From Anaerovibrio lipolyticus LB2005 (GTDB lineage: Bacteria > Bacillota > Negativicutes > Selenomonadales > Selenomonadaceae), in the NCBI RefSeq assembly GCF_000621545.1, contig NZ_JHYA01000002.1, positions 1-64,000 on the forward strand: DNA of 64,000 nucleotides, read 5' to 3'. Below the pieces are notes generated by a model. The model was given only the letters and a program-made list of their open reading frames with translations, made no database searches and had not been told where the DNA came from. Positions within the stretch are counted from its first letter, which is position 1, and each line of letters opens with the position of its first letter. Shown here piece after piece: positions 1-64,000 of this stretch. Both the position numbers and the translations under genes were made by a program.

Positions 1-1
1 T

Positions 2-337
2 GCCCTTTTAGATTTTAAACAGGCTGATTATGGCCGGGTGCTGGAAAATATCGTATATTTGGAGTTGTTGCGCCGTGGCTATCATGTGTCTGTTGGCAAA
101 GTTGGAACTTTGGAGGTGGACTTTGTTGCCAGTAAGGCAGAGAGAAAGGTGTATTTTCAGGTATCGGCCTCTGTTTTGGATGATACCACTAGAGAAAGGG
201 AGTTGAAACCATTGCGGGCTATTCCCGATGCTTATGAAAAGGTACTATTAACTATGGATAAGATATATATCAAGGATTATGAAGGCATAAAAAATGTAAA
301 TATTATAGATTTCTTATTAGAAAGTGAGTGTTACTGA
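2..337 (+). CDS. C-terminal part of an AAA-family ATPase (DUF4143-type)
   Basis: The reading frame is open from the left edge of the window to the stop at 337, so this is the 3' end of a gene that starts upstream. The visible segment has the signature of the DUF4143 domain found at the C-terminus of bacterial AAA ATPases: a 'GRVLENIVYLELLRRGY' stretch, then 'VGK' and 'EVDFVA', the nuclease-like core where Glu-Val-Asp sits in a beta strand, and a 'YFQVSASVLDD' strand. It ends in a hydrophobic 'NIIDFLL' tail. Such ATPases are common accessory genes of unknown function. The ATPase half is outside the window, so completeness of the gene cannot be judged. Confidence 0.7.
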   Translation, partial: ALLDFKQADYGRVLENIVYLELLRRGYHVSVGKVGTLEVDFVASKAERKVYFQVSASVLDDTTRERELKPLRAIPDAYEKVLLTMDKIYIKDYEGIKNVNIIDFLLESECY

Positions 338-477
338 CACGCCTATCTGTTGTCAGACTGCTATTGTATTCTTATGAAGAATTTTCTGCTACGTCATTTT
401 CTTTCTACGGTTTTACAGAAGAGCTACTGAAGGTGGCAGCAGATGAAAATGTTTTGTTGGTGGAAGATGAAGTTTAG
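328..477 (+). pseudogene. Remnant of an ATPase C-terminus
   Basis: A 49-codon frame opens with GTG at 328, overlaps the end of the preceding gene by 10 bases and stops at 477. Its second half reads 'FSFYGFTEELLKVAADENV', then 'LLVEDEV'. That resembles the extreme C-terminus of DUF234/archaeal-type ATPases ('..SGFTEELLE.A.E.GV.LVDLEEL'). There is no ribosome binding site and no ATPase core, so it is most likely a decayed fragment left by recombination between ATPase genes. The assignment rests on recalled similarity over about 25 residues. Confidence 0.35.
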
Positions 478-511
478 CATTCTACCATTGAATAGAAAGG
501 ATTTATAATTA

Positions 512-931
512 ATGCTTTTTAAGAAAAAAATAACTTGGTGCGTCTTGACCATATTGTGGCTGGGGTTGATGTTTTTTCTTTCCCATCAGAATGGGCCGGA
601 CACCTTTAATACCAGTCATGGGTTTACGGTGTGGCTGGCTAAGCTATTGGGGGTAAATGTAGAGTGGCTTCATGGTGTTGTAAGAAAGACGGCCCATGTT
701 GTATTATATCTGGTTTTGGTGTTGATGATTTGTGGCTGGCAGGTTTTGGCTGGGCGGAAGATGTGGTTAGCCCTGGCTCTGGCTATTGTTTTCTCTGTGA
801 TTGATGAGGGGACCAAGCCATTGGTGGTTGGACGGCACTGTGATATTGAAGATATCCTGCTCAATGATATGGGAGCTGTATTGGGCTATGTAATTGCCAG
901 ATTTATAAAGCTGGATAGACGGTTAGATTAA
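512..931 (+). CDS. VanZ-like membrane protein
   Basis: A 139-residue integral membrane protein with about four hydrophobic segments (residues about 7-25, 62-80, 84-100 and 116-132). The VanZ family pattern is visible: 'SHQNG' after the first helix, 'RKTAHVVLY' (Arg-Lys-x-x-His) in the middle, an acidic 'DEGTK' where most members have 'DEx.Q', then 'GRHCDIEDILLNDMGAVLG' with Asp and Asn in the last helix. VanZ homologues contribute to low-level teicoplanin resistance in some hosts, but most chromosomal copies have no assigned role. The gene stands alone, followed by a strong terminator. Confidence 0.8.
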   Translation: MLFKKKITWCVLTILWLGLMFFLSHQNGPDTFNTSHGFTVWLAKLLGVNVEWLHGVVRKTAHVVLYLVLVLMICGWQVLAGRKMWLALALAIVFSVIDEGTKPLVVGRHCDIEDILLNDMGAVLGYVIARFIKLDRRLD

Positions 932-938
932 GAATAAG

Positions 939-980
939 GTTCGGAGTATGTTGATGGTTCGGCATTCTCCGAACTTTTTT
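939..980 (+). terminator. Rho-independent terminator after vanZ-like gene
   Basis: An 8-bp perfect stem (GTTCGGAG at 939-946 with CTCCGAAC at 967-974) is followed directly by six T residues. Confidence 0.85.
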
Positions 981-995
981 GTATTGTATGTGCTA

Positions 996-1024
996 TTGAG
1001 ATTTTTACTATACCTATGTATAAT
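996..1024 (+). promoter_or_regulatory. Sigma-70-type promoter of the tat-ubi-folD operon
   Basis: TTGAGA at 996-1001 and TATAAT at 1019-1024 are separated by exactly 17 bases, 41 bases before the tatA start codon. A TG lies directly upstream of the -10 box. Confidence 0.7.
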
Positions 1025-1064
1025 TTAAGGTGAAATTTTGTGTTAAGTATACGGAGGATATCTT

Positions 1065-1268
1065 ATGTTTGGTGGATTTGGCGTACCAGAGCTTATTTTA
1101 ATTTTAATTATTGGTCTTGTTATTTTTGGACCTGGCAAATTGCCTGATATTGGCAAGGCCTTTGGCAAGAGCATTAAGGAATTTAAGTCTGCACAGAGCA
1201 GCAGTGATGATAAGGATACTATCAATATTACTGCTGAGTCTAAAGAAAAATCCAAGGATGAAGCATAA
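1065..1268 (+). CDS. tatA: Sec-independent translocase TatA/E
   Basis: A 67-residue protein with the TatA layout: a short periplasmic N-terminus, one transmembrane helix ('[18 protein letters not shown]', with the conserved Phe-Gly-Pro hinge at its end), an amphipathic helix ('[14 protein letters not shown]'), then a charged, acidic tail. TatA oligomers form the conduit for folded proteins with twin-arginine signals. GGAGGA lies just upstream of the ATG. tatC begins three bases after the stop, so this is a minimal TatAC system; no tatB is present. Confidence 0.92.
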
Positions 1269-1270
1269 TT

Positions 1271-2041
1271 ATGAGTGCAGATGAAGAAAAGTTAGAGGAT
1301 ATTGAATCAGAGGGCATGGCTGAAAATGAGGAAATCACCAGCCCGGAGAATGATGATGAAATGTCCATTATTGACCATCTCACAGAGCTGAGACGGCGTC
1401 TTATTCGCTGCGTTGTGGCGGTCCTGTTGGGAAGCTGTATAACCTATGCCTTTGATGAGGAAATAATGCAGTTTTTGCTGGCACCGGCGGGAAAACTATA
1501 TTTTATGCATCCCGGCGAGGCCTTTTTTTCCTATGCAAAGGTGGTATTGTTTTCCGGATTTCTATTAGCTACTCCGGTGGTTTTTTATGAAATCTGGCGT
1601 TTTTTTGTGCCGGCCTTTACCAGGCGGGAGCGGATGGTGCTGGGAATCATGGTCCCAAGCTCCATTATGTTGTTTTATGCTGGACTGGCCTTTTCATTTT
1701 TCCTCATAGTTCCTATTGGAATAAAATTCTTTATGGGGATGGGTTCAGAGGATTTATCGCCACTGTTTTCCATTGAGAAGTATCTTGATTTTATAATTAC
1801 ATTCCTGCTGCCCTTTGGGCTGGCCTTTGAGTTGCCATTGATTATTATAATTATGGCGGCCATTGGGCTGGTAACTTCCCAACAGCTCAAAAAGTATTTC
1901 AGGTATGTATTTTTTGTTTCTTTCATTATTGGTGCCCTGCTGACACCGCCGGATATAGTGTCTCAGATCACTTTGGCGCTGCCACTGACGGTACTCTATG
2001 GATTGAGTTATTTGGTTGTAAGATTTGTTTTGAGAAAGTAG
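1271..2041 (+). CDS. tatC: Sec-independent translocase TatC
   Basis: A 256-residue polytopic membrane protein. After an acidic N-terminal extension of about 30 residues it has the family start 'MSIIDHLTELRRRLIRC', six predicted helices, and the 'FYEIWRFFVPAFTRRER' loop after helix 2 that takes part in twin-arginine signal binding. 'FGLAFELPLIIIIMA' in the fourth helix region holds the conserved Phe-Glu-Leu-Pro. The acidic extension is longer than usual. It is co-transcribed with tatA upstream and ubiD downstream (10-base gap). Confidence 0.93.
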   Translation: MSADEEKLEDIESEGMAENEEITSPENDDEMSIIDHLTELRRRLIRCVVAVLLGSCITYAFDEEIMQFLLAPAGKLYFMHPGEAFFSYAKVVLFSGFLLATPVVFYEIWRFFVPAFTRRERMVLGIMVPSSIMLFYAGLAFSFFLIVPIGIKFFMGMGSEDLSPLFSIEKYLDFIITFLLPFGLAFELPLIIIIMAAIGLVTSQQLKKYFRYVFFVSFIIGALLTPPDIVSQITLALPLTVLYGLSYLVVRFVLRK

Positions 2042-2051
2042 GAGGCTAAGC

Positions 2052-3512
2052 ATGGCTTTTAAGGATTTACGGGAGTTTATTGCTGAATTGGAGAGCCGCG
2101 GTTTGCTGAAGCGTATTAAGACTGAGGTGGACTGTGAGCTGGAAATCACAGAGATAACGGACCGGGTATCCAAAATGGAAGGGGAGAAAAATGTCGCTCT
2201 GCTCTTTGAGAATGTAAAGGGCTACGATATGCCGGTGCTCATGAATGCTTTTGGCAGCATGGAGCGTATGGCTATTGCCTTTGGTGTGGAAAAACTGGAT
2301 GATATAGCGGATGAGCTGAGGGAAATCCTGCGTCTCCCTTACATTTCCGTTTCCCATAAAATGGATTTGCTCAGCATAATTCCAACTGCCAAGGGCGCTA
2401 TTAATTTCCCTAAGTATGTGAAGAAGGCACCTTGTCAGGAAGTGGTTATCACCGATAATCCATCTCTGGACAAGTTCCCGATTTTGAAGTGCTGGCCTCA
2501 GGATGGTGGTCGCTTCATTACCTTGCCGTTGATTTTTACCAAGAATCCAAATACGGGAAAGCGGAATGTGGGTATGTACCGCCTTCAGAAGTACGACAGT
2601 AAAACCACTGGTATGCACTGGCATATCCATAAAAACGGCGCGGACAACTACCGTGACACCAAGGCTATGGGGGCGCAGCGTATGGAGGTGGCAGTAGCCA
2701 TCGGTACTGATCCTGTGGTAACCTATGCTGCAACAGCTCCACTTCCTCGTGATATTGATGAAATGGTATTTGCTGGCTTCCTCCGTCACAAGGGCGTGGA
2801 AATGGTAAAGTGCAAAACCGTTGATGTAGAGGTTCCTGCCCACGCAGAGATTATTCTGGAGGGCTATGTAGATGTGGATGAAACCCGTTGGGAGGGACCA
2901 TTTGGTGACCATACGGGCTATTATTCCCTGGCAGATTATTACCCTGTATTCCATATCACTTGCATTACCCATAGAAAGAACCCTATTTATCCGTCCACTA
3001 TTGTGGGCAAGCCTCCTATGGAGGACTGCTTCCTGGCAAAGGCCACGGAGCGTATTTTCCTGCCACTTCTTCAGCAGGCGATTCCGGAGATTATCGACAT
3101 AAATATGCCATTGGAGGGCGTATTCCACGACTGTATTTTCGTATCCATCAAGAAAACCTATCCTATGCAGGCCAAGAAGGTTATGAATGCCCTGTGGGGA
3201 ATGGGACAGATGATGTTCATAAAGATGATTATTGTAGTGGATGCCCATGTTGACGTGCAGAATCCAAAGGAAGTATGGTGGCGCGTATTCAATAACATCG
3301 ATGCCAAGCGTGATTTGGTAATGGTAGAGGGTCCTCTTGATGTTCTTGACCATTCCTCTCCTATGGCAAAATGGGGTACTAAGGTGGGCATTGATGCTAC
3401 CAAATCCTGGCCGGAGGAAGGTCATACCCGTGAGTGGCCTGATGAAATTGAAATGACCCAGGATATAAAGGATTTGGTGGACTCAAAGTGGAAGGAGCTT
3501 GGACTTGACTGA
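2052..3512 (+). CDS. UbiD-family decarboxylase (menaquinone pathway)
   Basis: A 486-residue member of the UbiD family of prenylated-FMN-dependent decarboxylases. Visible hallmarks are the N-terminal 'DLREFIAELESRGLLKRI', 'MYRLQKYDSKTTGMHWHIHK' (metal/prFMN region), 'GPFGDHTGYYS' with the E-x-P-F-G-D-H-T-G-Y signature, and 'TIVGKPPMEDCFLAKATERI'. In anaerobes using the futalosine route, UbiD homologues decarboxylate the naphthoate intermediate, and the UbiA-like gene that overlaps the 3' end supports that role. The start ATG follows AGGAGG. No ubiX-type flavin prenyltransferase gene lies in the window, so prFMN must come from a gene elsewhere. Confidence 0.88.
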   Translation: MAFKDLREFIAELESRGLLKRIKTEVDCELEITEITDRVSKMEGEKNVALLFENVKGYDMPVLMNAFGSMERMAIAFGVEKLDDIADELREILRLPYISVSHKMDLLSIIPTAKGAINFPKYVKKAPCQEVVITDNPSLDKFPILKCWPQDGGRFITLPLIFTKNPNTGKRNVGMYRLQKYDSKTTGMHWHIHKNGADNYRDTKAMGAQRMEVAVAIGTDPVVTYAATAPLPRDIDEMVFAGFLRHKGVEMVKCKTVDVEVPAHAEIILEGYVDVDETRWEGPFGDHTGYYSLADYYPVFHITCITHRKNPIYPSTIVGKPPMEDCFLAKATERIFLPLLQQAIPEIIDINMPLEGVFHDCIFVSIKKTYPMQAKKVMNALWGMGQMMFIKMIIVVDAHVDVQNPKEVWWRVFNNIDAKRDLVMVEGPLDVLDHSSPMAKWGTKVGIDATKSWPEEGHTREWPDEIEMTQDIKDLVDSKWKELGLD

Positions 3513-4380
3513 CAGTATGAATAGTTTTTGGCAGAAGATGGATGCTCATTTGAACAATGTGGCATTCTATCAAACTGTATTTTCCCTTCCCTTTGCATAT
3601 ATGGCGGCTTTTCTGGCTGCTGATGGCAAGCCGGATATTATGATAATGGTTTGGATTACCCTTACCATTGTGGCGGCTCGCAGTGCGGCCTTGGCACTGG
3701 ATAACCTTATTGATCTGAAATACGATGTGGACCAGCCACGATTTAAGGGACGTCCAATGGTGGCTGGCCAGCTCAATAAAAAGGATATTTATCTGTTGGT
3801 GGCCATTTGCTTTGCAGTGCTGATATTTTCCGTGTTGCAGCTGGATCCAATCTGCATTAAGTTGCTGCCGGTGGCGGCATTGCCATTTATAGTTTATCCA
3901 TATATGAAGCGCATAACCTGTTTTTGCCACTACGTGTGTGGTATTGCAGTGGCCATGGCGCCTGCCGGGGGCTGGGTAGCGGTTACAGGCACCATTGACT
4001 GGCCTATGATCGTTCTGTTCGTGGCAGTGGCTCTCTGGATAGGGGGCTTTGATGTGGTATATGGTGCCCAGGATGAGGAATTTGATAAGGCCCACGGCCT
4101 TCATTCCATGGCTACAGCTATTGGGGCCAAGAATGCCCTGCTTTTGGCTAAGCTAACCCATGTGGTGTGCCTTGGGATATTCGTTTATATGGGTACTCTC
4201 TTTGAGCTGGGGGCTATTTATTATTTGGGCGTGGTAGTTTCTGCGGCTGTGCTTTATTACCAGCACCGCCTGATTGCTATCAAGGGCTTTGGTGCCTTTA
4301 CAAGAGAGTATTACATGCGAAATGGCATAGTATCTGTGGCCATGTTTTTCTTTACCTTGGCCAGTGTATTTTTGAAGTAA
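3505..4380 (+). CDS. UbiA-family polyprenyltransferase (MqnP-like)
   Basis: A polytopic membrane prenyltransferase of about 291 residues. The two Asp-rich Mg-diphosphate motifs are present: 'ALDNLIDLKYDVDQPR' (N-D-x-x-D type) and 'GGFDVVYGAQDEEFDKAHG' (D-x-x-Y-x-x-x-D type). It should attach a polyprenyl tail to the aromatic menaquinone precursor, working with the UbiD protein encoded upstream. The frame is open from a TTG at 3499, but GGAG at 3494-3497 is best spaced for the TTG at 3505; ATG 3517 is possible. The gene starts inside the ubiD coding region, so translation is probably coupled. Confidence 0.87.
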   Translation: MTDSMNSFWQKMDAHLNNVAFYQTVFSLPFAYMAAFLAADGKPDIMIMVWITLTIVAARSAALALDNLIDLKYDVDQPRFKGRPMVAGQLNKKDIYLLVAICFAVLIFSVLQLDPICIKLLPVAALPFIVYPYMKRITCFCHYVCGIAVAMAPAGGWVAVTGTIDWPMIVLFVAVALWIGGFDVVYGAQDEEFDKAHGLHSMATAIGAKNALLLAKLTHVVCLGIFVYMGTLFELGAIYYLGVVVSAAVLYYQHRLIAIKGFGAFTREYYMRNGIVSVAMFFFTLASVFLK

Positions 4381-4397
4381 GATTGGGAGTGTAAGTT

Positions 4398-5261
4398 ATG
4401 ACGGTAAGATTATTGGAAGGCAAGTTTTTTGCGGCTAAAATCCGTGAGGAGGCAGGCAAGAGGGCTGCTCAGCTAAAGGAGAAATATGGCGTTACTCCTG
4501 GATTGGCAGTTATTATTGTAGGGGAAAATCCCGCTTCCCAGGTTTATGTGAGGAATAAGCACAAGGCCTGTACTGAGCTGGGCTTTTATTCCGAGGGCGT
4601 GGAAATGCCTGAAACCACTACCCGCGAGGAGCTTCTTGCTGAAATCAACCGTCTTAACAATGACCCTAAAATTCATGGTATTTTGGTTCAGCTTCCACTT
4701 CCTAAGGCTTTGCAGCCTTATGAGTCCGAGGTGCTGGAGGCAATTAACCCATTGAAGGATGTAGATGGCTTCCACCCTGTTAATGTGGGTCGTCTGGTAA
4801 CCGGTCAGAAGGCTCTCGTACCGTGTACACCACATGGCTGTATCCGTATGCTGGAGCTGGCTGAGATTCCTATGGAGGGAGCCAAGGCTGTGGTTATTGG
4901 CCGCAGCAATATTGTGGGCAAGCCAATGCTCCACCTGCTTTTGGGCAAAAATGCCACCGTTACCATCTGTCATTCCCGTACTAAGAATCTGGCAGAGGTG
5001 GTAAAGGAAGCTGATATCGTGGTTGCCGCCGTGGGCAAGCCAAGGTTTGTCACTGCGGACATGATTAAGCCGGGAGCCACCGTAATCGATGTGGGTATAA
5101 ACCGCATCGCACCTAAAAAGCTGGTGGGGGATGTGGATTTTGACGCAGTTAAGGAAGTCGCTGGTGCCATCACCCCAGTTCCAGGCGGTGTAGGTCTGCT
5201 CACCATCGCTATGCTGATGCAGAATACAGTAGATGCAGCTGAGCTGCAGTTAAATAAATAA
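4398..5261 (+). CDS. folD: Methylene-THF dehydrogenase / methenyl-THF cyclohydrolase
   Basis: A 287-residue FolD with the expected full length. It interconverts 5,10-methylene-, 5,10-methenyl- and 10-formyl-tetrahydrofolate. Signatures seen are '[13 protein letters not shown]' (the Tyr and Lys of the cyclohydrolase site), 'GILVQLPLP', '[13 protein letters not shown]', '[11 protein letters not shown]', the NAD(P) motif '[19 protein letters not shown]' and '[14 protein letters not shown]'. It is the last gene of the tat-ubi operon, followed by a terminator. Functionally it belongs with fhs and the metF-like gene at 15.4-17.9 kb. Confidence 0.95.
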
Positions 5262-5270
5262 GCAATAAAA

Positions 5271-5301
5271 AACCTCCTTCAGTTTGGCTGAGGGAGGTTT
5301 T
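5271..5301. terminator. Bidirectional terminator between folD and the HTH gene
   Basis: A perfect hairpin (AACCTCC-TTCAG, loop TTTGG, CTGA-GGGAGGTT) has A-rich sequence on the left and T-rich sequence on the right. It can therefore serve both the + strand folD operon and the convergent minus-strand regulator. Confidence 0.8.
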
Positions 5302-5304
5302 AGT

Positions 5305-5733
5305 TTAATCCAGAAGCTTCGTTTCTCCAAGCTTATCCAATAAGAGATTTGTTTCCAATACGGAAAGCTTATTTTCCAGGGCATGCCATATTACACTATC
5401 CCAGCTGTTGCGCACATAGAGCCTTTCGACCTTTGCATAATATAAGAGGTGTTGTGTTTCATCTGGTGTCAGTCCCATGGCAATGGCCAGTGCCAATATT
5501 TTATTTCGGGAGGTATTTTTACGGCCCGCGAAAATGTGATAGGCATATACCTTATCCAGACCGGATTGTTCAATTATGAGGGCTTTGTTTAGCCCTTTTT
5601 CTTTTATAAGCTCCTCCAGATGCTCACTCAAGGTTTGATTAACAAGCTCGGAATTATTGGTAGTCAGGTAATCTTCAACCCGCTTTGATTCGCTTAGTTC
5701 ATGCTCCAGACTGGCAGTAGTTTTATTTTTCAT
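5305..5733 (-). CDS. HTH regulator partnered with Ser/Thr kinase
   Basis: A 142-residue soluble protein with an XRE-like helix-turn-helix in the middle: 'LSEHLEELIKEKGLNKALII', then 'SGLDKVYAYHIFAGRK', followed by a C-terminal helical part ('KILALAIAMGLTPDETQHLLYYAK'). It is transcribed divergently from the kinase gene at 5819 with 85 bases between the start codons, which suggests one functional unit in which the regulator may control, or be phosphorylated by, the kinase. GGAGGGG precedes the ATG. The DNA target is unknown; the intergenic region is the obvious candidate. Confidence 0.7.
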   Translation of the reverse strand: MKNKTTASLEHELSESKRVEDYLTTNNSELVNQTLSEHLEELIKEKGLNKALIIEQSGLDKVYAYHIFAGRKNTSRNKILALAIAMGLTPDETQHLLYYAKVERLYVRNSWDSVIWHALENKLSVLETNLLLDKLGETKLLD

Positions 5734-5818
5734 GGCCCCTCCAACAGAAATGATGTATTATTATATTAATCTATGTGGGTATGATAATATACTTTAGCAA
5801 ATAAAGCAAGGTGGTATT

Positions 5819-7279
5819 ATGGGGCAGGACAACTCCAAAACCGCCATACAGCTGGCGGAGGAATTTATACAAAGTAAATATGAAAAAGTGCGTCTGCTCC
5901 ACCGGACAGAGAAGGCAGAGGTATGGCTGGCTGCCGACAGCACAGGCAGTTTTGTGGTTATAAAATATATTAGGCTGGCTAATCTGCCCTATTCGTCCCT
6001 TAAGGCAATGGGCAAATCCCTGTGGCCGGAGGTTATATACTGTGCAGAGGATGAAGCCTCAACCATCGTGGTGGAGGAATTTATAAACGGGGAGTCCTTT
6101 GAGGAGCTGCTGGCAAACAAGAGGTATTTGACGGAGGCAAGGGCAAAAGAGCTGCTATTACAGCTTTGTGACGGCCTAATTATGCTCCATAATGCGGGAA
6201 TAATTCATCGGGATATCAAGCCGTCCAATATAATTTTGCAGGCTGTTGGCGGGCATGACTTTGTCAGGCTCATAGATTATGATGCTGCCCGTACTGTAAA
6301 GGAGGATCAAAGGGAAGATACCCGTTTGTTGGGAACTAAGGGGTACGCACCTCCGGAGCAATACGGATATGGTCAGACGGATCAGCGCAGTGATATTTAT
6401 TCCTTGGGTATCACCTTTAAGGAGATGCTGGGAGAGAATTATAATGGCTGGCTAAGCCCAATACTGCAAAAATGCACCGAAGTGGATGCACGCAGTCGTT
6501 ACCAATCCGTTGCAGAACTAAAGAATGATTTGCTCTATCATAGACGGAACAAGCTGCTAAAGGTGGCAGGAATTGTGGCAGCATCCATGGTGGTTGTGCT
6601 TGTAATATGGTCTAACGGGCAGCATTCCTATCAAGAAAAAATCATTCCTCCAGCAGTGGAAGAAATCATGGAGGAAGTAAAAGAAAAGGTGCCTCTTCCT
6701 CCCGTAGAGGAAAAGACACCTGAGGTTGAAAAGGATAAGGTTCCATCACAGGAAAATGGCCCTGTACCAGCTGAGAATAAGCCAAACACCCCAGAGAATA
6801 ACTCAGCGCCAAAGAAAGAAAAAGCTGATAATGAGACAACAGGCCAAAATGCTGTTTATGCCAAGTATTATTTTAATGGTGAACGGCAGGGGGAGTGGAC
6901 GGATAGATTTGATAAACCAAGAAATGATTGGGGGACGTTTTTTACAATTCCCCCTAATATATGGAAAAATTGGGATGACTCTTATCCAAATGACTGGGAA
7001 GTACGGGTCACTGTGGAAAATAAGAGCAATAAGCCGTGGGAAAATCCCCATCTTAGTGTATGGACCACAGATGGTGTGGGGGGAGAGTCAAAGGACTATT
7101 ATGGAAATACTTTGGCACCGGGTGAAAGCTGTGTATTTGTGGTTCCACTGAATGAGTTCAGATTGCCTGCCCTGCATAAGGAGAGGCGAAGACAGGAAAT
7201 GCATTTCCAATTATATGCCTCGGGAGATCAGATGCTTTTTGGTGAAAAAGCAGAAATGGATTTTGAACTGGAAAAATAA
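5819..7279 (+). CDS. Membrane Ser/Thr protein kinase with extracytoplasmic domain
   Basis: 486 residues. The kinase domain (about 20-240) has the ATP-anchoring Lys in 'VVIKYI' (about residue 49), the catalytic loop 'HRDIKPSN' (about 130-137) and 'YAPPEQ' in the APE position. Two features are atypical: the glycine-rich loop is replaced by 'LLHRTEKAEVWLA' with no glycines, and the DFG motif reads Asp-Tyr-Asp ('LIDYDAAR'). One transmembrane helix follows ('VAGIVAASMVVVLVIW', about 249-264), then a Pro/Glu-rich linker and a C-terminal domain rich in Trp and beta-like segments. The inside kinase with an outside sensor domain suggests envelope sensing, but the ligand is unknown. A strong terminator follows. 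Confidence 0.82.
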   Translation: MGQDNSKTAIQLAEEFIQSKYEKVRLLHRTEKAEVWLAADSTGSFVVIKYIRLANLPYSSLKAMGKSLWPEVIYCAEDEASTIVVEEFINGESFEELLANKRYLTEARAKELLLQLCDGLIMLHNAGIIHRDIKPSNIILQAVGGHDFVRLIDYDAARTVKEDQREDTRLLGTKGYAPPEQYGYGQTDQRSDIYSLGITFKEMLGENYNGWLSPILQKCTEVDARSRYQSVAELKNDLLYHRRNKLLKVAGIVAASMVVVLVIWSNGQHSYQEKIIPPAVEEIMEEVKEKVPLPPVEEKTPEVEKDKVPSQENGPVPAENKPNTPENNSAPKKEKADNETTGQNAVYAKYYFNGERQGEWTDRFDKPRNDWGTFFTIPPNIWKNWDDSYPNDWEVRVTVENKSNKPWENPHLSVWTTDGVGGESKDYYGNTLAPGESCVFVVPLNEFRLPALHKERRRQEMHFQLYASGDQMLFGEKAEMDFELEK

Positions 7280-7298
7280 ATAGTGGCTATAAAAAATT

Positions 7299-7336
7299 GT
7301 CCCAGCGGGTAAACAAACCCTGCTGGGACATTTTGT
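7299..7336 (+). terminator. Terminator after the kinase gene
   Basis: A long near-perfect hairpin (TGTCCCAGCGGGT with ACCCTGCTGGGACA) is followed by TTTTGT. Confidence 0.85.
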
Positions 7337-7360
7337 ATAATTTCGTTGAACACAGTTTGT

Positions 7361-7409
7361 AGCCTTCCCCTATGGGGAAGGTGTCAGCCTTATAGGCTGA
7401 CGGATGAGG
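7361..7409. repeat. Double-palindrome intergenic repeat (REP-like)
   Basis: Two perfect 8-bp hairpins lie side by side: CCTTCCCC-tat-GGGGAAGG (7363-7381) and GTCAGCCT-tat-AGGCTGAC (7383-7401), then GGATGAGG. This layout resembles short palindromic repeats scattered in many Firmicute genomes. Only one copy is seen in this window. It lies just after the 3' end of the minus-strand HTH gene and could also act as a transcript end. Confidence 0.55.
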
Positions 7410-7424
7410 TCTCTCTACCCATTA

Positions 7425-7760
7425 TTAGTGGTTTTCCTGCTCATACACGGCATTAAGGGTAATATCCACAATATCCTTGCCGGATTCGCTTAAATCAAGA
7501 TACTTTCGGAGCTGCCCGCTAATATGGGGAGATACTTCCCGTACCTTGCTTTCAAGTGTTGATTCCTCACGGCCAAGCAGGTAATCGACACTGACATTAA
7601 ATAGGACAGCCAGTTCATTTAGCTTTCGTACAGGTTTGATGTCGCCACTTTCATACTTGTTATAGGCTGTTCGAGTGATACCAAGATATTTGGCCACATC
7701 TTCCTGGGAAAGCTGCTTTATTTTTCGAAGCTCCCGCAGCCGGGACGCTGTAATATCCAT
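7425..7760 (-). CDS. XRE-family HTH regulator
   Basis: 111 residues. The N-terminal 65 residues form a classic Cro/C1-type helix-turn-helix: 'LRELRKIKQLSQEDVAKYLG', then 'TRTAYNKYESGDIKP', ending 'LAVLFNVSVDYLLGRE'. The C-terminal 45 residues form a helical dimerisation-like tail. It is divergent from the secreted-protein gene at 7943. The target is not known; self-regulation at the intergenic region is the usual pattern of the family. Confidence 0.85.
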   Translation of the reverse strand: MDITASRLRELRKIKQLSQEDVAKYLGITRTAYNKYESGDIKPVRKLNELAVLFNVSVDYLLGREESTLESKVREVSPHISGQLRKYLDLSESGKDIVDITLNAVYEQENH

Positions 7761-7942
7761 ACGAAATCACTCCTTACTTAAATAAGTATAGGGATTATTT
7801 GTCGTATGAAAAAGCCGTGATTTTAAGTTAAAATATTCTTTATACTAAAGCAGGATTTTTGATAATTAATGTTGAAATAGTGAGTTAAAGTTACTTAGAG
7901 CGTGAAGCAACACAATTATTATTTTATAAGGGAGATGAAAAA

Positions 7943-8344
7943 ATGAAATACTTATCTAACGTAAGAAAATTATTCTTTTTCTTAACCTTCATGCTTTTTG
8001 TTATTGGATTCCAATCCCATATCGAAGCATCTGATTTTTACCTTGGCGAATATTCTGATGGAAACACGGCTTATCTCATGACAGGAAGTATTAAAGAATC
8101 ATCAGGCTATGATGGTGGGGATAGATATGATTGTTATGTAAAAATAGTAATCCCTAATGCCGATGATTATGAGACAACACATTACAGCATAAGTTATAAT
8201 CAAGTCCTTTCGATGCAACGCGATGGAGAGTATTTATATACATTGCGTACTATGTACGATTTTTTTACCACACATCCAGTTGAAAAAAATTTAGTATCAT
8301 ATATAAATAAACATTACAGGGTACCTTACGGTAAACCAATATAA
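7943..8344 (+). CDS. Secreted protein of unknown function
   Basis: 133 residues. It has a clear signal peptide: a basic start, a hydrophobic 'LFFFLTFMLFVIGF' core and a likely cleavage after 'IEAS'. The mature part is small, polar and rich in Tyr and Asp ('YLGEYSDGNTAYLM', 'YDCYVKIVIP'), consistent with a beta-rich fold. GGGAGATG precedes the ATG. It pairs with the next gene, which also encodes a small exported protein, 66 bases downstream. I do not recognise the family. Confidence 0.6.
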   Translation: MKYLSNVRKLFFFLTFMLFVIGFQSHIEASDFYLGEYSDGNTAYLMTGSIKESSGYDGGDRYDCYVKIVIPNADDYETTHYSISYNQVLSMQRDGEYLYTLRTMYDFFTTHPVEKNLVSYINKHYRVPYGKPI

Positions 8345-8410
8345 TTTGGTAAGATTTAATAATATATTGAAAAAATATTAGTAGAAGTATTATACAGAGG
8401 AGGAATTACT

Positions 8411-8896
8411 TTGAAAAAAATAGTATTAATGATTTTAAGTTTGTTGTTATTGTCATTTGCAGCTATGGCCAGTGCAAATTATCCTACTTACCTTAATGGT
8501 AATAGAAACTTGATTTTATGTGATGGTCACATGGGATCAGCATGGTATGTTGACCGTACAACGCTAAATGTAGAAAAATATAATCCACCTCAGTATATTA
8601 TCAGTGTAAACATCATAACTGCATCTAGCGCATATAATAACGTAAACGACTTTTATAACGGAGGAGAAGGTAAAATAACAGGCGTAAGACAAGCACGATT
8701 CTTTTATAATTGGGATTTAAGAGAAATGTATTTTGATACGACTGGTAAAGATGGTTGGAGATTTTTACCACCTAGTGGAAGCTGGGCTGAAACGAGCGTT
8801 TTTATGCCAGCGGGTGAAACTGCTTTTTACCTTGCATATAAGATGAAATTCTATGGACGTAAAGTTTTTAATGATGAATTTTATGAAAAAATCTAA
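8411..8896 (+). CDS. Secreted protein of unknown function
   Basis: 161 residues, starting at TTG 8411 behind a strong GAGGAGG. The signal peptide is 'KKIVLMILSLLLLSFAAMAS' with cleavage probably after 'ASA'. The mature part contains 'LILCDGHMGSAWYVDRTTL' and 'YNNVNDFYNGGEGKITGVRQ' and ends in 'AGETAFYLAYKMKFYGRKVF'. It looks like a compact beta protein of the envelope. AT content is higher than in the flanking housekeeping genes, in keeping with an accessory origin. A terminator hairpin follows five bases after the stop. Confidence 0.6.
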   Translation: MKKIVLMILSLLLLSFAAMASANYPTYLNGNRNLILCDGHMGSAWYVDRTTLNVEKYNPPQYIISVNIITASSAYNNVNDFYNGGEGKITGVRQARFFYNWDLREMYFDTTGKDGWRFLPPSGSWAETSVFMPAGETAFYLAYKMKFYGRKVFNDEFYEKI

Positions 8897-8900
8897 AATA

Positions 8901-8934
8901 TGCCCCTCTACATACAAAATAGAGGGGCATTTTA
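8901..8934. terminator. Terminator after the secreted-protein pair
   Basis: A 10-bp perfect stem (TGCCCCTCTA at 8901-8910, TAGAGGGGCA at 8920-8929) is followed by TTTT. Confidence 0.85.
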
Positions 8935-9067
8935 CCAAATGGAAAAAAATCAGTCATAAAGGCAGTACAAGGCTAAGAGAAATGTTATTCTATGAAGCAA
9001 TCCATTAATGGCCACTATTGAAAGCTTTAAGGCAATCTATAATAACTATGTAAATGGGGGTAGTTAT

Positions 9068-10027
9068 ATGAATTTGGTTGTAATTATAGCAGGTTTATTG
9101 GCATTAGTCTCTTTAATAGGAATCCCAGTAAGTATATGTGCGTTTATTTACTACAAGATAAAGACAAAAGGTATGTCACAAAATGAAAATGCTGACTATG
9201 AAATTTTACACAAGAAACAATTAACTTCAATGAAGGCTATTGGAATATTTGTACTATGCTTTTCATTATCGTATATGGTCGTAATATCCGGCAGTAAAAA
9301 AACTACCAATGAAAACTTAGACCGCGAAATAGCAGCCCTTTCCACAGAAGATAGAGCTATGTTTGATGATATCTATAAATTGGATGTACTAAAGTCCGAG
9401 GATGAAATATCGAGAAAAGAGACAGCTCTTTACTATCTCGAAATAAATAAAGAAAATATTGACAAAATGAACAATCTTGATGAAGAATCCAAAAAATTTG
9501 TTGAGGACAGGTATCGAGTATATGCAAAATATACAAATGAAATTTTTGCGAGAGACAATGCTTTAAAAGATCTTCAACAAAGATATGATGACCAAGCCGA
9601 ATATGAGGAGTGGATAGCTTGGCAGAAAAATGAGGAAAAAAAGCGAGTAACAGCGGAAGAACTGCGATTAAAAGCGGAAGAAGCTGAAAGAAATAAATAT
9701 TCTGAAGTAAGAGTGTGGGATTTGTACAATGATCTCAAAAATAATCCAGCACGTGCCAATAATTTATATACTGGAAAATATGTTAAAATTATTGGCGGCA
9801 AAGTCATGAATATTGAATCTAATGGAAAAGTTATTCAGGTTGGAGTAGATGTAGGGGATAAAAATTTTTCTTTGCCACACTCATTTATTAACTGCTTTCC
9901 TGAGAGTAAAGAAGCAAAATCAGCTATCTATAACTTGAATATTAATAAAACCACAGTCGTGTATGGAAAAATAACGGACGTAGGAGAAATAGCAGGGTAT
10001 TATGTTGACGTCGATAGGTTCGAATGA
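9068..10027 (+). CDS. Membrane protein with coiled coil and OB-like C-terminal domain
   Basis: About 319 residues from ATG 9068, which has GGGGG seven bases upstream; the in-frame ATG at 9008 has no convincing ribosome site. Two transmembrane helices ('LVVIIAGLLALVSLIGIPVS' and 'AIGIFVLCFSLSYMVVI') bracket a short loop. A long charged helical segment follows (about residues 80-200, rich in Glu/Lys). The last 100 residues ('VWDLYNDLKNNPARANNLYT', then 'GKYVKIIGGKV') resemble the tRNA_anti-like OB domain that occurs in small bacterial envelope proteins. The function is unknown. Confidence 0.6.
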   Translation: MNLVVIIAGLLALVSLIGIPVSICAFIYYKIKTKGMSQNENADYEILHKKQLTSMKAIGIFVLCFSLSYMVVISGSKKTTNENLDREIAALSTEDRAMFDDIYKLDVLKSEDEISRKETALYYLEINKENIDKMNNLDEESKKFVEDRYRVYAKYTNEIFARDNALKDLQQRYDDQAEYEEWIAWQKNEEKKRVTAEELRLKAEEAERNKYSEVRVWDLYNDLKNNPARANNLYTGKYVKIIGGKVMNIESNGKVIQVGVDVGDKNFSLPHSFINCFPESKEAKSAIYNLNINKTTVVYGKITDVGEIAGYYVDVDRFE

Positions 10028-10145
10028 GAAAAGTTATAAAGATAGAGCAATCTACTTTATGGAATGTTAAAATAGATACCTCATAATAGTTATATGAATA
10101 ATCTGGCCTCCGTGTCCAAATAATTTTGCTGGTGCAAATATAATT

Positions 10146-10721
10146 ATGGAAGACGGGGTTAGGCTAGAAAACTTATATACTTTGGCCAGACGTGCATTAA
10201 AAGCAGAAAAATATGAAGATGCATGTGCCGGAAATCTTAAGGCTGTTCTTTTGTTGGCCCGTTCCTATGAGTCTGGCAAAGGAGTTGAGCAGGATAAGAC
10301 GAAAGCCATGGACTTGTATCGCCAGGTAGCAGAGAAGGTTACGATTGGACCATCCTTTATTATTGGTGGGGCGATGATAGGTGGCGGACTTTGGGACGGA
10401 ATTATTATGGATGTTTTGGCGCAAACGAATGAAAATGACATATATGATATGACACGACGGGGTTATGCTTACGAACATGGGAAATTCGGTGTGGAGCAGG
10501 ATAAAAATGAAGCCTTGAAATGGTATCAAAAGGCTGCAGAGGCTGGAGGCACCTATGCCATGTTTGTTCTTGGAAATGAGTATGCAAGTGGAGAGAATCA
10601 AGACAAGGAAAAAGCTTTAATGTGGTATAGGAAGGCTGCTGAAGAAGGTTTGGCATTTGCAGAAAAGAAGCCTAAACAATGGGAGTCCTATCAACTGGCC
10701 TATGAAATGACGAAAGATTAG
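10146..10721 (+). CDS. Sel1-repeat protein
   Basis: 191 residues containing Sel1-like helical repeats: 'AVLLLARSYESGKGVEQDKT', 'YDMTRRGYAYEHGKFGVEQD', 'KNEALKWYQKAAEAGG' and 'AMFVLGNEYASGENQDKEKA', ending 'LMWYRKAAEEG'. Sel1 proteins act as protein-interaction scaffolds. No good ribosome binding site precedes ATG 10146 and no signal peptide is seen, so the N-terminus may be truncated or the real start different. It stands alone between unrelated genes and ends near a bidirectional hairpin. Confidence 0.65.
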   Translation: MEDGVRLENLYTLARRALKAEKYEDACAGNLKAVLLLARSYESGKGVEQDKTKAMDLYRQVAEKVTIGPSFIIGGAMIGGGLWDGIIMDVLAQTNENDIYDMTRRGYAYEHGKFGVEQDKNEALKWYQKAAEAGGTYAMFVLGNEYASGENQDKEKALMWYRKAAEEGLAFAEKKPKQWESYQLAYEMTKD

Positions 10722-10763
10722 TTCTGAAGAGTCTGTGAAAAAATCTCTGTGACGAACCTAAAA

Positions 10764-10805
10764 ATCCCGTCTGCTGGTGGCATTACGCTACCTGTCAGAC
10801 GGGAT
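10764..10805. terminator. Repeat-family terminator hairpin, copy 1 (after hicAB)
   Basis: The outer stem ATCCCGTCTG / CAGACGGGAT (10 bp, perfect) encloses an inner GGTGGC / GCTACC stem. A-rich sequence on the left gives a T-run on the minus strand, so it mainly ends hicAB, but TTTT on the right allows it to serve the Sel1 gene too. It is near-identical to 11566-11607 and 12818-12858. Confidence 0.8.
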
Positions 10806-10834
10806 GTGTCTTTTAAAGACAATATAAAATGAAT

Positions 10835-11179
10835 TTATAAGCCAGCTTGAGCAGCAACTCTACCAATTTTTTCATTGACGGCATCAGCAATAAATGTGTT
10901 TAATGATATGCCCTGCAGCTTGGCTGCAATCGAGGCACGGCGATGGAGCTCTGGTTGAAATCGAACATTGATTTTACCAGAGAAAGGTTTTTCTGGATCA
11001 ACCCCATCAGCTTTACACCATTCTAAATAATCATCAACAGAGGCTTTGAACTCAGCTTCAAGCTCTTTTACTGACTCTCCTTGGAAGGTAATAACTGTTC
11101 TGGTATTAATAACTTCACCAGCAAAAATATGCTGTTCTTCATCAAAAGCGGCTTTTCCAATATAGCCCTTATACATCAT
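10835..11179 (-). CDS. hicB: HicB-family antitoxin
   Basis: 114 residues. The N-terminal part ('YKGYIGKAAFDEEQHIFAGE' through 'ESVKELEAEFKASVDDYLEW') is the HicB-like domain that sequesters the toxin. The C-terminal part ('INVRFQPELHRRASIAAKLQ', then 'GISLNTFIADAVNEKI') is a ribbon-helix-helix DNA-binding segment. It overlaps the 3' end of hicA by 11 bases, the toxin-first order typical of hicAB. The complex is expected to bind its own promoter, where a palindrome is visible. Confidence 0.88.
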   Translation of the reverse strand: MMYKGYIGKAAFDEEQHIFAGEVINTRTVITFQGESVKELEAEFKASVDDYLEWCKADGVDPEKPFSGKINVRFQPELHRRASIAAKLQGISLNTFIADAVNEKIGRVAAQAGL

Positions 11180-11432
11180 AATTATTCACCCCCGAATTTT
11201 TTAAAAAACGCCTAACAGCTTTTACTGCTCCTTTATCAGTAGTATTTTCGGGATGGGGTCGGTGGAAAACAGCGCGTTCTCCATTTAAAAGTACCCTTAC
11301 CCGTGAACCGTTTCCCTCGGTAATGGTGGCACCTAGAGATATAAATAACGCTTCGATATCAGACCATTTAATACCAGCTTTTACAGGGTTGAAAAATATA
11401 TCGTTAAGTGTAGCAATATTTTTCTTATTCAT
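11169..11432 (-). CDS. hicA: HicA-family mRNA interferase toxin
   Basis: 87 residues. It has the dsRBD-like HicA fold: 'IKWSDIEALFISLGATITEG', 'GSRVRVLLNGERAVFHRPHP' (with the catalytic-type His) and 'GAVKAVRRFLKNSGV'. About 25 extra residues precede the core. HicA toxins cleave mRNA and arrest growth until neutralised by HicB, encoded by the overlapping gene downstream. The start has a weak ribosome site. Confidence 0.87.
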   Translation of the reverse strand: MNKKNIATLNDIFFNPVKAGIKWSDIEALFISLGATITEGNGSRVRVLLNGERAVFHRPHPENTTDKGAVKAVRRFLKNSGVNNYDV

Positions 11433-11453
11433 ATGTAAATGGTACTATTATTT

Positions 11454-11493
11454 GATACTATTGTCAATGTGAATGACAATGATAGACAGTATC
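11454..11493 (-). promoter_or_regulatory. Candidate HicAB operator
   Basis: Nested inverted repeats lie just upstream of hicA: ATTGTCA (11460-11466) with TGACAAT (11474-11480), and GATACT (11454-11459) with AGTATC (11488-11493). A TACTATT direct repeat also runs from about 11443 into this site. Autoregulation by HicB ribbon-helix-helix dimers is the established pattern; binding here is inference. Confidence 0.5.
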
Positions 11494-11565
11494 TATTCTA
11501 TTCTAACCCAACAGATATTCATTTTAGTTAATAGTATTCCAGCAAGGTGCAAGAGAGGAGAAAAA

Positions 11566-11607
11566 ATCCCGTCTGCCGGTGGCTTTGAGCCACCTGTCAG
11601 GCGGGAT
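11566..11607 (-). terminator. Repeat-family terminator hairpin, copy 2 (after Rpn gene)
   Basis: The outer stem ATCCCGTCTG / CAGGCGGGAT has one G:T wobble, with inner stem GGTGGC-tttga-GCCACC. AAAAAA on the left gives a T-run on the minus strand, directly downstream of the Rpn-family gene. Relative to copy 1 the inner stem differs only on its 3' arm, giving a perfect G-C pair where copy 1 has a wobble. Confidence 0.8.
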
Positions 11608-11627
11608 AAGTTTTTGGTGTAAAAAAT

Positions 11628-12515
11628 TTAAATTTCCTTGGCCAACTCTTGAATGCGTTCAGTTGTGAGGCCTGTATATTCGGCTATTTTTTCAATAGGT
11701 TCATTTTTTTTGAGCATGGCAAGGGCTATATTATTTGCCATTTCCTCGCGGCCTTCTTCGCGGGATACACGCATATCGGTATTGTAGTCCATAATGGCCA
11801 TTTGACGATTTATGTATTTGAGCCGTTCTTCGAAATCCATCATAAAGATGTCAGTGTCATTGACGGCCTTTTTTATAGTAGCGTCACTCATAACAAGTTC
11901 CTCCATTTCCTCAGTATCTAGCTTGTTTGAGAAGTATGCCAGCCACCGTTCCATACGGGTCATTTCACCAATAGGCTTTTTCTGGAATTTTGGTATTTCA
12001 AGAAAATGCAGCTCCAAATCCTCATTTAGCCGGCGACCAGTTTCAATGTTATAAATACTATACATTGAATGAAGTGGCTCATTAGGGAAGATTTTATGTC
12101 CCAGGATGTTTATGGTTATGGCTGGATTGAGAGTGATATAGTCATCTCCCTTGTTTAACCCCATCAGATACATCTGTGACCAGTAAAACAGACTACGTCG
12201 CTCCATGTCCTTTTTATTGATCAGCTGAACTTCTACGTCAATCTTGGTTTCGTCTTCTGTAATACAGAAAATATCGAGACGAGTAAGCTTGTCATCTTCA
12301 TAGTACGGAACAATTTCACTATTTTTGAACTGAATATCCTTGATAGCCTGTTTGCCAGTGCGGTTTAGTATGGCGTTCAGTAAATCAATGGTGATATTCT
12401 TCCTCTCATCTTTGCCGAAGATGAACTTGAAAAGGACATCATTCATGGGATTGTATATCTTGTTGGCGATGTCGTTTTCAACTTGTTGCTGTGCAACAGA
12501 ACGCTGGTCTTTCAT
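11628..12515 (-). CDS. Rpn-family PD-(D/E)XK nuclease / putative transposase
   Basis: 295 residues from the ATG at 12515, which has AAAGGAG nine bases upstream; the frame stays open to 12536 without a ribosome site. N-terminal 'YNPMNDVLFKFIFGKDERK', 'ITIDLLNAILNR' and the nuclease core 'TRLDIFCITEDETKIDVEVQ' (Asp, then Glu-x-Gln) place it in the Rpn family of recombination-promoting nucleases, often annotated as PD-(D/E)XK family transposases. The C-terminus ('EGREEMANNIALAMLKKNEP', then 'IEKIAEYTGLTTERIQELAK') is a separate helical tail that recurs as orphan fragments at 12879 and 14955. A TATAAT lies upstream on the minus strand. Confidence 0.85.
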   Translation of the reverse strand: MKDQRSVAQQQVENDIANKIYNPMNDVLFKFIFGKDERKNITIDLLNAILNRTGKQAIKDIQFKNSEIVPYYEDDKLTRLDIFCITEDETKIDVEVQLINKKDMERRSLFYWSQMYLMGLNKGDDYITLNPAITINILGHKIFPNEPLHSMYSIYNIETGRRLNEDLELHFLEIPKFQKKPIGEMTRMERWLAYFSNKLDTEEMEELVMSDATIKKAVNDTDIFMMDFEERLKYINRQMAIMDYNTDMRVSREEGREEMANNIALAMLKKNEPIEKIAEYTGLTTERIQELAKEI

Positions 12516-12817
12516 GGTGAATCTCCTTTGCGTCAAATAAATTATAACATGAAAAAGTTTATTAGGGTAGAAACTGTTGGGATTAGGTAATGTTAAGGTA
12601 GGTCGCTAGATTCTATTAATATAATAAAACGACAATAAGAATTAATCAAAGACTATTTTTAAAATTTATTAAAATAATTTTGATAATTTACAATATTACG
12701 ATGATATATTAAGAATAAGTAGCATTAGGCGTATTTAGCAGAAGAGCAACAGTATATTGAAGAAACTATATCCATGAAGATGATATATGATATAGATAGA
12801 CTATGGTCAATACAAAA
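12516..12817. other. AT-rich gap with promoter and possible coding remnant
   Basis: This spacer of about 300 bases is very AT-rich. Near its left end is the promoter of the minus-strand Rpn gene (TTATAAT-like box at about 12543). On the + strand a short in-frame stretch near 12729-12810 reads 'AYLAEEQQYIEETISMKMIY' and looks like decayed coding sequence, but it has no start, no ribosome site and no recognisable family. Confidence 0.3.
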
Positions 12818-12858
12818 ATCCCGTCTGATTGGCGGCTATGCAGCCAATCAGACGGGAT
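12818..12858 (-). terminator. Repeat-family terminator hairpin, copy 3 (after Rpn tail)
   Basis: The outer stem ATCCCGTCTG / CAGACGGGAT is identical to copy 1; the inner stem is ATTGGCGGC / GCAGCCAAT, different in sequence but still paired. AAAAA on the left provides the minus-strand T-run. It lies immediately downstream of the orphan tail gene. Confidence 0.8.
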
Positions 12859-12878
12859 AAGTCTTTTGCGGTAAAGCA

Positions 12879-13064
12879 TTAGAGTTCCTGGGACAGTTCC
12901 TGAATCCTTTCAGCTGAGATGCCGGTATATTTGGTGATTTCCTCCATCGGCTTATTGTCACGGAACATATTTAATGCAATTTCCTCGGCCATTTCTGCTC
13001 GACCTTCTAATATATATTCTCTGATGGCCATTTGGTATCTGAGATAGTTAAGTCGCTCACTCAT
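12879..13064 (-). CDS. Orphan C-terminal tail of an Rpn-family protein
   Basis: 61 residues from the ATG at 13064 (GGAG about ten bases upstream); the frame is open to 13091. 'ERLNYLRYQMAIREYILEGR', then 'AEMAEEIALNMFRDNKPMEE' and 'ITKYTGISAERIQELSQEL', match the C-terminal third of the 11628 protein closely, without any nuclease domain. Either it is the degenerate 3' end of a deleted paralogue or a retained free-standing tail; its own ribosome site and terminator favour expression. Compare 14955. Confidence 0.6.
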   Translation of the reverse strand: MSERLNYLRYQMAIREYILEGRAEMAEEIALNMFRDNKPMEEITKYTGISAERIQELSQEL

Positions 13065-13152
13065 TTTTATTCTTCTCCATTTAATACTCAATCAAATAAT
13101 AGTAATAAGTAAATTCCTGCGTCTTTGAATATCTACTTTATAAGGTACATTT

Positions 13153-13581
13153 TTAAGCTTCATGTTTAGAATAGGCCTCAAGAAGTTTCTTCATATCATC
13201 GGTAGCGATAAGTGAATCGAAAAATTTATTAAAGCAGGATCTGCACAGTGAGCGGCCGTTAAAATCGTTTTTTTCCATACTTTCATACCAAGCGTCTATA
13301 ATGCGGAATTCTGAAATATTAATATCATAGCTGCGAGAATCCAATACATCAACACACATGATTTCGTCATCTTCTTCGTATTTGTGCAAACATGCAGCAC
13401 AGTGTGTTAAGGTTAAAGTACGTTGTGCTTCATCTTCATTTCCATCGCACCAGTGAACGGCCTTAGGAAATTTCTTCACCATTTCCAAAGCGGCCTCTTT
13501 TGATATTTTACCCTCATCATACATGTCCAGTACCTGACGCATTATTACATCTACACCTCTGCCTATTTCGTGACAACTCAT
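13153..13581 (-). CDS. Cys-rich putative zinc-binding protein
   Basis: About 142 residues starting 'MSCHEIGRG' (AAAGG about ten bases upstream of this ATG; the in-frame ATG three codons earlier is too close to it). N-terminal helices ('VDVIMRQVLDMYDEGKISKE') precede a part with two Cys-x-x-Cys pairs, 'HCAACLHKY' and 'LCRSCFNKFF', probably one structural zinc site. No known family comes to mind. There are no neighbours in an operon. It could be a small regulator or adaptor. Confidence 0.55.
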   Translation of the reverse strand: MSCHEIGRGVDVIMRQVLDMYDEGKISKEAALEMVKKFPKAVHWCDGNEDEAQRTLTLTHCAACLHKYEEDDEIMCVDVLDSRSYDINISEFRIIDAWYESMEKNDFNGRSLCRSCFNKFFDSLIATDDMKKLLEAYSKHEA

Positions 13582-13715
13582 AAAAATCATCCTTTCTGTT
13601 AAAGTATATATCTACAAAAAAGAGTATATACCATTTGAGTTAATACTACAAGACTGCATTAAACTTAAATGAGATTTATTTCTTTTTATATACTTATGTT
13701 TAGGAGGAGAATAGG

Positions 13716-13802
13716 ATGTCACGTTTTGTGATTGATAAGGATATTGGGCCTAATTCCGCTGGCATGGACTTAGACATTTTTTACAATAATAAAGCAAATT
13801 AA
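13716..13802 (+). CDS. Possible 28-residue peptide
   Basis: A short frame, 'MSRFVIDKDIGPNSAGMDLD', ends 'IFYNNKAN'. It has a strong AGGAGGA (13702-13708) eight bases upstream, a TATACT box at 13689-13694, and a strong terminator beginning at its stop codon. This compact promoter-SD-ORF-terminator unit suggests a real small gene, or the surviving start of a deleted longer one. The sequence is soluble with no membrane helix. Function unknown. Confidence 0.4.
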   Translation: MSRFVIDKDIGPNSAGMDLDIFYNNKAN

Positions 13803-13855
13803 AAGAGGGATTGCCCTTTGTACCAAGTCATGGTACATGGGCAAGCCCTCTTTTT
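13803..13855. terminator. Strong terminator
   Basis: AAGAGGG / CCCTCTT with inner TTGCCC / GGGCAA and GTACCA / TGGTAC stems forms one long hairpin with A-rich left and TTTTT right flanks. It can end both the small + strand ORF and the convergent HTH gene. Confidence 0.85.
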
Positions 13856-13894
13856 CCCAAATACAGGGGAGCAATGAATGTCGATTGAGCTGTT

Positions 13895-14269
13895 TTATTT
13901 ATTTTCTTCTGCAACTGTTTCGTTGTTAGTACTAATAATATACCAATTATTATATGGTTCCAGTATACTTTGAATAGCTTTAGTGATGTGCTCCGGTGCC
14001 TGGCGATAGGCTTTAATTAAAGCGATTTCCTCCACGGATATATCCTCCGGAAAGCGACCCACCGAATCTATCCCTAGTAAATAGTCAATCGTAACGCCAA
14101 AAAAATTTGCAAAATCTATCAGAGCATTTGTCTCTGGGATTCTCTTGTCGTTTTCAAACTGTGAGATGGCAGCAGGAGTATATTTCCTGCCATATTCTAT
14201 GTTAAATTTATTAATTAGTTCATCTTGAGTTAAGCCGGCTTTTTTGCGTAATTCTTTAAAACGTGACAT
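13895..14269 (-). CDS. XRE-family HTH regulator
   Basis: 124 residues. N-terminal Cro/C1-type helix-turn-helix: 'FKELRKKAGLTQDELINKFN', 'TPAAISQFENDKRIP', then 'FANFFGVTIDYLLGID'. The tail is helical. This is the third small HTH protein in the accessory island. The regulated genes are unknown; the AT-rich upstream region towards 14452 is a candidate site. Confidence 0.85.
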   Translation of the reverse strand: MSRFKELRKKAGLTQDELINKFNIEYGRKYTPAAISQFENDKRIPETNALIDFANFFGVTIDYLLGIDSVGRFPEDISVEEIALIKAYRQAPEHITKAIQSILEPYNNWYIISTNNETVAEENK

Positions 14270-14451
14270 TTTTTCGCCTCCTGTTCGTCAGTATAATGTT
14301 CAAATAAATTAAAATAAATACTATTTAAGTTAATTTTATTATTGAAAATTTTACTTGTACGGCATATAATTAAAACATAGTTTTTTCCCGTTATGCAAAT
14401 GTAGGAAATTTAAATCTGCTAGAGAAAAATATAGAAATGTGAGGTGAAAAA

Positions 14452-14688
14452 ATGTCTGGAATACCTGAAGACGTGAAGGCTAGTATCAAAGATATATTAA
14501 ACAGGGAACGATGGCAAGGATATGTTAGTGGTAAGATTGAGGGGACATTAGATGTCTTAAATTTGATGGATGTTGACAAGGAAAAGCAAATTACTATATT
14601 GATGAATGTTGTAGGCTTAAGCCGTGCAACTTCGCTAAATATTTTGAAGTCACGGGAAAGGGAAGAAGATGCCTCCATCCGTGATTAA
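14452..14688 (+). CDS. Small protein of unknown function
   Basis: 78 residues with GTGAGGTG upstream of the ATG. It is predicted all-helical: 'DVKASIKDILNRERWQGYVS' and 'EGTLDVLNLMDVDKEKQITI'. The last 25 residues ('LMNVVGLSRATSLNILKSRE') have the same helix-turn-helix rhythm as the Rpn-type tails, but identity is too low to call it a member. Repeat element C starts 15 bases after the stop. Confidence 0.45.
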   Translation: MSGIPEDVKASIKDILNRERWQGYVSGKIEGTLDVLNLMDVDKEKQITILMNVVGLSRATSLNILKSREREEDASIRD

Positions 14689-14702
14689 TAATCAATTGTA
14701 GT

Positions 14703-14850
14703 ATTATAACGAGCTTTAAGATGTCCCCTTCCTCTTTAGGTGGGGGAAAACAAACTACAACAGCTGGTGAGCATATCTCCCAGCTCGTTGAAACGCTAAT
14801 TGGAAGATTTTTCTTCTAAAGAAGAAAAATTTGAACAATGGCGTTATAAT
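14703..14850. repeat. Structured dispersed repeat, element C
   Basis: The 148-bp element is bounded by a perfect 9-bp inverted repeat, ATTATAACG (14703-14711) and CGTTATAAT (14842-14850). Inside are CGAGCT / AGCTCG (14710-14715, 14782-14787) and a 10-bp hairpin ATTTTTCTTC-TAAA-GAAGAAAAAT (14807-14830) set in the shared frame AACGCTAATTGG ... TGAACAATGGCG. It belongs with 26990-27102 and 31703-31824. Compared with those it lacks a segment of about 25 bases after CTCGTTG and carries a longer first arm. Confidence 0.7.
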
Positions 14851-14881
14851 TGAATAAGTAATATCGATGTACAAATACAAA

Positions 14882-14923
14882 AATGCCAGGGAGCATAGCT
14901 AAAGCTAACTTCCTGGCATTTTA
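14882..14923 (-). terminator. Terminator for the 14955 gene
   Basis: AATGCCAGG / CCTGGCATT with an inner AGCT-AA-AGCT palindrome; A-rich to the left, so it functions on the minus strand, and TTTTA lies on the right. Confidence 0.7.
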
Positions 14924-14954
14924 TGTTTACATTACATTATTAATAGTTGTCAGA

Positions 14955-15152
14955 TTAACGAACCTGGCCAACCAATACCTGAATTTCTTCCTCAGTAAGG
15001 CTGGTGTACTTGACAATTTTCTCAATAGGCTCCTCAGCTCTCAGCATACGCATGGCCGTACGACGATTTGCAGCATTCTCACCCTTGATAATGCCCTTGG
15101 AGAGACCATCATTATAGGATTCCATAAGTTTAAGTTCAAGGCTCATATACAT
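14955..15152 (-). CDS. Orphan C-terminal tail of an Rpn-family protein (second)
   Basis: About 65 residues. 'ANRRTAMRMLRAEEPIEKIV', then 'KYTSLTEEEIQVLVGQ', aligns with the tail of the 11628 protein ('AMLKKNEPIEKIAEYTGLTT') and with the 12879 fragment. There is no nuclease domain. Start choice among the clustered GTG/ATG codons at 15155, 15152 and 15146 is uncertain. It is a remnant or free tail protein, with its own terminator. Confidence 0.5.
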   Translation of the reverse strand: MYMSLELKLMESYNDGLSKGIIKGENAANRRTAMRMLRAEEPIEKIVKYTSLTEEEIQVLVGQVR

Positions 15153-15326
15153 CACGCTTTCCGTAAGTTATCTTTTATAAGATTATACCATTTTTGGATA
15201 TACATAAAAAGCTAAATTTTTATATATGTGAATATCATTTTAATAATATCATTGATGGTATCAAAAGTCAACTAAATGGGAGAATAAGCTATCTATGATA
15301 TTGTTTTCTATATGGAATTCTCTTTG

Positions 15327-15355
15327 TTGGCATGGTGTTTCATTTATAGTATAAT
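15327..15355 (+). promoter_or_regulatory. Promoter of the fhs operon
   Basis: TTGGCA (15327-15332), a 17-base spacer and TATAAT (15350-15355) form a near-consensus sigma-70 promoter upstream of fhs. Confidence 0.8.
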
Positions 15356-15361
15356 ATTTTA

Positions 15362-15375
15362 GTGTAACTTTACAC
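15362..15375 (+). promoter_or_regulatory. Palindromic operator candidate at the fhs start site
   Basis: GTGTAA-CT-TTACAC is a perfect 6+6 palindrome at the expected transcription start, seven bases after the -10 box. A dimeric repressor bound here would block initiation. The cognate regulator is unknown. Confidence 0.45.
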
Positions 15376-15422
15376 AAAGTTAATGTGAGCGATAGTTGGA
15401 TTGGATTTTAGGAGGATGCTAA

Positions 15423-17090
15423 ATGAAAACTGATGTTGAGATTGCCCAGGAAGCTAAAATGCAGCCTATAGCCCAGGTGGCCAAGTCCCTGAACATTGCT
15501 GAAGATGATTTGGAGATGTATGGCAAATATAAGGCTAAGATTTCTCTGGATGCCTGGAACAAGGTAAAGGCAAACGAGGATGGCAAGCTGATTTTGGTTA
15601 CCGCAATTAATCCTACTCCAGCAGGAGAAGGAAAGACTACCACCAGTGTTGGTTTGGCAGATGCCTTCCATAAGATGGGGAAGAACATTGCTGTTGCTCT
15701 TCGTGAGCCTTCCCTTGGCCCATGCTTTGGCTTAAAGGGTGGTGCTGCAGGCGGTGGTTATGCCCAGGTGGTTCCTATGGAGGATATTAATCTTCATTTC
15801 ACTGGTGATTTCCACGCTATTACCACAGCCCACAATTTGCTGGCGGCGGTTATTGATAATCATATCCAGCAGGGTAATGCTCTGGATATCGATGTTCGCC
15901 GTGTTGCCTGGAAGCGTGTACTGGACTTGAATGACCGTGCTCTCCGTCATGTGGTAATCGGCATGGGGGGCAAGGCCCATGGCGTTCCCCGTGAGACTGG
16001 CTTTGATATTACTGTGGCCTCTGAAATGATGGCTATTTTGTGTTTGGCCACTGATTTGGAGGACATGAAGAAGCGCCTTGGTCAGATTGTGGTGGCATAT
16101 ACCCGTGATGGCCGTGCTGTTCGGGCTGATGAGCTGAATGTAACCGGTGCATTGACACTGCTCTTTAAGGATGCCATTAAGCCTAATTTGGTACAGACTC
16201 TTGAAGGGACACCAGCTCTTATTCACGGCGGTCCTTTCGCCAATATTGCCCATGGCTGTAACTCCGTCATGGCAACTAAATTCGCTCTTAAATTCGCAGA
16301 TATAGTTGTAACTGAGGCAGGCTTTGGTGCTGACCTTGGTGCTGAGAAATTCCTGGATATAAAATGCCGTTTTGCTGGTCTGAAGCCTTCTGCAGTGGTT
16401 ATTGTAGCTACTGTCCGTGCTTTGAAGATGCATGGCGGTCTGCCTAAGACAGAGCTGGGCAAGGTTGATATGTCCGCTTTGGAAAAGGGTCTTGAAAATC
16501 TTATTAAGCATATTGAAACTGTTAAGGCCTTTGGCCTTCCTGCTGTGGTGGCTATTAATGCTTTCCCTACGGATACCAAGGAGGAGCTGGACTTCGTTGA
16601 GAAGAAATGCAACGAGCTTGGTGCTGAGGTAGCCCTTTCCGAGGTTTGGGCCAAGGGTGGCGAAGGCGGTATTGCCCTCGCTGAAAAGGTGCTGGCAGCT
16701 ACTGAAAAGCCTAATAATTTCAACTTCACCTATGAGGTGGAGCAGTCCATTCCAGAGAAAATTGAGGCCATCGTTAAGCGCGTTTACGGCGGCGATGGTG
16801 TTGTATTCACTGGCCCTGCCATGAAGCAGCTGAAGGAAATTGAAGAGCTTGGGCTGGATAAGATGCCTGTATGTATGGCCAAGACACAGTATTCTCTGTC
16901 TGATGACCCAACCAAGCTGGGCCGTCCTAAGAATTTTAAGATTACCGTCAAGGAGCTTCGTATTTCTGCGGGAGCAGGCTTTATCGTGGCACTTACAGGA
17001 GATATTCTCACTATGCCGGGACTTCCTAAAAAGCCGGCGGCTGAGAATATGGACATAGATGTAAATGGTAAAATTACTGGTTTGTTCTAA
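15423..17090 (+). CDS. fhs: Formate-tetrahydrofolate ligase
   Basis: 555 residues, full length. The enzyme makes 10-formyl-THF from formate, THF and ATP. Visible are '[20 protein letters not shown]' (the P-loop), '[20 protein letters not shown]', '[16 protein letters not shown]' and '[19 protein letters not shown]'. AGGAGG precedes the ATG. It heads a probable operon with the metF-like gene and nfnAB, linking formate assimilation to one-carbon and redox balance. The codon choice (GCT, GTA, CTG) is that of a well-expressed gene. Confidence 0.97.
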
Positions 17091-17108
17091 AGTTTTAATC
17101 GAAAAGAA

Positions 17109-17861
17109 GTGAAAGAATTGGGGAGAATTTCCGTTGAACTCATTCCCCGCAGCGAAGATGGTCTGCGGGATGATTTGCAGATAGTTAAGAAGAATGCTCC
17201 AGGGGTGGAGCTGATTAATATTCCTGACCTGCTGAGATTTGATATGAGAAGCTGGCAGGGGGCGGCTATTGCCCAGGAGTATTTTCCGGCGGTAATGCCA
17301 CACATCAGAGCTATTGATGTGGATTTATCACAGCCACTTTCCATGCGGCCTGAGCTTCGTCAGAGTGGTATCACTGAGGTGCTGGTTATTGAAGGTGATC
17401 CGCCTCAGGATATGAGCCATAAATTTTATCCTACTGTTACCACCGATGTTATTTCCAAGTTCCATCAGGAGATGCCAGAGGTTAAGGTTTATGCTGGTAT
17501 TGACCAGTACCGTGGAAGCATGCGCCAGGAGCTTTATCGCATTCAGCGCAAGCTGCAGGCGGGAGCCGTTGGCTTCTTTACCCAGCCTTTCTTTGACATA
17601 CGTTTTATGGAAATGTATGCGGATATGCTGGAGGGGCAGAATGTGTATTGGGGTGTATCCCCTGTTATGTCCGAGCGTTCCCAGAGTTATTGGGAGCTTA
17701 AGAATAATGTAATTTTCCCTAAAGGATTCCAGCCTACTTTGGAATGGAGCATTGAGTTTTCCAAGAAAGCATTGAAGTTTGCTGAGGAAAGGGATGCAAA
17801 TCTTTATCTCATGCCTATTAAGAGTAATCTGGAAGCTTATCTCCAGGGTGTTTTAGGTTAA
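17109..17861 (+). CDS. MetF-like methylenetetrahydrofolate reductase
   Basis: 250 residues from GTG 17109, shorter than the usual 280-300 of MetF. It has the FAD TIM-barrel pattern: 'ISVELIPRSEDGL' (the catalytic Glu strand), 'ITEVLVIEGDPP', 'KLQAGAVGFFTQPFFDIRFM' and 'VYWGVSPVM'. It should reduce methylene-THF to methyl-THF. There is no MetV-type zinc partner next to it; instead nfnAB follows immediately, suggesting that Nfn-type flavoproteins supply or balance its electrons. That coupling is inference. Confidence 0.8.
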   Translation: MKELGRISVELIPRSEDGLRDDLQIVKKNAPGVELINIPDLLRFDMRSWQGAAIAQEYFPAVMPHIRAIDVDLSQPLSMRPELRQSGITEVLVIEGDPPQDMSHKFYPTVTTDVISKFHQEMPEVKVYAGIDQYRGSMRQELYRIQRKLQAGAVGFFTQPFFDIRFMEMYADMLEGQNVYWGVSPVMSERSQSYWELKNNVIFPKGFQPTLEWSIEFSKKALKFAEERDANLYLMPIKSNLEAYLQGVLG

Positions 17862-17882
17862 GTGTATTAAGGAGAGTAGACA

Positions 17883-18722
17883 ATGTTTAAGATTATGTAC
17901 AAAAAGGAGCTGTCTCCTGGTATTTTCCACATGGATATTGAGGCTCCAAGAGTGGCTAAAAAGGCAAAGGCCGGCCAGTTTATCGTATTGCGTGTAGATG
18001 AGAAGGGGGAGCGTATTCCTCTTACCATTGCTGACTTTGATGTGGAAAAGGGTACCATTACCTTGATTTTCCAGGTTCTTGGTGCTTCCACCATGCAGCT
18101 CAGTGCCCTTAATGAGGGGGATTCCATTGTGGACTTTGCTGGTCCTTTGGGACAGCCTTCTGAAATTGATGGTAATATGGGAACCGTTGTGTGCATTGGT
18201 GGCGGTATTGGTGTTGCCCCTGTTTATCCTATTGCCCGTGCTATGCATGAGGCTGGCAACAAGGTTATTTCCATTATGGGTGCCAAGACCAAGGATATTC
18301 TGATTTTTGAGGACAAGATGAGAGCTATTTCCGATGAGGTTATTATTGCTACTGATGATGGCTCTTATGGTGTGAAGGGCTTTGTTACTACTGCACTTCA
18401 GCAGCTGGTGGACCGTGGGGAGAAGATTGACCAGGTTACTGCTATTGGCCCTGGCATTATGATGAAGAGCGTCTGCGATGCTACCCGTCCGCTGGGAATT
18501 AAGACTATCGTTTCCTTGAACCCTGTAATGGTTGATGGTACTGGTATGTGCGGTGGCTGTCGCGTGCAGGTGGGTGACGAGATGAAGTTCGCTTGTGTTG
18601 ATGGCCCTGAGTTTGATGGTCATCTGGTAGATTTCAATAATCTCATGTCCCGTGGCCGTATGTTCCGCGAACAGGAAGCAAAGGCTAAGGATCATGTTTG
18701 CAATATCGGTCTTGGGAGGTAA
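17883..18722 (+). CDS. NfnA-type FAD/NAD-binding subunit
   Basis: 279 residues of the sulfide dehydrogenase / dihydroorotate dehydrogenase electron-transfer family. The FAD domain (about 1-95) has 'GQFIVLRVDEKGERIPLTIA', the NAD domain has 'GTVVCIGGGIGVAPVYPIA', and the C-terminal [2Fe-2S] ligands lie in 'GTGMCGGCRVQVGDEMKFAC'. With the next gene it forms NfnAB, the electron-bifurcating NADH-dependent ferredoxin:NADP oxidoreductase. The two genes are six bases apart, in the usual order. Confidence 0.88.
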   Translation: MFKIMYKKELSPGIFHMDIEAPRVAKKAKAGQFIVLRVDEKGERIPLTIADFDVEKGTITLIFQVLGASTMQLSALNEGDSIVDFAGPLGQPSEIDGNMGTVVCIGGGIGVAPVYPIARAMHEAGNKVISIMGAKTKDILIFEDKMRAISDEVIIATDDGSYGVKGFVTTALQQLVDRGEKIDQVTAIGPGIMMKSVCDATRPLGIKTIVSLNPVMVDGTGMCGGCRVQVGDEMKFACVDGPEFDGHLVDFNNLMSRGRMFREQEAKAKDHVCNIGLGR

Positions 18723-18728
18723 TTGGTA

Positions 18729-20129
18729 ATGGCTCTTGTATTGGAAAAGCATAAAATGCCGGAGCAGGACCCACAGGTTCGCGCTCATAATTTTCAGGAG
18801 GTAGCTTTGGGCTATGATGAGGAAACTGCCGTGGCTGAGGCCAACCGTTGTCTCGGCTGCAAGAATCCCCAGTGCCGTCCTGGCTGTCCTGTAGGTATTG
18901 ATATTCCTGCCTTTATCGGCAAAATCAAGGAAAGAGATTTTGACAGTGCTATCAGCATTATCAAGGAGTCCAGTTCCCTGCCAGCAGTTTGTGGTCGTGT
19001 ATGCCCACAGGAAAATCAGTGCGAGAAGAACTGTGTCCTTACTCATAAGGGTGAATCCGTGGCTATCGGCCGTTTGGAGCGTTTTGTGGCTGATTATCAG
19101 CTGGATAAAAACGAAGAGGTTAAGCCTATTGAGTTTGCTCCTGATGCCCAGAAGGTGGCCATCATTGGAGCTGGTCCTTCTGGTCTGACTTGTGCTGGTG
19201 ATTTGGCTCGCAAGGGCTACAAGGTTACTATTTTTGAAGCACTTCATGTGGCTGGCGGTGTACTGTCCTATGGAATTCCGGAGTTCCGTCTCCCTAAGGA
19301 CAAAATCGTTAAGCGTGAGATTGATAATCTTCAGAAGATGGGTGTTACCATTGAGGTTAACTCCATTGCCGGTCGTCTCTTTACTGTAGATGAGCTGATG
19401 GATGAGATGGGCTTTGATGCTGTATTCGTTGGTACTGGTGCTGGCCTTCCTCATTTTATGAATATTCCGGGTGAAAGCCTCAATGGTGTATATTCCTCCA
19501 ATGAGTTCCTTACCCGTTGCAACCTCATGAAGGCTTACGATTTCCCAAATCATGCAACTCCAATTGCCATGGGCAAGAAGGTGGCTGTAGTAGGCGGCGG
19601 TAATGTTGCCATGGATGCAGCCCGTACTTCTTTGCGCTTGGGTGCTGATAAGGTTTATATTGTATATCGTCGCAGTGAGGCTGAGCTTCCAGCCCGTGCT
19701 GAGGAGGTTCATCACGCCAAGGAGGAGGGTATTGACTTTAAGCTCCTCAATAATCCTGTGGAAATCATTGGTGATGAAAATGGTTGGGTTAAATCCTTAA
19801 AGTGCATCCGCATGGAGCTGGGCGAGCCTGATGCTTCTGGCCGTCGTCGTCCAGTGGCTGTGGAAGGCTCTGAGTTTGAGCTGGATGTGGACACTGTAAT
19901 TATGGCTATCGGTAATGGCCCTAACCCTATTGTGGCATCCACTACTCCTGGTATGGATACCAACAAGCGTGGCAATATTATTGCAGACGAGGAAACTGGT
20001 GCTACTACCAAGGAAGGCGTATTTGCTGGTGGCGATATTGTTACAGGTGCAGCAACTGTTATTTTGGCAATGGGTGCCGGCAAGAAGGCTGCTGCAGCCA
20101 TTGATGAGTACCTCAAAAGCAAGAAATAA
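18729..20129 (+). CDS. NfnB / glutamate-synthase-type flavoprotein
   Basis: 466 residues from ATG 18729, chosen because GGGAGGT lies eight bases upstream; a TTG at 18723 is in frame. N-terminal iron-sulfur ligands are in 'CLGCKNPQCRPGCPVGIDIP' and 'CGRVCPQENQCEKNC'. Two Rossmann folds follow: FAD at 'VAIIGAGPSGLTCAGDLARK' and NADPH at 'KVAVVGGGNVAMDAARTSLR'. It is annotated either as glutamate synthase small subunit or as NfnB; the adjacent nfnA and the absence of a gltB large subunit favour NfnB. Confidence 0.88.
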   Translation: MALVLEKHKMPEQDPQVRAHNFQEVALGYDEETAVAEANRCLGCKNPQCRPGCPVGIDIPAFIGKIKERDFDSAISIIKESSSLPAVCGRVCPQENQCEKNCVLTHKGESVAIGRLERFVADYQLDKNEEVKPIEFAPDAQKVAIIGAGPSGLTCAGDLARKGYKVTIFEALHVAGGVLSYGIPEFRLPKDKIVKREIDNLQKMGVTIEVNSIAGRLFTVDELMDEMGFDAVFVGTGAGLPHFMNIPGESLNGVYSSNEFLTRCNLMKAYDFPNHATPIAMGKKVAVVGGGNVAMDAARTSLRLGADKVYIVYRRSEAELPARAEEVHHAKEEGIDFKLLNNPVEIIGDENGWVKSLKCIRMELGEPDASGRRRPVAVEGSEFELDVDTVIMAIGNGPNPIVASTTPGMDTNKRGNIIADEETGATTKEGVFAGGDIVTGAATVILAMGAGKKAAAAIDEYLKSKK

Positions 20130-20146
20130 AGTAAGTGTGTAGGTCC

Positions 20147-20179
20147 AGTGGGTTGGTGCTGTTATTGCATCAGCCCACT
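20147..20179 (+). terminator. Stable hairpin after nfnB
   Basis: A 13-bp stem (AGTGGGTTGGTGC with GCATCAGCCCACT, two G:T pairs) has a 7-base loop. No T-run follows, so it may be a 3' end protector or a partial terminator rather than a strong stop. Confidence 0.4.
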
Positions 20180-20210
20180 TCTGTGTAAGTATAAGGTTTG
20201 AATTTTTAAA

Positions 20211-20693
20211 ATGATTTTAGTTTCATCGTGTCTATTAGGAAATAAAGTTAAGTATAGTGGGGGCTCCAATGACGATGAGCTTCTGATGCGTTATAGCCAC
20301 TATTTGACGGCTATCTGTCCCGAATCTGCAGGTAATTTGCCTATACCACGGCCACCAGCTGAGCTTCAGAATGGTGATGGACGTGATGTGCTGAAGGGAA
20401 CAGCAAAGGTAGTTAATAAAGATGGGAAAGATGTGACAGCACATTTTATCCAGGGGGCTAAAAATATTCTGGATATTGTGAAAAAGCACAGAGTTCAGGT
20501 GGCTATTTTAAAGGCGAACAGCCCATCCTGTGGTAAGGATGTTATTTATGATGGCAGCTTTAGTGGTAACAAAATTGATGGAGAAGGTGTTACGGCTGCT
20601 TTATTAAAACAGAATGGAGTAAAGGTCTATTCTGAAAAGGATCTTGATGAAAATACATTACAGCGAATAATTGCAACGTACTGGGAGGCATAA
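20211..20693 (+). CDS. DUF523 family protein (possible thio-base desulfidase)
   Basis: 160 residues. Conserved cysteines of the DUF523 family sit in 'VSSCLLGNKVKYSGG', 'AICPESAGNLPIPRPPAE' and 'KANSPSCG'. A characterised member (TudS) is a [4Fe-4S] enzyme that removes sulfur from 2-thiouracil; the same role here is inference. The next gene begins four bases after the stop. Confidence 0.82.
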   Translation: MILVSSCLLGNKVKYSGGSNDDELLMRYSHYLTAICPESAGNLPIPRPPAELQNGDGRDVLKGTAKVVNKDGKDVTAHFIQGAKNILDIVKKHRVQVAILKANSPSCGKDVIYDGSFSGNKIDGEGVTAALLKQNGVKVYSEKDLDENTLQRIIATYWEA

Positions 20694-20696
20694 AAG

Positions 20697-21122
20697 ATGA
20701 GTAAAAAGGCAGAAATTTTTCAGGAGTATTTAACTAGTCATAACTTAACCATGTTCACCCGCCAGGATATGAACGATCAGCTGAAGACATCAGTATTTCG
20801 CTCTGCCTTCAGTGTGGAAGGACAGAACATTCCGTTTATCATTGTGGTGGATGAAAGTGCTTTTTCTGTAATGCAGGTCCAGATTGCCAGCAGTGTAGTG
20901 AATGACACAAATAAGGCCAAGGTTTATGAGGCTATTAACAACTGGAATATTACGCTGAAGCCTTTTAAATATGTTGTAGATAACGATGGCAGCCTGATTC
21001 TTACATGCTGCATGATGAATCCTGATGGTAAGATGGATGGGGATCAGGCCAATGCCATGATGAATATCATTCTGAATTATCTTACCAAGGAATATAAAAA
21101 CATTCTGTCTGCCGTAAAATGA
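20697..21122 (+). CDS. YbjN-like protein
   Basis: 141 residues with the alpha-beta pattern of the YbjN / type III chaperone-like fold: 'EIFQEYLTSHNLTMFTRQDM' at the start, 'IPFIIVVDESAFSVMQVQIA' strands, and 'KAKVYEAINNWNITLKPFKY'. It has no catalytic motif; these proteins are thought to mediate protein interactions. It is co-directional with DUF523 and glycerate kinase and probably in one operon. Confidence 0.6.
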   Translation: MSKKAEIFQEYLTSHNLTMFTRQDMNDQLKTSVFRSAFSVEGQNIPFIIVVDESAFSVMQVQIASSVVNDTNKAKVYEAINNWNITLKPFKYVVDNDGSLILTCCMMNPDGKMDGDQANAMMNIILNYLTKEYKNILSAVK

Positions 21123-21150
21123 TATAGTGAGAGCTGCATAGGAGAGAGCC

Positions 21151-22293
21151 ATGAATATTGTTATCGCTATTGACTCATTAAAGGGAAGTCTAACTTCTCT
21201 GGAAGCTGGTAAGGCTATTGAGACCGGTATTAAGAAGGTGTATTCTGAGGCAGTAACAACGGTTTTGCCACTGGCTGATGGTGGTGAGGGCACAGTGGAG
21301 GCATTGACGCTTGGTATGGGTGGAAAGCTACAGAGCGTTGAAGTAACTGGCCCTCTGGGAAATAAGATAAGGGCTCAGTATGGCATTTTATCTGACGGGA
21401 AAACAGCCATTGTAGAAATGGCTGCTGCTGCAGGCATTACTTTGGTGCCTGATAGTGAGCGCAATCCTCTTTATACCACCACCTATGGCGTTGGCGAGAT
21501 TTTACTGGATGCAATACACAAGGGTTGCCGTCATTTCATAATCGGTATTGGGGGCAGTGCCACCAATGACGGCGGTGTTGGCATGCTTCAGGCTCTTGGC
21601 TATGATATGCTGGATGCAGATGATAAGCCAATTCCTTTTGGAGCAGCGGGTTTAAAGACCCTTTGCCGTATTGATGACAGTAAGGTTACGCCAGAGTTGA
21701 AGGATTGTTCCTTCCGCATAGCCTGTGACGTAACTAATCCTCTTTGCGGCGAAAAGGGATGCAGTGCAATTTATGGTCCACAGAAGGGGGCCAGTCCCGA
21801 GGATATAGCTTTAATGGACAAGTGGATGGGGGATTATGCCCGTATATCCAAGGAAAAATATTCCCATGCTGATGCTAATGCTCCCGGAGCCGGGGCGGCT
21901 GGTGGAATGGGTTTTGCTTTTCTCACATATACAAATGCCACCTTGGAATCCGGTATAGAGATTGTTTTGGCAGAAACCAAGCTGGAAGATCATATAGCCA
22001 AGGCGGATTTGGTCATTACTGGTGAGGGGCGTCTTGACGGACAGACTGTAATGGGAAAGGCTCCTGTTGGTGTGGCCCGAATTGCCAAAAAATACAATAA
22101 GCCAGTGCTTGCCTTTGCAGGCTGTGTAACCCCGGAGGCCACGGCTTGCAACGAGCACGGTATAGATGCATTTTTCCCTATTTTGCGTGGAGTTGTATCT
22201 CTCTCTGAGGCCATGGAGCCTAAAAATGCAAGGCAGAATATGATTGATACAGTAGAACAGGCCATGCGGTTGCTGAAGATAAAAATAGATTAA
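21151..22293 (+). CDS. Glycerate kinase
   Basis: 380 residues of the GarK/GlxK glycerate kinase family. Signatures are 'IAIDSLKGSLTSLEAGKAIE', 'LPLADGGEGTVEAL', 'IGIGGSATNDGGVGMLQALG', 'CDVTNPLCGEKGCSAIYGPQ' and 'VITGEGRLDGQTVMGKAP'. It phosphorylates D-glycerate using ATP, feeding three-carbon acids into glycolysis. GGAGAG precedes the ATG. No terminator is seen before the tRNA promoter. Confidence 0.94.
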   Translation: MNIVIAIDSLKGSLTSLEAGKAIETGIKKVYSEAVTTVLPLADGGEGTVEALTLGMGGKLQSVEVTGPLGNKIRAQYGILSDGKTAIVEMAAAAGITLVPDSERNPLYTTTYGVGEILLDAIHKGCRHFIIGIGGSATNDGGVGMLQALGYDMLDADDKPIPFGAAGLKTLCRIDDSKVTPELKDCSFRIACDVTNPLCGEKGCSAIYGPQKGASPEDIALMDKWMGDYARISKEKYSHADANAPGAGAAGGMGFAFLTYTNATLESGIEIVLAETKLEDHIAKADLVITGEGRLDGQTVMGKAPVGVARIAKKYNKPVLAFAGCVTPEATACNEHGIDAFFPILRGVVSLSEAMEPKNARQNMIDTVEQAMRLLKIKID

Positions 22294-22309
22294 GCATTTT
22301 CTGCTAGTC

Positions 22310-22339
22310 TTGACAAAAAAGCCTAAAGATTGATATACT
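22310..22339 (+). promoter_or_regulatory. Promoter of tRNA-Leu
   Basis: Perfect TTGACA (22310-22315), an 18-base spacer and TATACT (22334-22339), 13 bases before the tRNA 5' end. Confidence 0.8.
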
Positions 22340-22352
22340 TAGTAAAGTTTTT

Positions 22353-22437
22353 GCGGGCGTGGCGGAACTGGCAGACGCGCTGGACTTAGGATCCAGTGCC
22401 GCAAGGCGTGGAGGTTCGACCCCTCTCGTCCGCACCA
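22353..22437 (+). tRNA. tRNA-Leu (anticodon TAG)
   Basis: The acceptor stem GCGGGCG pairs with CGTCCGC (one G:T). The anticodon stem CTGGA / TCCAG holds the loop CTTAGGA, giving anticodon TAG, which reads CUN leucine codons. A long variable arm (TGCCGCAAGGCGT) marks a class II tRNA, the T-loop reads GGTTCGACC, and CCA is encoded. The valS T-box leader starts about 35 bases downstream with no terminator between. Confidence 0.95.
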
Positions 22438-22471
22438 TAAAATACAATTTAAATAACTAAGACAAGTTAAA

Positions 22472-22710
22472 GACGATGAAGAAGAGGAGTATCTGCAAAA
22501 GCAGCCCCCAAGAGAGGAAGGGGTAGGTGAGAGCCTTCCGGGTGTGCGGCAGAGAAGGTAGCTTTGGAGTTTCCTGGCTGAAGGTATAGTAGGTCGGGAC
22601 GCGGAAACGGCGTTATGTAAAGAAGCTTAAAATCTTTTGGATTTTAAGGAATTTAGGTGGTACCACGAAAGCAGGCACTTTCGTCCTTTATGGATGAAAG
22701 TGCTTTTTTG
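22472..22710 (+). promoter_or_regulatory. T-box leader controlling valS
   Basis: It opens with the typical stem I start (GACGATGAAGAAGAGGAGTA), has the apical GGTGAGAGCC region, and carries the T-box core AGGTGGTACCACG at 22655-22667. It ends in a terminator stem of 11 bp (CACTTTCGTCC / GGATGAAAGTG, 22676-22702) plus a T-run. Uncharged tRNA pairing should favour the antiterminator and switch on the synthetase gene. A GTT triplet at 22569-22571, before TCCTGG, is the likeliest valine specifier. The class is established; the specifier call is inference. Confidence 0.9.
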
Positions 22711-22749
22711 TTTTTCACCTCATTTCAAAAAATGTTGGAGGTAATGAAT

Positions 22750-25416
22750 ATGGAAGAAAATAATATCCCTAAGGTTTATGACCCAAAATCCTTTGAGAAA
22801 AAATGGTATGGTTATTGGGAAGAAAACAAGCTGTTTCACGCAGTAGTAGACGAGGAGAAGGAGCCTTACAGCATCGTTATTCCGCCTCCTAATGTAACTG
22901 GCCAGCTTCACATGGGCCATGCTTTGGATAATACTCTTCAGGATATTCTTATCCGCTGGCGCCGTATGCAGGGCTATAATACTCTTTGGATGCCGGGCTG
23001 CGACCATGCTGGTATAGCTACCCAGGCCAAGGTTGAGGGGGCTCTTCGTGAGGAAGGCACCAACCGTTATGAGCTGGGCCGTGAAAAGTTTTTGGAAAGA
23101 GTATGGCAGTGGAAGGAAAAGTTTGGCAGCCGTATTATGAGCCAGCTTCGTTCCCTTGGTTCTTCTTTGGATTGGGACAGAGAGCGTTTTACCATGGATG
23201 AGGGCTGCTCCAAGGCTGTTCGCGAGGTATTCGTAAGCCTTTATGAAAAAGGTCTTATCTATCAGGGTACCCGCATTACCAACTGGTGTCCTGATTGTAA
23301 TACCGCTATTTCCGATATTGAGGTAGAGCATGAAACTGAGCAGGGCCATCTGTGGCATATTCGTTATCAGGTGGAAGGCGAGCCAGATAAATATGTAGAG
23401 GTTGCAACCACCCGTCCAGAGACAATGTTTGGCGATACTGGTGTGGCTGTTCATCCTGATGATGAGCGTTACAAGGACTTGGTTGGCAAGAATGTAATTT
23501 TGCCAGTTGTTAATCGCGTAATTCCGCTCTTTGCTGATGAATATGTTGATTCTGCCTTTGGTACTGGTGCAGTAAAGGTTACCCCTGCCCATGACCCTAA
23601 CGACTATGAGATGGGTCTGCGTCACAATCTGGAGCAGGTGAAGGTTCTGTCAAACACTGGTAAGATGCTGGAAGGTGCCGGCAAGTATGAGGGCATGGAC
23701 CGCTATGAGTGCCGTAAAGCTCTGGTAAAGGAGCTGGAGGAAATTGGCGCTCTGGTTTCCATTGAGGACCATGAGCATGCAGTAGGTCATTGCTCCCGTT
23801 GTCATTCCACTATTGAGCCAATGATTTCCACCCAGTGGTTTGTAAAGATGGATACTCTGGCAAAGCCAGCAGCTGATGCTGTTAGAGATGGCCGTATTAA
23901 GTTCGTTCCAGAGCGCTTCACCAAGATTTATTGCCAGTGGCTGGATAATATTCGTGACTGGTGTATTTCCCGTCAGCTGTGGTGGGGACATCGTATTCCT
24001 GCATGGTATTGCGACGACTGCGGTGAGACCACTGTATCCCGTGATGATATTTGCCAGTGTCCTAAGTGCGGCAGCAAGAATGTACGTCAGGATGAGGATG
24101 TACTGGATACCTGGTTTTCCTCTGGCTTGTGGCCATTCGAGACCATGGGCTGGCCTGAGGAGACTGCCGAGCTGAAGCATTTTTATCCTACCGCTACTCT
24201 GGTAACTGGTTATGATATTATTTTCTTCTGGGTTGCCCGTATGGTAATGATGGGTCTGGAATTTGGCAAGGATATTCCATTTAAGACTGTTTATATCCAT
24301 GGCCTTGTAAGGGATAGTCAGGGCCGTAAGATGTCCAAGTCCCTTGGAAATGGTATTGATCCACTGGAAATGATTGAGGAATATGGTGCTGACTCTCTGC
24401 GCTTTATGCTGATTACCGGCAATACTCCTGGTAATGATATGCGCTTTTATAACGAGCGTGTTGAATCTGCCCGTAATTTTGCCAACAAGCTGTGGAATGC
24501 CTCCCGTTTCATGCTGATGAATCTGGAAGGCTTTGACAAGAGCTTTGTACCGGCTGCGGAAGATTACACCATGGCAGATAAGTGGATTCTGTCACGCTTC
24601 GCCAAGACAGCCCAGGGCGTTACCGAAAATCTGGAGAAGTACGAGCTGGGTGAGGCTGGCCGTCTGATTTATGAGTTTATCTGGAGTGAGTTCTGCGACT
24701 GGTACATTGAGCTCTCCAAGGCACGTCTTTATGACAAGGAAAACGTTAAGCCTCGTCAGACTGCCCAGTATGTATTGGGCTATGTATTGGAGCGTACTCT
24801 GCGTCTGTTGCACCCATTTATGCCATTTATTACCGAGGAAATTTGGCAGCATATTCCACATGAGGGCAAGAGCATTATGGTATCCCAGTGGCCTGCTGAG
24901 GACAAGACTATTGCTGATCTCATTGACGAGGCCAGTGAAAGCAGCATGACCACCATTATGGAGACTATAAAGACCATTCGTGCTCTCCGCCTGGAGGTAA
25001 ATGCGGCTCCAAGCAAGAAGAGTGAGGTTGTACTTAACTTTACTGATGAATCCTTGCGTCAGGTGTTTGCTGATAACGAGGGCTATCTTACTGTTTTGGC
25101 TTCTGCTGAGCCTGTTACTCACATGGCGGCTGGAGCTGAAAAGCCGGAAAATGCCATGGCTGGTGTTGTAAACGGTGTGGAAATTTTCCTGCCATTGAAG
25201 GATCTGATTGATGTGGAGAAGGAAACTGCCCGTCTCAATGGTGAAATGGCCAAGCTGGAGAAAGAAATTTCTCGTCTGGACAAGAAGCTGTCCAATCAGG
25301 GCTTCCTTGCAAAGGCTCCTGCTGATGTAGTTGCTGGTGAGAAGGAAAAATTGGCTGGTTATCAGGAAAAGATGGATGCTGTGAAGGCACGTCTTGAGGA
25401 TTTGGCTAAGCTGTAA
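22750..25416 (+). CDS. valS: Valine-tRNA ligase
   Basis: 888 residues from ATG 22750, which GGAGG (about 22737) fits better than ATG 22744. The longer open frame from 22657 would run through the T-box terminator and is not real. Class I signatures are '[15 protein letters not shown]' (HIGH) and '[17 protein letters not shown]' (KMSKS). The editing domain contains '[19 protein letters not shown]'. Zinc-binding Cys pairs occur in '[20 protein letters not shown]', and a C-terminal coiled coil starts near '[20 protein letters not shown]'. Expression is set by the T-box leader. Confidence 0.97.
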
Positions 25417-25456
25417 CCGGTCCCTTTTTGGTTAGTAGTGCTGTTAGGGGGATATT

Positions 25457-26902
25457 ATGAATTATTCAGAATCACTACAATATTTAGAGGAGCTTAATGT
25501 CTTTGGCATGAACTTGGGCCTTGGGCGCATAAAAAAGCTTCTTGAATTGATGGGAAATCCCCAAAATAAATATAAGACCGTTCATATAACCGGCACTAAT
25601 GGTAAGGGCTCTGTTACCTGTATGCTTGCGGAAATCCTTAAAAAATCAGGCATCAGCGTGGGAATGTACACATCTCCTCATTTGGATTCTTACACCGAGC
25701 GGGTTGTTATCAACGGTAATGAAATAAGCCGGGAAAAAATGGCGGCGGCTATTACTGTGGTTAGTGACCTCTGTGACTTTATGGTGGGAGAGGGGGACGA
25801 GCACCCTACCCAGTTTGAGGTACTGACAGCAGCGGCATTTTACATTTTTATGAAGGAAAATGTGGAATACGCTGTTATTGAAGTTGGTCTGGGTGGTCTG
25901 CTGGATTCCACAAATGTAATTACTCCTGAGGTTTCTGTCATTACCAACGTATCCTTTGAGCACGCAGATAAATGTGGTGGTACTTTGGAGGGCATAGCAA
26001 AGCACAAGGCGGGTATTATAAAGCCTGGAGTGCCTGTAATAACTGGCGCAGACGGTATGGCATTGGAAATCATTCAAAGGGTGGCTGCGGATAATAAGGC
26101 AGATATATATATTGCTGGTAAGGATTTTGAAGCCAGACCTATTAAACCATTGGGGCAGCTTAGCATCCCACCTAATTTAGGTAATACCAGCGTGGGCAAT
26201 ATGAGTCCTTCCATGATTGATTTACAGATAGAGGCTCTGTCAACATTGCCTTATGGCCGATGTGAATCGGAGGGAAATACCGTAAAGACTCAGCTGGTGG
26301 AATTTGTTTCCCATAATGATCAGATGGCTTCACTTGACTATAAACTGGCATTGATGGGACTGCATCAGGTGGGCAATAGCAGTCTGGCGTCTGCGGCAGC
26401 TATGTTGCTGGCTGTAAATGATTTGCGTATTACACAACGGGCGTTGAGAAAAGCTATGACTGGTGTTCAATGGCCAGGCCGTTTTGAGGTTATGTCCCGT
26501 AATGGCTATGAGCTGATTATCGATGGTGCCCATAATCCTGCAGGCATCAGAACCCTTCGGGACAACTTGGATTATTATTATTCTGACAAAAAGCGGATTT
26601 TTGTACTTGGAATACTCAGAGATAAAGATTTTGAAGGTATGCTGGAGCTACTTCTGCGTCCTGAGGACAGAGTTATCTTTACAACGCCTTCATCAGAAAG
26701 GGCAGCAGACCCTGTAGAGCTTTTGGAATGCGCAAAGGTCGAGGACAAAGAGGCTATTGGCGATCCCCAAAAGGCATTGGAGCGCGGTATGGAGCTGGCT
26801 GAAAATGCCACAAAGGAAAGTGAAGGTGCGGAAGCAGACATGATTCTGATATGTGCCGGTTCACTGTATCTTATTGGTTATTTGCGTACTCTTTTAAAGT
26901 AG
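25457..26902 (+). CDS. folC: Folylpolyglutamate / dihydrofolate synthase
   Basis: 481 residues. The Mur-ligase-like ATP motif 'TGTNGKGSVTCMLAEIL', 'GMYTSPHLDSYTERVVING', 'GLGGLLDSTNVITPEVSVIT' and the C-terminal 'IDGAHNPAGIRTLRDNL' identify FolC, which adds glutamate to folates. It is about 50 residues longer than typical members. The excess lies between 'AGKDFEARPIKPLGQLSIP' and 'ASLDYKLALMGLHQVGNSS', where an insert with no similarity to the core is seen. It follows valS as in many Firmicutes and ends at a terminator. Confidence 0.92.
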   Translation: MNYSESLQYLEELNVFGMNLGLGRIKKLLELMGNPQNKYKTVHITGTNGKGSVTCMLAEILKKSGISVGMYTSPHLDSYTERVVINGNEISREKMAAAITVVSDLCDFMVGEGDEHPTQFEVLTAAAFYIFMKENVEYAVIEVGLGGLLDSTNVITPEVSVITNVSFEHADKCGGTLEGIAKHKAGIIKPGVPVITGADGMALEIIQRVAADNKADIYIAGKDFEARPIKPLGQLSIPPNLGNTSVGNMSPSMIDLQIEALSTLPYGRCESEGNTVKTQLVEFVSHNDQMASLDYKLALMGLHQVGNSSLASAAAMLLAVNDLRITQRALRKAMTGVQWPGRFEVMSRNGYELIIDGAHNPAGIRTLRDNLDYYYSDKKRIFVLGILRDKDFEGMLELLLRPEDRVIFTTPSSERAADPVELLECAKVEDKEAIGDPQKALERGMELAENATKESEGAEADMILICAGSLYLIGYLRTLLK

Positions 26903-26948
26903 ACAGTGTTGTGCAGATATTTATACAATGTTAGTAAGTGTAGAGAAA

Positions 26949-26988
26949 TGGGACCATTGTTTTTGGTTCCATTTTTTTTCTTTTTTTT
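26949..26988 (+). terminator. Terminator after folC
   Basis: GGGACCA-ttgtttt-TGGTTCC hairpin followed by a run of T residues. Confidence 0.8.
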
Positions 26989-26989
26989 G

Positions 26990-27102
26990 TATAACGAGAT
27001 AAAAACTGAACTCGTTGCGACGCGAAGCTAGTCCTGAAAGGGAAACGCTATATGGAATATTTTCCCATATAAATATGGGAAAATTTGAACAACTGCGTTA
27101 TA
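26990..27102. repeat. Structured dispersed repeat, element A
   Basis: The 113-bp element is bounded by TATAACG (26990-26996) and CGTTATA (27096-27102). It contains AACGAG / CTCGTT (26993-26998, 27011-27016), a shared block from CTCGTTG through GAAACGCTA, identical to element B over about 40 bases, and a 12-bp perfect hairpin ATTTTCCCATAT-AA-ATATGGGAAAAT (27059-27084). The closing frame TTGAACAACTGCGTTATA matches the other copies. It lies between the folC terminator and the next gene. Confidence 0.75.
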
Positions 27103-27143
27103 ATTATATGAATGTGATTATAGATTTTTTGAGGTGAGAGTAG

Positions 27144-28364
27144 TTGAGTGGGTTAAAGAGATTGGCATCATCTCGGGCCGTTAAGGATACAATTTATTTA
27201 TCAATTTTGATGGAGGCTTTTTTCATCGGATTATCACAAACGGTTGCTATAGTATTCATGGGAATTGGCATAGCATTATTTTTGCTTCGCTGGTGGAAGG
27301 ATCCGGATTTCCATGTAAAGCGTACCACCTTTCATTGGCCCATTATTGTTTACTTGTTGTGCAGTGCAGCATCAATATTAGTATCACCTGATAAGATGTA
27401 TACGCTGACGATATGGTTTGTGCTGGTAATAATTTATTTATTGACTTATGTGCTGGTGACCCAAAACATGGAAACCCCTCGGCAGGTAAGATTGCTGGCT
27501 TATTCTTTGGGGGCGTCAGCAGCCATTATTGTGGCCTACGGCTTTTTCCAGTTTATTTTTGGTATTGATACCTCGGAAATGAAATGGGTCGATGGTGAAG
27601 CCTTTCCGGAGCTTAGCAAGCGTGTCTTTTCAACTCTTGAGAATCCCAATATATTGGCCGCATATCTGGATATAGTGGTTTGCGTTCTCCTGGGGCTTTT
27701 TGGTACGCTGACTGAGAAGCGTATCCGTATTGCACTAGGGGTAGCTATGGTTTGTACCCTGGGATGTATTGCCATGACCTATGCTCGTGGCGCCTGTCTT
27801 ACCATCGCAGTTATCATGGCTGGTTATGGTGTATTGAAGGACAAGCGTATTTTGGCGGCAGTGGCAGTGCTGGTGGCAGGATTTCTGTTGTTGAATCCGG
27901 TGCTGTTTGAACGCATGAGCACTATGTTTACAGTTGTGGACACATCATCCGAGATGCGTATTGCTATGTGGGAAAGCACCATACAGATGATTTTGGATCA
28001 TCCCCTTTTTGGTATTGGTGGTGGCGCCTATTCGCTGGTTTATCCTATTTATGATACCTACATTGTAGATGGCAGTGTGACTTTGGTTCATGCCCATAAT
28101 ATTTATCTGAACTATCTTGCTGAAATTGGTATTGTGGGTGGATGCGCTTTTTTGGTATTCTTTTTGGGATATACTATTACTGCCCTGCATCCTCAAAAGA
28201 CTATGCCTGATGAATTCTCCAAGGGCCTGATGCTTGGTTTGGGTCTGGGGTTGGTGTCTGTAGCCCTTAATGGCCTTACAGATGATGTATTGTATAATGT
28301 CCCTTCATCCATGTTCCTGTGGATGATTTGCGGGCTAGTGTATGTAATGAAGGAGAAGATATAA
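27144..28364 (+). CDS. O-antigen ligase family protein
   Basis: 406 residues from TTG 27144, with GAGGTGAGAG just upstream. About ten to twelve transmembrane helices. The Wzy_C/WaaL signature occurs late: 'MRIAMWESTIQMILDHPLFG', 'GIGGGAYSLVYPIYDTY', then 'VHAHNIYLNYLAEIGIVGG', with the conserved His-x-His-Asn in a periplasmic loop. Members ligate or polymerise undecaprenyl-linked glycans, consistent with a diderm envelope. Without glycan genes nearby the substrate is unknown. TerC follows three bases after the stop. Confidence 0.82.
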   Translation: MSGLKRLASSRAVKDTIYLSILMEAFFIGLSQTVAIVFMGIGIALFLLRWWKDPDFHVKRTTFHWPIIVYLLCSAASILVSPDKMYTLTIWFVLVIIYLLTYVLVTQNMETPRQVRLLAYSLGASAAIIVAYGFFQFIFGIDTSEMKWVDGEAFPELSKRVFSTLENPNILAAYLDIVVCVLLGLFGTLTEKRIRIALGVAMVCTLGCIAMTYARGACLTIAVIMAGYGVLKDKRILAAVAVLVAGFLLLNPVLFERMSTMFTVVDTSSEMRIAMWESTIQMILDHPLFGIGGGAYSLVYPIYDTYIVDGSVTLVHAHNIYLNYLAEIGIVGGCAFLVFFLGYTITALHPQKTMPDEFSKGLMLGLGLGLVSVALNGLTDDVLYNVPSSMFLWMICGLVYVMKEKI

Positions 28365-28367
28365 TTA

Positions 28368-29042
28368 ATGACAATTATGACATTGGATTTTTGGACAGCT
28401 TTGTTTTCTATCGTAATACTTGATCTGGTTTTAGCTGGGGATAATGCGGTGGTAATTGCAATGGCAGCCCATCGTCTCCCGGATGAGCTAAAAAAGAAAG
28501 CAGTTTTGGTAGGTACTGCGGGAGCAGTGATCATAAGAATTATTATGACACTGCTGGCGGTTTATCTTTTGTCTATCCCATATCTACAGGCTTTGGGTGG
28601 TCTGCTGTTATTGCCGATTGCCATTAAGCTGTTGGCTCCAGCCAAGGAGGGCCATGTAGAGGAGGCAGATAATTTCGCCGGGGCTGTGAAAACTATTATC
28701 GTGGCTGATGCGGCCATGGGTATTGATAATGTCCTGGCGGTAGCAGGTGCCGCCCATGGCAGCTTTTTGTTGGTAGTAATTGGTCTTGTTATCAGTGTGC
28801 CTATCGTTGTGGGCAGCAGCCAGATTATTGGCAAGCTGTTGGATAACTGGCCAGTGCTGATTTATCTTGGTGCCGGTATTTTAGGTTGGACAGGTGGCAG
28901 CATGCTGGTTCACGATGCCAGCATTGGTCCTGTAATCGAGGGTGCCTTGGGTTCCATGGCTTCCATAATTATTCCTGCTGTACTGGCCGTGGGTGTGTGT
29001 GTTATTGGTTACAGCAAAAAGAAGCAGGTTCAGCCAGAGTAA
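28368..29042 (+). CDS. TerC/YjbE-family membrane protein
   Basis: 224 residues, about seven transmembrane helices. The family pattern is clear: 'ILDLVLAGDNAVVIAMAAHR' (acidic residue in the first helix, GDN motif), 'VADAAMGIDNVLAVAGAAHG' (second D-x-x-x-x-D-N) and 'GLVISVPIVVGSSQII'. YjbE/TerC proteins export metals, in particular Mn(II), and help metallate secreted enzymes. Its position before a Ca/Mn-type P-ATPase suggests a divalent-metal homeostasis pair. Confidence 0.88.
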   Translation: MTIMTLDFWTALFSIVILDLVLAGDNAVVIAMAAHRLPDELKKKAVLVGTAGAVIIRIIMTLLAVYLLSIPYLQALGGLLLLPIAIKLLAPAKEGHVEEADNFAGAVKTIIVADAAMGIDNVLAVAGAAHGSFLLVVIGLVISVPIVVGSSQIIGKLLDNWPVLIYLGAGILGWTGGSMLVHDASIGPVIEGALGSMASIIIPAVLAVGVCVIGYSKKKQVQPE

Positions 29043-29071
29043 ATTTTGTGTTGTGTGTGTAGGAGTGTTTT

Positions 29072-31717
29072 ATGAGCTTAATGGGTTTAAGTTCTGCTGA
29101 AATTGAAGAACGTCGGGCCAGATATGGCAGCAATTCTCTGACTCAGCTTGAAAGGGATTCTCTGTTTAAAAAGATTTTTCAGGGGTTTAAGGACCCCATG
29201 ATAATGATTCTGTTAGTCGCTCTGATTATTCAGGGCGTACTTTATTTTATGGGCCAGGCGGAGTGGTTTGAGCCCGTTGGAATAATGGTGGCTATTCTTA
29301 TCGCCAATGGCGTTGCTTCTGTCAGCGAATATAATCAGGAAGGTAAAGCTGTGACCCTGCGAAATGACGAAGCTGCCAAGGATATAACCAAGGTTCTTCG
29401 TGACGGCGAATTGTCGGAGATTCCTGTCAGTGACGTGGTGTCTGGGGATATTGTATTTTTACAGGCCGGGGACCGACTTCCTACAGACGGATTGTTGGTT
29501 GAGGGCTCTGTGCATATTGACCAGTCTGTATTGAATGGTGAGACTGAGGAAATATTAAAATGTCCAGTGGATAATGAGGCCAGTGATGGCTATGATGCGG
29601 AGGATTTGCTTAATCCACATTATGCTTATCGTGGTACGGTGGTGTGCAGTGGTGAGGCATATCTGGAAACCAGTGTAGTGGGGGATAAAACACTGTTTGG
29701 TCAGTTGGCTTTGGAAGCGCAGTCTACGGCCCGCAGGACACCACTACAGGTGAAGCTGGATAAGCTGGCCCATCATATTTCTGCCTTTGGCTATATAGGT
29801 GCAATTGCTATTGTGCTGGGCATTCTCATAAAGACCTTTGTTACTGGGGAGGCTCCTGACAATTTATGGGGCTGGGTGCGCCTGATTATTGATGCGGTCA
29901 CTGTAGCTGTAACTGTTATTGTGTGTGCTGTTCCTGAGGGCTTGCCAATGCTTACCTCCATGCTCCTTTCCGTTCAGAGTCTGAAAATGGAGAAGGACAA
30001 TGTTTTGGTCAAGAAAATAAATGGTATTGAAACCTCGGGCAGCTTGAGTATCTTGTTTAGCGACAAAACAGGTACTATTACCGAGGGAAAGCTGTCAGTG
30101 GTAGATATAGCACTGGGAGATTTAGTACATTTAAAGCATATTGGTAATCTTGAGCTGAAAAGCAATGAGGGAACAGAGGCTTCAGGGGAATATATCAACA
30201 AGTTTATAAAAGCCGCTGGACTTAACAATAGTGCCCACCCGGGAGCAGATTCTGTAATCGGCGGTAACAGTACGGACCGTTCCATAATCAAGGCATTGAT
30301 GGATGCTGGTCTGACCGACGCCATTAATCGTGATGAGGCCCTTGGCTTTAAATATTTTAATTCCAGGGACAAGTATTCTGCAGTGGCAGTAAATGAAGAT
30401 GATAAATGCATTTGTTATCTTAAAGGAGCCCCGGAGGTATTGTTGGAAAAATGTCATCAGTATCTGGGAGCAGATGGTTCCCTGCATCCGTTAAATTCTA
30501 TCAATGAAATTCAAAAATATATTGATAATCAGGCTGGTCGCTCTATGCGATTGTTGGCGGTGGCTTATGGTGCGGGACATGTCAATGAAAATGGTGAGGC
30601 TGAGACTGAAGGCAGTCTGACACTGATTGGTATTATCAGTATTCGTGACAACCTTCGCCCCGAGGCTATGGGGGCTATTCGCGAGGTTCAGAATGCCGGA
30701 GTACAGGTGGTTATGATTACTGGTGATAAGCGGGAGACTGCTGTGGCCATAGCCAAGGAATCCGGCCTTATTCACTCTGATGATGATGTGGTGCTGACCT
30801 CTGGTGAAATGAAGAAAATGTCAGATGATGAGCTGAAGAAAATATTACCTCAGCTTCGGGTGGTGGCGAGAGCCTTGCCTACTGACAAGAGTCGTTTGGT
30901 AAATATTGCTCAGGAGCTAGACATGGTGGTGGGCATGACTGGCGACGGTGTAAATGATGCCCCTGCACTAAAAAAGGCAGAGGTTGGCTTTGCCATGGGA
31001 AGTGGAACAGAGGTAGCCAAGGAGGCGGGAGATATTACCATTCTTGATGATAACTTCCGTTCTGTAGTTAAGGCAATTCTATATGGCCGTTCAATATTTA
31101 AGAGCATCAGAAAATTTCTTATCTTCCAGCTGACGGTTAATGTGGCGGCTGTACTGGTGTGCTTTTTGGGACCAATGCTGGGAGAAAACATCGTGCTTAC
31201 AGTGATACAGTTATTGCTGATTAACTTGGCTATGGATACCTTGGCGGCTATTGCCTATGGAAGTGAGCCAGCTTTGCAGGAGTATATGCTGGAAAAGCCG
31301 GTGGCCCGTCAGGAGAATATTGTTACTAAAAAAATGCTTACTCAGGTCATTATTAATGCTTTGGTTATTACGGTAATTTGTCTGAGCATTTTGTTCTTTG
31401 AACCGGTAAGGGCACTTTTTGGAGATGTTACAGTAACATATTTGAAGTCGGCGCTTTTTGCCACCTTTATGATGGCCATTACTTTTAATGGCTTTAACGC
31501 CCGTACGGATCATATTAATGTATTTGAGCATCTGGGCCGTAATAATACCTTTTTGTTGGTGAGCTTTGCTATTTTTGCCATGCAATGGGTATTTGTGGAA
31601 TTCGGCGGCGAGGTTTTAAGCGTTGAGCCCCTTTCCTTAAAGACATGGCTTATATGTGCCTTCATGGCAATATTGGTCATACCAGTAGACGTTATAAGAA
31701 GAATAATAACGAGGTGA
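29072..31717 (+). CDS. Calcium-type cation-transporting P-type ATPase
   Basis: 881 residues. P-type ATPase motifs: the TGE-equivalent 'VLNGETEEILKC' in the actuator domain, 'CAVPEGLPMLTSMLL' (PEGLP of P2-type Ca pumps) in helix 4, the phosphorylation site 'FSDKTGTITEGKLS', 'KGAPEVLLEKC', and 'GDGVNDAPALKKAEVGFAMG'. The C-terminal four helices are present. The last codons (for Ile-Ile-Thr-Arg) and the stop lie inside repeat element B. The substrate is probably Ca or Mn, given TerC upstream. Confidence 0.92.
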   Translation: MSLMGLSSAEIEERRARYGSNSLTQLERDSLFKKIFQGFKDPMIMILLVALIIQGVLYFMGQAEWFEPVGIMVAILIANGVASVSEYNQEGKAVTLRNDEAAKDITKVLRDGELSEIPVSDVVSGDIVFLQAGDRLPTDGLLVEGSVHIDQSVLNGETEEILKCPVDNEASDGYDAEDLLNPHYAYRGTVVCSGEAYLETSVVGDKTLFGQLALEAQSTARRTPLQVKLDKLAHHISAFGYIGAIAIVLGILIKTFVTGEAPDNLWGWVRLIIDAVTVAVTVIVCAVPEGLPMLTSMLLSVQSLKMEKDNVLVKKINGIETSGSLSILFSDKTGTITEGKLSVVDIALGDLVHLKHIGNLELKSNEGTEASGEYINKFIKAAGLNNSAHPGADSVIGGNSTDRSIIKALMDAGLTDAINRDEALGFKYFNSRDKYSAVAVNEDDKCICYLKGAPEVLLEKCHQYLGADGSLHPLNSINEIQKYIDNQAGRSMRLLAVAYGAGHVNENGEAETEGSLTLIGIISIRDNLRPEAMGAIREVQNAGVQVVMITGDKRETAVAIAKESGLIHSDDDVVLTSGEMKKMSDDELKKILPQLRVVARALPTDKSRLVNIAQELDMVVGMTGDGVNDAPALKKAEVGFAMGSGTEVAKEAGDITILDDNFRSVVKAILYGRSIFKSIRKFLIFQLTVNVAAVLVCFLGPMLGENIVLTVIQLLLINLAMDTLAAIAYGSEPALQEYMLEKPVARQENIVTKKMLTQVIINALVITVICLSILFFEPVRALFGDVTVTYLKSALFATFMMAITFNGFNARTDHINVFEHLGRNNTFLLVSFAIFAMQWVFVEFGGEVLSVEPLSLKTWLICAFMAILVIPVDVIRRIITR

Positions 31718-31824
31718 AGAAGGTCCATTCCACCTCGTTGCGACGCGAAGCTAGTCCTGAAAGGGAAACGCTAATTGGAAGTTTTTCTTCTAGGGAAGAA
31801 AAACATGAACAATGGCGTTATTAT
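31703..31824. repeat. Structured dispersed repeat, element B
   Basis: 122 bp bounded by ATAATAACG (31703-31711) and CGTTATTAT (31816-31824), a perfect 9-bp inverted repeat. Its second arm is ACGAGGTG / CACCTCGT (31709-31716, 31731-31738). The 40-base core block is shared with element A, and the third hairpin is GTTTTTCTTC-TAGG-GAAGAAAAAC (31781-31804). Bases that differ from the other copies are compensated on the opposite arm. The left end overlaps the 3' end of the P-ATPase gene, and the operon terminator lies 13 bases to the right. Confidence 0.75.
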
Positions 31825-31836
31825 GAGATAGTAGGT

Positions 31837-31877
31837 ATGCCTATGGTGATATATTAGTGTCACCATAGGCATATTTT
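31837..31877 (+). terminator. Terminator of the ATPase operon
   Basis: A 13-bp perfect stem (ATGCCTATGGTGA / TCACCATAGGCAT) followed by ATTTTG. Confidence 0.8.
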
Positions 31878-31911
31878 GTAATAATTGTCATACAAATATG
31901 CCCTTTGTGCA

Positions 31912-31940
31912 TTGACAATTAATATATAACGATTTAGAAT
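31912..31940 (+). promoter_or_regulatory. Promoter of the mutAB riboswitch transcript
   Basis: Consensus TTGACA (31912-31917), a 17-base spacer and TAGAAT (31935-31940), about 25 bases before the aptamer. Confidence 0.8.
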
Positions 31941-31964
31941 GAGATTAAATTGAATAGAGTGAGG

Positions 31965-32124
31965 ACAGGTGTCTGTCTATCAGACTTAATAGAGAATCCG
32001 GTATAAGCCGGAGCGGTCCCGCCACTGTAATGGGGAGCGAGGTACAATTATGTCACTGGGTTACGGGTAATGTAATCTGGGAAGGCGTACCAAGCATTGA
32101 TCCAGAGCCAGGAGAACTGCCTGT
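31965..32124 (+). promoter_or_regulatory. Cobalamin (B12) riboswitch aptamer
   Basis: The B12-box is present as GAGCCAGGAGAACTGCC near 32105-32121, one base off the usual ACCTGCC form. The conserved GGTCCCGCCACTGTAATGGG segment lies at about 32015-32035. P1 closes with ACAGG (31965-31969) and CCTGT (32120-32124). A hairpin CAAAGGG / CCCTTTG (32149-32172) follows and may provide the kissing-loop partner. The next gene is the B12-dependent mutase subunit mutA. Confidence 0.92.
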
Positions 32125-32246
32125 TTTATCATTTCCGTTAGCGATATTCAAAGGGCTGCCAGCAACCCTTTGATAAAGAATGCTTGTACCTGCGAGCGAT
32201 GGGTAGGGGATGGAACTATGATGGATGGAATATCTGGTCTCAATCT

Positions 32247-32274
32247 CCGACTTATTTATTTAAGTCGGTTTTTT
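32247..32274 (+). terminator. First terminator of the riboswitch expression platform
   Basis: CCGACTTA / TAAGTCGG with six T residues, about 120 bases after the aptamer. Confidence 0.8.
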
Positions 32275-32305
32275 ATTTTATGGGACACTGTTCACACCAT
32301 CATCT

Positions 32306-32337
32306 CCATCTGCACACTCTAGGCAGATGGTTTTTTT
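32306..32337 (+). terminator. Second, tandem terminator before mutA
   Basis: CCATCTGC / GCAGATGG followed by seven T residues, only 14 bases before the mutA ribosome binding site. Two terminators in series imply tight premature-termination control. Confidence 0.8.
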
Positions 32338-32365
32338 ATGACTTTGTGTGAAGGAGGTAAATTCA

Positions 32366-34567
32366 ATGAATGAGGAGAAAAGCGGTCAGGCCCAAGAAGA
32401 GCTGGATCTTCAGGCCATTCTGAAAAAGGCTGAGCAGGTTACTGATTTTCCTGACGTGCCTTTGGACGAATTTACACCGCCTACTTATGATGAGTGGAAG
32501 GAAGCATGCATTGCCCTGTTGAAGGGTGCTCCATTCGAAAAGAAAATGTATACAAAAACCTATGAGGGTATTACATTTTCTCCAATGTATTTCAGGAAGG
32601 ATACTGACCCTATCCTGCCAAAGAAATCCTTCCCTGGCATGGATGATTTTATGAGGGGTGCAAAGCCAAACGGCTACATAGAATCTCCATGGGGTATCGC
32701 TCAGGCCTGTGATGAAACCATGCCTAAGGAGAACAATGAGCTTCTGAAGCATGAAATTGACAGGGGGTCAACAATTTATAATATAACTCTCGATAAGGCT
32801 ACTATTTCCTGTGTGGATGCCAGAGAAACAGATAAGCCAGGTGATGAGGGCTGTAGTGTAACCACACTGCAGGATGTGCATGATTTGTTGGATGGATTGA
32901 AGCTGGAAAAATATCCTATCTACATTTATGCAGGAGCATCTGCTGTGCCTATGCTGTCCATGGTGGCAGCTGATTTAAAGTCTAGTGGGCAGTCAACCAA
33001 TATCCTTAAGGGAATTATTGGTGCCAATCCAGTGGGAGAACTGGTGGCAACCGGTAAAAACAAACAGTCTTTGGCAAAGCTCTATGACGAGGCCTATGAA
33101 GCTGCCAAGTGGGCTATCAAAAATGCCCCTGGTGTAAAGACTTGCTTTGTAAAAAGTGATGTGTTCAGCAATGGTGGTGCCAATGATATTCAGGAGGTTG
33201 CCTACAGTCTGGCTGTAGCCACTGATTATATCAGGGCAATGCTGGAGCGGGGACTTACTGTGGACGAGGCTGCGGGACAGGTGGCCTTTGAGTTTTCCAT
33301 GGGCGCCAACTTCTTTATGCAGATTGCCAAGCTGAGAGCAGTACGTCCAATATGGTCCCAGATTGTGGAGGCCTTTGGAGGCAGTGCTGAAGTTCAGAAG
33401 ATGTACGTTCATGCCCGTCCGGCCCGTTTCTTCAAGACTGTATACGATCCTTATGTAAATATGCTGCGTAATACCTCGGAGATTTTCTCAGGGGTTGTGG
33501 GGGGATTGGATTCCTTTGAAAATCCTCCATTTGATGAGGTTATCCGCAAGGGGGATGAATTCTCCCGCCGTATTGCCAGAAATGTTCAGATTATGCTTCA
33601 GGAGGAGTTTGGTTTACTTCAGCCAATCGATCCTGCTGGCGGCTCCTGGGCTGTTGAGACCCTTACCAAGCAGGTAAAGGAAAAGATTTGGGACGAGTTC
33701 AAAGTAATTGAAACCAAGGGCGGTATTGTTGAGGCTCTGAAGGAGGGTTACCCTCAGGAGCAGATTGGTCTTATTTTGGCCGAGCGCTTCAAGAAGCTGG
33801 AGCTTCGTCGAGACCGTATTGTTGGTTCCAATATGTATCCTAATATGACAGAGGTTCGCCTTGACCCTAGACCAGAGGATTTTGGGGAGAATAAGAAGCT
33901 GCGTTCAGAGGAAATATCATCATATCTTGATGATATCGACACTAAATTCTGTGATGAGGCACTGGCCAAGATTAAGGATGAAAAGGGCTCTATGGAATCT
34001 GTTATCGCGGCAGCCAAGGCTGGTGCAACCATTGAGCAGCTGAGAAGTGCCATGACTTGTCCAAAATGCGCCGAAAACGCTGAGGAAGTTGAAAAAATAG
34101 AAAGACATCGCTGGAGTGAGCGTTATGAGGCTCTTCGCATGGTGACAGAGGCCTACAAGGAAAAGAATGACGATAATGTTAAGATTTTCCTGGCTAATAT
34201 GGGCCCTATCCCACAGCACAAGGCAAGAGCAGACTTTACCACTGGCTTCTTGCAGGTTGGTGCCTTTGAGGTTCTGGGCAATAACGGCTTCCCTACAGAG
34301 GAAGAGGCCGCAGCTGCTGCCAAGGAATCCGGAGCTGATGCAGTGGTTATCTGCTCCACAGATGCAACCTATCCTGATATTGTGCCTAAGCTGGCTCCTA
34401 TGCTCCATGAGGCGTTGCCAAATGCCACTGTATTCCTGGCAGGCGAGGCCCCTAAGGACCTTAAGGAAACTTATGATAATGCCGGAATTGACAAGTATAT
34501 TTCTGTCAAGGCAAATTGTTATGAAATCCTGCAGGCACTGCAGAAGAAGAAAGGGATGATTGAGTGA
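32366..34567 (+). CDS. mutA: Methylmalonyl-CoA mutase, small (MutA-type) subunit
   Basis: 733 residues from ATG 32366 (AAGGAGG at 32351-32357). It has the mutase barrel layout ('[20 protein letters not shown]', '[20 protein letters not shown]') but lacks the substrate-contacting segments of the large subunit. Its C-terminal B12-fold ('[20 protein letters not shown]') has no Asp-x-His-x-x-Gly, so it cannot coordinate cobalt through His. This is the non-catalytic partner in the Propionibacterium-type heterodimer. Its stop overlaps the mutB start by one base, and expression lies behind the cobalamin riboswitch. Confidence 0.93.
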
Positions 34568-36768
34568 TGGCTTCTTTTAACAATCCTGATTTTACCAGCA
34601 TGAATCTGAAAGAAGCTCCAGAGAGAAGCCCTGAAGAATGGCGTAAGCTGTTTGAGGACGCTGCCGGTGCCAATTTCGACAAGCTGACTGGCAAAACGAT
34701 GGAGCATATTCCTATAAAACCGCTGTATAACTATGATGAATATGAGCACATGAATCATCTGGATTTTGCCTCCGGCATTCCACCATGCCTTCGTGGCCCA
34801 TATTCCACCATGTATGTATTCCGCCCTTGGACAGTTCGTCAGTATGCAGGCTTCTCCACTGCTGAGGAATCAAACGCCTTCTACAGAAGAAATCTGGCTG
34901 CTGGTCAGAAGGGTCTGTCCATAGCCTTTGACCTTCCAACCCATCGTGGTTATGACTCCGATAACCCACGAGTTTTGGGTGATGTTGGTAAGGCCGGCGT
35001 TGCTATTGACTCTATTTTGGATATGCGTATTCTGTTCAGTGGTATTCCACTTGATCAGATGTCCGTATCCATGACCATGAATGGTGCGGTATTGCCAATT
35101 TTGGCCTTCTACATTCTCTCCGGTGAGGAGCAGGGCGTAGATAAGAGCGTAATGGCTGGTACCATCCAGAATGATATTCTTAAGGAGTTTATGGTACGTA
35201 ATACATATATTTACCCACCAGAAATGTCCATGCGTATCATTGGTGATATTTTTGAATATACCACCAAGTACATGCCTAAGTTTAACAGTATTTCCATTTC
35301 CGGCTATCACATGCAGGAGGCTGGTGCTACTGCTGATATTGAGCTGGGTTATACCCTTGCTGATGGTCTTGAATATATCCGTACTGGTGTGGCCGCTGGC
35401 CTTCCAGTAGATGCCTTTGCTAAACGGCTCTCCTTCTTCTGGGCTATTGGTAAGAATTACTTTATGGAGGTTGCCAAGATGCGTGCGGCTCGTGTGCTCT
35501 GGGCAAAGATTGTTAAGTCCTTCGGTGCTACCAATGACAAGTCCATGGCTCTCAGAACCCACAGCCAGACCTCCGGCTGGTCACTTACTGCCCAGGATCC
35601 ATTTAACAATGTATCCCGTACATTGATGGAGGCCATGGGTGCAGCCCTTGGTCATACTCAGTCACTCCATACCAATGCGCTGGATGAGGCCATTGCTTTG
35701 CCAACTGACTTCTCCGCCCGCATTGCCCGTAATACACAGCTTTACATTCAGGATGAGACCAGCGTATGTAAGATCATTGACCCATGGGGCGGCTCTTACT
35801 ATGTGGAGGCTCTCACTAATGAAATTATCCGTCGCGCATGGGCTCATATCCAGGAGGTTGAGGCTCTGGGTGGTATGGCTAAGGCTATTAACAGCGGTCT
35901 TCCTAAGATGCGTATTGAGGAGGCTGCTGCCCGCCGTCAGGCCCAGATTGACTCTGGTAATGAATCCATTGTTGGTCTGAATCGTTTCCGTCTGGAAAAG
36001 GAAGATCCACTGGAGATTTTGGCCATTGATAATACCGCTGTACGTCAGGCCCAGATCGAGCGTTTGGAAAAGCTCCGTGCTGAACGTAATGATGACGATG
36101 TTCGCCGTTGCCTTGAGGGTATTACAAAGGCTGCAGAGTCCCGTGACAATGGTAACCTCCTTGAAGCTGCTGTTGATGCTGCTCGTGCCCATGCTTCATT
36201 GGGTGAAATTTCCGATGCCGTTGAGAAGGTATCTGGCCGCTTCCAGGCTGTTATCCATACCATTTCCGGTGTTTATTCTTCTGAGTTTACCGATAAGAGT
36301 GCTTTGGAGAAGGCCCGTGAAATGGCTGATGAATTTGAAAATCTTACTGGTCGCCGTCCAAGAATTTTCGTGGCCAAGATGGGCCAGGATGGTCATGACA
36401 GAGGCCAGAAGGTTATAGCTTCTTCCTTCGCCGATATGGGCTGGGATGTTGATGTAGGTCCTCTTTTCCAAACCCCGGAGGAAACTGCACAGGATGCCGT
36501 CGATAATGATGTTCACATGGTTGGGTTCAGCTCTTTGGCCGCTGGTCATAATACTCTCCTTCCACAGCTGGTTCAGGAGCTGGAAAAGCTGGGCCGTGAT
36601 GATATCATGGTTTGCATCGGCGGCGTTATCCCAGTACAGGATTATGACTTCTTGTACGAAAGCGGAGCAGTGGCCATATTTGCACCAGGAACCAATATTC
36701 CTGAGGCGGGCATAAAGCTGTTGACCCTTTTGATAGAAAGAGCCAAGGAAGATTTAGCAGAGGAGTAA
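34567..36768 (+). CDS. mutB: Methylmalonyl-CoA mutase, large catalytic subunit
   Basis: 733 residues. It interconverts succinyl-CoA and methylmalonyl-CoA by a radical mechanism with adenosylcobalamin. '[20 protein letters not shown]' and '[20 protein letters not shown]' carry the Tyr and Arg that select the methylmalonyl carboxylate; '[20 protein letters not shown]' carries the active-site His. The C-terminal B12 domain has '[20 protein letters not shown]' with the cobalt-ligating His. Translation is coupled to mutA, and meaB follows after 12 bases. It acts in the cytosolic succinate-propionate pathway. Confidence 0.96.
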
Positions 36769-36780
36769 TGGTGACGAGTT

Positions 36781-37974
36781 ATGGCAAAATACACCACTTC
36801 AAAACCAAGCTGGGTTCCTGATGAGCCCAATGAAAAGTTCGCCTGCAGTGTTATGGGCGGCATAGAGGGGATAAAGGACACCACCGTTGGCAATATCAAC
36901 CCTAATTTATTAAGTGGTAAGACAAAACCAAAACGGCGGCTGGTCTTAAGTGAGGATGATTATGTCAATGGGGTTCTTAAAGGGGACCGTATGACATTAT
37001 CCCGGGCTATAACTCTCATTGAAAGTAATAATTCCAAGCATTTTGCCAAGGCACAGCGGGTTTTACAAAGGCTTTTACCACATACAGGAAAGGCACTTAG
37101 AATAGGTATTACAGGTGTGCCGGGAGCTGGCAAGAGTACCATTATCGAGGCCTTCGGTAATATGCTCTGTGATGCTGGCCATAGAGTGGCTGTCTTGTCC
37201 GTTGACCCAACCAGCTCTGTTACCAAGGGCTCAATATTGGGCGACAAAACAAGAATGGGCACACTTTCCCGTCGTCAGGAGGCCTTTATTAGGCCTTCTC
37301 CTGCGGGGGGGACATTGGGGGGCGTCGCCAGAAAAAGTCGTGAGACTATGCTGATGTGCGAGGCTGCAGGCTATGATATTATTCTTATCGAAACTGTTGG
37401 CGTAGGCCAATCCGAAACCACAGTACGCTCCATGGTGGATTTTTTCATGCTGGTGGTGCTGACAGGTGCTGGTGACGACCTTCAGGGGATCAAGAAGGGT
37501 ATCATGGAGTTGGCAGATGCTATAGTTATTAATAAGGCAGATGGAGATAATCTCTTGAAGGCCAAGGTGGCCAGAGCCGAATATGAGCGGATGATTGAAT
37601 ACATCCGTCCTGCAACAGAGGGCTGGCCAACCCATGCCTATATGTGTTCAGCCTATACAAAGTATGGAATTCCAGAGCTTTGGAAGGTGATACAGGCCTT
37701 TAAAGAAATGACAACTGAAAGCGGTGTGTTCAATAAGCGCCGCAATCGTCAGCTTTTGGAATGGATGTACAGCATGATTGATGAACACCTTCATAGTCTG
37801 TTCTTTGATGATCCAGTTATAACGGGCAGAATGCCGGAGGTCAAGGATGCTGTACTCAACGGAATAATTTCACCAACCCAGGCGGTGAAGGAACTGGTTA
37901 ATATGTTTGATGTGGACATGGCAGCCCGCCGTCAAGTGGATATATTCCATCCGGAAGCCGAGGTGAAGTCATAA
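36781..37974 (+). CDS. meaB: MeaB-type GTPase, long form
   Basis: 397 residues, with a P-loop 'GITGVPGAGKSTIIEAFGNM' and 'VLSVDPTSSVTKGSILGDKT', the G3 metallochaperone family that guards methylmalonyl-CoA mutase and gates cobalamin transfer. About 65 extra N-terminal residues ('WVPDEPNEKFACSVMGGIEG' region) precede the conserved 'GDRMTLSRAITLIES' start; the second copy at 42479 lacks them. A C-terminal dimerisation arm is present. It lies in the mutAB operon and probably serves that mutase specifically. Confidence 0.93.
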   Translation: MAKYTTSKPSWVPDEPNEKFACSVMGGIEGIKDTTVGNINPNLLSGKTKPKRRLVLSEDDYVNGVLKGDRMTLSRAITLIESNNSKHFAKAQRVLQRLLPHTGKALRIGITGVPGAGKSTIIEAFGNMLCDAGHRVAVLSVDPTSSVTKGSILGDKTRMGTLSRRQEAFIRPSPAGGTLGGVARKSRETMLMCEAAGYDIILIETVGVGQSETTVRSMVDFFMLVVLTGAGDDLQGIKKGIMELADAIVINKADGDNLLKAKVARAEYERMIEYIRPATEGWPTHAYMCSAYTKYGIPELWKVIQAFKEMTTESGVFNKRRNRQLLEWMYSMIDEHLHSLFFDDPVITGRMPEVKDAVLNGIISPTQAVKELVNMFDVDMAARRQVDIFHPEAEVKS

Positions 37975-38541
37975 ATGTATACCAAGAAAATTTATTTCTC
38001 CGGTGGCAGCTTTCATGATTTACAGGCAGTTTTTAAAGAATTGACTGGTGTTATCAATGTGAGATGCGGTTATATTAATCCAGCATCAACTCCTGTGGAT
38101 TATGAATCTGTGACAGCTGGGCGCGTAGATGCTTTGATGGGCATTTGCGTGGAATATAATCCGAAAAAGACAGACGTTTCTTATTTGTTGGACATTCTTT
38201 TTTCTGTTGCTGATCCCTACAGTGAAAATCGTCAAGGTGACTTAATTGGTCCGATGTTTATGTGTGGAGTATACTACAACACTCCTGAAGATTTACCCCA
38301 AATACAGCTTCATCTGAACTTCATGGCCAATAGAACCAACCCACCGGCAGTAGCCGAAAGTAATCTGACGATTAACGACCCTGTAAGCGATCAGAAGCAA
38401 CGGAGGAAATTGTTTGTTAAATCCGAAGAAATAAAGACGTTTGTAGAGGCGGAGGAGACACATCAGGACTATTTTGAGAAGAATCCGGATGCTCCAAGGC
38501 AAATTGATATCCAAAAGTTTAAGGAGTATATTAATTCTTGA
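37975..38541 (+). CDS. MsrA-like protein lacking the catalytic cysteine
   Basis: 188 residues, beginning directly after the meaB stop. The overall MsrA (peptide methionine sulfoxide reductase) pattern is kept: the beta strand 'KKIYFSGGSFHDLQAVFKEL', 'GVINVRCGYINPASTPVDYE', 'DPYSENRQGDLIGPMFMCGV' and 'EETHQDYFEKNP'. However, the active motif Gly-Cys-Phe-Trp-Gly reads Gly-Ser-Phe-His-Asp, and the usual Gly-His-Ala-Glu segment reads 'GRVDALMGICVEY'. Normal reductase chemistry is therefore unlikely. Its place in the mutAB-meaB operon suggests a recruited binding role. A terminator follows. Confidence 0.75.
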   Translation: MYTKKIYFSGGSFHDLQAVFKELTGVINVRCGYINPASTPVDYESVTAGRVDALMGICVEYNPKKTDVSYLLDILFSVADPYSENRQGDLIGPMFMCGVYYNTPEDLPQIQLHLNFMANRTNPPAVAESNLTINDPVSDQKQRRKLFVKSEEIKTFVEAEETHQDYFEKNPDAPRQIDIQKFKEYINS

Positions 38542-38589
38542 ATAATAGCTGAATATACTTCTGCTTTTGACAGAAAATTTCATCAATAA

Positions 38590-38620
38590 GAAGGGGATAG
38601 CGTAAGCTATCCCTTTTATT
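38590..38620 (+). terminator. Terminator of the mutAB operon
   Basis: GGGATAGC-gtaa-GCTATCCC hairpin with TTTT on the right and AA on the left. Confidence 0.85.
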
Positions 38621-38645
38621 TGTATGACAATTTCTGCAACTTTTC

Positions 38646-38674
38646 TTGACTGAAAGCATCTGGAGTGGTAGACT
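38646..38674 (+). promoter_or_regulatory. Promoter of the CoA-transferase transcript
   Basis: TTGACT (38646-38651), a 17-base spacer and TAGACT (38669-38674). A separate TATAAT at 38685-38690 could be a second -10 box. Transcription would start about 20-25 bases before the structured leader. Confidence 0.65.
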
Positions 38675-38697
38675 TTGAGTGATGTATAATGTATATA

Positions 38698-38784
38698 TGC
38701 GAGAACGTATAACTATGGTTTGAGCGTATTATAACCTTAAGTTATAATCACCAGTCACAGGGGAAAAAGATAATACGTCTCGCA
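38698..38784 (+). ncRNA. Structured 5' leader, possible riboswitch
   Basis: The leader is enclosed by a 12-bp stem: TGCGAGA-(A)-CGTAT at 38698-38710 pairs with ATACG-TCTCGCA at 38773-38784, with a single bulged A. Inside is a perfect 8-bp hairpin ATTATAAC-CTTAA-GTTATAAT (38728-38748) and about 25 unpaired, purine-rich bases (CACCAGTCACAGGGGAAAAAG). It does not match a riboswitch class I know. It lies 48 bases before the CoA-transferase start codon. Confidence 0.5.
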
Positions 38785-38831
38785 CAGAAAATTTTGAGTT
38801 GCAGAAATGTGACTTTAGGGGAGGATTTTCG

Positions 38832-40337
38832 ATGATTGACATTCTCGACAGGGTACGCAACAAAGAATTACAGTCCAGGATTGTAACTGCTGAGGAGGCA
38901 GCTGCCTTCATTAAGCCTGGCATGAACGTTGGTACCTCAGGCTTCACACCATCAGGTTACCCAAAGGCTGTTCCAATGGCTTTGGCTGCTCGCATGGAAA
39001 AGGAGCATTTCAAGATTAACCTTTGGACCGGCGCTTCTACCGGTGATGAAGAGGACGGATGTCTTGCAAGAGCTGATGGTATTGCATTCCGCATGCCATA
39101 CCAGACAAACAAGGATATGCGTAACGCTATTAATAGCGGTAAGATTGAGTATGCTGACCTGCATCTGTCCGAGTCTGCACAGCTGGCTCGCTATGGATAT
39201 TTAGGCGGCAAGATTGATGTGGCTATCATAGAGGCTTGTGCCATTACTGAAGAGGGTAACATCATTCCTACTACTTCTATGGGTAATACTGCATCCTATG
39301 TTCAGACTGCAGATGTAGTTATCGTAGAGGTAAACACTTCTCAGCCATTGGAGCTGGAGGGTATGCATGATGTATATGTTCCTCTCGATCCACCAAATCG
39401 TCTCCCAATTCCTGTTGTTAAGCCTAATGACAGAATTGGTACTCCTTATATTCCTTGTTCTCCAGACAAGATCAAGTACATTGTACCTTGTGATATTACC
39501 GACAAGGTTCGTCCACTTGGTGAAATCGATGAGAATTCCCGCAAAATGTCCCAGAACTTTATCGAATTGCTCCATGCAGAGGTAAAGGCTGGTCGCATGC
39601 CTAAGAACCTGCTGCCATTGCAGTCTGGTGTAGGCGCTGTTGCTAATGCTGTTATTAGCGGATTCGTTGAGTCTGATCTGAAGGATCTCTCAGTTTATAC
39701 TGAGGTTATCCAGGATGGTATGTTTGACTTGATTGATGCAGGAAAGCTGAATTTTGCATCAGGCACCTCTCTCTCCCCATCCCCAGAAGGTTTGAAGCGT
39801 TTCTATGCTAATATCAAGGAATACAGAAAGCATATTGTGCTTCGTCCACAGGAGGTAGCAAATAGCCCAGAGGTTGCACGTCGTATCGGTGTAATCGCCA
39901 TGAACACCGCCATCGAGGCAGATATTTATGGCAACATCAACTCTACCCATATCATGGGTACCAAGATGATGAATGGTATCGGTGGTTCCGGTGATTTCGC
40001 CCGCAACGCTTACCTGACTGTATTCTTTACTGTATCTACTGCAAAGGATGGCAAGATTTCTTCCATTGTTCCTATGGTTTCTCATGTTGACCATACTGAG
40101 CATGATGTAGATATCATTGTTACTGAGCAGGGTCTGGCTGACCTTCGCGGCCTGTCTCCACGTCAGCGCGCAAAGGTTATTATTGAGAACTGCGCTCATC
40201 CAGACTTCAAGCCTATGCTGATGGATTATTATGAAAGAGCATTAGCAGAAACCAAGAGTGCTCATACTCCACACATTTTACATGAGGCACTTTCTTGGCA
40301 TGAAAGATTTATGAAAACAGGCACAATGAAGAAATAA
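38832..40337 (+). CDS. Succinate / propionyl-CoA CoA-transferase
   Basis: 501 residues from ATG 38832 (GGGGAGG upstream). It belongs to the acetyl-CoA hydrolase/transferase family with '[20 protein letters not shown]', '[12 protein letters not shown]', the glutamate of '[20 protein letters not shown]' that forms the CoA thioester, and '[20 protein letters not shown]'. Its position before mutase, epimerase and decarboxylase genes points to transfer of CoA from propionyl-CoA to succinate, closing the propionate cycle. Other acyl donors or acceptors remain possible. Confidence 0.88.
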
Positions 40338-40354
40338 TAGGAGGATATTTCACT

Positions 40355-42001
40355 ATGAGCAATGAAAAGATTCAGGCTGGTTTAGATAAATATAATGCCA
40401 GCGTAGAAAAAGCTACTGCAAAATTCCCAGAGCGTCCAAACCTGCCAGAGCAGCGTCTGTACACTCCACTTGATATCAAGGACACTGACTATGCTGATGA
40501 AATCGGTTTCCCTGGAATGTATCCTTATACCCGTGGTGTACAGCCTACTATGTATCGTGGTCGTTTCTGGACCATGCGTATGTATGCTGGTTTCTCTACT
40601 GCAGCTGAATCCAATAAGCGCTATCGTTATCTGATTGAGTCCGGTGCTACTGGTCTCTCCTGCGCATTTGACCTTCCTACTCAGATTGGTTATGACTCTG
40701 ATGACCCTATTTCTGAGGGTGAGGTTGGTAAGGTAGGCGTTGCTATCGACTCTCTGGCTGATATGGAAGTCCTCTTCGACCAGATTGACCTTGGCAAGGT
40801 TTCCACTTCCATGACTATCAACGCTCCTGCATCTGTACTGCTTTCCATGTACATTGCAGTTGCTGAGAAGCAGGGTGTTCCTGCTGATCAGCTGAAGGGT
40901 ACTATTCAGAATGATATTCTGAAGGAGTATGCTGCACGTGGTACTTATATCTTCCCTCCACGTCCTTCCATGCGTCTGATTACCAACATCTTTGAGTATT
41001 GCTCCAAGAATGTTCCAAAATGGAATACCATTTCCATTTCCGGTTACCATATTCGTGAGGCAGGTTCTACTGCTTCTCAGGAAATCGCATTCACCATTGC
41101 AGATGGTATCGCATATTGCGAGGCTGCTATCAAGGCTGGTCTCCATATCGATGATTTTGCAGGCCGTCTGTCCTTCTTCTGGAATGCTCATAACAACGTA
41201 CTTGAGGAAGTTGCCAAGTTCCGTGCTTCCCGTCGCGTATGGGCAAAGGTTATGAAGGAGCGTTTCCATGCTGAGAAGCCTAAATCCATGATGCTTCGCG
41301 TACATACCCAGACTGCAGGTTCCATGCTGACTGCTCAGCAGCCTAACAACAACATTATCCGTGTTGCTCTCCAGACTGCCGCAGCTGTTATGGGTGGTAC
41401 CCAGTCCCTCCATACTAACTCCCGTGATGAGGCTTTGGCACTTCCTACCGAGGAGTCTGTAATGATCGCTCTCCGTACTCAGCAGATTGTTGCTTATGAG
41501 TCCGGCCTGGCTGACGTAATCGACCCATTGGCTGGCTCCTACTATGTAGAGGCCCTCACCAATAAGATCGAGAAGGAAGCTTGGGAATACATCAAGAAGA
41601 TTGATGAAATCGGCGGTGCTGTTGCAGCTATCGAGAAGGGCTATATCCAGAAGGAAATCCAGGATTCCGCTTACAAGTGGCAGATGGATGTTGAGTCTGG
41701 TGCAAAGACCATCGTTGGTGTTAATAAGTTCCAGATTGAAGAAGAGCCACCTAAGGGTCTCTTGAAGGTTGATGCTTCTGTAGGTGTTGCACAGTGCAAG
41801 CGTCTGGCTGATATGAAGGCTAAGCGTGACAATGATGCTGTCAAGGCTGCATTGGCTGACCTTAAGAAGGCTTGTCAGGATGAGAACGAGAACCTCATGC
41901 CTCATATTCTTAACGCAGTTCGTACCTATGCAACTCTCGGTGAGATTTGTGGCGTAATGCGTGAAGTATTTGGTGAGTATGAAGCTCATGTAAATCTTTA
42001 A
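40355..42001 (+). CDS. Methylmalonyl-CoA mutase, split type, catalytic subunit
   Basis: 548 residues: the mutase barrel without a B12 domain. '[20 protein letters not shown]' and '[20 protein letters not shown]' keep the Tyr and Arg that define methylmalonyl-CoA specificity (isobutyryl-CoA mutases have Phe and Gln there), and '[20 protein letters not shown]' keeps the catalytic His. The cobalamin domain is a separate protein encoded 17 bases downstream, as in archaeal two-piece mutases. It is a second enzyme for the same step as mutAB, in a different operon with a different leader. Confidence 0.93.
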
Positions 42002-42018
42002 TTGGAGGTAATTGAGAA

Positions 42019-42408
42019 ATGGCTAAAGTTAGAGTATTAGTAGCAAAACCAGGCCTTGATGGCCATGACCGCGGTGCAAAGGTTGTTGCCAGAGCACTCC
42101 GTGATGCAGGCTTTGAGGTTATCTATACCGGTCTTCGTCAGACTCCTGAGCAGATTGCTGAGGCAGCTTTGCAGGAGGACGTTAATGTTGTGGCTATGTC
42201 CATCCTTTCTGGTGCACATCCACATCTCTTCCCTAAAGTTGTAAATCTGCTTCGTGAGAAGGGCATGGATGATGTTCTTATCATTGGCGGCGGTGTTATT
42301 CCTGAGACTGATATCCCAGCTCTTAAGGAAGCTGGCATTGCCGAGGTATTTACTCCAGGTACCCCAACCGGCGATATTGTTGACTTTATTAAAGCTAACG
42401 TAAAATAA
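42019..42408 (+). CDS. Methylmalonyl-CoA mutase, split type, B12-binding subunit
   Basis: 129 residues, only the Rossmann-like cobalamin domain. '[20 protein letters not shown]' carries the Asp-x-His-x-x-Gly that supplies the cobalt ligand, and '[20 protein letters not shown]' plus '[20 protein letters not shown]' complete the nucleotide-tail pocket. It must assemble with the 40355 product. GGAGGT precedes the ATG. Confidence 0.95.
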
Positions 42409-42424
42409 GTTTTTATACAGCAGA

Positions 42425-42452
42425 GATGACGGCTGCTTCGGTGGCTGTCATC
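42425..42452 (+). other. Intergenic hairpin between mutase and meaB2
   Basis: GATGACGGC / GCTGTCATC, a 9-bp stem with one G:T pair and a 10-base loop, followed by a weak T-rich stretch. It may trim or partly terminate the transcript, lowering downstream gene expression. Confidence 0.5.
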
Positions 42453-42478
42453 TTATTGCTGGTAACGGTGGTGCATAG

Positions 42479-43417
42479 ATGGACATTGTAGAAGAGCTTT
42501 TAAAGGGGAACCGATTGGCTTTATCCCGTGCGATTACAGCCATCGAAAATGAGTACGATGAAGCTATGGATATTATGAAAAAGCTTTATCCTCATACAGG
42601 TCACGCTTTTGTTCTGGGTATTACCGGCCCTCCTGGTGCTGGCAAGAGTACTCTTACTGACAAGCTGGCCAGAGCTTATAGAGCACAGGGCAAGACAGTA
42701 GGTATTATCGCCATTGACCCTACCAGCCCATTTACCGGCGGTGCTATCTTAGGTGACCGCATCAGAATGAATGGTCTTACTATGGACGAAGGAGTTTTCA
42801 TTCGCAGTATGGGAACCCGCGGAAGCCTTGGTGGCCTTTCTCATAAGACAGCTGATGCAGTCAAGGCCATGGATGCCTTTGGTAAGGACATTATTTTCGT
42901 TGAGACTGTTGGTGTTGGACAGTCCGAGGTAGATATTGTCAAGGCGGCTGATACAACAATGGTTGTATTGATTCCTGGCATGGGTGATGATATTCAGGCC
43001 ATTAAGGCGGGTATCCTTGAAATTGGTGATGTGTTCACCATTAACAAGGCTGATCATGATGGTGCTGACAAGCTGGTTCGTGAAATGAATATGATGCTTG
43101 ATTTGGACGGATTAATGACAGATTGGCGTCCACCTATCCAGAAGGTAATTGCCAGCCAGAATGAAGGTATTACCGAAACAATTGAAAACATTGAAAAACA
43201 TTTTAAGTATATTTCTGAAAACGGAATATTGACCAAACGCCGTACAGAGCGTTCCAAGAACGAAATGCTGGATGTGCTCCATAGCAATATAGGTTCTTAT
43301 ATTACCAACAAGCTGGTAGAAACCGGCAAGATGGATGAATATGTAGAGCAGATTAAGGCTAGGGAGACCGATCCTTATACGGTTGTTAGCAATGTAATGA
43401 AGGATATGCTTAAATAA
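42479..43417 (+). CDS. MeaB-type GTPase, short form
   Basis: 312 residues, the standard length for MeaB. P-loop 'GITGPPGAGKSTLTDKLARA', switch segments 'IAIDPTSPFTGGAILGDRIR' and 'FVETVGVGQSEVDIVKAADT', base-recognition 'INKADHDGADKLVREMN', and the C-terminal arm. It presumably protects the split mutase encoded just upstream. The 36781 copy is longer and belongs to the other mutase operon. Confidence 0.93.
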   Translation: MDIVEELLKGNRLALSRAITAIENEYDEAMDIMKKLYPHTGHAFVLGITGPPGAGKSTLTDKLARAYRAQGKTVGIIAIDPTSPFTGGAILGDRIRMNGLTMDEGVFIRSMGTRGSLGGLSHKTADAVKAMDAFGKDIIFVETVGVGQSEVDIVKAADTTMVVLIPGMGDDIQAIKAGILEIGDVFTINKADHDGADKLVREMNMMLDLDGLMTDWRPPIQKVIASQNEGITETIENIEKHFKYISENGILTKRRTERSKNEMLDVLHSNIGSYITNKLVETGKMDEYVEQIKARETDPYTVVSNVMKDMLK

Positions 43418-43449
43418 GTGTGAATAAAAGATTTAGGGGGAAAACAAAA

Positions 43450-43872
43450 ATGGCATTCAAGATTTTAGGCGTTGACCACATTGGTATTGCATGCAAGGAT
43501 TTACAGGAAGGCAAGGACCTCTGGACCACCATTGGTTTAGCTTGCACTGGTGAGGAAACTGTTGCAGAGCAGAAGGTTACTACTACTTTCCATCCAACTC
43601 CAAACGGTTCCGAAATTGAGCTGTTGGTTGGTACTGCTGATGACAGCCCTATTGCTAAGTTCATCGAAAAGAACGGCGGCCGTGGTGGTATTCAGCACAT
43701 TGCTCTCCGTGTTGATGACCTTCCTGCTGCAATCGCTGATCTTCAGGAGAAGGGTATTGTTATGATTGACAAGGCTCCTCGTAAGGGTGCTGGCGGCGCT
43801 GATATCGCTTTTGTTCATCCAAAATCTGCTGGTGGCGTTCTGCTCGAACTTTGTCAGCACGAAGACCGTTAA
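43450..43872 (+). CDS. mce: Methylmalonyl-CoA epimerase
   Basis: 140 residues from ATG 43450 behind AGGGGGAAA. A glyoxalase-fold protein with 'VDHIGIACKDLQEGKDLWTT' (metal His), 'TTFHPTPNGSEIELLVGT', 'GRGGIQHIALRVDDLPAAIA' (second metal His) and a final Glu in 'GGVLLELCQHE'. It interconverts the R and S forms of methylmalonyl-CoA, linking the mutase product to the decarboxylase. Confidence 0.95.
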   Translation: MAFKILGVDHIGIACKDLQEGKDLWTTIGLACTGEETVAEQKVTTTFHPTPNGSEIELLVGTADDSPIAKFIEKNGGRGGIQHIALRVDDLPAAIADLQEKGIVMIDKAPRKGAGGADIAFVHPKSAGGVLLELCQHEDR

Positions 43873-43917
43873 TCATGTATTAAATACAGCCACTTGTGGC
43901 TGATTAGGAGGCAAAAA

Positions 43918-45453
43918 ATGGCTACAGTTCAGGAAAAAATTGAACTTATGAAGGAAAAGAAGGCTCATATCGAGCTCGGTGGCGGCGAGGCCCGTATTGC
44001 CAAGCAGCACGAGAAGGGTAAGATGACTGCCCGTGAGCGTCTTGAGCTCCTCTTTGATGAGGATTCTTTCACAGAACTGGATGCTTTTGTAAAGCATCGT
44101 TGTACTAACTTTGGTCAGGAGAAGAAGGATCTTCCTGCAGAAGGCGTTGTAACTGGTTATGGTACTGTTGATGGCCGTCTGGTTTATGCCTTTGCACAGG
44201 ACTTCACCGTAGAGGGTGGTTCCCTTGGTGAAATGCACGCAAAGAAGATCTGGAAGGTTCAGGATCTGGCAATGAAGATGGGTGCTCCTTGCATCGGTAT
44301 CAATGATTCCGGTGGTGCCCGTATTCAGGAGGCTGTTGACGCTCTCTCTGGTTATGCTGGTATCTTCTACCGCAATACCGCAGCTTCCGGCGTTATCCCT
44401 CAGATTTCTGTAATCATGGGACCATGTGCAGGCGGTGCTGTATATTCTCCAGCTATCACTGACTTTATCTACATGGTGGATAAGACTTCCCAGATGTTCA
44501 TCACTGGTCCAGCAGTTATCAAGTCCGTAACTTATGAGGAAGTTACTGCTGAGGCTCTTGGCGGTGCAATGACTCACAACACCAAGTCTGGTGTTGCTCA
44601 CTTTGTAGCTGCAGATGAGAAGGACTGCATTGAGCAGATTCGTTATCTTTTGAGCTATCTGCCAAGCAATAACATGGAGTCCGCTCCAATGTTTGATACT
44701 GGTGATGATCCAGATCGTATGGACGACAGCTTGAACACCGTTATTCCAGATGACCCTAACCAGCCTTATGATATGAAGGATATCATTGCTGCGATAGTTG
44801 ATAACGGCGAGTTCTATGAAGTTCATCAGCATTTTGCTACCAACATCATTACCTGCTTTGCACGTTTTGATGGCCGTAGCGTAGGTATCATTGCAAATCA
44901 GCCTAAGGTTATGGGCGGCTGCCTTGATATTGATGCTTCTGATAAGTCTGCTCGTTTCATTCGTTTCTGTGACGCATTCAACATTCCTCTTGTTAATCTG
45001 GTTGACGTACCAGGCTTCCTGCCAGGCGTTGGTCAGGAGCATGGCGGTATCATTCGTCATGGTGCAAAGATGTTGTATGCTTACAGTGAAGCAACTGTTC
45101 CAAAGATTACTGTTATTACCCGTAAGGCTTATGGCGGTTCTTACATCGCTATGTGCTGCCGCGAGCTGGGCGCAGACCAGGTAATGGCTTGGCCTACTTC
45201 CGAAATCGCAGTTATGGGTCCTGCAGGTGCTGCTAACATTATCTTTAAGCGTGATGAGCCAGATGTTAAGGCTCAGCACACTCAGGATTATGTTGATGAG
45301 TTCGCAACCCCTTATAAGGCTGCTGAGCGTGGTTATGCTGACATGGTTATTGAGCCTGTTGAGACCCGCCCTCGTATCATCACTGCACTGAATGCTTGCG
45401 CTTGCAAGCGTGAGGCTATGCCTGCCAAGAAGCACGGAAATATTCCACTTTAA
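43918..45453 (+). CDS. mmdA: Methylmalonyl-CoA decarboxylase alpha / carboxyltransferase subunit
   Basis: 511 residues from ATG 43918 (AGGAGG nine bases upstream). The carboxyltransferase fold shows 'GKMTARERLELLFDEDSFTE', 'GAPCIGINDSGGARIQEAVD', 'MGPCAGGAVYSPAITDFIYM', 'GVAHFVAADEKDCIEQIRYL' and 'DVPGFLPGVGQEHGGIIRHG'. It moves the carboxyl group of methylmalonyl-CoA to biotin on the carrier encoded next. The same chain could act in a propionyl-CoA carboxylase or transcarboxylase; no beta, delta or 5S partner is found here. Confidence 0.93.
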   Translation: MATVQEKIELMKEKKAHIELGGGEARIAKQHEKGKMTARERLELLFDEDSFTELDAFVKHRCTNFGQEKKDLPAEGVVTGYGTVDGRLVYAFAQDFTVEGGSLGEMHAKKIWKVQDLAMKMGAPCIGINDSGGARIQEAVDALSGYAGIFYRNTAASGVIPQISVIMGPCAGGAVYSPAITDFIYMVDKTSQMFITGPAVIKSVTYEEVTAEALGGAMTHNTKSGVAHFVAADEKDCIEQIRYLLSYLPSNNMESAPMFDTGDDPDRMDDSLNTVIPDDPNQPYDMKDIIAAIVDNGEFYEVHQHFATNIITCFARFDGRSVGIIANQPKVMGGCLDIDASDKSARFIRFCDAFNIPLVNLVDVPGFLPGVGQEHGGIIRHGAKMLYAYSEATVPKITVITRKAYGGSYIAMCCRELGADQVMAWPTSEIAVMGPAGAANIIFKRDEPDVKAQHTQDYVDEFATPYKAAERGYADMVIEPVETRPRIITALNACACKREAMPAKKHGNIPL

Positions 45454-45489
45454 TTTAGAAGAAATACTTATATTTGGAGGAAAGATTAA

Positions 45490-45885
45490 ATGAAAAAGTT
45501 CAATATCAAAGTAAACGGTACCGCTTATGAGGTTGAGGTTGAGGAAGTAAAGGGCGCAGCTCCTGCAAAGGCTGCTGCTCCAAAGGCTGCACCAGCTGCT
45601 CCTAAGGCAGCTCCTGCTCCAGCTGCTGCACCTGCTCCAGCTAAGAAGGCTGCTGTAGCTGCTGGCGCTGGTGAGACTGCTGTAGCAGCTCCAATGCCTG
45701 GTAAGGTTCTGAAGGTTGTTGCTGGCGAAGGCACTGCTGTTAAGTCCGGTGACACTGTAATCATCCTCGAGGCTATGAAGATGCAGAACGAGATTCCTGC
45801 TCCTTGCGATGGTACTGTTAAGGCTGTTAACGTATCCGAGGGCTCCACTGTTGCTGCAGGCGAGGCTATGGTTATCATCGGCTAA
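45490..45885 (+). CDS. mmdC: Biotin carrier subunit
   Basis: 131 residues. A short N-terminal segment ('MKKFNIKVNGTAYEVEVEEV') is followed by a flexible Ala-Pro-Lys linker (about residues 20-60) and a biotinyl domain with the biotinylation site 'ILEAMKMQNEIPAPCDG'. It shuttles the carboxyl group from the mmdA product to a partner. It is the last gene of the operon, closed by a strong terminator. The linker's low-complexity composition is normal for the family. Confidence 0.94.
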   Translation: MKKFNIKVNGTAYEVEVEEVKGAAPAKAAAPKAAPAAPKAAPAPAAAPAPAKKAAVAAGAGETAVAAPMPGKVLKVVAGEGTAVKSGDTVIILEAMKMQNEIPAPCDGTVKAVNVSEGSTVAAGEAMVIIG

Positions 45886-45918
45886 TTTGATGATAATATG
45901 CTAAAATGATAATAATAT

Positions 45919-45969
45919 AAAGCTAAAAGAGGGATACTTCCTTATGGGGGTATCCCTTTTCTAGCTTTT
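45919..45969 (+). terminator. Terminator of the propionate operon
   Basis: AAAGCTA / TAGCTTT and GGGATAC / GTATCCC stack in one long hairpin with A-rich left and T-rich right sides. Confidence 0.85.
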
Positions 45970-46112
45970 ACAGAGGAATATAGTATTGTTGGTTGTGAGT
46001 ACAAATGTATTTTTAATAAACACTTTATTATAATGTGTTATAATATCGATATAAAAAACAGAACGGGATGTTGTGCGAAAGTGCAATTTGGTATAGGTAG
46101 GGGGAAAATAAT

Positions 46113-47858
46113 ATGGCTATGTCGATACTAAACAACGCAACAGCTATGTTATCGTTGGGTGAGTTAAATAAGAATATTAGTAATATGGGCCGACAACAAA
46201 AGAAATTATCTTCAGGTATGAAAATTAATAGTGCCGGGGATGATGCGTCAGCTTATGCCATTTCGGAACGCATGCGGGTAAAACTTCGGGCTCTTGATCA
46301 AGATGTGGACAATGTTAAAACAGGTACTACCTTGTTGAATGTGGCGGGAGGAGCTATTGATAATATTATCGATGAATTGCGAAATATGAAAGAAATGGCA
46401 ATTAACTCTGCTAATGATCATAATACTGATCAGGATAGGGCGATTTTGCAAAAAGAGTTCGAGCAAAAAATGCAAAATATAGAGGATATAGCCTCTAGTA
46501 CAAATTATAACGGTAGATATCTATTGAATGGTAATTACAATAGTCCAAGAACCTATTGGGGGGTAGTTACAAAACAAGGTGATCCGCAGACAACAACACT
46601 GGTAGTCGGTCAACGATTGGAAAAAGTGAAAATTGGTACTACAAAAGTACAAGTTGGGATGGATTTGATACGCAAATCTGATCAAAATACAGTTCAGGGA
46701 CTGACTTCTGCTTTTAAGGTTGCCAATTCGTCTACTTATGCACTCCCAAAGGGGCGCGAGGATTCTTCCTTGAAAGAATGCTCTTCCGTACTTTCTATTG
46801 GATCATTTTCAACGGAACCATTGGCTGTAAAGATTGATTTTTCAGGCATGAAAAAAGAAAACGGAGAAGAGATAAATATACCAGGTGATTTACATGAACA
46901 GGGATTTTCTATTTTGTGTGCTGCCTGCAAGGATCAGTTTATAACTGTTAAGTTTGATGCTACAACTGATGATTCAACATACGTATCTTCTCTGCCTAAT
47001 GAAGAATCTTCAGTGACATTTACCATAGGTATAAAAAGTGTCACCAATGCGAAGGATCTGGAGGCAGCAGTGTTTAATGGTATAAAAAATGCGCCAGGCA
47101 GACCGAAGGACACATCTGAATGGCATGGTAAAGGAACATGGGGTGCTACTACTCCACCAGATACGGATACTAGTGTAATTATTGATATTCACCACAATGT
47201 TCGCATTGCTGAAAATCCTAATGGGGATGGTTACGTATTTCTAAAGGGGTCAACTGGAGGACCTTATGGGGACAAATATTTTACTCCCAATGCAGGTTTC
47301 TATGATATTGGAACCATACAGGATGTGTTTGTACCCCAATATAAAGAAGAGCCAATTTGGGAGGAACAATGGGTTCCTGAAACCAAAACAGTCACAACAT
47401 ATTCATTAATACATACTGAGGAGTGGATAGATGATCCTGGCAATCCATTAATCATACATCATGGTACCAAGGCCAATGAAAACCTCCATGTATTCATTAA
47501 TAATATGCATACTGATGCCATGGGATTACTTGGAACAAAAATAGATAACCGTGATGATGCTTTGTGGGCACTAAGTGATGCTAAAACGGGTCGCGTAGGG
47601 GCTATAGATGCGGCTATTGATTATGCTTTGGGTGAGGCAACTAATATAGGTGCTTATATTACCCGATTGGGATTTACAGAAGAAAATTTAGTTACTGCCA
47701 GTGAAAATACTCAATCGGCAGAAAGCGTTATTAGGGATGCAGATATGGCCAAGGAAATGACTGGTTTCACAAAATCAAGCATTTTATCTCAGACGGCTCA
47801 GGCTATGCTGGCTCAGGCTAATCAAAACAGCAGTCAGGTGATTTCTCTGCTACAATAG
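46113..47858 (+). CDS. Flagellin with large central insert
   Basis: 581 residues. Conserved N-terminal D0/D1 ('MLSLGELNKNISNMGRQQKK', 'LSSGMKINSAGDDASAYAIS') and C-terminal D1/D0 ('VTASENTQSAESVIRDADMA', 'KEMTGFTKSSILSQTAQAML', 'AQANQNSSQVISLLQ') flank about 340 variable residues. The insert contains an unusual Trp/Thr-rich stretch ('YKEEPIWEEQWVPETKTVTT'). The gene stands alone with its own leader and terminator and no other flagellar gene in the window. GGGGG precedes the start codon. Export is through the flagellar type III system; no signal peptide is expected. Confidence 0.93.
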   Translation: MAMSILNNATAMLSLGELNKNISNMGRQQKKLSSGMKINSAGDDASAYAISERMRVKLRALDQDVDNVKTGTTLLNVAGGAIDNIIDELRNMKEMAINSANDHNTDQDRAILQKEFEQKMQNIEDIASSTNYNGRYLLNGNYNSPRTYWGVVTKQGDPQTTTLVVGQRLEKVKIGTTKVQVGMDLIRKSDQNTVQGLTSAFKVANSSTYALPKGREDSSLKECSSVLSIGSFSTEPLAVKIDFSGMKKENGEEINIPGDLHEQGFSILCAACKDQFITVKFDATTDDSTYVSSLPNEESSVTFTIGIKSVTNAKDLEAAVFNGIKNAPGRPKDTSEWHGKGTWGATTPPDTDTSVIIDIHHNVRIAENPNGDGYVFLKGSTGGPYGDKYFTPNAGFYDIGTIQDVFVPQYKEEPIWEEQWVPETKTVTTYSLIHTEEWIDDPGNPLIIHHGTKANENLHVFINNMHTDAMGLLGTKIDNRDDALWALSDAKTGRVGAIDAAIDYALGEATNIGAYITRLGFTEENLVTASENTQSAESVIRDADMAKEMTGFTKSSILSQTAQAMLAQANQNSSQVISLLQ

Positions 47859-47874
47859 TATACAAAATGAAAAG

Positions 47875-47908
47875 CTGGGACAAAGTAGATAAATAATTGT
47901 CCCAGTTT
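47875..47908 (+). terminator. Terminator after flagellin
   Basis: CTGGGACAA / TTGTCCCAG, 9 bp perfect, then TTTTG. Confidence 0.85.
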
Positions 47909-47909
47909 T

Positions 47910-48200
47910 GTTTTGTTTGAATCTGTTATCTATAAAAGGTGCTTTTCTTTTTATGAGGCATCTATTTAAGTATAATATATAAAAAGTAGAACGATATTCC
48001 AAATATTTAAACAAAGTGTCTATAATTACTATGGATTTGACACCAAAGATGTCCCATGACGGTATAAACCAGATTTATGCGCTGGATTGGTTGATGTCCG
48101 GTAGATCGGAATAGAGGATTAATACAAATAAAGAGGAATATTATATTATATGTAGAATTATAAAGAAGTATAATGTTTAAAAAAGTGGAGGTAAAATAGC
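47910..48200. other. AT-rich intergenic region before fabK
   Basis: About 290 bases with no clear gene. A 27-codon frame (48032-48115, 'MDLTPKMSHDGINQIYALDW' onward) has coding-like composition but no ribosome binding site. The right end holds AT-rich promoter-like sequence and the fabK ribosome site GTGGAGG. Confidence 0.3.
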
Positions 48201-49145
48201 ATGGCAAAGAGTATTTGTGAGGTTTTGGGGATTAAGTATCCAATTATTCAGGGGGGGATGGCCTGGATTTCTGATGCCAAGATGGCTGCGGCTGTATCAA
48301 ATGCAGGGGGAGCTGGTATCATATCCTGTGGTGGCCGTACCACCGATTATGTAAGGGATGAAATCCGTAAGGCCAAGACATTGACGGATAAGCCTTTTGG
48401 TGTAAACATCATGTTAATGGCTCCAAATAAGGACGAGATTTTGGAGGTTATCTGTGAGGAGAAGCCAGCGTTTGTTACTTTAGGTGCCGGAAATCCTGTT
48501 CCTTTTGTGGAGCCACTTCATAAGGCTGGTATAAAGGTTATTCCAGTAGTACCAAATGTTAAGCTGGCTAAGCGCCTTGAACAGAACAATGCAGATGCTA
48601 TTGTGGTAGAGGGTATGGAAGCTGGCGGCCATATTGGTGTGCTTACCACCATGGCTCTGATGACTCAGGTTATTCCAGAGGTAAATATTCCAGTGGTAAT
48701 GGCTGGTGGTATTGCAGATGGTCGTGGCATTGCAGCAGCGCTATTGATGGGAGCAGCTGGTGTTCAGATGGGTACCCGTTTTCTGGTGGCAGAGGAATGC
48801 CCGGTACATGATAATTTTAAGCAGAAACTCATTGAAGCAGTTGATACGGATACTATAGTAACCGGTCAGACCATCAAGAGTGCCGTAAGAGGCCTTAAAA
48901 ACAAATTCTCCGAGGAATATCAGGCTTTGGAATTTTCTGGCAAGGCTACTAAGGAGGAGCTTCTTAAGCTGGCTACAGGTACCAATAAACTGGCTGCTGT
49001 TGATGGCGATATGGAAAAGGGCATGATTCAGGCTGGCCAGAGTCTGACCCCGTTGAAGAAAATAGAGCCAATGGCTACTATAATCGAGAGCTTAGTGACC
49101 GAAGCACGGGCAACCTTGGCTGAGGCCCAGCATATCAATCTATAA
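48201..49145 (+). CDS. fabK: Enoyl-ACP reductase II (FabK-like)
   Basis: 314 residues of the FMN TIM-barrel family. 'YPIIQGGMAWISDAKMAAAV', 'FGVNIMLMAPNKDEILEVIC', 'VVEGMEAGGHIGVLTTMALM', 'VVMAGGIADGRGIAAALLMG' and 'GVQMGTRFLVAEECPVHDNF' fit FabK, the flavin-dependent last step of fatty-acid elongation in many Firmicutes. Nitronate monooxygenases share the fold, but the 'GHIG' loop and length favour FabK. It is not next to other fab genes, so regulation with them is uncertain. Confidence 0.85.
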   Translation: MAKSICEVLGIKYPIIQGGMAWISDAKMAAAVSNAGGAGIISCGGRTTDYVRDEIRKAKTLTDKPFGVNIMLMAPNKDEILEVICEEKPAFVTLGAGNPVPFVEPLHKAGIKVIPVVPNVKLAKRLEQNNADAIVVEGMEAGGHIGVLTTMALMTQVIPEVNIPVVMAGGIADGRGIAAALLMGAAGVQMGTRFLVAEECPVHDNFKQKLIEAVDTDTIVTGQTIKSAVRGLKNKFSEEYQALEFSGKATKEELLKLATGTNKLAAVDGDMEKGMIQAGQSLTPLKKIEPMATIIESLVTEARATLAEAQHINL

Positions 49146-49153
49146 CACATTAA

Positions 49154-49185
49154 AAAGGACGTCTGGATTTTTCCAGACGTCCTTT
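49154..49185. terminator. Bidirectional terminator between fabK and DUF1858 gene
   Basis: AAAGGACGTCTGG / CCAGACGTCCTTT, 13 bp perfect, with A-rich left and T-rich right flanks. Confidence 0.85.
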
Positions 49186-49215
49186 AAGTTGACTATAGTT
49201 ATCCCGTGTCAGCTA

Positions 49216-49416
49216 TTAGTTTTCACCAACAACCTCGTTCAGACCTGCAATAAGCTGATCGATATCAATACCATGGGCAGAAGCACCCTGCTCGATGTTC
49301 TCGAAGTGTGCAGCTGCGCAACCAATGCAGCCCATACCGCTCTCCATGAATACAGGAACGGTATCAGGATATTTCGTAACAACCTCCATGATGGACATGT
49401 CCTTTGTAATAGTCAT
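49216..49416 (-). CDS. DUF1858 redox-disulfide domain protein
   Basis: 66 residues from the ATG at 49416, well placed behind AAGGAGG; the frame is open three codons further. 'ITKDMSIMEVVTKYPDTVPV', then 'FMESGMGCIGCAAAHFENIE', carries the Cys-x-x-Cys of the DUF1858 / hybrid-cluster-associated disulfide domain. Members are probable redox or metal-cluster helper proteins. It is convergent with fabK and stands alone. Confidence 0.85.
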   Translation of the reverse strand: MTITKDMSIMEVVTKYPDTVPVFMESGMGCIGCAAAHFENIEQGASAHGIDIDQLIAGLNEVVGEN

Positions 49417-49555
49417 ATATAACAACCTCCTTAATAATAATTATTAATTACACTCCACGATTATAACATAAATAAGAAAAATTTCCTAATATAATGTGGG
49501 AAAAATAAAATGATTGCGGTATAATGTAGTGGTGTTATTAATATGGAGGAAGATT

Positions 49556-50389
49556 ATGGTTAATATTAATGAGTATATTCAAAAATATAGATTGGTTATA
49601 GTGGCAGGAATTATTCTTTTGGCTGTTGGTTTGATTGCTTTTATGGGCAAGAAGGAAGAGCCTGTGGTGCATCAGGTAGCTAAGGCAGAGGATCATAGAG
49701 GAGTTACGGTTCTAAATTATCATAAAATAGACAATACATTTCATTCGTTATCAGTTAGACCGGAAGATTTTGAAAAGCAAATGAAGTGGCTAAGCCAGCA
49801 CGGTTATCATACTATTACACCTGATCAGCTATACGAGTTTGTGACAAATGGTGTGGAGCTTCCGGATAATCCGGTAATGATAACCTTCGATGACGGTTAT
49901 GTTGACAACTATAAGAATGCATATCCTATAATGAAAAAATATGGTTTTGTGGGAACTATTTTCGTGGTTACTTCTTATTTGGAGAAATATCCAAATTATC
50001 TGACCTGGGATCAGGCTCGGGAACTGGAAGCCAATGGGTTTTCCATTGAGTCACATACAGCCACTCATAAGTCCATGACTGAGGCCAGTGATGATCAGAT
50101 TATGGAGGAGCTGACGAAATCAAAAGCAATGCTAAATGAGAAGCTAGGGAAGGATTCCTGCTTCATAGCTTATCCGACTGGGACTTATAACCTCCATATT
50201 GCGCAGTTAGTGAAGAATGCAGGCTATAAGGCCGGATTTACTATTAAGTATGATGCAGTCAACCGCAACAGTAATGTTTATGCCCTTGAAAGGGTACCTA
50301 TATTCCATACAGAAGATACCAATAAGGACTTTTTGGAACGAGTTTTATATCTCCCACTTATGAATAAGGATGGATGGGTCAAAAAATAA
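49556..50389 (+). CDS. Membrane-anchored polysaccharide deacetylase
   Basis: 277 residues from ATG 49556 (GGAGGA upstream); the longer frame from 49514 has no ribosome site. One N-terminal membrane anchor ('LVIVAGIILLAVGLIAFMG') precedes a NodB-type domain: 'GVTVLNYHKIDN', the metal Asp pair in 'VMITFDDGYVDNYKNAYPIM', His-x-x-x-His in 'IESHTATHKSMTEA', and 'FIAYPTGTYNLHIAQL'. It probably removes acetyl groups from a wall or surface glycan outside the membrane. A terminator follows. Confidence 0.88.
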   Translation: MVNINEYIQKYRLVIVAGIILLAVGLIAFMGKKEEPVVHQVAKAEDHRGVTVLNYHKIDNTFHSLSVRPEDFEKQMKWLSQHGYHTITPDQLYEFVTNGVELPDNPVMITFDDGYVDNYKNAYPIMKKYGFVGTIFVVTSYLEKYPNYLTWDQARELEANGFSIESHTATHKSMTEASDDQIMEELTKSKAMLNEKLGKDSCFIAYPTGTYNLHIAQLVKNAGYKAGFTIKYDAVNRNSNVYALERVPIFHTEDTNKDFLERVLYLPLMNKDGWVKK

Positions 50390-50401
50390 ATAATGTAAAT
50401 C

Positions 50402-50433
50402 AATGCCTTTGGCTGTATGCCGAAGGCATTTTT
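50402..50433 (+). terminator. Terminator after the deacetylase gene
   Basis: AATGCCTTTGGC / GCCGAAGGCATT hairpin followed by TTTAG. Confidence 0.85.
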
Positions 50434-50535
50434 AGTTCTGAAGTTAATATTATTCAAATTAGCTACTTGTAATTCTAGGACATTTTTCCCTTTTTCAAAA
50501 AAATAAGAAATGCGAGGACAAAAAAACAGTAAAAA

Positions 50536-50565
50536 GTGGAAAAAAGTGGGGGATTGTGGTAGACT
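50536..50565 (+). promoter_or_regulatory. MraZ operator boxes and dcw promoter
   Basis: Three TGG boxes lie exactly 10 bases apart: TGGA at 50537, TGGG at 50547 and TGGT at 50557, each preceded by G. This is the known MraZ operator pattern. They overlap a promoter-like TGGAAA (50537-50542), 17-base spacer and TAGACT (50560-50565), so MraZ would block its own transcription. Confidence 0.75.
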
Positions 50566-50589
50566 ATGTCTACAAGGTGGTGATGAAGG

Positions 50590-51021
50590 ATGTTAATGGG
50601 CGAATATAATCATTCGCTGGATGCGAAAGGTCGTGTGATTTTACCGGCTGATTTTCGTGTTGAATTAGGCGAATCCTTCATTATTACCAAGGGCTTGGAT
50701 AACTGCTTGTTCATATATCCGCAATCTGAATGGGAACAGCTTTCAGTAAAGCTTCGTCAACTACCTTTAGCAAAAACTGAAGCCCGTGCCTTTGTAAGAT
50801 TTTTCTTCGCCGGTGCCCGTCAGGTCGAATTGGATAAGCAAGGCCGTTTTCTGATACCCGCCACCCTTCGTCAGCACGCGTCCTTGAAAAAGGATGCCGT
50901 TCTTATCGGCGTTTCCAACCGCATAGAAGTTTGGAGCAAGGATGAATGGCTTAAGTACAATGAAGAAATTACTCCATCTGTTTCTGCTATAGCTGAAACC
51001 TTGGCAGAGCTGGGAATATGA
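50590..51021 (+). CDS. mraZ: Transcriptional regulator MraZ
   Basis: 143 residues. Two SpoVT/AbrB-like halves: 'GEYNHSLDAKGRVILPADFR' and 'ARQVELDKQGRFLIPATLRQ', each with the Asp-x-x-x-Gly-Arg motif. MraZ is the autorepressor of the dcw cluster. ATG 50590 gives the family-typical Met-x-Met-Gly-Glu-Tyr start; ATG 50596 is also possible. Operator boxes lie just upstream. rsmH follows after eight bases. Confidence 0.95.
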   Translation: MLMGEYNHSLDAKGRVILPADFRVELGESFIITKGLDNCLFIYPQSEWEQLSVKLRQLPLAKTEARAFVRFFFAGARQVELDKQGRFLIPATLRQHASLKKDAVLIGVSNRIEVWSKDEWLKYNEEITPSVSAIAETLAELGI

Positions 51022-51029
51022 GGTAACAA

Positions 51030-51974
51030 ATGAGCGAGAAATTTCATCATGTAAGTGTAATGCCAGAGGAGACAGTTAATGGCTTGGTAACAAACCTGTC
51101 CGGAACCTATGTTGATTGTACATTGGGCGGTGCCGGGCACTCCCGAATGATTGCTGATAAGTTAAATGAGGATGGCAGATTAATAGGTATTGACCAGGAC
51201 ACAGCAGCCATTGCAGCTGCCACGGAGCGGCTGACTGGAGTCAAGTGTCACGTTGATATAGTAAAGGCGAATTTTTCTGATCTGGAAACAATACTTAGGG
51301 AGCAGGATGCAGAGGAAATTGACGGTATTCTCTTTGATTTGGGAGTATCATCTCATCAGCTGGATACAGCTGAAAGAGGTTTTTCCTATATGCAGGATGC
51401 ACCTTTGGATATGAGAATGAATCAGCAGGCAGAGTTTTCTGCCTATGATATAATCAACAAGTATGACTTGGACGAGCTTTGCCGTATTTTTAAAGAATAT
51501 GGTGAAGAAAGATGGTATAAGAGAATAGCACAGTTCATCGTGGAGGCGAGAAAGACATCACCTATAAAGACCACTGGTGAACTGGTGGACATAATAAAAA
51601 AAGCGGTTCCGGCTGCTGTGAGAAATGCCAAGGGGGGGCATCCCGCCAAGCGTATTTTCCAGGCAGTTAGAATAGAGGTTAATAATGAGCTGGGGATTCT
51701 TGAAGAAGCTTTCCGCACTGCAGTTAAGCATTTAAAGCCAGGCGGCAGAATAGCGATAATCACCTTCCATTCCCTTGAGGACAGGATAGCCAAGAATGTA
51801 CTCAAGGAAATGTCCAGCAGATGTATTTGCCCGCCATCTCTTCCAGTTTGTGTATGCAACCATAAGCCAGAGATTAAGCTGCTTGTAAAAGCTGCGGTGG
51901 CTTCAGACAACGAACTGGAACAGAACTCAAGAGCCAAGAGCGCTAAGCTGCGAATAGCGGAGAAATTGGATTGA
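51030..51974 (+). CDS. rsmH: 16S rRNA (cytosine-1402-N4) methyltransferase
   Basis: 314 residues. SAM motif 'YVDCTLGGAGHSRMIADKLN', 'IGIDQDTAAIAAATERL', 'GILFDLGVSSHQLDTAERGF', 'KGGHPAKRIFQAVRIEVNNE' and 'LKPGGRIAIITFHSLEDRIA'. It methylates cytosine 1402 in 16S rRNA and is the standard second gene of dcw clusters. Cysteines near the C-terminus ('SSRCICPPSLPVCVCNHKPE') are typical. Confidence 0.96.
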   Translation: MSEKFHHVSVMPEETVNGLVTNLSGTYVDCTLGGAGHSRMIADKLNEDGRLIGIDQDTAAIAAATERLTGVKCHVDIVKANFSDLETILREQDAEEIDGILFDLGVSSHQLDTAERGFSYMQDAPLDMRMNQQAEFSAYDIINKYDLDELCRIFKEYGEERWYKRIAQFIVEARKTSPIKTTGELVDIIKKAVPAAVRNAKGGHPAKRIFQAVRIEVNNELGILEEAFRTAVKHLKPGGRIAIITFHSLEDRIAKNVLKEMSSRCICPPSLPVCVCNHKPEIKLLVKAAVASDNELEQNSRAKSAKLRIAEKLD

Positions 51975-52010
51975 CACCTAGTAAATAAGCACTGAAAGGA
52001 GGTTACTTGT

Positions 52011-52385
52011 GTGCTTGCCCGTCAGTTAGTTGAAGAAGAGTACTTTGAGGAACTTCCCCAGGAACAGCAAAAGATTATACGGCGTAAAATTGTAAGGCGT
52101 AACGTACAAAAGGACCCTCGTCGTAGGAAGGCGGTTTGCTTCTTAGTTGTAGGTGCACTTATTTATGGATTAATATTATGGTTCAGCAGTTGCCTTGCAA
52201 GTGAAGTATACGAAGTCGGTCGTATTCAGGCTGAAGCTAGTGCCCTGGAGAAGAGTAATGAAACACTCAGAGTAGAGAATGCGAAGTTGAAGTCTCATTC
52301 CCGAATCAAAGAAATTGCTGTGACCCAGTTGGGGATGACTGTACCACAGGAAAATTATTTTGCAGGGAATCAGACGAAGTATTAA
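52011..52385 (+). CDS. ftsL: FtsL-like cell division protein
   Basis: 124 residues from GTG 52011 with AAAGGAGG eight bases upstream. A basic cytoplasmic N-terminus ('RRKIVRRNVQKDPRRRKAVC') is followed by one membrane helix ('FLVVGALIYGLILWFSSCLA') and a coiled-coil ('RIQAEASALEKSNETLRVEN'), ending 'EIAVTQLGMTVPQENYF'. This is the FtsL/DivIC bitopic layout. The normal next gene, a division PBP (ftsI), is missing; a terminator and a new promoter lie here instead. Confidence 0.8.
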   Translation: MLARQLVEEEYFEELPQEQQKIIRRKIVRRNVQKDPRRRKAVCFLVVGALIYGLILWFSSCLASEVYEVGRIQAEASALEKSNETLRVENAKLKSHSRIKEIAVTQLGMTVPQENYFAGNQTKY

Positions 52386-52402
52386 CAGAATAGGCGATAT
52401 GG

Positions 52403-52432
52403 AAAAGGGATTTGCGCAAGCGGTCCCTTTTT
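52403..52432 (+). terminator. Terminator after ftsL
   Basis: AAAAGGGA / TCCCTTTT with an inner TTGC-GCAA stem and a T-run. It separates mraZ-rsmH-ftsL from the mur genes; a TATAAT at 52499-52504 marks the new start before murE. Confidence 0.75.
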
Positions 52433-52544
52433 CTATTGAAAGGATATATGAACGTCTAAATTAACTTTTTTATGGTAGAAAAATACTTGTTTTAGCGGTA
52501 TAATATCTTAGTTATGTTATGACAAAAATTAGGAGGATTTTCTA

Positions 52545-54041
52545 ATGGCAAAAACATTAGGTTCACTGGCAGCTCTTATTGAAGGAGCAGAGATTATTGG
52601 TAACAGTGAGACTGTAATTAAAGATATAGAGCATGATTCCAGAAAGGCTACTGAAGGTACCCTTTTCGTATGTATGGTGGGGGCCCATGTAGATGGTCAC
52701 GATTTCATTCCTCAGGCCAAAGAGAAGGGGGCTGTGGCCATTATTACAGATAATGAAAACGCCTTTATGCCTGCTGGAATGGATGTATTGTTGGTGCCAA
52801 ACCTGAAGGAAGCCCTGAAGGTTATTGTGCCATTTTTTTATGATTATCCCGCTCAGCGTATGCGCGTAATTGGTATAACCGGCACTAACGGCAAGACCTC
52901 TATAAGCTATATGATACGGGCTATGCTGCGTAAGATGGGATTTAGGGTAGGCCTTATTGGTACAATTCAGATCATGATAGAGGATGAGGTGCTACCGATT
53001 CATAATACTACCCCTGATGTGGTAGAGCTTCAGCATACTATGAATATGATGCTGGAGAAAAATATGGATTATGTGGTTATGGAAGTGTCTTCCCATGCCC
53101 TTGATCAGGACAGGGTGGCCGGTGTTGAATTTGATACAGTGGTATTTACCAATCTCACCCAGGATCATTTGGATTATCATAAGACCTTGGAAAACTACAA
53201 GCTGGCCAAAGCCAAGCTCTTTGACATGGTGAGCAGTCCATCAAATGTGAAGAATGGTAAGACTGCAGTTGTAAATATTGATGACGAAGCAGGAAAATTC
53301 ATGCTGGATCACGCTGATTGTCGCCATATTACTTATGGTATTGAAAATGATGCATCCTTGAAGGCTGAAAATATTCAGGTCCTGGCCAGTGGTGCCAAGT
53401 TCGATATAAAGCAGCAGTTTGGCTCCTTGCCACTGAATTTAAAGATTACTGGTATTTTCAATGTATATAACGTAATGGCAGCGACGGGAGCCGCTATGGC
53501 TGAGGGAGTGCCACTTCCATTCATTAAGGCAGCGTTGGAGGAGTTTAGCGGTGTGCCGGGTCGTTTTGAGCTGGTTCGTGGCGGTCAGGATTTTGCCGTT
53601 ATTGTGGACTATGCCCATACCCCTGATGGACTGGAGAATATTCTTCACACAGCCCGCAAGATTTGTGATAACCGCATTATTACTGTATTTGGTTGCGGTG
53701 GTGACCGTGATAGGACAAAGCGTCCAATTATGGGACGTATAGCTGCCGAGCTTTCAGATATTATTGTTGCTACCTCCGATAATCCCCGTACTGAGGATCC
53801 TGCCTTCATTCTCAGCCAGGTGGTGGAAGGTGTTGAGCAGGCTGCGGGAAGTAAGCAGCATGAAGCTATTATTGATCGTCGTGAGGCAATTTATAGAGCA
53901 GTGGAAATCGCCACGACGGGTGATATTGTGGTAATTGCCGGCAAGGGCCATGAGGATTACCAGATTCTTAAGGATAAGACAATTCATTTTGACGATAAAG
54001 AGGTGGCTGCCGAGGCCATCAAAGCAAAAATGGGAGAGTAA
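52545..54041 (+). CDS. murE: UDP-MurNAc-tripeptide synthetase (meso-DAP adding)
   Basis: 498 residues. 'IEHDSRKATEGTLFVCMVGA', ATP motif 'VIGITGTNGKTSISYMIRAM', 'NTTPDVVELQHTMNMML' and 'VVMEVSSHALDQDRV', with C-terminal 'ATSDNPRTEDP', whose Asp-Asn-Pro-Arg marks meso-diaminopimelate specificity. It adds the third residue to the peptidoglycan stem peptide. AGGAGG precedes the ATG. It heads the mur-fts operon. Confidence 0.96.
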   Translation: MAKTLGSLAALIEGAEIIGNSETVIKDIEHDSRKATEGTLFVCMVGAHVDGHDFIPQAKEKGAVAIITDNENAFMPAGMDVLLVPNLKEALKVIVPFFYDYPAQRMRVIGITGTNGKTSISYMIRAMLRKMGFRVGLIGTIQIMIEDEVLPIHNTTPDVVELQHTMNMMLEKNMDYVVMEVSSHALDQDRVAGVEFDTVVFTNLTQDHLDYHKTLENYKLAKAKLFDMVSSPSNVKNGKTAVVNIDDEAGKFMLDHADCRHITYGIENDASLKAENIQVLASGAKFDIKQQFGSLPLNLKITGIFNVYNVMAATGAAMAEGVPLPFIKAALEEFSGVPGRFELVRGGQDFAVIVDYAHTPDGLENILHTARKICDNRIITVFGCGGDRDRTKRPIMGRIAAELSDIIVATSDNPRTEDPAFILSQVVEGVEQAAGSKQHEAIIDRREAIYRAVEIATTGDIVVIAGKGHEDYQILKDKTIHFDDKEVAAEAIKAKMGE

Positions 54042-54048
54042 TTTAATT

Positions 54049-55428
54049 ATGCCTGAGTTTTCATTAAAAGATGTGAAAAGCGCCTTAAATGGTGCGGAAG
54101 TGCTGGAAATTGGCAAGGATCATTTTTCTGATATTGTTACCGATACCCGGAAAATTATTCCCGGCTGTTTGTTTGTAGCTCTGAAGGGGGAGCGCTTTAA
54201 TGGCGAGACCTTTGCTGAGGAGGCTCTGAAGCTGGGAGCAAATGGCGTACTGGTAAGCAATGAATATGAGATGCCAAAGACTGAGCTTGGTGGAACTATT
54301 ATTAAGGCTTCCGCCGATACCCAGAGAGCCTACCAGGATTTGGCTCATTTTTGGCGCATGAAGTTTGATATTCCGGTGGTATGTATTACTGGCTCCAATG
54401 GCAAAACCACCACCAAGGATTTGACTGCCTCCGTGCTTTCTGCCAAGTTCCCGGTTTTAAAGACTCAGGCAAATTATAATAATGAGATTGGCCTGCCAAT
54501 GACTCTTCTTAATATGAATGAGACTCATAGGGCAGCAGTGGTGGAAATCGGTATGCGTGGCCTTGGTCAGATTAAGGCTCTGGCTCCTATAGCGGCTCCT
54601 ACCATTGGTATCGTCACTAACGTTGGAGAAACCCACATGGAGCTTTTGGGTTCCATGGAAAACATCGCCAAGGCCAAGGCCGAGCTGGTGGAGGCTATTC
54701 CATCCGGTGGAACTGTTATTTTGAATAATGACAATGTTTATACCGCTGCTATGAAGGATAAGTGTAATAGTGGTGTTAAGGTTATTACTTTTGGCATTGA
54801 TAATGAGGCTGATATAAAGGCCTTTGATTTGAATGGCGGTCTGAGCAGCACAACCTTCAAGTGTCGTTTGGGTACAGATGGCCAGGTGGGTGACTTTACC
54901 CTTCCAATGGTAGGCCGTCATAATGTTTCCAATGCCTTGGCAGCCATTGCGGCAGGCTATGTTTTGGGGCTGGATGCTTCTTCTATTCAACAGGGGCTCG
55001 ATAGTCTGGAAATGACTGGTATGCGCTTTGAGGCTAAACGAGTTGGTCAGTACAATGTTATAAATGACGCTTATAATGCCAGCCCAATGTCCATGGAGGC
55101 GGCTATAAACACTTTGGCTGAAATAACAAAGGGCCGTCGTATTGCTGTGTTGGGCGATATGCTGGAGCTGGGTGATGTTTCTGTTGCTGCTCATCAGAAG
55201 GTGGGACGACAGGTGGCAGAAAGTGGTGCTGTGGCTCTGGTGGCTTTTGGCCCAATGGGCAGGGAAATTGCCAAGGGTGCCAGTGATGCTGGTATGGAAA
55301 ATGTCTTCCATGTGGACAGCCATGAGGCAGCAGCGTCAAAACTGAAGGAGCTGCTTGAACCAGAGGATACGGTACTCTTTAAGGGATCCCGTGGTATGAA
55401 AATGGAAGCTATAATAGACCTTATTTGA
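54049..55428 (+). CDS. murF: UDP-MurNAc-tripeptide D-Ala-D-Ala ligase
   Basis: 459 residues from ATG 54049, seven bases after murE; the frame is open further upstream inside murE without support. 'VTDTRKIIPGCLFVALKGER', ATP motif 'VVCITGSNGKTTTKDLTASV', 'QANYNNEIGLPMTLLNM' and 'RHNVSNALAAIAAGYVLGLD', then 'NDAYNASPMSMEAAI'. It joins D-Ala-D-Ala, made by the ddl product downstream, to the tripeptide. Confidence 0.95.
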   Translation: MPEFSLKDVKSALNGAEVLEIGKDHFSDIVTDTRKIIPGCLFVALKGERFNGETFAEEALKLGANGVLVSNEYEMPKTELGGTIIKASADTQRAYQDLAHFWRMKFDIPVVCITGSNGKTTTKDLTASVLSAKFPVLKTQANYNNEIGLPMTLLNMNETHRAAVVEIGMRGLGQIKALAPIAAPTIGIVTNVGETHMELLGSMENIAKAKAELVEAIPSGGTVILNNDNVYTAAMKDKCNSGVKVITFGIDNEADIKAFDLNGGLSSTTFKCRLGTDGQVGDFTLPMVGRHNVSNALAAIAAGYVLGLDASSIQQGLDSLEMTGMRFEAKRVGQYNVINDAYNASPMSMEAAINTLAEITKGRRIAVLGDMLELGDVSVAAHQKVGRQVAESGAVALVAFGPMGREIAKGASDAGMENVFHVDSHEAAASKLKELLEPEDTVLFKGSRGMKMEAIIDLI

Positions 55429-55451
55429 TTTTTGGAGGCTTTAATACAATC

Positions 55452-56411
55452 ATGTTGGAAATAAATATAAATACAGCCTATGCTTTGGCATTGAGCTTCA
55501 TTGTAGTGATAGCTATAGGACCTTGGCTTATTCCTCAGCTTCATAAGCTGAAATTTGGCCAGGCTATCCGCGAGGAAGGTCCTCAGAGTCATCAGGCCAA
55601 GAGCGGGACGCCAACTATGGGCGGTATGATGATTATTTTGGGGCTGGTGCTTTCTACACTGGTATTTGCCAACCATACTGTAGAGATTATGCTGGCTGTG
55701 TTTGTGGTTTTAGGTCATTTTGCCTTGGGATTTCTGGATGACTACATTAAGGTTGTCAGAAAGCACAACGAAGGACTAAAACCGCGTCAGAAATTGTTAG
55801 GACAGATTATTATGGCTGCGTTGGTAGCTGCGTTTGGTGGCTTGCCTACAGATCTTTGGGTGCCATTTGCCGGTAGTATTGACCTGGGATATGGTTTTTA
55901 CGCTCTGCTGTTTTTCGTTATGGTGGGGGCCACAAATGCGGTAAATCTTACTGACGGCCTTGATGGCTTGGCCTCCGGAACTGTGGCTGTAGCGGCTTTC
56001 TTTTATATGCTGGTATGCTGTGCCATGGGAAAAACAGACTTGGCAATTTTGTGTGCGTCAACCATTGGCGCCTGCCTTGGCTTTTTGAAATTCAACTACC
56101 ATCCAGCTAAGATTTTCATGGGAGACACAGGCTCTTTGGCCTTGGGTGGTGTTATGGCAGCCCTTGGAATTTTGACTCATACTGAAATTTTGCTGGCAGT
56201 TATCGGCTTTGTATTTGTTTGTGAGGCCCTGTCTGTTATGATTCAGGTCACTTCATTTAAGACCACAGGAAAAAGAGTCTTTCTCATGAGTCCTATCCAT
56301 CATCATTTTGAGCTGAAGGGATGGAGTGAGGTTCGTGTTGTATGGACCTTCTGGGCCGTGGGAGTCATTGCTGGTGCTTTGGGGCTGGCTTTGTGTATAT
56401 TTGGTATGTAA
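55452..56411 (+). CDS. mraY: Phospho-MurNAc-pentapeptide translocase
   Basis: 319 residues from ATG 55452; TTGGAGG lies 13 bases upstream, a slightly long spacing. Ten transmembrane helices. Catalytic motifs: 'GFLDDYIKVVRKHNEGL', 'NAVNLTDGLDGLASGTVAVA', 'KIFMGDTGSLALGGVMAALG' and 'MSPIHHHFELKGWSEVRVVW'. It forms lipid I at the inner membrane face. Confidence 0.97.
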   Translation: MLEININTAYALALSFIVVIAIGPWLIPQLHKLKFGQAIREEGPQSHQAKSGTPTMGGMMIILGLVLSTLVFANHTVEIMLAVFVVLGHFALGFLDDYIKVVRKHNEGLKPRQKLLGQIIMAALVAAFGGLPTDLWVPFAGSIDLGYGFYALLFFVMVGATNAVNLTDGLDGLASGTVAVAAFFYMLVCCAMGKTDLAILCASTIGACLGFLKFNYHPAKIFMGDTGSLALGGVMAALGILTHTEILLAVIGFVFVCEALSVMIQVTSFKTTGKRVFLMSPIHHHFELKGWSEVRVVWTFWAVGVIAGALGLALCIFGM

Positions 56412-56446
56412 ACCAGATTTTTTGGTAATAATAGGAGATGTAAGTA

Positions 56447-57814
56447 ATGGAGTTCATGGGAAAAAAGGTGTTGGTAATCGGTGCTGGTATCAGCGGAAAT
56501 GCTGTTGCCAAGATTGCCAAGAACATGGGAGCAGATGTTACTCTTAGTGATTCCAAGGCTGAGGCGGATATCAGCTATAATATGCAGGAGCTTCGTGATG
56601 CTGGCATTAAGCTGGTATTTGGCAAGCAGGAGCCAAGCCTTCTTGATGGTGTGGATATGGTTATCCTTTCCCCGGCTGTGCCAGTTCGTATTCCTGTGGT
56701 GCAGGAGGCGTATAAGCGTAATATTCCAGTTACCACAGAGGTGGAGGTAGCTTATAATCTGGCTAAATCCCCAATTTTGGCCGTAACTGGTACAAATGGC
56801 AAGACTACCACTGTAAGTCTTCTTGGGCAGCTTATGCGTACCAGATATCCTAATGCAGGAGTGGGTGGCAACATTGGTATACCTCTTTGTGAGGAGGCTC
56901 TTAAGGCTGGAGAGGGAAGCTGTATTGTGGCAGAGATTTCCAGCTATCAGATGGAGGCATCCAACACCTTCAATCCCCACGTGGCCGTAGTATTGAATGT
57001 GACTCCTGACCATGTGGTCCGCCATGGCAGCCTTGAGGTATATCAGGCCATGAAGGAGAAGATGTTCGCTAATCAGGGACCAGATGATTTTTTGGTGCTT
57101 AACTATGATGATGCAAAGACCCGTGATATGGCCAATCGTGCCAAGGGCAAGGTGTTCTTCTTCAGTCGTAAGGAAATTCTTAAGGAGGGTGCCTTCGTTA
57201 ATGATGGGTGGCTTACCATTTCCTGGAACGGTCAGACCTGTAAGCTATGCCGTACAGATGAACTGAAGATTAAGGGCGGTCACAATATTGAAAATGCTTT
57301 GGCGGCTGCTGCAGCAGCATATTTAGGCGGTGTTCGTCTTCCTAAAATAGGTGAGAGCCTTAAGGCATTTGAGCCAGTAGAGCATCGCATTGAGCCAGTG
57401 GCTACTGTAAACGGAGTTCCATACTTCAATGATTCCAAAGCAACAAACACTGATTCTGCTATAAAGGCATTGCAGAGCTTTGACGGGCATCTGATTCTCA
57501 TTGCCGGTGGTGATGATAAACACACGGATTTAAGTGAGTTCATGGAGCTGGTGAAGGAACGTGTAGATGAATTAATCCTTGTGGGTGATGCAGCTGCCCG
57601 TTTCAAGGAATGTGCTATTGCAGCTGGCTATAGTCCTGAGCATATCCATGAGGCAGGGTATTCCATGGAAAAGGCTGTGGAGATTGCCCATAAAATTGCG
57701 GGGATTCCTCAGACTGTGCTCCTTTCGCCGGCTTGTGCTTCCTTTGATATGTTCACTGGATTTGAAGAACGTGGTCGTGTATTCAAGGGTTTGGTAAAGG
57801 AATTACTTAAATGA
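56447..57814 (+). CDS. murD: UDP-MurNAc-alanine D-glutamate ligase
   Basis: 455 residues. N-terminal Rossmann 'VLVIGAGISGNAVAKIAKNM', ATP motif 'AVTGTNGKTTTVSLLGQLM', 'GGNIGIPLCEEALKAGEGSC', 'VAEISSYQMEASNTFNPHVA', 'HNIENALAAAAAAYLGGV' and 'FNDSKATNTDSAIKALQSF'. It adds D-Glu as the second stem residue. murG starts inside its last codons (4-base overlap), leaving no space for the ftsW gene usually found here. Confidence 0.96.
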   Translation: MEFMGKKVLVIGAGISGNAVAKIAKNMGADVTLSDSKAEADISYNMQELRDAGIKLVFGKQEPSLLDGVDMVILSPAVPVRIPVVQEAYKRNIPVTTEVEVAYNLAKSPILAVTGTNGKTTTVSLLGQLMRTRYPNAGVGGNIGIPLCEEALKAGEGSCIVAEISSYQMEASNTFNPHVAVVLNVTPDHVVRHGSLEVYQAMKEKMFANQGPDDFLVLNYDDAKTRDMANRAKGKVFFFSRKEILKEGAFVNDGWLTISWNGQTCKLCRTDELKIKGGHNIENALAAAAAAYLGGVRLPKIGESLKAFEPVEHRIEPVATVNGVPYFNDSKATNTDSAIKALQSFDGHLILIAGGDDKHTDLSEFMELVKERVDELILVGDAAARFKECAIAAGYSPEHIHEAGYSMEKAVEIAHKIAGIPQTVLLSPACASFDMFTGFEERGRVFKGLVKELLK

Positions 57815-58929
57815 AAATAATCGTATCAGGCGGTGGTACAGGTGGTCATATTTATCCCGCCGTCACCATCATACGGGCATTGCAGAAAAGAGTAGATAAT
57901 CTGGAGGTCCTTTATGTGGGAACCAGTAAAGGCCTGGAGGCTGATATTGTTCCTAAGGAAGGATTTCCATTTAAAACAGTAGATTTACAGGGCTTTAAAA
58001 GAAGTCTGAGCCCTGCTAATTTCCTTCGGGCATTTAAGGCCATAAAGGGTGTAATCAAGGCTGCGGGGATTGTTCGTGATTTTAAACCAGATGTGGTTGT
58101 TGGTACCGGAGGCTATGTTTGTGGGCCAGTGCTGATGGCCGCAAGTCTTATGGGAATCCCTACGCTGATTCAGGAGCAGAATGTGGTTCCTGGTATTACC
58201 AACAAGATTTTATCCAATTTTGTTTCCAGAATTGCTACTGGTGCTATTGAAGCAAACAAGCACTTTCCTCAGGATAAGGTAATATTTACTGGCAATCCTA
58301 TTCGTGATGAGGTGGTTAATACCCAACGGGAGCCGGGATACAGTGCCTTTGAATTGGATCCGGCCAAGAAAACTGTGCTGGTATCCGGGGGAAGCCGGGG
58401 CGCCCGTAGCATAAACCGCGCCATGGTAGGCGTGTTAAAGCACTTTGCTGGCAGTAAGCGGGTTCAGATTCTCCATGCCACTGGCAAGGCGGAGCATGAG
58501 GATATATTACGGCGCATCGCCGAGGCTGGGGTAGATTTGGATAAGTTCTCCAATCTTAAGGTTTATCCATATCTTTATAATATGCCCCAAGCAATGGCAG
58601 TGGCGGATTTGGCTGTTTTTCGTGCTGGTGCCACTGGCCTTGCGGAGCTTACCGCCAAGGGGATTCCAGCAGTGCTGATACCATATCCGTATGCTGCGGA
58701 AAACCATCAGGAATTTAATGCCCGTGCCATAGAAAAGGCTGGTGCAGCGAAGGTTATTCTCAATAAGGATATTAGTGCAGAAATATTGATTTCCACAATT
58801 GAGGAGCTGCTGGCTGATGACCGTCATTTGCAGGAAATGGCTGAAAGAAGCCATAGTATTGGTCATCCGGAGGCTGCAGCTACTATTGCGGAAATGATTA
58901 TAGAGTTAGCCCGTAATAAACAGAAATAA
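57811..58929 (+). CDS. murG: Lipid II synthase GlcNAc transferase
   Basis: 372 residues of the GT28 family: 'IIVSGGGTGGHIYPAVTIIR', 'GTGGYVCGPVLMAASLMGIP', 'LIQEQNVVPGITNKILSNFV', 'VLVSGGSRGARSINRAMVGV' and 'RAGATGLAELTAKGIPAVLI' with 'PYPYAAENHQEFNA'. It adds GlcNAc to lipid I at the cytoplasmic membrane face. Translation is coupled to murD by an ATGA overlap. Confidence 0.96.
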   Translation: MKIIVSGGGTGGHIYPAVTIIRALQKRVDNLEVLYVGTSKGLEADIVPKEGFPFKTVDLQGFKRSLSPANFLRAFKAIKGVIKAAGIVRDFKPDVVVGTGGYVCGPVLMAASLMGIPTLIQEQNVVPGITNKILSNFVSRIATGAIEANKHFPQDKVIFTGNPIRDEVVNTQREPGYSAFELDPAKKTVLVSGGSRGARSINRAMVGVLKHFAGSKRVQILHATGKAEHEDILRRIAEAGVDLDKFSNLKVYPYLYNMPQAMAVADLAVFRAGATGLAELTAKGIPAVLIPYPYAAENHQEFNARAIEKAGAAKVILNKDISAEILISTIEELLADDRHLQEMAERSHSIGHPEAAATIAEMIIELARNKQK

Positions 58930-58950
58930 TTTTTGAAGGGATGTATTACA

Positions 58951-60318
58951 GTGCTTACAGGCATTAAAAAGGTTCATTTTGTAGGTATTGGCGGTGCTGG
59001 AATGAGTGCATTGGCCAAGATTCTCGTTGAAAAGGGATATAATGTTTCTGGCTCCGATGTTAAGGAATCTGTTATGACAGGTATTCTTCGGGATTTGGGG
59101 GCCAAGGTATTCATTGGTCAGCGCGCTGAGAATGTTCAGGATACGGAGGCAATTGTTGTTTCCAGCGCCATCCGTGAGAATAATCCTGAGGTAGTTGAGG
59201 CAAAACGGCTTGGTTTAAAGCGTCTTCATCGTTCAGATGTAAATGCATTTTTAATCAATAATTCCAAGGGTATTGCTGTAGCTGGTGCTCATGGCAAGAC
59301 TACTACCACCTCCATGCTGGGAGTGTCCCTGGACTATGAAGGTGTATCTCCAAGCATAATCATCGGTGGAGAGGTGGATTACCTTGGTAGCAACGCCAAG
59401 CTAGGCAAAAGTGATTATCTGGTATCCGAGGCTGATGAAAGTGATGGAACTTTCTTGAAATATTATCCGTATATTGGTATTGTTACCAATGTGGAAAATG
59501 ACCACATGGACCATTATGGAACCATGGAAAACATTATCAAGGCCTTTACCCAGTTCCTGAATCAGATTCGTGAAGATGGCTGGGGCGTTGTGTGCTTTGA
59601 TAATGAAAATATAAGAAATATCGTTAAGAACGTTAATCGCAAGATTGTATCCTATGCCATTGACCATGAGGCGGATTATGTGGCTGCCAACATCAAGGCA
59701 GATGCCAGCGGAACCTCCTTTGACGTTATTCATAAGGGAGAAAATTTGGGCACAGTTAAGCTGAATGTTCCTGGCCGCCATAATGTGCTTAATGCCATGG
59801 CCTGTGTGGTTACTGGCATAACCTTGGGACAGTCTGTGGCCCAAATGGCTGAAGGTCTTACCATGTTTAATGGTGCCAAGCGACGCTTCCAGACCAAGGG
59901 AAAGGCTCATGGGGTATGGGTGGTTGATGATTATGCTCATCATCCTACAGAGATTGCAACTACCCTAAAGGCTGCCCGCCAGACACAGCCTAAGCGTCTG
60001 GTGTGTGCTTTCCAGCCACATCGCTACAGCCGTACCCAGCTTTTGCAGAAGGAATATGGCAGCTGCTTTAAGGATGCCGATCTCTTGGTGCTTACTGACG
60101 TATATTCCGCCGGAGAGGACCCAATTCCAGGGGTTGATGGTGAGCTTCTCGTAAAGGAAGTGGCTGAGCAGACTGGTCAAAAGACCGTTTATATCAAGGA
60201 TAAGAAGGAAATCGCAGCATATCTTAAGTCCATTGCCCAAGAGGGAGACCTCATTATGACCATGGGTGCCGGGGACATTGTAAAGTGCGGTGAAGAGCTG
60301 GTAGAGCTTTTAAAATAA
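58951..60318 (+). CDS. murC: UDP-MurNAc L-alanine ligase
   Basis: 455 residues from GTG 58951 (GAAGGGA upstream; TTG 58933 is also in frame). 'VHFVGIGGAGMSALAKILVE', ATP motif 'AVAGAHGKTTTTSMLGVSLD', 'VSEADESDGTFLKYYPYIGI', 'NVENDHMDHYGTMENIIKAF', 'VPGRHNVLNAMACVVTGI' and 'VVDDYAHHPTEIATTLKAAR'. It adds the first stem residue. murB, which often follows, is not here; ddl takes its place. Confidence 0.96.
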   Translation: MLTGIKKVHFVGIGGAGMSALAKILVEKGYNVSGSDVKESVMTGILRDLGAKVFIGQRAENVQDTEAIVVSSAIRENNPEVVEAKRLGLKRLHRSDVNAFLINNSKGIAVAGAHGKTTTTSMLGVSLDYEGVSPSIIIGGEVDYLGSNAKLGKSDYLVSEADESDGTFLKYYPYIGIVTNVENDHMDHYGTMENIIKAFTQFLNQIREDGWGVVCFDNENIRNIVKNVNRKIVSYAIDHEADYVAANIKADASGTSFDVIHKGENLGTVKLNVPGRHNVLNAMACVVTGITLGQSVAQMAEGLTMFNGAKRRFQTKGKAHGVWVVDDYAHHPTEIATTLKAARQTQPKRLVCAFQPHRYSRTQLLQKEYGSCFKDADLLVLTDVYSAGEDPIPGVDGELLVKEVAEQTGQKTVYIKDKKEIAAYLKSIAQEGDLIMTMGAGDIVKCGEELVELLK

Positions 60319-60356
60319 TTTTATTAAGACAGAATGATTGGGAGCTATTAATTAAA

Positions 60357-61295
60357 ATGAGTAAAAAAATTGTTGTAGTAATGGGTGGACCATCCAGCGA
60401 GGGGGAGGTATCCCGTCGTAGTGGTACTGCTATTTTAAATGCCTTAAAATCCAAGAATTATAATGCAGTAGGTTTGGAATTGGTTCCAGAGACCTTTGTG
60501 GATGAGATTCGGGAACTGAAGGCGGATTTTGTTTTTAATGCTCTTCATGGCAAATTCGGTGAGGATGGCATTATTCAGGGTACTTTGGAAATGCTGGGTA
60601 TACCATATACTAGCTCCGGGGTTTGTGCGGCTGCTGTTACTATGGACAAGGTGGCCACCAAGCGCTTTTTCCAAGCTGGTGATGTACCTACCCCGCGGTC
60701 TCACACATATTTTCGTTTTGAGCATAAGCAGCGTGATCTGGCCGAGGAGATTCAGAAAGAATTTTCAATTCCAGTAGTAGTCAAGGCTGCTGCCCAGGGA
60801 TCCAGTATCGGTGTGGTTATTGTTAAGGACACTAAGGATTTGAAGGATGCTCTTAACGAGGCATTTAAATATGACAACGCAGTTCTGGTGGAGGAATATA
60901 TCAAGGGCCGTGAACTGACTGTGGCTGTTTATGGCAATGAGGAAAAGCAGGAGGTACTGCCAATTATTGAGATTACCACCTCTGAGGGATGGTATGACTA
61001 TGTAAACAAATACAAGGTGGGTGCTTCACAGCATATCATTCCTGCTCCAATCAGTGACGAGCTTACAAAGGAGATTCAGAACATCGCTAAGCGCGCATTT
61101 GCCGTATGTGGCTGCTGCGGTGTAGCCCGTGTAGATTTCATGCTCAGCGAGGACAATAAGCCTTATGCCATTGAGGTGAATACTGTTCCGGGAATGACAG
61201 AGACCTCTTTGGTTCCTGATGCGGGCAGAGCTGCCGGCATTGAATTCCCTGAGCTTTGCCAGAAAATACTGTATATGGCTGGTTTTGAGGACTGA
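60357..61295 (+). CDS. ddl: D-alanine-D-alanine ligase
   Basis: 312 residues, ATP-grasp fold. 'VVVMGGPSSEGEVSRRSGTA', 'FNALHGKFGEDGIIQGTLEM', 'PVVVKAAAQGSSIGVVIVKD', 'LVEEYIKGRELTVAVYGN' and 'AIEVNTVPGMTETSLVPDAG' give all substrate and Mg contacts. It supplies D-Ala-D-Ala for murF. The size and the Tyr/Ser pattern fit the DdlB type. The following ftsQ starts two bases after the stop. Confidence 0.96.
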   Translation: MSKKIVVVMGGPSSEGEVSRRSGTAILNALKSKNYNAVGLELVPETFVDEIRELKADFVFNALHGKFGEDGIIQGTLEMLGIPYTSSGVCAAAVTMDKVATKRFFQAGDVPTPRSHTYFRFEHKQRDLAEEIQKEFSIPVVVKAAAQGSSIGVVIVKDTKDLKDALNEAFKYDNAVLVEEYIKGRELTVAVYGNEEKQEVLPIIEITTSEGWYDYVNKYKVGASQHIIPAPISDELTKEIQNIAKRAFAVCGCCGVARVDFMLSEDNKPYAIEVNTVPGMTETSLVPDAGRAAGIEFPELCQKILYMAGFED

Positions 61296-61297
61296 TT

Positions 61298-62182
61298 ATG
61301 ATGAATGGTGAAGATATCGACAATAAGGAAATAATCGATAACACAATGGAATATAAGCCACTGGGGACTATGGATGCAATTAACTCTGAATCCATTGATG
61401 ATACGGTGATTAGGGGAAATGTGGGCAAATCCGTAAGCGGGGAAGCTCATGAAAAACCTAAGCGCAAGATTATTACACGTCGTGGCATACTGCGGGTCCT
61501 GGGAGTGCTGGCAGCATTTATGGCCTTTATTGCCATTGCCCTTTCCCCTGTATTTGTACTGAAGCATGTTAATGTCCATGGCAATACTTATCTTTCCGAT
61601 GAGGAAATAATTCGTATTTCCGGCGTAAATTTGGGAGAGAATCTCTTCCAGCTGGCCACAGATGAAATTATGCAGGCTATGGGTAAGGACATCCGTATTG
61701 ATCAGGCCATTGTAAGGAGAAATTTCCCTGATTCTTTGGATATTCAAGTGGTGGAGCGTATACCACTGGCTATCATAAAATGTGATTATGGTTATTTGGA
61801 GGTGGGACGTGGTGGAATCGTATTAGATGCACACAGAAATCTGTCCCAAATTCCTGTGCCCATTGTCAGCGGAGTGGAGGTATCGGATCTTTTTGTAGGA
61901 GATACTGCAGAAAACCAGCAGCTTTCTCAGGTACTTGATTTTCTGGATAAGCTTAATCGGGATACAGCAACAAGTATTGCCGAAATTAATATTTCGGACC
62001 CTAATAATGTAATGGTTTACATGAATCATTCTGTTCAGCTTAAGATGGGAGCTTTGGATAGTCTTCAGAAGAAGCTGGAGATTACGGAAAGTGTCAATCG
62101 TGAGGTTAAGCAGGCAAAGCATCCTATAGATTATGTTGATGCCAGATTTGATGGTTCATATTCCATTAAGCTAAAGGAATAG
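61298..62182 (+). CDS. ftsQ: Cell division protein FtsQ/DivIB
   Basis: 294 residues. A polar cytoplasmic region of about 65 residues, one membrane helix ('VLGVLAAFMAFIAIALSPVF'), then a POTRA domain ('LKHVNVHGNTYLSDEEIIRI', 'LGENLFQLATDEIMQAMGKD', 'IVRRNFPDSLDIQVVERIPL') and the beta domain. It acts with FtsL and FtsB/DivIC in the divisome to control septal synthesis. GAGG lies upstream of the ATG. Confidence 0.9.
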   Translation: MMNGEDIDNKEIIDNTMEYKPLGTMDAINSESIDDTVIRGNVGKSVSGEAHEKPKRKIITRRGILRVLGVLAAFMAFIAIALSPVFVLKHVNVHGNTYLSDEEIIRISGVNLGENLFQLATDEIMQAMGKDIRIDQAIVRRNFPDSLDIQVVERIPLAIIKCDYGYLEVGRGGIVLDAHRNLSQIPVPIVSGVEVSDLFVGDTAENQQLSQVLDFLDKLNRDTATSIAEINISDPNNVMVYMNHSVQLKMGALDSLQKKLEITESVNREVKQAKHPIDYVDARFDGSYSIKLKE

Positions 62183-62201
62183 TCGGTATAGGAGGAGAAA
62201 A

Positions 62202-62897
62202 ATGCAGTTAGAAAAAGGGCGATTGTCTATTGCCTGCGTTTGCATGGTTCTAGGTTTTATGCTGGTTATCCAGTTTAAAAGTACAGAGGATATACGGGCT
62301 TCCCAGCCAAGTCAGCGCGTGGAGGAATTGGCTGCCCGTCTCCATCAGGCTGAGGCTGAGAATAAGGAGCTGGAAGCTGAAATTCGCGATTTGAGGGGAA
62401 TGTCCGGGGATGCTAAATCAGAAAAAATAACAGATGATATAATGATGATTTCCGGAATGACACCTTTGGAGGGGCCTGGGGTCATTATTACCATTGATGA
62501 TAGTGCCAAAAAGGCCAAAATGGAAAATGATCCAAATCTCTATCTGGTGCATGATGAGGATATTCTTAAAGTTGTAAATGAACTGAGGGCTGCTGGTGCA
62601 GAGGCGCTTTCCATCAACGGTCAGCGCTTGACCGCAAATTCAGAAATACGCTGTGCCGGGCCGACTATTTCCGTAAACAATGTTCGTTCCGCTCCTCCCT
62701 TTGAGATTCGTGCAATAGGAGACAAGGATAATCTTGTAAATTCTATCAATATGCGTGGCGGTGTGGCGGATTCCCTGAAGGTTTGGGGTATAAATCTGAC
62801 CATACAACCATTGGATAATGTGTGGATTCCGGCCTACAAAGCAACGACCAAGTATAAGCTGGCAACCACATCGAGCAAAGAGGAGGAGACAAAATGA
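62202..62897 (+). CDS. DUF881 family membrane protein (YlxW-like)
   Basis: 231 residues. An N-terminal helix ('LSIACVCMVLGFMLVIQF') precedes a coiled coil ('VEELAARLHQAEAENKELEA') and the DUF881 domain with 'MTPLEGPGVIITIDDSAKKA' and 'LYLVHDEDILKVVNELRAAG', then 'SINGQRLTANSEIRCAGPT'. In Bacillus the homologue ylxW lies between divIB and ftsA. The role is unknown but the position ties it to division. GGAGGAG precedes the ATG. Confidence 0.88.
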   Translation: MQLEKGRLSIACVCMVLGFMLVIQFKSTEDIRASQPSQRVEELAARLHQAEAENKELEAEIRDLRGMSGDAKSEKITDDIMMISGMTPLEGPGVIITIDDSAKKAKMENDPNLYLVHDEDILKVVNELRAAGAEALSINGQRLTANSEIRCAGPTISVNNVRSAPPFEIRAIGDKDNLVNSINMRGGVADSLKVWGINLTIQPLDNVWIPAYKATTKYKLATTSSKEEETK

Positions 62898-63226
62898 TTT
62901 ATGCAGTAGTTGGTCTCCTCATTGGAGGTGCTTTGGGCTTTTTGGTACCTTTTGGAATTCCTGCGGGATACTCCAGTCTCTTTTCAGTTGCGCTTATGGC
63001 TTGTATGGACTCAGTTTTTGGCGGTATTAAGGCAGCTTGCAGTGGCACATTTGATGATAAGATTTTTATTTCTGGTTTTTTTACAAATTCTTTGATGGCA
63101 GCTTTCTTGGTTTATGTGGGTGACAGACTGGGAATAGATTTATATTATGTTGCTCTGTTAGCCTTCGGCCTAAGAATTTTTAATAACCTTGGCTTTATTC
63201 GTCAGCATTTGCTTAAAAAGCACTAA
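62894..63226 (+). CDS. Small basic protein (DUF1290/Sbp)
   Basis: 110 residues with three membrane helices: 'VVGLLIGGALGFLVPFGIPA', 'LFSVALMACMDSVFGGIKAA' and 'FFTNSLMAAFLVYVGDRLGI'. It matches the Sbp/YlxX family encoded just before ftsA-ftsZ in Firmicutes. It overlaps the DUF881 gene by four bases. Function unknown, assumed division-linked. Confidence 0.88.
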   Translation: MIYAVVGLLIGGALGFLVPFGIPAGYSSLFSVALMACMDSVFGGIKAACSGTFDDKIFISGFFTNSLMAAFLVYVGDRLGIDLYYVALLAFGLRIFNNLGFIRQHLLKKH

Positions 63227-63267
63227 TTTCAGATTAGCTAGCTATAGATTTTGAAATTAATTAATGT

Positions 63268-63273
63268 TATAAT
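63268..63273 (+). promoter_or_regulatory. Likely -10 box of an ftsZ promoter
   Basis: TATAAT with a weak TAGATT at 63245-63250 (17-base spacer), in the 110-base gap before ftsZ. This would let ftsZ be expressed independently of the mur operon. Confidence 0.45.
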
Positions 63274-63336
63274 ATTTGATGTATGAGTATATTGATATTA
63301 TTTTCGAATTAAAGTATATATGTGGGGGTTTTTTGA

Positions 63337-64000
63337 GTGCCAATAGATTTTGATAGTTATGGAGATTTTGATGACAAGGCCGTGATTAAAGTTGTTGGTG
63401 TCGGCGGTGGCGGCAGCAACGCGGTGAATTGTATGGTTAATGCCGGTGTGAAGGGCGTTGAGTTTATCGCTGTAAACACTGATTCTCAGGCATTGGACCA
63501 GTCTTTGGCGTCCACTCGTATTCAGATTGGCGGTAAGGCAACCCGTGGATTGGGTGCTGGTGCCCGTCCAGAGGTTGGTGCCAAGGCAGCTGAGGAAAAT
63601 CGCGAGGAAATTATGGCAGCCCTTCAGGGTGCTGATATGGTATTTATCGCAGCAGGTATGGGCGGTGGTACCGGTACTGGTGCAGCTCCGGTTGTGGCAG
63701 AGTGTGCCAAGCAGGTTGGTGCTCTTACCGTTGGTGTCGTAACTCGTCCATTCTCTTATGAGGGCCGTATGCGCACGAAGCGTGCTGAAGCTGGTATTGC
63801 GGCTTTGCGTCAGCGTGTTGATACTATCATTACAATTCCAAACGAGAAGGTTTTGAATATTATTGATCGTAACACTTCATTTATTGATGCATTTAGAGAA
63901 GTTGATGACATCCTTCGTCAGGGTGTACAGAGTATTTCCGATCTTATCAACGAATCTGGTTATGTAAATCTGGATTTCGCCGATGTTGAGGCTGTTATGA
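63337..64000 (+). CDS. ftsZ: Cell division protein FtsZ (3' end cut by window)
   Basis: Starts at GTG 63337 with GGGGG nine bases upstream; about 221 codons are present before the window ends. '[20 protein letters not shown]', '[20 protein letters not shown]', the tubulin signature '[20 protein letters not shown]' (GTP binding) and '[20 protein letters not shown]' identify FtsZ, the tubulin-like ring protein. ftsA is not upstream as it is in Bacillus; the DUF1290 gene is the direct neighbour. Confidence 0.96.

Follow-up and report, generated by a model that had tools for sequence, protein, structure and literature searches.

IS630/mariner-derived MITEs such as RUP are small, AT-rich and inserted at TA-rich sites. 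The Correia elements (CREE) of Neisseria and other promoter-bearing MITEs are short, non-coding and dispersed, often lie just upstream of genes and carry an outward sigma-70-like promoter sequence at one end (PMC10969869), and REP/REPIN sequences and IS200/IS605 ends have in common imperfect hairpins, intergenic location, high copy number and no clear target duplication (PMC3116915, PMC6006769). We report a family in Anaerovibrio lipolyticus LB2005, followed up from one copy (element C) in a stretch of 64,000 nucleotides (the window), which resembles each of these groups in the traits just given, its promoter sequence being a predicted one. Literature searches returned no description of this family.

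Unlike CREE, the Anaerovibrio family has a target duplication of 2 bp at most and terminal repeats of ~4 bp, its two hairpins keep structure over sequence, and TATAAT is rebuilt from half-sites. It departs from REP/REPIN and IS200/IS605 in that no Y1/RAYT enzyme was found in the host, TAT^AAW is conserved on both sides and hairpin 1 starts at the boundary with no 5' guide, and from the IS630/mariner-derived MITEs in that 10 sites are incompatible with a TA duplication and no IS630 transposase was found in the genus. The family is a promoter-associated miniature element whose target is unusual, and taking the explanation as a whole, element C is very probably a short non-autonomous mobile DNA element that inserted recently. 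Its parts and those of A and B are as follows.

14703-14707, + strand: left target flank ATTAT, pre-existing DNA outside the element, present in the empty site of genome G002.
14708-14847, + strand: element C proper, 140 bp, AACGAG...GGCGTTAT, with bounds from the allelic empty site in G002; copies 100-94% identical at loci L002-L005.
14708-14789, + strand: hairpin 1 of C, outer stem 14708-14715 with 14782-14789, from folds and from the covarying outer stem in short copies.
14725-14746, and 14762-14767 with 14780-14785, + strand: extra internal hairpins within hairpin 1 of C, from folds.
14792-14796, + strand: AACGC of C, whose partner is GCGTT (14841-14845) at the right end, from pair counts, with a compensated C-G to U-A change in 2 rows.
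14807-14830, + strand: hairpin 2 of C, ATTTTTCTTCT/AGAAGAAAAAT, with 42 distinct arm pairs across the family.
14831-14847, + strand: conserved right-end core TTGAACAAtgGCGTTAT, from near-invariant alignment columns and genus-wide counts with reversed-pattern controls of zero.
14848-14850, + strand: right target flank AAT, present in the G002 empty site, giving TATAAT once joined to the element-end TAT.
26993-27101, + strand: element A, in the predicted -10 box (TAT^AAT) that precedes the gene at 27144; G002 has the empty site TTTTTTGTATAATTATATG, and G014 is empty too.
27018-27042, + strand: 25-nt foreign repeat within A, with stand-alone copies at L029, L031, L037, L055 and L056.
31708-31821, + strand: element B, empty in G014, G006, G013 and G011 and filled in G008.
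31741-31765, + strand: 25-nt repeat within B, the same as in A, with stand-alone copies elsewhere.

According to a covariance model, A, B and C are the sole family copies in the window. The basic unit is a two-hairpin form of 80-90 bp, which reads TTAT, hairpin 1, GAAACGC-spacer-hairpin 2-TTGAACAAnNGCGTTAT, AAT, and its AACGC pairs with the GCGTT of the right end. C and its near-identical relatives have ~57 additional bases inside hairpin 1, and the resulting 140 bp is the form now spreading. The perfect 9-bp terminal inverted repeats of the preliminary description are exact as read (ATTATAACG, 14703-14711; CGTTATAAT, 14842-14850), and they consist partly of target DNA: the element's own share is AACG/CGTT and the right-hand TAT, and the left ATTAT and right AAT belong to the target, as shown by a sister genome, whose empty site is CAATTGTAGTATTATAATTGAATAAG. 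That description also took about 25 core bases missing from C as a clue to the minimal unit, which does not hold, for in A and B this stretch is an unrelated repeat sitting after hairpin 1 and found alone elsewhere; the minimal unit is the two-hairpin form and is not defined by what C lacks.

The inserted repeat, GCGACGCGAAGCTAGTCCTGAAAGGG, is a second dispersed repeat (found at L045 in addition to the five loci listed above), which occurs on its own within a palindromic intergenic element of ~190 bp, whose ends lie near AAACTTTTTGTTGC / GCAAGAAAAAGTTT, and also inserted into members of the present family. Another hairpin repeat, AAAAATCCCGTCTG..TGGTGGC..GCCACCTGTCAGACGGGAT, is present three times in the window (10760-10813, 11562-11615 and 12837-12867), and a similar sequence comes after an element copy in another species (L086). 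The short ORF adjoining C (14955-15167, - strand) resembles by eye the C-terminal end of what we take to be an Rpn-type recombination-promoting nuclease.

Evidence for mobility comes from allelic empty sites, which were found in sister genomes for all three window copies. At the C locus G002 reads GTATTATAATTGAATAAG, with a left flank identical at 300 of 300 positions, and in G008 this empty right junction recurs next to different upstream DNA. Further empty, paralogous and nested sites were also found. At the B locus G002 carries AATAATAACGAGATAG, which is either the exact remnant expected of a deletion between two GAG repeats or chance ancestral sequence. AGAATAATAACGAGATAG at this locus in G002 (L212) resembles the footprint of element loss via such a deletion. 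The family is a MITE in the broad sense, i.e. short, non-coding, with many copies at unrelated loci and allelic presence/absence; the strict sense calls for terminal repeats of ~10 bp or more, and here there is only AACG/CGTT once target DNA is removed, with a target duplication of at most AT (2 bp), which is indistinguishable from none.

Searching C against its own genome with BLAST gave 61 matches at ~40 places, and B as query added further matches (copy number for this genome being derived from BLAST plus pattern searches). Of 16 genomes of the genus, 10 contain the exact core TTGAACAAYNGCGTTATA, each with 14-97 occurrences, and the remaining six lack it; the reversed-pattern control gave zero matches. 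Certain other genera and a sister family have the core once or a few times, in one case 20 times. The named records carrying the family belong to Anaerovibrio and Selenomonas. The suspicion that the three copies represent a genuine repeat family is thereby borne out. The 29 copies of the 140-bp form compared, drawn from several genomes, have a median pairwise identity of 98.6% and include 80 identical pairs; near-identical copies are present at unrelated loci. Plasmid and phage collections gave zero matches to the element, and the 17 exact matches to an 18-base core in viral contigs, all lacking hairpins and most of them coding-like, were taken as chance. A non-mobile, native promoter motif with a palindrome, kept in the lineage, would fit the old copies at -10 positions and the occurrence in Selenomonas as well, and is highly improbable given the empty alleles, the nested insertions, the near-identical copies at unrelated loci, the species of the genus without an exact core, and recent copies such as C, which do not precede a gene.

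Tandem arrays of 2-3 units of ~82 bp were seen at L034, L154, L045, L079 and L176, which either slippage or recurrent insertion at the same TTAT^ end could explain; their internal junctions often read TTATGTCGAG, which leaves no -10 box there. Perfectly palindromic mini-forms with long inverted ends (TTATAACGCAGTTGTTCAAATTTTGCC..GGCAAAATTTGAACAACTGCGTTATAAT) are present in Selenomonas-related records (L104, L134 and L146), and the one at L134 is flanked on either side, 43-47 bp off, by gene starts with ribosome-binding sites.

The hairpin arms show strong covariation. Compared with shuffled sequences, C folds with an RNA z of -6.85 (A -4.7, B -3.9), and 0 of 200 shuffles of C fold as well. The compensated arm differences that first drew attention to this locus are present (GAGCT/AGCTC against GAGGTG/CACCTC, and an outer A-T against G-C in the third hairpin), and over 24 short copies the covariation is significant: 98.3% of the cells are paired, both sides change in 9 of 18 pairs (7 of 8 for hairpin 1 alone), and none of 500 shuffles matches the observed paired cells or covariation score. 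An intrinsic terminator or a chance inverted repeat would share the stable stems, and is practically negligible as an explanation with dozens of homologous copies, the shuffle result and no T-run, TTGAACAATGGCG coming after the stem; the preliminary description had likewise set a plain terminator aside.

For hairpin 2 the 768 pair cells of the 42 distinct arm pairs comprise 761 Watson-Crick pairs, 3 G-T and 4 A-C, and because G-T and A-C are equally rare, and a selected RNA should tolerate G-U, the pairing points to a DNA palindrome and not to RNA. These palindromes are presumably kept for recognition or through hairpin-templated correction. The inference from compensated change to conserved structure holds for a DNA hairpin, with such correction as a possible contributor. 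A structured non-coding or cis-regulatory RNA family, in which the covariation would come from selection on a folded transcript, is compatible with the strong covariation, the low folding energies and the many old copies upstream of genes. Against this, a conserved RNA should be G-U-enriched on its own strand, the copies are mobile, the genes downstream are unrelated and include tRNA genes just 12-15 nt off, in old copies hairpin 1 disappears first and hairpin 2 next, with the right-end core staying, and Rfam (Rfam 15) gave no relevant match at gathering or permissive thresholds, so we regard an RNA family as very unlikely. Of the earlier alternative between a structured RNA and a miniature mobile element, the second half is supported by the empty sites and the near-identical copies at unrelated loci; strong covariation alone does not mean RNA.

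The target was derived from 59 sites flanking BLAST-chosen copies in four genomes, a first set of flanks having been put aside as partly chosen by a pattern containing TATAAT. Insertion occurs between TAT and AA(T/A), with no target duplication beyond 2 bp at most. The consensus is (T/A)AT^AA(T/A), most commonly TAT^AAT (29 sites), with T at -1 in 59/59, A at -2 in 58/59, A at +1 in 56/59 and A at +2 in 58/59 sites, and T at +3 enriched (35/59, p 1.7e-5). All 59 sites would allow an AT duplication, and the 11 sites with a non-consensus flank confine any duplication to this AT. A TA duplication was ruled out by the 10 sites with AAT at the left, and an integron attC-like site, considered on account of TTATAAC/GTTATAA, was rejected as the core does not fit GTTRRRY. 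Since the right end is ...GCGTTAT and the target gives AAT, insertion rebuilds TATAAT.

The mobilising enzyme was sought among six Pfam transposase families and at a few loci, and as carriers may largely follow phylogeny, correlation with the element has low power in this search. At E 1e-5 the Y1 domain was not found in five genomes that all carry the element (G000, to which the window belongs, and G014, G013, G009 and G011), the IS110 (DEDD) transposase was not found in four carriers (G000, G014, G013 and G010), and IS630 (DDE_3) was not found in the genus. TnpB was not detected in this genome and occurs mainly in non-carriers, i.e. it is anti-correlated with the element, and DDE_Tnp_1 and rve do not track it. 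Element ends were absent from the few transposase loci checked, and the search for an insertion sequence bounded by two right ends gave only palindromic mini-forms; one right-end pair 2 kb apart was judged to be two unrelated copies. The mover is possibly a DDE family outside those searched or an unlinked single-strand enzyme.

A tentative alternative is a MITE of the conventional DDE-transposase kind, ending in AACG/CGTT, duplicating 2 bp (AT) and mobilised by an insertion sequence family other than those searched. The AT duplication fitting all 59 sites and the long inverted ends of the mini-forms are consistent with it; it sits poorly with terminal repeats of only ~4 bp, with the asymmetric target (A at +2 in 58/59 vs T at -4 in 26/59), with the absence of IS630 from the genus and with the lack, among the loci seen, of a full-length insertion sequence having such ends. 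More doubtful is an IS200/IS605-type or REPIN-type single-strand element cut by a Y1 HUH transposase at the TTAT beside each hairpin. The subterminal hairpins, the tandem arrays, the lack of a clear duplication and the likeness of left flank and right end (WAT and TTAT) agree with it, and the AACGC/GCGTT pairing recalls the guide/cleavage-site pairing described in PMC6006769; on the other side stand the missing Y1 and TnpB, the conserved right-flank AA, which such a mechanism does not need, and the lack of room for a guide 5' of hairpin 1, even if the right side has its pairing partner AACGC. Finally, the target might be the -10 hexamer itself, entered at TAT^AAT perhaps while RNA polymerase holds the bases single-stranded, by a hairpin-recognising enzyme from a group with no previous link to such elements, which we consider speculative and rather unlikely.

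The position of many copies points to promoters. Start codons with a ribosome-binding site 15-100 bp downstream outnumber divergent starts upstream in all three forms, by 20 to 6 in the big form (p 0.009), 25 to 2 in the two-hairpin form and 28 to 5 in the hairpin-2 form, and older copies are almost solely 15-100 bp upstream of genes. Part of this bias could reflect selective survival and not targeting. Three tRNA genes begin 12-15 nt after the TATAAT of an element, and no -35-like hexamer is evident at the normal distance. In the window, a promoter-like TTTCCTAATATAATGTGGGAAAAATAAAATGATTGCGGTATAATG upstream of a gene (49470-49530) is possibly a decayed right end, though unscored by the covariance model.

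The clearest case is apt, where the element entered the gene's own predicted -10 box and, in several species, has since been reduced to its right end. G013 is empty, with TATGGTATAATGAAATGG as the native -10, and the decayed copies of G000, G002, G008, G014 and G006 end in GCGTTATAATTAAATGG or similar: in G008 hairpin 2 survives with some of the spacer, in G014 and G006 a hairpin-2 remnant, and in G000 and G002 the right end alone. All have TATAAT here. As flanks of old copies come mostly from a pattern requiring TATAAT, the 59-site set and apt are the data free of this bias.

Together these observations outline the following route. The element enters between TAT and AA(T/A), its own terminal TAT and the target AAT restoring TATAAT, so that an invaded -10 box is left intact, as read at A and apt. 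A copy whose right end faces a gene may then be kept as its left part decays, and judging from position, conservation and tRNA spacing the right end, often retained beside the gene's promoter, would become its upstream half. The hairpins are probably DNA structures recognised, perhaps single-stranded, by a mobilising enzyme acting in trans, which raises the question of what enzyme mobilises an element with two hairpins if the usual hairpin transposases were not found in the genome. If the -10 box is indeed targeted, promoters would survive the spread of the element through them. By rebuilding TATAAT at insertion, a small selfish element could seed promoters and persist, and its copies are traceable from fresh insertions via two-hairpin forms to bare right ends common to orthologous genes, which makes promoter exaptation countable within a genus of cultured rumen bacteria.
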